Below are positions 1 through 18,621 of a stretch of DNA of 18,621 bases, piece by piece. The notes below the pieces were generated by a model, which worked only from the letters and a program-made list of their open reading frames with translations, was not told the origin of the DNA and did no database searches. Source of the DNA: Dentipellis sp. KUC8613 (lineage: Eukaryota; Basidiomycota; Agaricomycetes; Russulales; Hericiaceae). Where the stretch lies: the NCBI GenBank assembly GCA_002286715.1, contig NSJX01000151.1:6370-24990 (forward strand). The letters run 5' to 3'. Positions within the stretch are counted from its first letter, which is position 1; each line of letters opens with the position of its first letter. The position numbers and the translations under genes were made by a program.

Positions 1-200
1 AATTTACCCGGCCGACCCATAGAAGGCATCCTATACTGCCAACCGGCCGAAGCATGCATCCCAATATACACCTGATGTCCCCCAGCAACCTACTACTACT
101 GACTAGTAACACTATACTATAACATTACAGGGAACCCCTACACCTCGGCCAGGACGTTACCGACGACCGATGACGGTCCTCGGCCGGGCCCGGCTGTACC

Positions 201-464
201 GTGATTCTTGGGTTTGGTACCACTTGGCTACACTGTATTTCATGGGGGTTTCTGCTGAAAGGTGTGCATTTTGCCATAACACCAATTGCCTCGGAGGCAG
301 ATGGTGTGGTTCATGTATTACCACTCGACCGGGTAAGCGATCTGGTACTTAACAGTCGATATAATCTGACGTTACAATATACATACTCTCAGCTAATGCA
401 CTCTGTCGCGTTCACAGACGCAGGGATAGTTGAAACGGACGACATGGACGAGTCGGTCATGTGA
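201..464 (+). CDS. Possible 3' exons of a gene running in from the left edge (doubtful)
   Basis: An open frame ends at TGA 462-464 with an acidic tail (ETDDMDESVM). A credible intron (GTAAGC donor at 333, acceptor TCTCAG ending 392, 60 nt, multiple of three) would join PLDR to LMHSVAF without changing frame. The frame has no convincing start, so if real it is the C-terminal end of a gene whose body lies upstream or off the window. I do not recognise a family. It could equally be a chance frame. Confidence 0.2.
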   Translation: MILGFGTTWLHCISWGFLLKGVHFAITPIASEADGVVHVLPLDRVSDLVLNSRYNLTLQYTYSQLMHSVAFTDAGIVETDDMDESVM

Positions 465-1855
465 CCAATTATGCTTATTTGTTGGAGCCGTGCGCTTTTT
501 GCGTCGATAGATATCCTGGCCTGGATTGCGCAGCTCAATCTGATAGGATTGTTGCTTTTGACGTATTGCTTCGATTGCTGACAGATTATTCTACTAATGG
601 TCTGACTGGATGAAAGACCGGGTTTCTGCATTAGGTTCGAAGTGGTGAATTTGGTCTTGTTTGTCTGAGCATCGCGACTCACCGCATCGTAGCCCTTGTT
701 CGTGCTAGATGACTGCACTCACGCATGAAAAGTCCGGAGCTGCGGGCTTCGAAAACTTTTCAAGAGTACGTCGCAGCTAATGCATCAGTGTGAGCAGGCT
801 GACTTCTGCTCTCCCCGTTTATTTTCCTCCGCAGAGATCAGCGTCATAGCTGTCGCTTTAGATTGGTTATTAGATACGAGGGCATTCCAACCTCACTCTG
901 ACCATAACCGATCTACGGGTGCCAGTAGGTAGGATGATATGAAGATCACAGAGCCGGTGCCCCGAAATCTGTCCTCTGGCACTGTTCAGCACTTGGTCTT
1001 TGCCCAACAGCAGGTTTGGGGGCGATCCCCCCCTGGTCGTGGCTCTCAATTTGGCCAGGAATGCAAGTTTCGAAACCCACCCCACTCATGCTTCCTGGTC
1101 ACTGTCATGTGAGCCTCCCAGTAAGTTCAAGCACGGCGCCTTCGAAAAGGTAGGTTGGCTTCTGCACGGGGGAGACCACTCAAGACGAGACACGCACCCA
1201 CCCTGCTGACGCGCTGGCAAAAATACTGCCGAAGACAAATTTTCAGCAACACAATCACCTGCCCCCAAGTCGTCGATCTGCACCCGAGCTGCAGTTGAAG
1301 GACGTAACTGCATGCAGCTAGGTGGGTGCAGCAAAGCTCGAGCATCCACGTCGGCGTCCAAATGACGTTGGACTCGACACCCGGTCTTCTGTATCACACA
1401 GCGGCGCATTTCAGGGGCGGCTCTCACACCCGCCCCGTCCTCAGGAAGACTAGTCTCCGCACCTCATCGTCGCCGTCTCATTGCGATTTGCTTCTAAATG
1501 GAATGGAGGTAGCTCGGAAGACCTTGTCTACTCGCCGGTATGGTCATGAAAAGCAATGGCCGCCGCCTACAAGTAGATTTCAAAGAATTTTTGGGGGAAA
1601 ACTATCTCGTGGCAGGTAGGTGTCACAAGGGTGAGTCGTGAGCAACCGCGCTCTTATGTCGTCGTTCCATTTCAGGCATCTGTATCACGCTGGTCCAAAT
1701 ACCCCGGCGCATATCCCAGCTCTGTTCATCGACTTCCTTAGTCCCTCACACCACAACGTTCACCTTCTTCCAGCTGGTAATCAAGGTGATTGTTCTTCGT
1801 CCACTGCTGATTTCTTTGCCCACTAAATTTCAACTTCGCCTTTCATCAAGCGACA
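465..1855. other. Intergenic stretch, no gene seen
   Basis: Only short overlapping frames on both strands, none with recognisable protein composition, splice structure or motif. The last 60 bases before 1856 are pyrimidine-rich, as in a fungal promoter or leader. Confidence 0.5.
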
Positions 1856-2266
1856 ATGAGTCTGAACAAGCATTTTCAAAAGGTTATTGCTCCTCATTTC
1901 CGAGCAGTGAGTTTTTCATTTGGTATTAGGCACTATCTAACGGCGCGCAAGTCCAACGGACTTGCCAAAATCCTCGCCGGTCTCGAATGCACTTCTCTTG
2001 GAGAGCGCGCTTGGCCGGCTCGACTGCAGCGTACCGACATACGCATCGGCATCCGATGCGACTATGGCAAGACCTTCGAAGTAAAAGGGATTCAGTTCCG
2101 CTGGATCCACGTCCAGGCCAACAAGGGCGCGGAGCAAAATATCCTTAGGCGCGTCGCCCAAAAGAATCCTCATACCATCTTGGGGAGTATCAAGATTGAC
2201 TTTAAGGCGCGCATGGGCCAGGAAGAGTTTCTTGAGGAAGTACAGAGGATTCTTGGATCGCTGTAA
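1856..2266 (+). CDS. Hypothetical small protein, 136 aa
   Basis: ATG at 1856 sits in a good eukaryotic start context (GCGACAATGAG) after a CT-rich leader, and the frame runs unbroken to TAA at 2264-2266. The product is a mixed, soluble-looking protein: basic N-terminus (MSLNKHFQK), a central segment with alternating hydrophobic and charged residues (RIGIRCDYGKTFEVKG) and a helical acidic end (EEFLEEVQRIL). An in-frame 45-nt intron is possible inside it: donor GTGAGT at 1907, CTAAC branch, weaker AAG acceptor ending 1951. It would remove 15 residues, and both forms stay open. No signal peptide or membrane span is seen, and I do not recognise the family. Neighbouring sequence is non-coding on both sides. 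Amino-acid balance and start context favour a real gene, but an orphan chance frame cannot be excluded. Confidence 0.45.
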   Translation: MSLNKHFQKVIAPHFRAVSFSFGIRHYLTARKSNGLAKILAGLECTSLGERAWPARLQRTDIRIGIRCDYGKTFEVKGIQFRWIHVQANKGAEQNILRRVAQKNPHTILGSIKIDFKARMGQEEFLEEVQRILGSL

Positions 2267-4301
2267 TAGCGCGCGGGGTCTGATTCGTTTTGTAACTCGT
2301 TGTTCAACAGGCTTTTAGGGTTGAGTGGTGCGTAGTTCGCGAATGTCCCCTGGTCAAATCGGCTGATTAATTTATTTTTTAGGGTTTACATTTGATAAAT
2401 TAGCACTGTAACTGTAGTGAACCGTTTCTCGTACTTTCTACAGCATTCAGCTCGATATTGCAGCTCAAATAATGGATCGAATTATTGTGCATCCGAGCGC
2501 CGGGGCAGTTGCGTATGCCTTCCTTTCACCTCTGCTTCACTTTTTTAACAAGGACGCGTTAGCATCCAGGGTGCACCCTTCAATATCCGAATGCATGACT
2601 CCTGCACGACCCATGGACATGTGCTTTCGCTGGCAGAGGGCTAAAATTTCAGGTTGATACTCCTGCCCCCGGTGCGTTGAATGTTGTCTGCTTACACTGC
2701 CCTCAATATGACTGACTGCGGCTTCTACGAGCAAAAAAGAGCCTAAAGGACTCTGCACATGCCTGGAGGCATCCGTTGGTATCGGTTTTACCCAGAACGA
2801 GGTCAAATTAGACTTCTGGATTCATCGCTCGACCAACTCGTCAACAAGGCTGGCATGCTACTACCAGGAGACAACCCGCCATTTCCCTGCTGTAGGAACT
2901 CTAGGACAAGGTGAGTGTCTGTTGCGCTAGGTGTCACGCCGCATGCCACTGTCTGCCCCGAGCCAGGAGGCAGCATCACCTCGTAGAGGTGTACGCAAGC
3001 TTGCTAGAGCGCTGTATGGACCGAGGTCCTCACCAGCCTCGCAAGGACGACAACGCCCGCTTGAGATGAGACGACGCGATGCGCTCGGCAAGCCTCAGTA
3101 CGCCCCTTGTCTCCTTGTCAGCCCCGTTTACTACGCCGTGTTTTTGATATATTTCGCTTTCCTTTCTTCTCGCACACGCTCCGTTCCTCATGACGTTGGC
3201 CGCCACTCGTTTCCCTTTCTTTCGACTCCTTCACACTGTCTTGACGCTTACGCAGTACCATCTACAGTGCTCAGCCGATCCGTAGCTACCGAGCTATTCC
3301 AGTCCGGTTTCCCCTCTCTTCTCAGCCACTCGCCGTTGCCGTCGTACGCCAGCCTCTTGCCGCAAGCCTTGCTCAGTCCACACCGCCCCCGCTGCCGGCA
3401 CCCAGTCTCGTTTCTTATCCTCTTAGCTCTCGGTCTTCCCCTCGGGACGATCATCTCGCACCTTACCTTCAGCACGTTGTCACCTTAGATCATATATGAA
3501 ATACCAGGTATACTTCCGATTGCAATCTCAACACAACTTCAGTTGTCCCGATTGTCTGGATCGCGATATCAATGGAAGCATGTTAGCCTTGCGTCTCGAC
3601 GTCTTGACGCCTTGAAGTGTTGCGTCGCGATGTCGCGAGGTCATGCGTCCAGTCGAATGTGATCACCAATGCGATCTCTCAAGAAACGTTGATTTAATTC
3701 CGAATTTGTTCATCCTGGGCTTCCTCGTGCATTCTTTGATACAATTTAAAGTACGAACTTGACATCCATGCTGACACCCATGTAGTAGGCACTTAAAATA
3801 TATTCAACATTTCCTCACCAAACTCATGATAATCGATTTGGCTAAGAAATCAGCATGAAAACGGCATGTGATCAAAGATCACATGTCATCTTGCCCCCGG
3901 TGAGGCTCTCCGAGACCTCAATAAATTTGTTAATATTACCATTAAATTAAATACCACTCATACATAGTGTATCTGCTTCCTTGATTATTCTCAGAAGCTT
4001 GCATTTGACATTCGTATCTCCAGAGTCATAACGTTCAATCTGAACATCTCTGGCTCGGTGCGACTTCGGTTTTCCGAGTGATGCAGCCATCCAAAAATTG
4101 CAAACATTTTGCATGTGATAGATGTACTATTCATCCATATGTGTGTCAAAATTCGCTTCGATTGAATGCTATTTGAGCTGTCTGAAAAATGTATACACTT
4201 CAAAGTGAATCAATGTGGCTCAAACCGTGGGAGACCATTCCCCGAAGCAGCGAAAAAGTTGAGGACGTCGATTCTGCAAACCGTAGTGAGAATGTCGATA
4301 C
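2267..4301. other. Intergenic stretch, no gene supported
   Basis: Contains a pyrimidine-rich segment (about 3100-3470) in which a 185-codon frame opens from a GTG. Its serine/proline/leucine-rich composition follows the CT bias and is not treated as a gene. From about 3490 the sequence becomes AT-richer, with a perfect hairpin at 3865-3885. The left end of the transposon must lie near 4300 or in this stretch, but I could not place it. Confidence 0.5.
3865..3885. repeat. Perfect inverted repeat, 9-bp arms, 3-nt loop
   Basis: CATGTGATC at 3865-3873 and GATCACATG at 3877-3885, separated by AAA. It lies in AT-rich non-coding DNA about 420 bp left of the accessory gene's stop codon. It could be a protein-binding palindrome or a terminator-like hairpin. 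No function is shown. Confidence 0.7.
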
Positions 4302-7300
4302 TTAAGACTGATTCATAGATGAATCAGAACTCTCAGAAATTACTTCGCTCCAGCCTCGCTTTTTGGGTCGTTGCCCATCATCCCCCAAGACCTCCTCCCA
4401 TCTCCTCCGGGCCGGCTGTTGCCGAAATGATGTCCTAGCAGGTGCCCTCTTCGGTGATAATTCAGCAGGTTGGCCAAATCTCACATGCTTGGCCGATCCG
4501 GTGGATGTTGCCACGCCCGGTCCACTGGCGGTCCCCTCCGGCCTCCGTGTGTTCCTGAGTGCACTTTTCACAGCACTCGGATTGGTGCTTGATGAAGAGT
4601 CCGAGTTTCCTGCTCTACCCGATTGTCCAATTATCCGAAGGGGACGTTGCCCCTCTTTCCTCTGCGCCGCACCGCCCCGCCCTGTTGGAACCAGAGTTGT
4701 TAGCCATGAGCGAATGTTGTAATTCATGCAACTCACCCATTTCCCGTTCGGCCCGAGATGCGTGAGCTCCTTCGGCCCGAGGTTCATCGTGATGCTCGGG
4801 CTGTGTTGCCTCGTTGAATTCGAGACAAGATGACAAAGGCTGAACTGGAGACTGGGGGATGGAAATTCGGCTACGTGTCAGACCTCCTCCACGGGGAGAC
4901 CTGTGTTCATCCCATTGAGGGTTCTGCGAGTCCGCTTGAAGTCCCAATGCCGTGGGGGAATTTGTAGCTGGTCTTGAAGTGTCGGATACCAGTGGGGAAC
5001 CCGCAGGCGGATCTACCTCTTGAGCGGTGGCCTGTTCTTCCTCTAGAAACGTAACCTGGAGTGTCAGATCGTCTACCATTTTCGGGTATATGTCTTCTAG
5101 TAGCGCCTCAATGACATCGAATTTGTTGCCGAGGGATCTGCTCTTCAAATGTTTCAGAAAGTGGTATCCCAGATTGTCCCCGGTCCACGTTGTAAAGTTT
5201 GGGAACATATCACAAGCAGACCTATACAGGAAAAGCTCCCTATGGAGCATGGCAAACACCAGCAAGACTTGTGATACTCGCGCGCCTCCAACTGATGTAC
5301 CACCATAAGATCGCCACGGGTGGGCGGACATCCATTTTACGAGATTTTCGACGTCTTCGTCTCCCGAATAGAATAGCCTCGGAGTCCAGGGAGATCCGTA
5401 ATCCCAACTTGCCCACTCGGGATGGTATTCGGCCCGAGGAATTTCCTCCTCCCATATGTCATTCTAATTGTGGTCAGTATTGCGAATATTATATTGCAAA
5501 AGAAAGCACCTACCTCGAGGGCCTCCCACAGCGTCATGACCTCCATAAACTTTGTGCTGGAGTACACGTGCAAGAGATACCGAGCTCGCTCCAACGAATT
5601 GAGAATGACTTTGTTCGGTGCACCGGGGGTGTACCGGACGGGAATTGATGCAAACGGTGGTACTCTTTGAGTGATGTCCCACCAAATGATACTGAGTTGG
5701 ATATTAACAAATGTTGCCCATTCATTGGTGTCATCGAGGGTGAGGGCTTGTTCTGTGTCAAAGGGGTAGTATTCCCCTAACTCTCCCGGTGTTGGTGGAT
5801 CAGGAAGTGAGTCGGAAAGACATTTCAACCATATTTCTCTGCCAATCATTCCGAGGGCACGCACTGCCGACCAGACCCCGAGTGGAAAGATGTACTTGTC
5901 TTCTTCAATCCAGGGTTTTCTCTCGCACCACTCCCGCATCTCTTGGAGGCTCGTAGTATCCAACCAAAAGTCGAGTGGTAACCACGGCATATCATAGTCC
6001 CATGATATGAACTTGTATTTGTTATGTATCAAAGGGAACTTCACCTTTCGTGGTGGGAGTATCTGCTAACATATGTGAGATTCAGTTACAGATTGATCAA
6101 CTGCCGGACACACCTCCCCATGCTCCAGGGCAAGGGTTATGTCCTTGTAGATCTGGTCATTGTAGAGTTTCTGTATGAAGTCCACTCGGGCCGAGCAATC
6201 GTCTCGGCATTCTGCTGGGGAAGGAGGGGGAGTGCTGATAGGAAACACCTCATCTCGATTCACCACACGCTCGTTTCCAGGTCCCCAAAGTTGGCCAAAT
6301 ATCTCGGGATTATATTCCTGTGGAGACTTCCCTCTGATGCCTATGACTGGAGATTTTCCCTTTCCCCGTGGCCGGGTGGGTTCCACGTACTCGTCCTCGG
6401 TGCCATTACCACTGAATTGGTCTGCATGATAATCTCCGTAATCATCGGAGAATGGTACGCCCTGCGCAGATCTCCTGACCTTCCGAGGTCTGAGGTTGGG
6501 AGGAGACCGACGCCCAAGATGTTCGTCATCCTCTGTCTCATCGTCTTCGGCCCGACGTTCTCTGTTAGTTCCTGCCGGTGGGGTCCCACTCTCGGGCCGA
6601 GGTGTGTCGGGCTGATCCCCCTCGGGCTGATCAGCCTCGGGCCGATTACTGTCGGCCCGGGCACCATTCGCAGATGATTTGGCTTTTGCCAGTTTTCTTC
6701 TCTCGGCGACGGTAGCTGCTGCCCTCTGTCGCCTCACCATTGCTTCCCTTTGCAGCATGGCCGGAAGAGCAGCTACAGGAACAATGGATTTCTTATGCCA
6801 CACAGCCTTGAACTCGAGTATCGGCTTCCCTGCTTGTCGGCGTGTCTCCCAATGTGCAAGCAAGGCCGATACGTCATCGACAGTAAGGTGGGAAGGATCC
6901 TTCCATCTGAAGGTAGGCGATGCAAGATACTCTTGGTCGATAAAGTCGCCGGGAAATTCACTGAGCTTTGTCCAGGGGACTCCCCTGTTACTCTTGCTCG
7001 CAGAACCTGCAATTCACCACCTTGTCAGCCTGCCATGAATGTCCAGAATATGTTGCGTACCATATGCATGCTTCATTACATCCCTGACCAAGTCCTGCTT
7101 CGTGTCTCCGTCCCATTTCGGGTCATAAGTCGCATATACCGGCCGTCCATTGGTGTCACTTTCCACGATAACACGCATGTGGCCTGCCTTAGTTTTCGGT
7201 GGTGGCGGTGGTTCTACTAGATTGTGAACTCATGCATCCGGGCAATTGAAAGAAAACATACCGTCAAACGACTTGACATATGCGTCAAATGCCTCATGCA

Positions 7301-8097
7301 TCTTCATGTCCCGCCAGTTGGGTAGAGTCCTCTTGAACCCTCGCCCCCCCACCTCATCCATATAGTCAAATCTGGAAGGAGGATCAGCGACTCTTATCGC
7401 TAGGAGGTGCATGGGACACACAGGTATTGAACTCTTTCCCCTTTCTCATTCACCCAGGTAGACATCATGACGACTGACATTCCCAACATGCTGTGCATTC
7501 GGCCTGTAAAACCTCGCATGTGTTTCCATGCATACTTCTGTGCGAGACTATGCGAGCCATCAGGAGAATGAAAGCAGGTTGAGAGGACTAGAATGGCGTA
7601 CGCCTGCTGTATCTTGGGTGGGACGCCTTGCTCTTGCCACGCTTTTGCTGTCGCCTCAAACATTTCATATTCTTCGTGAGTCAGTTTCTTCTCCACTTTT
7701 GTAACCGCATCCTGATAATAATCGATGGCCGGCTTCTCCCTCTCCGAGTCGACTTCATTCTTTTTAAAGTAGGCAATTACGTCGTGCACGCTATAGTTCC
7801 GTGTCCATCTCTTGAAGTCCTTGGGGTTCCGTTCTCGGCCGTTGTCATAGAGATACTGCTTCGTAACCTGAGGAAAATGAGCAAGGTAATAATTTATCCA
7901 CGTAGCGTATTCACTGGCACCTTTTTCCAATACGTGTCCTCCTCATCGGGGTAGGGGAATTCAGTCCTGAACTCGTTTTGAATCTCCTCTACGACTTTGG
8001 CCTTGTCGGCACTTGAGGCCCGTCGAAATCGGTCAATGACCTCCTCCAACCAGGCTTCCTCCAGAATGTCGAGAGGTCGCTCCGAAGGGTCTGGCAT
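4302..8097 (-). CDS. Transposon accessory protein of unknown function, 1145 aa, eight exons
   Basis: Exons on the minus strand: 8097-7921, 7867-7422, 7371-7262, 7216-7061, 7006-6114, 6062-5514, 5463-4737, 4681-4302. All seven introns are 45-55 nt, GT-AG, and the exons sum to exactly 1146 codons with no internal stop. I chose ATG 8097 (MPDPSERP); an in-frame ATG at 8181 would add 28 residues. Residues about 20-210 are a charged, mostly helical domain (WTRNYSVHDVIAYFKK; LTHEEYEMFEATAKAW) resembling, from memory, uncharacterised repeated proteins of Agaricomycetes. Residues about 410-490 are a disordered acidic/proline linker followed by a basic cluster (RPRKVRR), a possible nuclear signal. Residues about 595-880 are a tryptophan-rich globular region (SWDYDMPWLPLDFW). 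The C-terminus is low-complexity and basic (PKKRGW). The gene diverges from the dioxygenase. I know no function; a DNA-binding or regulatory role is inference from position only. Confidence 0.85.
4308..4327. repeat. Perfect inverted repeat at the 3' end of the accessory gene
   Basis: CTGATTCAT (4308-4316) and ATGAATCAG (4319-4327) with a 2-nt spacer, inside the last codons (MNQS-stop) of the accessory gene. It could be fortuitous, or an end-proximal structure of the element. Confidence 0.6.
6547..6660. repeat. Motif cluster inside a coding exon of the accessory gene
   Basis: Three exact copies (6547, 6592, 6637) and three variants (6607, 6622, 6652) lie within 114 bp. On the minus strand they are translated as the repetitive linker with RAD, NRPEAD, QPEGD and PRPES-like units. 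The linker's sequence therefore appears to be dictated by the DNA motif. Confidence 0.85.
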
Positions 8098-8620
8098 ATG
8101 CACGGCAGGGGGGATACAATGAGGGAGGGATATCCGTGCAGGTGTGGACCTCGAACATCCCCCATCTCCAAGGGCTCTCATCTGGTCACATGACTCTCAA
8201 CCGGGCCATCAGTGCGGACAAATCTACTTCCCTATTACCCCTTTCGGAGCATACCCTCTGGCCGCCGCTCCCGAGTGTCGTCTGTCGCATGGACCATTGA
8301 CACAAGAACATGCCAGGTTGCAAGAAGAGACGTTCCTCAAACATGGTTGCATCAGATGCCGTTCACCGAAGCCTACCCTTCCGCTCTCCTGCAAAGGCAG
8401 TTGAGAAATCCGAGGCCATGGCGTAATCAGTCGGGCCGGCTTGATGACTTCGGCCCGGGCCGAGCCCAATCAGACGCAATATTGTCATCAGGGACATCAA
8501 GATCTATGTCAGATGTCATCTTAACCCTGCGTTAGGTGCAGGAATGCATACTGCAAGGCTGACCATGCAGCACTGCTAAATGTGTGTGCAACGCGGCGGA
8601 AATGCGCCTTCTGAACAGTC
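8098..8620. promoter_or_regulatory. Divergent promoter between accessory gene and TET/JBP gene
   Basis: This 523-bp non-coding gap separates two genes that point away from each other, so it must hold both promoters unless an untranslated first exon lies elsewhere. It contains a motif variant at 8431 and the palindrome at 8450-8463. I see no clear TATA box. If the accessory gene starts at 8181, the gap shrinks to about 440 bp. Confidence 0.6.
8450..8463. promoter_or_regulatory. 14-bp perfect palindrome made of two overlapping motif copies
   Basis: TCGGCCCGGGCCGA is self-complementary and consists of one forward and one reverse copy of the 9-bp motif (each with one mismatch) sharing their centre. 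Its position in the divergent promoter makes it a candidate operator through which an element-encoded protein could control both genes. Confidence 0.65.
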
Positions 8621-9915
8621 ATGTCCACTGCCCATTCCCCTTCGCCCGTCCCTATGGACGAACATATCTCTGCATACATGTTCTCTACATTCCATGACCG
8701 TATTCGAGCAATGAAGGACAAGAAGGAGCCTGAATGGACGCCTTGCGCATCCGGTGCAGTCATCTCGGCCGAGCTTCGCTGCGAGTTGGACTACATAACG
8801 TCGGTCCTGGCACAAGCATTCTACACGCTGAGTGAGTGTTTCTGTGCTACCTCTGATCGTGCTGACCACTTCTGCAGTCTACGTTACCTGGGAAGCGAAG
8901 CACTACGAAGAGAAGGTGCCAAGGAAAGGAGCAGTCAACCCGACGAAGGAGGCCGAGTTGGCATCGCAGTTTCCGCCCTGTTCCCCCTCGGAGATGCTGT
9001 ACGTCGGTGAGGCGAGGACAGTTGTGGATCGAAGTGGTCATATCATAGCTTGGGTGTTGCCTAGATTGCTTGACGAAGAAAGACAGGTGAGTCTTCGCAA
9101 TGGGGGTGCACCGACATGGTATCTAATCGAATACAGAAGAAGATGATTGAGGCCACGAAATCTATGCCTGGCCTACTTCACAAAGGAAGGACGGCATCGG
9201 GAATTGACCAAGTCAGACACGCCGCGCAACTCTTTGTCGGAGAGGAGGAGAATCCTCAGATCACACTGGGCGTTGTAAACTTGTCACCCAGGTGGTATCA
9301 ACGAGGTCACGACGTGCGTACCACAACACTGCAATCGGTGCATAGATTATCTAATGAGTCTACCAGACGGCGGAAGATGTTCTTGCTATCTCGTCGAGCC
9401 TGCGCACTGCCGAAGGGCGTGAATGGCTTCGCAAGATTCACGAGACCAACGCCATCATTAGTGGCATCCTACGCATCATTCACCCGGAGTTGTACCAGGC
9501 AGGACGTGTTGTGAGAGAACGCGTCAAGGCACAAATCTCGGACCCAGCTGTTATAGAAGAATGGGCTTCTGTCTTCAACGGTGTGTCGGTCATTTCCAAT
9601 CGGGAGACCCTGCCACATCGCGATTACAATTCGCGGGCCGAGTGGTATGACATCCTCGCCTCTGTGGGAACATATGAGGAGCTCTCTCTTCATCTCCCCG
9701 GTCTCGGCCTGGCAGTCGACTACAGCCCTGGAACCGTGGTCGCTCTCCTGGGGAAGCTGCTCCTCCATAGCATTCCTCGATGCACCCCCGACCGAGTGTG
9801 TTACGTGTGGTGGTTTCGAGAGAATATCCATAGAAATCTCATGGTTAACCTTCCTGGAATGGCAGTCAGACAGAAGATGATTGCCAGTGGATATGATGGG
9901 AACATGTACATATAG
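8621..9915 (+). CDS. TET/JBP-family 2-oxoglutarate/Fe(II) DNA dioxygenase, 381 aa
   Basis: Exons 8621-8831, 8878-9086, 9137-9313 and 9367-9915 join in frame (382 codons including stop); introns are 46, 50 and 53 nt with GTGAGT or GTGCGT donors. The family oxidises 5-methylcytosine (TET) or thymine (JBP) in DNA using Fe(II), O2 and 2-oxoglutarate. The C-terminal half shows the double-stranded beta-helix signature: HRD (H283, D285) for iron in LPHRDYNS, a distal iron histidine in LLLHSIP (H333), and an arginine (R342, in PDRVCYVWWF) suited to bind 2-oxoglutarate. Residues 284-300 (RDYNSRAEWYD...SVG) match the usual fungal pattern. There is no extra chromatin-reader domain. The length is in the range of compact fungal members. 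The frame is intact, so it may be active. Its place beside a KDZ transposase supports the assignment. Which base it oxidises cannot be read from the sequence. Confidence 0.92.
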
Positions 9916-10042
9916 TGCTATCCTGCATACTAGACTGTTGCTATGTTGTCACGTGACCGAGAGCTCAGACTTGCATCGCCTAGTGGCACGATGCCCAAGC
10001 TAGGGCGCCTATCGCGCCTCCTTCCCCTCAGTGTTTGCAAGC
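9916..10042 (+). promoter_or_regulatory. Short gap with E-box palindrome upstream of the transposase
   Basis: Only 127 bp separate the dioxygenase stop from the transposase ATG. GTCACGTGAC at 9948-9957 is a perfect 10-bp palindrome around CACGTG, the core bound by fungal bHLH factors such as the Cbf1/Pho4 class. A pyrimidine-rich CTCCTTCCCCTCAG tract precedes the ATG. A role in transcription is inferred from position. Confidence 0.4.
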
Positions 10043-13000
10043 ATGGCAGAACAACTTGACAAAATGAACCTCATATACTCCACATTCACTAAGCATGGAA
10101 CGCGCTCGCGTAGGGTAGACAAGGCGGTAAAGCGGAGCTTCAAGAGGGATGCACCTAGTGACAGTCAGTCGGGATCGTCCAAGAGAATGAGGCTTGAAGT
10201 CCTAGAGGAGCAGACAGGCGTTGAGGATGTGAGGGAGAAGGGTTCCGAGCCACTTCTTATTCCTCGGGGAAAGGTGAGTTCAGAGGTATCGTATTCGTCT
10301 TGCAGTGTTCTAACCTTAGTAGACGGATAGAGACAATCTGATCGACTATCTGGCGAACCGTGAGGAATGCCTTGATCACATTCTCGAGCGCGAGGCTCCG
10401 CAGTCGTGTTGCTCAACAGCTGAATGTCAAGGAGACTCTCGCTGGCGGTGCGAGAGCTGTTTCGGCTGGCCAATGTACTGCGACAACTGTGCAAGGGAGG
10501 CCCATCACTATCACCCCTTCCACCGAATGAAACTCTGGACAGGAACACATTTCCGGCCAGCATGGTTGTCGGAACTCGGGGTATGTGTTCATCTCGGCCA
10601 TCAGGGCCGTCGGTGTCCACAGAAAGAAGTGCAGAACTTCACGCAGACGGTGTTGAGGCCGAACGCTCGGAAAGGCAATCATGGCAAGGTCTGACTTGGT
10701 CTTTCGTCAATATGTCTAGTGACCAAAGTCGTGACACCGGTGAAGAAGACTGGGAGGATGTTGCGGAGCAAGAGCAAGAAGACGGGCTGGGAAAGGAACC
10801 AGAAGAAATGAGGACCGACTTCAGTCACAAGGGCCGGAGGCGCATGGTCTTGGTGGATACCTCAGGAATCCATGATTTGTATGTTGAGGTCTGCGAGTGC
10901 CCTGATAGTCAGTCCATCCACGCACAACTGATGATGGCTGGCCTCTTCCCTGCTACACTTCGGGATCCGAGGACAGCTTTCACATTCTCTGTGCTTGATG
11001 ATTACCGCCTTGAGAATTTGCAATGCAAGACCTCCGCGTACCACTACTACGGCAAGCTCCGCCGCATCACAAATCCAGCTTTTCCGGGGTCTGTGAAGGT
11101 GAGAGGCATTTCATCCTGAGATGCAAGAACTGAACAAACATCAAAGGATCGTTACCGGGAGTTATTGAGGGTCTCCAGACAATGGCGCGATCTGAAGACC
11201 CGAAAATGGCACGGGTTCGGACACACCGACGTTTCCCCTAAGCCGGGGGAGCTGGCGACATTTTGCCCGGTGTGTTCCCAGCCAGGCATCAACACGCCTG
11301 CAAACTGGAAGGATCATCCGTAAGCCTACATGTCGCGGTACCTAGATAATGGCTGAACCATGGCATCAGAGAGCGTCACATTCGGGTCACCATGCTCGAC
11401 AGCAATATGAAACAAGTCCAGCTGTACATGCATCGGCCCGAATTGGATGTGCAAGTCAGCTCGGGACTGGGCTTTATGGTTATGCCTGAGTGGTATGAGG
11501 AGCATTTGAAGCATTCCAAGGAGCCCCGACAAGTATGTGCACATGGTAATAGACATCATGTTGGAACTCAAATTCTTCCAGAGGTCTACTTGTAATGCCC
11601 ATCGGGCGGTGGACAAACGCAATGTGAAGCGAAAGAACCTCAGGGTCACTGGAATTGGGACCGCCGCGTGCATGCATGGCTGTTTTCTGCCTCATGCAAC
11701 AGTGGACTTCTACGGAGGGGAGCAGTAAGTATATCTCTTCCTATCAGTAAGCGCATGCTCAGGTTCTTCACTAGGCAACGCATGATGGATGTCTGCTTGG
11801 TTTACTCCCTCCAATACAATTCTGAGGGCATACCGATAATGATGATCATCTACGACATCATGTGTCAATACGGCATTCACTTTGTTGCACGCGTGCACTC
11901 GTACAAGCTATTGAACCTGCCGGCAAATGTGGAAATACGGAAGGGCATTGGCCTTTTCCACATTCACGGTCACGTTGACGAGTGCTTTGCACGGTATACC
12001 CCTTCCTTTCTCCCAGGCAGCGGAGAAGTCGACGGAGAGATTGTGGAGACACTCTGGCCGCCACTCAATGCCATTGCACGGAGCACCGAGGGAATGAGCA
12101 TCTCAAGCCGCCAGGAGACAATTGATGAACATATGAACGACTCAAACTATAAGAAGTTTGTTGGAATGGGTGAGTCGGTCTTCCCTTCTATCTACATCTA
12201 TCGGCCCGAGATGCTTCGGGTCGGGTAAATCAACTCGGCCCGAATGCCCTCGGGCCGACCTGACCTCGTCAGTTGTGGCCCTCAAGCGTCGCCATCGGGC
12301 TTCCGTCGCTGGCCTGGCTACCGCAGACACCGTCTACCGCCAGTTCTGCGAAAGTGCATCTACAGAGCAGCTGAGACAATGGAAAAAGGCTGAGGTCAAT
12401 GCACAGACCGGTCGCCAACGGACGCCTTCGGCAATGGATGTGTATGATGTCAAAACGAAGAAGGCTGATGGAAAGGCGGTAGTGCAGAAAAATTTGGTGG
12501 AGAAGGAACAAGGCGACGGGGTTGTCCGCGGTACTACATCGTGGCTGAGCCAGGGCCTGAAACTGCAGGAGCAACAGTGAGTCGTGCAACCATTCGGCCC
12601 GAATAAGTACTGACAGCCTTCGGAGACTTCAACTTGCAGCTCATGCTTGCAAGCTTGGCATCCGCTTAACTGCCAGTGATGCCAACAAGCTAGAGGACAA
12701 ATGACGCCTGCTTCAGGGTCGTATCGACATGTACGAGACACAGGCACCTGACTACATTCCACGGGTTGCAGTGGACCCCCAGGGCCCTGGGGCTATCGAT
12801 GAAGTGATCGAGCAGGAGGAGCTCAATGACACTTCCTGGGATGACCTTGATAATCTCGACCCAATAGCACCTCCCCGGACCACACTGCGGCAGGCCGCAG
12901 TCCCTCCCGAACGACTCGCAATCACACTTCCATCGACCATCAGCCCGAAAGTATGGCAGGAAAAGAAGTGGGATGCGTTGAGACAAAGGGAAATCAAGCT

Positions 13001-13754
13001 TCGCGAAGGACAAATCAATGACCATTTGCACGAGTTGCGAATGGCGTTAGCCCAGAAATCGTGCATCTTCCGACTTCATGTCCGACCCAGTAAGAGTCAA
13101 GCCACAATGACAAGGGCCTGGAATGCAGTGAAATCCGTCGACAGTCTGGTGCAGCAGCATGCACGGGCATACAGCGTTGCTAGGCAGGCCTTGGTAGCTT
13201 TGAAGGCCCCGCAAGAGCTGCTCACCAGATACCAAGTCTTGAAGAAAGAGCATCTACAGGTGAAGACGTTCACTATTGACCCGAAGGTCATCGGCCAGCG
13301 CAACACGAATCTACCATGGTTTTGGCAGCTCGGGGTAGGTGAAACCGGTGAAGCAAACACGTATATGAATGACTGTAAGTCGAGTTCGCGATATTACAGT
13401 AACAGCACCTGACGGAGGTTATCCCGTTCAGTCTACAGGGTTCAATGGCTTCGAGCGAAGGCACGACGGGATAGATGGCTGGAGGAGCATGTTCGGGTGC
13501 TTACGGAGATGAACGCATTTGTACTCTACTGTGAGTATCATGCCGGAGCTTGGGATGCGTGAAGGGAGAAGAGCGAATCTGCCCAGAAGAGAGGGCATGC
13601 AGTGTATGCAGCGAGGAGGGTTGCTTTGTGGAGGGAGATGGGAGAGCAGGCATTGGACACATTCAAGGCCATTCTGTCGGCCCGAGAAGCAGATGTCGCG
13701 TTTCGGGGAGGTGACCCGGTTCCATACCCTGATGTTTATGCTTCGAGACAATAG
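10043..13754 (+). pseudogene. KDZ transposase with N-terminal CxC2 zinc-binding domain; two in-frame stops
   Basis: Exons: 10043-10273, 10323-11098 (one unresolved frame change within about 10600-10760), 11147-11319, 11370-11532, 11582-11724, 11775-12169, 12273-12576, 12617-13374, 13432-13754. The start is the ATG of MAEQLDKM. A basic, nuclear-signal-like N-terminus is followed by the CxC2 cysteine cluster (CCSTAEC, CESC, CDNC, then AHHYHPFH and WTGTHFRPAWL; about 10410-10620). The KDZ catalytic core follows: D in MLDSNMK (codon 11398), D in YDIMCQYG (codon 11854) and E in DGEIVETLW (12031-12048), with VTGIGTAACMHG and the HIHGHVDEC segment between. The helical C-terminus (LREGQINDHLHELRMAL; RGQRN-like GQRNTNLPWFWQL; WLRAKARRDRWLEEH) is well conserved. 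TGA at 12702-12704 and 13560-13562 interrupt otherwise conserved coding sequence. Splicing around either stop would break the frame. The catalytic core precedes both stops. Family assignment is firm; loss of function is likely, not proven. Confidence 0.9.
12170..12272 (+). other. Enlarged 103-nt transposase intron holding three motif copies
   Basis: GTGAGT donor at 12170 and GTCAG acceptor ending 12272; exon phases match (G|TT). It is about twice the length of the other introns, and the extra length holds exact motif copies at 12201, 12235 and 12250 plus a degenerate one near 12216. The next intron (12577-12616, 40 nt) holds another at 12594. Confidence 0.8.
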
Positions 13755-13760
13755 ACCTTG

Positions 13761-13918
13761 TCGGCCCGAATTGTCTTGTCGGGCCGAATGTCGTCCACCA
13801 TTGCGTTCGAGTACATTCATTCGGCTCGAGCCATCTATCGGGCCGAATATCGATGCACAGGCTTTCGAGGGTACTTTACTCGGGCCGATACGATTCAAAA
13901 CAAATGTATTCGGGCCGA
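13761..13918. repeat. Right-end motif cluster after the transposase stop
   Basis: Five exact copies (13761, 13779, 13838, 13880, 13910) and one variant (13821) fall within 158 bp, starting 7 bp past the stop codon. After the first copy the exact ones are all in reverse orientation. Subterminal clusters of short repeats are the usual form of transposase-binding regions. No equally dense cluster is present at the left end, where 4748 and 4772 are the outermost copies. Confidence 0.8.
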
Positions 13919-14029
13919 AACGCGACAACTACGACAGCGAGTGCTCATGTTGAAGAGATAGCCAAAAAAAAAAATGACAAAAAGCAAGAAAATGTATGTT
14001 TACGCGGGCGCCATCCGTTGCACGCGACT

Positions 14030-14332
14030 CTAATTCCCCTGCAACTTCGCCGTCGCGGCCTCGATCGTGCGCGCAAGGTGGTGGTAGGCGTCCGCCATCT
14101 CCTGGTAGATGTCGCCAACGCGATCGAGTTCGGCCGGACTGAGGCCAGGCCCTGTGAAGACGGGCGACGGGGCCTGCGGGGCTCGCTGCCCAGCGGATTG
14201 CGTGGGTTGCGCGACGATGGCAGTAGCACGGCTGCCATCGGGTGTGCGAGCTGTGACAGAACTGCGTTAGTTGTACCCGTTGTTGGCCCTACTAGTGAGG
14301 AGTGGGCCGGCAAGCGGCAGGTTCTGATTCAT
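14030..14332 (-). CDS. Possible small protein, 86 aa, two exons
   Basis: ATG at 14332 begins MNQNLPLAGPLLT. A 42-nt intron (14292-14251; GTAGGG donor, CTAAC branch, CACAG acceptor) joins it in frame to RTPDGSRATAIV, and the frame ends at TAG 14030-14032. The second half is a plausible amphipathic helix (LSPAELDRVGDIYQEM; HHLARTIEAATAKLQ). The first exon is duplicated 561 bp upstream, so an alternative longer transcript is possible. The intron is shorter than most others in the window, and no family is recognised. It could be a fragment of a repeated gene or element lying beside the transposon. Confidence 0.35.
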
Positions 14333-14333
14333 C
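14291..14333. repeat. 43-bp direct repeat, copy 1
   Basis: Begins ACTAGTGAGGAGTGGGCC and ends CTGATTCATC. It matches 14852-14894 with a single mismatch (T at 14322 against C in copy 2). On the minus strand it contains the start codon and first exon of the possible small gene. Confidence 0.9.
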
Positions 14334-14851
14334 TTGTGTTGTCACTGTCCAAAATCAAATTCGTATAAACCTGAACAGATAGCTTTATTCCTTATCATGA
14401 TAAAATTAGATTTCACTTCATTTGATTTGACATGACTGAACTGAATCAACTCCTATGTGACCTTTGCTGAATTTCCTGAATTCACCTGCTTTGATGTGAG
14501 TGATACTACAAACATTATGTACAGCACTGAATCAAATTCAATAGATTTGCAAAATTCAGGTATGTTGAGTTATTCTGTAGCTAGACTTGTATGTTTTGCA
14601 GTGTTATGCATGATATACATAGTTCTTGCATGAAATAGTCATTTGGCTTTCTGAATAATTCAATGAACAAGCATTTTATCAAGTAGTGGATAAGGCTGCC
14701 AGTTAAAATATAGATTGAGCCAGATGGCTGTTATGAGATATGATGTGTTGCTATATTGCTGAAAGTCCTCCCTACATTCTACAGACCATGTGCTCTATAT
14801 ATACATCTTAGCAACCCCAGCTACCATACATAATATCTAACTGAAGTAATG

Positions 14852-14894
14852 ACTAGTGAGGAGTGGGCCGGCAAGCGGCAGGTCCTGATTCATC
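14852..14894. repeat. 43-bp direct repeat, copy 2
   Basis: A GC-rich island inside AT-rich DNA, one base different from 14291-14333. On the minus strand it reads MNQDLPLAGPLLTS, then SerHis and a stop soon after. Its ACTAGT end could also serve as a donor to the same downstream exon. Confidence 0.9.
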
Positions 14895-15020
14895 CATGAA
14901 TTTGGCTATACTGTCCTCTTGAACTCTTACACAGTTTATATATTCATTGGACAGATGTATTTTTGGCCATTTTTACTGACCATGTTTTTCTAATAGGACT
15001 TGCACTGAACTTTGATTTAG

Positions 15021-15044
15021 TTGAATGGATTACAATCCATTCAA
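15021..15044. repeat. Near-continuous inverted repeat, 11-bp arms
   Basis: TTGAATGGATT (15021-15031) and AATCCATTCAA (15034-15044) with a 2-nt centre, in the AT-rich segment. It could form a cruciform or be a binding palindrome. Confidence 0.7.
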
Positions 15045-15359
15045 GTGATATATATACCTTATACCAACTTCAGATTGGGTAAAAACTATTTCTTTTGAGA
15101 GACATAGCATAACATGACATGTATATACTATACTACATACAGGGCATGCAGCATGGATAAACATTCATCAAAGTACAACTTGATATAATGAGAGACAAGT
15201 CAAACAAACTCACCAGTGAGAGAGGAAAAAGCAGTAGCTAGAGACCAAAAGAGATGACATTCAGTCTATAGGTTGATAAATGTCCAAGTGAACTCACAAT
15301 ATGAATGTAGAAAGAGAACATTGACTGGCTGCAAGCAAGGTCGGGAGCACGAGACTACA

Positions 15360-17470
15360 ATGCGTGGGCATGTGTGTGGCTGGGGCGACGGACACCGAAA
15401 CGACAGTGCGAAGGCAGCACGACGAGCAACGACGGCGCAATGACGGCGCGCGGCGAGCGACAATGACGTGATGACACATGGCGGCACGAGGGCGCGAGGA
15501 TGCGAGGACGCATGACGACGGCGCGCGACGTGTAGCGGCGGTGAAAGACGGGGGCGGTGGCGGGATGACGAGCGGTGAGAAGGCGCATGGAGCGGCGAGA
15601 CGGCGCATGGGGCAGTGAGGGTGCGCAGCGCGCAAGCCGTGCCGTTGCTAGGGCATGCAGAACAATGGCACATGGGCACGAAGCAGCTGCATGCAGACCC
15701 GGAACAGCTGCGACGGGCCGGCGAGGGCGAGGGCGAGGGCACGCACGACGGCAAGCGAGAGGATGTGGGATGTGGCAGCGCGGGGACGCAAGGCGGCGGT
15801 GCGAGAACATGCGAGGGCAGCGCAGGGCTACGCGAAAGGGCACCACCAGGCACAATCCAGCGGTGCGGGGCATGAGATGGCGGCATTGAGGTGGCGGCGT
15901 GGGGGTTGCGTGGCGGCGACGTGGTGGAACGAGAAAGCACCCTTGAAGGGTGAGACGGCAGTGTGGGCACATGGTGGCAGCGTGAGCGCCTGCGAGGGTG
16001 GTGCGGAGCTACAAGCCGCAAGACAGCGCCGCCAGGCATGACGCGGCGGTGGAGGGGTGCGAGATGGCGCCGTTGGAGTGCGTGACGGAGGCGTGGGTGC
16101 TCGTTACGGCGGGGCGGCGCTGCGCGAGACGGCGGGTGGCGAGGCGCAGACGGCAGGGGGCGAGGCGCGGCGTCCGTGGGGCGCGAAGACGGTGGAGCGG
16201 GGCGTGCAGACGGTGGAACGGGGCATGCAGACGGAGGGATGGGGCACGAGACGGCCCACGGGGCGCAAGGCGGCCCAATGGTGTGAAAAGGGCGGGGCGG
16301 GGCGCAAAGACGGGGCGGCGTGGCGCCAGAGGTCGTCGCTAGGGCGTGGGGAGGCGTCACTAGGGCGCAGGGTGGCGTTACTGACGGCGTCGCTGAGGCG
16401 TGACACGGCGTCGGTGGGGTGTGGGGTGGCTGAGAGGGCGTTGGTGGGGCAGGCGGCTCCCGGCATCGCTACGGCACGAGACGGCGCTGCTAAGGCGCGA
16501 GGCGGCGTCGATGCGGCACGAGACGGCACCAGAAGGGCGGGGCCGGCTACGCAGGGGCGCACGGCGGCACTGCGGGGCGCCAGAGCCAGGCTGCGCGCGA
16601 GACGCTGTTGCTAGGGCGCTAGGGTGCGTCGCTAGGGCACAGGGCGCCGTCGCTAGGACGCCTGGCAATGTCGGTGGGGCGCCAGATGGGCGCGTGATGC
16701 AGGGCGGGGCCCATGATGGCAGGGGCGTGTGGCGAGGGCGAGGAGCAGCGTCAATGGGGCGCAAGGCGATGTTGCTAGGGCGCGAGGCGGCGGCGCATGA
16801 CGGCGGAGAGGAGCAACAAAACGGCGGCGCGTGGTCGCGGTGCGAGGGCCTCTGCCGGCGCGTGAGAGCGGCGAGCGAGGTTGACTGGCGGCATCGCGAG
16901 AAAACCTGGCAGAAGCGCAAGGGCCGGCGACGGCGCGCAAAGATGCCCCTGGGGCATGACGGCGGCGCTGGGGTGCGTAACGGCGAGGTTGGGGTGCGTG
17001 GCGGTGGGGCGGGGGCGCGAGACAGCGCCAGTGGGATGCGTGATGGCAGCATGAGCGCGCATGAGCAAGACGGCGGCGCGCGCGCGCGTGGCGGCGGAGC
17101 TGCGTGGCGCCACCAGCCACGAAATGACGCAGCTGGGGCGAGGGAGACGGAGACGCAGGAGGCGCGCAAGCCCCGCAGAGGCGCGTGGCGGTGGCGCAAG
17201 AGGATGCGAGGGCGACGCAGGGCCACGGGCCACGAGACGGCGCCGCTGGAGCGCGCGAGGGCGGCACAAGACCGTTGATGGCGACCCGAGGGCGTGCGAG
17301 GGCGACGAGGCAGTGCCACGACGCGAGAGAGTGCATGACGGCGCAGCAGGCGGCGCGGCGGTGTTCGAGAGGGGTCGGTGGGGCACATGGCACCATGAGG
17401 AAGAGGGGGGCAAAGCGGTGTGACGAGCGGCGACACAGCGCTATGGGAAGTGAGAGGGCGGAGACGTGAG
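15360..17470. repeat. Degenerate 21-bp minisatellite in GC-rich low-complexity DNA
   Basis: Clear in-phase 21-bp units: 16192-16212 and 16213-16233; 16335-16355 and 16356-16376; 16389-16409 and 16410-16430; 16486-16506 and 16507-16527; and five in a row from 16967 to 17071. Unit landmarks are GTCGCTAGGGCGC at the start and GAGACGGC or GCAGACG at the end. Elsewhere the same words (GACGGCG, GGGCGC, CTAGGGCGC) recur with altered spacing. Since 21 is seven codons, all frames show heptapeptide repeats and few stops, which produces frames of up to 427 codons on both strands. None has ordinary protein composition, so none is called. Confidence 0.75.
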
Positions 17471-17689
17471 CTACTTAAAAGAAAGTGAAAACGGAAGCTG
17501 CGCACCTGATGTTCCCCATCAGCGCGAAACGGGAGAGGCGGTGCGACGAGAGCTGGGTGAGAGGTGGTACTGATGCGGGACTGGCATCCATGGGTCCGAT
17601 AGGCGCAGCGTGCGCGACGCGCACGATGGGCGAGACATGCACGATGAGCAGGATGGCTCACACGACGCAGGTAGGCGCGAACCCGGGAT

Positions 17690-17815
17690 ACCGGGCTCGC
17701 GTGGTTAGTACTTCAATGACATCCTTGAGGATGTAAATACACACCTGTAGACCACTGCTACTGTCCCTCATTATCCTACCTCCTGTCTTCCCTTTTTTGT
17801 TGAGCCGACGAGCGT
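17690..17815. other. Lower-GC island inside the minisatellite region
   Basis: The repetitive GC-rich sequence is interrupted by ordinary-looking DNA with two small hairpins: CCCGG/CCGGG with a 4-nt loop at about 17683-17696 and ACATCC/GGATGT with loop TTGA at about 17719-17734. The minus strand has a GGGTTCG word like a tRNA B-box, but no cloverleaf can be drawn. A remnant of a Pol III-derived or other small mobile element is possible. Confidence 0.35.
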
Positions 17816-17829
17816 GTGTGATGGCAGGC

Positions 17830-18621
17830 GATCGGGGGATGGGAGATGGGAGATACGGCACGCGCAGAAGATGGGATGACGCGCGAGACGGCCTACGTGG
17901 CGCGAAGATGGCTCAGCACGGCGTTGAGAGCGCACGGCATGGCGCGAAGAGCATTACGGGGTGTCGATGTTGAGACGGCGGCTGGGCGCGGTGGAATGCG
18001 AGACGGCGAGGTGCCGTCGCGTGTGACGTCGGCGGGGCGCAAGGCGCCGTCGCGAGGCCGCGAGGCTCTTCGGTGGGGCCGAAGACGACGGCAGGGGCGA
18101 AGACGGCGCGGCTAGGGGGAAGACGGCGCGGCGGGGCCGAAGACGACTGCGAGGGGCGGCGGAGGGCGGAGAGGGCGCGGAGGGGGCGAAGATGGCGACG
18201 GGGGGCGAAGGGCGGCGGTTGGACGAGCGAGGGCGGTGAGGGCGGCGGTTGGACAAGCGAGGGCGGTGAGGGCGGCTGTGGACAAGCGAGGGCGGCAGTG
18301 GGACACGGAGGAGGCGGCGGTGGGCGAGCCAGGACGGCGGTGGAGGGTGCAGAAGGCCGGCGGAAGGGGCGGCGGACGGCGGCGGACGGCGAAGGGTGGC
18401 GGAAAGGGCGGCGGAAAGGGCCGCAGAGCGCGGTGGAGGGCGCGGGGAGGTGGCGTCAAGGGTGTCGAGGGCGCGAGAAGGCGGCGTAGAGGGCAGCGTG
18501 TTGACGACGTGTACGGCAGGCGGAGGGCTCGAGGAGGGCGCGAAGGGCGTGTCGAGAGCGCGGACCGGGCAGCTGGAGGCCGCGGACGCCGCAAAGACGG
18601 CGCGTGCAGCGCGTCGACGGC
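17830..18621. repeat. G-rich low-complexity DNA with short tandem repeats
   Basis: Dominated by GGGCGG, GAAGACGGCG and GGCGGCGGAC words. Strand bias is strong, with G far above C on the plus strand. Long frames on both strands (Gly/Arg-rich on plus, Pro/Ser/Arg-rich on minus) follow the composition and are not genes. It runs off the right edge. Confidence 0.65.
18211..18300. repeat. 30-bp tandem repeat, about three copies
   Basis: Units 18211-18240 and 18241-18270 differ at one base (GGACGAGCGA against GGACAAGCGA). A third, more diverged unit follows (18271 to about 18300). It is distinct from the 21-bp array to the left. Confidence 0.85.

What the first reader, a model, noticed from the sequence alone, without database searches (positions are those of the whole stretch)
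4748..13918. Eighteen exact copies of a 9-bp CpG-flanked motif confined to the transposon
TCGGCCCGA or its complement occurs 18 times in 9.2 kb and was not found in the other half of the window. It appears in both orientations across exons, introns and flanks, so codon bias does not account for it. It may be the recognition site of the transposase CxC2 domain or of a partner. Each copy carries two CpGs, which links it to cytosine methylation and to the dioxygenase the element encodes.
Basis: partly seen in the sequence, partly recalled or inferred. Interest (0 to 1): 0.85.

Follow-up and report, generated by a model that had tools for sequence, protein, structure and literature searches.

The report
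Transposon-specific palindrome array in a fungus
A large mushroom transposon that carries its own DNA-demethylating enzyme is studded with dozens of copies of one short palindrome, and a second family of such transposons carries a different one, which suggests that each family tags its own DNA so that a protein can find it, possibly to undo silencing.

Summary
In detail: 18 exact TCGGCCCGA in window 4748-13918, 0.27 expected, none elsewhere in the window. The 9-mer is a palindrome, TCGG-S-CCGA, so "both orientations" carries no information. Genome-wide it is at background (241; reversed control 227), but close pairs occur almost only in this KDZ+TET element and its relatives on C171 and C156 (control 0). 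A fuller copy (C171) has 33; the element's ends carry another array, TCCGGCCGGA. A second KDZ+TET family has a different array, CCGCGGSCAT, whose close pairs occur nowhere else in the genome. A Ty3 retrotransposon has TCGG-W-CCGA: one centre base separates the families. In the window the flanks are unrelated, so copies did not spread by duplication. Best reading: operator-like arrays bound by a dimeric protein, most likely for self-targeting (TET recruitment, anti-silencing), as plant VANC proteins do; the binder is unidentified. Against: a third KDZ+TET family (C84/C1) shows no convincing array, Ty3 has one without TET, and excess conservation is not significant against a matched control. The TET-transposon survey read here reports no arrays.

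The parts
4329..14289 (.). Segment of a KDZ+TET DNA transposon; truncated copy of the longer element on C171 (6426-16417)
   Evidence: blastn 93.8% over 6389 and 97.4% over 3586 columns to C171
4748..4780 (.). TCGGSCCGA copies at 4748 and 4772, in an open frame that continues the minus-strand gene
   Evidence: both conserved in C171
5429..5437 (.). TCGGSCCGA copy, exon of minus-strand gene
6186..6194 (.). TCGGSCCGA copy, exon of minus-strand gene
6547..6660 (.). Copies at 6547, 6592, 6637 and near-copies at 6607, 6622, 6652 (15-bp steps from 6592) in a repetitive, low-complexity part of the minus-strand gene; centre base of 6547 is swapped C/G in C171
11433..11441 (.). TCGGSCCGA copy in KDZ transposase coding sequence (own reading of the frame)
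12201..12258 (.). Three copies (12201, 12235, 12250) in a probable intron (GTGAGT...CAG) of the transposase gene
   Evidence: intron inferred from frame and splice signals
12594..12602 (.). Copy in a probable short intron of the transposase gene
   Evidence: intron inferred
13677..13685 (.). Copy in the last coding stretch of the transposase (own reading)
13761..13918 (.). Densest cluster: five copies (13761, 13779, 13838, 13880, 13910) and TCGGCTCGA at 13821, after the probable transposase stop (3'UTR, own reading)
4618..8419 (-). Unnamed multi-exon gene; the two homologues found are from Dentipellis; no Pfam or PDB match of note; candidate specificity factor
9164..9912 (+). TET/JBP dioxygenase (HxD and distal H present, own reading of the translation)
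   Evidence: PF12851 1.1e-17; 94.6% over 186 residues to DENSPDRAFT_788575
10817..11074 (+). CxC2 cysteine cluster at the transposase N-terminus
   Evidence: PF18803 1.3e-25
11579..12147 (+). KDZ transposase domain, two matched stretches
   Evidence: PF18758

Best explanation
TCGGSCCGA is the binding site of a sequence-specific, probably dimeric DNA-binding protein (two CGG half-sites facing each other, one base apart), and the element has accumulated dozens of such sites as an address label for itself. Most likely the bound protein is encoded by the element (candidates: the minus-strand gene, or the CxC2 part of the transposase) and brings the element's TET dioxygenase or other anti-silencing activity to its own copies, as VANC proteins do on Arabidopsis VANDALs. 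Shown: the array, its confinement to this element family, a different array in a second KDZ+TET family, unrelated flanks, CpG decay. Inferred: protein binding, dimer, which protein, TET recruitment.
For: 18 copies vs 0.27 expected; close pairs at 17 places genome-wide, 16 in C46/C171/C156 and 1 in C126, reversed control 0; 31-61 bp pairs 9 of 9 in C46/C171, control 0. Dyad CGG-N1-CCG 23 vs 1.9 (C46), 48 vs 6.2 (C171), while single CGG counts there are within 9% of expectation. Centre is S in 62 of 62 sites counted in C46, C171 and C156 (many shared by descent), but W in 9 of 12 in Ty3 element C126; at two sites the centre differs between copies and is C/G swapped. Flanks of the 18: 0 of 153 pairs reach 55% identity. 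Exact sites outnumber one-mismatch sites: 18 to 10 (C46), 33 to 20 (C171), 11 to 7 (C156); one-mismatch count of the reversed control 2, 4, 4. Second KDZ+TET family: CCGCGGSCAT pairs at 15 places, all on C116/C151 near KDZ and TET, control 0. Separate array TCCGGCCGGA at the ends. CpGs decay: 194 of 709 CpGs changed vs 266 of 8519 other columns; DNA methylase domain matches in the host. The minus-strand exon has only two weak matches in C24 (35% and 26%, E 4e-4 and 9e-4), while C24's TET exon is 57% identical over 185 residues and its two longest KDZ stretches 62% and 57%, so it may be the faster-changing part.
Against: No binding, methylation or expression data. KDZ+TET family C84/C1 shows no convincing array in about 6 kb each, C24 only a weaker ACCGAG enrichment. 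A Ty3 family carries an array without TET, so arrays are not tied to TET. The eight KDZ loci without TET were read only over about 3.3-3.9 kb, where even C46's own array is borderline. Motif CpGs are kept more often than other CpGs (43 of 50 vs 592 of 880, p=0.005), but not significantly against spacing-matched CpG pairs (18 of 24 vs 31 of 57, p=0.13). Other open stretches of the C46 and C24 loci are 29-69% identical, so fast change of the minus-strand gene is a lead, not a result. No DNA-binding domain was recognised in it; both structure models are of very low confidence. Elements of other fungal species could not be searched as DNA here.
Confidence: 0.42

Rival explanations
1. The sites are bound by the element's own transposase (CxC2) for transposition: an extended set of subterminal repeats, as in CACTA/Spm elements.
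For: CACTA elements carry family-specific subterminal repeats for a TNPA-like protein, divergent between subfamilies (PMC2613891 passages). Besides the KDZ and TET domains, CxC2 (and a weak CxC1 match to the same stretch) is all that Pfam recognised in six frames of C171 3050-20000.
Against: The ends carry a different array, TCCGGCCGGA, whose pairs were found only there; TCGGSCCGA spreads over 16 kb of C171 and through exons and probable introns, unlike a subterminal repeat.
Confidence: 0.2
2. A host DNA-binding protein (for example a Zn2Cys6 transcription factor, whose typical sites are paired CGG triplets) is exploited for transcription, nuclear positioning or insulation; different TE families use different arrangements.
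For: Enriched dyads differ by arrangement: CGG-N1-CCG in C46/C171/C156/C126, CCG-N0-CGG in C116/C151. Zn2Cys6 proteins typically bind inverted, direct or everted CGG pairs (PMC5559640 passage). No Zn2Cys6 domain was seen in C171 3050-20000 (a domain split by introns could be missed). A Ty3 element without TET has such an array.
Against: Such a host factor would be expected to have clustered sites at host genes too; the clustered S-centre and CCGCGGSCAT sites were found only on TE-bearing contigs, and single TCGGCCCGA is at background. Many sites sit in exons, probable introns and 3'UTR rather than promoters.
Confidence: 0.27
3. Neutral origin: slippage, gene conversion or compositional bias.
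For: One 15-bp tandem patch (6591-6660) holds several copies; some flank similarity in C171 (6 of 528 pairs) and C156 (3 of 55).
Against: Shuffles keep dinucleotides and give 0.27; single CGG counts within 9% of expectation in C46 and C171; flanks of the window's sites unrelated; centre strictly S here and mostly W in Ty3.
Confidence: 0.04

Closest known systems
VANC/VANDAL sequence-specific anti-silencing (Arabidopsis; PMC5735166)
   Same: Short, about 9-bp motif at high density in one TE family; related families have different motifs; rapidly evolving companion protein; an unrelated element (AT9TSD1) shares a family's motif, as Ty3 and C24 share ACCGAG here.
   Different: VANC21 motifs are non-palindromic, arrayed in one orientation, in non-coding DNA and often in tandem repeats; here the motif is a palindrome, mostly dispersed, also in exons, and the element brings a TET enzyme. 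No VANC-type domain was found.
CACTA/Spm subterminal repeats bound by TNPA-like proteins (PMC2613891)
   Same: Family-specific repeated short motifs in both orientations; GC-rich portions suggested to be open to methylation.
   Different: Confined to the subterminal few hundred bases there; here interior-wide, with a separate motif at the ends.
TET+ Kyakuja/Zisupton transposons of Agaricomycetes (PMC12730594)
   Same: KDZ transposase next to a TET/JBP dioxygenase; Kyakuja ones are reported from Russulales too.
   Different: The paper, as far as read, describes termini, TSDs and genes but no motif arrays, and speculates that Agaricomycete TETs act without target specificity. Whether this element is Kyakuja or Zisupton was not settled.
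Sites of Gal4-type Zn2Cys6 proteins
   Same: Paired CGG triplets, inverted or everted.
   Different: Arrays lie in TEs; no Zn2Cys6 domain found in the element.

Membership tests
KDZ+TET (Kyakuja/Zisupton-type) DNA transposon | KDZ transposase domain with CxC cluster | tested here: met
   PF18758, PF18803
KDZ+TET (Kyakuja/Zisupton-type) DNA transposon | TET/JBP dioxygenase inside the same element | tested here: met
   PF12851, also between the same homologous segments on C171
KDZ+TET (Kyakuja/Zisupton-type) DNA transposon | Defined termini (Kyakuja CA..TG, no TIR) and 7- or 8-bp target site duplication | tested here: inconclusive
   An 83-bp, 83% inverted match joins the C156 left and C171 right sides; exact ends and TSD not fixed; the window copy lacks both ends
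VANC-like sequence-specific anti-silencing system | Short motif dense only in the element family | tested here: met
VANC-like sequence-specific anti-silencing system | Related families carry different motifs | tested here: inconclusive
   CCGCGGSCAT in C116/C151, weaker ACCGAG in C24; no convincing one in C84/C1
VANC-like sequence-specific anti-silencing system | Motifs in non-coding DNA, often tandem repeats | tested here: not met
   Dispersed, about half in exons by own reading, unrelated flanks
VANC-like sequence-specific anti-silencing system | Element-encoded protein binds the motif and causes methylation loss | not testable with these tools
   needs binding and methylation assays
VANC-like sequence-specific anti-silencing system | VANC-type domains (DUF1985, DUF287) | tested here: not met
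   No such domain in Pfam scans of ten window ORFs, C171 3050-20000 or the minus-strand homologues
CACTA-type subterminal repeat | Confined to the ends | tested here: not met
   TCGGSCCGA is interior-wide; TCCGGCCGGA fits this instead
Zn2Cys6-bound site | Paired CGG triplets in fixed arrangement | tested here: met
   binding itself not tested

The most novel reading that the evidence does not exclude
Fungal KDZ+TET transposons carry family-specific palindrome arrays that direct their own TET dioxygenase to themselves: an independently evolved sequence-specific anti-silencing system outside plants, with a demethylating enzyme as effector, a fast-changing specificity protein, and a Ty3 retrotransposon that mimics the label of another family (ACCGAG shared with C24) to share the benefit.
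Probability: 0.28. Interest if true: 0.9.

Novelty: new variant of a known kind. Interest (0 to 1): 0.7.

Why it matters
How transposon-borne TET enzymes of fungi find their targets is open; a 2025 survey speculates that the Agaricomycete ones act without target specificity (PMC12730594). Family-specific arrays give a concrete alternative with defined sequences to test. If true, sequence-specific anti-silencing evolved at least twice, and pairs of protein and palindrome could serve as tools for targeted demethylation.

Tried and rejected
GAGGGCGGC in C84 looked like a third array but lies in GC-rich low-complexity sequence beyond the part shared with C1; rejected. CTTCACC in C1 exceeds its null slightly (8 vs 0.6, z 9.3, largest null 8.4) but not in its 98% sister C84; not taken as an array. 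TGCCGAAGTCAC in C24 is one local tandem repeat; rejected. CCATAGCA in the AT-rich C26 locus is mostly a local repeat; not used. Excess conservation of the motif: positive against all CpGs, not significant against spacing-matched pairs; not claimed. Within-motif substitutions 6 of 180 vs 450 of 9750 outside (C46-C171) and 3 of 45 vs 253 of 1980 (C171-C156): lower, but few events. Association of arrays with TET: 4 of 7 TET+ loci have a clear array (C24 a weaker one, C84 and C1 none), 0 of 8 TET- loci do; by families the numbers are too small, and the TET- loci were read over shorter stretches; not claimed. Structure models of CxC2 (pLDDT 44.5) and the minus-strand homologue (34.8) are uninformative; no fold search was run. 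No PDB match for the latter; in Pfam only two chance-level matches (E 0.23) for one of its two members.
Full report
What is in the window. Window 4329-14289 is a segment of a KDZ+TET DNA transposon: a minus-strand gene without known domains (about 4618-8419), a TET/JBP dioxygenase (PF12851, about 9164-9912) and a transposase with a CxC2 cluster and KDZ domain (10817-12147; probable end near 13754, own reading). The genome is probably a Dentipellis (Russulales), close to or identical with Dentipellis sp. KUC8613: one stretch of 168 residues of that strain's DENSPDRAFT_789032 matches C24's TET locus at 100%, and three stretches (59, 35, 21 residues) of DENSPDRAFT_855171 match C171 at 100%, but DENSPDRAFT_788575 matches C171 at 97.3% over 186. 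The naming is an inference; the genome itself is unnamed.

The observation. TCGGCCCGA occurs 18 times, all in 4748-13918, against 0.27 expected from 200 dinucleotide-preserving shuffles. It is the most frequent 9-mer of window 4001-14600. Occurrence on both strands is therefore automatic.

Genome-wide. The exact 9-mer has 241 hits in 34.1 Mb, against 227 for the reversed pattern, so it is not common host vocabulary. Pairs TCGGSCCGA N0-30 TCGGSCCGA occur at 17 places: 5 in the window's element, 9 on C171, 2 on C156, 1 on C126; reversed control 0. Pairs 31-61 bases apart occur at 9 places, 5 in the window's element and 4 on C171; control 0.

Sister copies. C171 is a fuller copy (93.8% over 6.4 kb, 97.4% over 3.6 kb). 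In the 18.4 kb of it that could be read it has 33 sites; C156, a partial left part (86.9% to C171 over 2.0 kb), has 11. An 83-base inverted match between the C156 left and the C171 right side marks the probable ends. Adding the C156 left part to the rest of C171 suggests about 18 kb for a whole element (inference). The window copy lacks both ends and stops at a 43-bp repeat.

A second motif at the ends. Both end regions carry TCCGGCCGGA(T). Pairs of CCGGCCGGA 22-52 bases apart are found 6 times genome-wide, 4 on C156 and 2 on C171 (matches on both strands of a near-palindrome, some overlapping), control 1. So the element has an end array and a different interior array.

Other elements. One search gives KDZ matches at 15 places, 7 of them with TET nearby. 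In the C116/C151 pair, pairs of CCGCGGSCAT occur at 15 places, 7 on C116 and 8 on C151, and nowhere else; control 0. After masking of repeats CCGCGG remains 13 vs 1.4 (C116) and 9 vs 1.1 (C151), both above the largest null. C24 shows ACCGAG 18 times against 3.1 (z 8.4, largest null 7.5). C84 shows none that survives masking; C1 has CTTCACC 8 against 0.6 (z 9.3, largest null 8.4), not seen in its 98% sister C84 and not taken as an array. In none of the eight loci without TET does a word exceed the largest null, but these were read over only 3.3-3.9 kb each, and C46's own array is borderline in such a stretch. C26 comes nearest (CCGAGG 6 against 0.8, ACTATGA 8 against 0.6). The contrast TET+ versus TET- is therefore suggestive only.

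A retrotransposon with the other centre base. C126 is a Ty3-type element (reverse transcriptase, integrase, chromodomain). It has 12 TCGGNCCGA, of which 9 have A or T in the centre. TCGGWCCGA pairs occur at 42 places on 17 contigs (control 0); all 17 contigs also carry GACCGAGR pairs (68 matches genome-wide, control 30), so they are taken to be one family, though domains were checked only on C126. The KDZ+TET element has S at 62 of 62 sites (many shared by descent). The single centre base separates the two families. Ty3's most enriched 6-mer, ACCGAG, equals C24's, which parallels a report that an unrelated element shares a VANC6 motif.

Geometry. In the array-bearing elements other than C24 the most enriched feature is a pair of CGG triplets at a fixed arrangement: CGG-N1-CCG 23 vs 1.9 (C46), 48 vs 6.2 (C171), 15 vs 1.5 (C156), 16 vs 1.8 (C126); CCG-N0-CGG 13 vs 1.2 (C116), 9 vs 1.1 (C151). 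Single triplets are within 11% of expectation in C46, C171, C116 and C151, and 16-21% above it in C156 and C126; C156 also has other enriched arrangements, such as direct N1 21 vs 3.3. This is what a dimeric DNA-binding protein would select; Zn2Cys6 proteins typically read such pairs (PMC5559640, passages seen). No Zn2Cys6 domain was found in C171 3050-20000; a host protein or an unrecognised element domain remains possible.

How the copies arose. 15-base flanks of the 18 sites are unrelated: 0 of 153 pairs reach 55% identity, mean 0.321 against 0.296 for random sites. Exceptions: a 15-bp tandem patch at 6591-6660 with near-copies, 6 of 528 pairs in C171 and 3 of 55 in C156. Sites lie in exons (read as RAE, RPE or SAR), probable introns and, densest, after the probable transposase stop; by my reading 9 of 18 are in exons, 4 in introns, 5 in the 3'UTR. 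Of the 7 left-hand sites 5 fall within stretches aligned to an annotated Dentipellis protein.

Methylation. Between C46 and C171, 194 of 709 CpGs differ, 135 of them as TG or CA, against 266 of 8519 other columns (a CpG counts two columns). This points to methylation and deamination of the element. All 7 CpG changes inside motif sites across the two comparisons (C46-C171, C171-C156) are TG or CA. At two sites the centre base differs between copies and is C/G swapped. Motif CpGs are kept more often than others (43 of 50 vs 592 of 880, p=0.005), but not significantly more than CpG pairs with the same spacing (18 of 24 vs 31 of 57, p=0.13); the second family gives 18 of 24 vs 242 of 454 (p=0.056), while its non-CpG motif columns changed at least as often as others (10 of 75 vs 366 of 5171). 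Selection on the sites is thus supported mainly by their number, fidelity and unrelated flanks, not by this test. The host has DNA methylase domain matches (5 stretches).

Candidate binder. Its exon 5337-6041 has only two weak matches in C24 (35% and 26%), while C24's TET exon is 57% and its two longest KDZ stretches 62% and 57%; other open stretches of the two loci range from 29 to 69%. Fast change, as in VANC proteins, is therefore a lead only; CxC2 is the alternative.

Mechanism and rivals. I favour a self-addressing array bound by an element-encoded protein for anti-silencing (0.42). A host dimeric factor (0.27) and transposase binding (0.20) are serious rivals. The separate end array argues against the last; the Ty3 array without TET argues for the host factor or for mimicry.

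Known work. PMC12730594 (parts 1-5 of 7 read, plus a term search of the whole main text, in which 'subterminal' and 'binding site' do not occur) describes TET+ Kyakuja and Zisupton elements and speculates on non-specific action; no arrays were seen in it. PMC5735166: abstract and sections 8-11 read. PMC10398659: abstract. PMC2613891 and PMC5559640: passages. Searches listed no paper whose title or shown abstract start reports such arrays in fungal transposons; most subscription journals are not held, so this is not proof of novelty.

Noticed in passing
window 14291-14333, 14852-14894; also C156 near 71354: A 43-bp repeat (97.7% between the two window copies) abuts the truncation point of the element in the window and in C156, beside a CpG-depleted stretch (14290-15300, CpG o/e 0.15).
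   Followed up: partly
window 4317-4330 and 14321-14334: A perfect 14-bp inverted repeat brackets the element segment.
   Followed up: no
window 15300-18621: GC-rich (about 66-73% from 15.5 kb on), purine-skewed low-complexity sequence with long overlapping open frames on both strands.
   Followed up: no
C126, locus L028 1551-6925: ACCGAGR sites run through the genes of a Ty3-type retrotransposon, and the TCGGWCCGA sites are densest between pol and an LTR-like repeat, like the KDZ 3'UTR cluster.
   Followed up: partly
C26 KDZ locus (L046, L047): AT-rich (GC 0.35) KDZ copy with TpG+CpA o/e 1.68, related to C24, no TET found: looks hypermutated.
   Followed up: no
C171 versus window 4329-10705 and 10710-14289: The left part of the two copies is 6% diverged, the right part 2.6%, which suggests recombination or uneven decay.
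   Followed up: no
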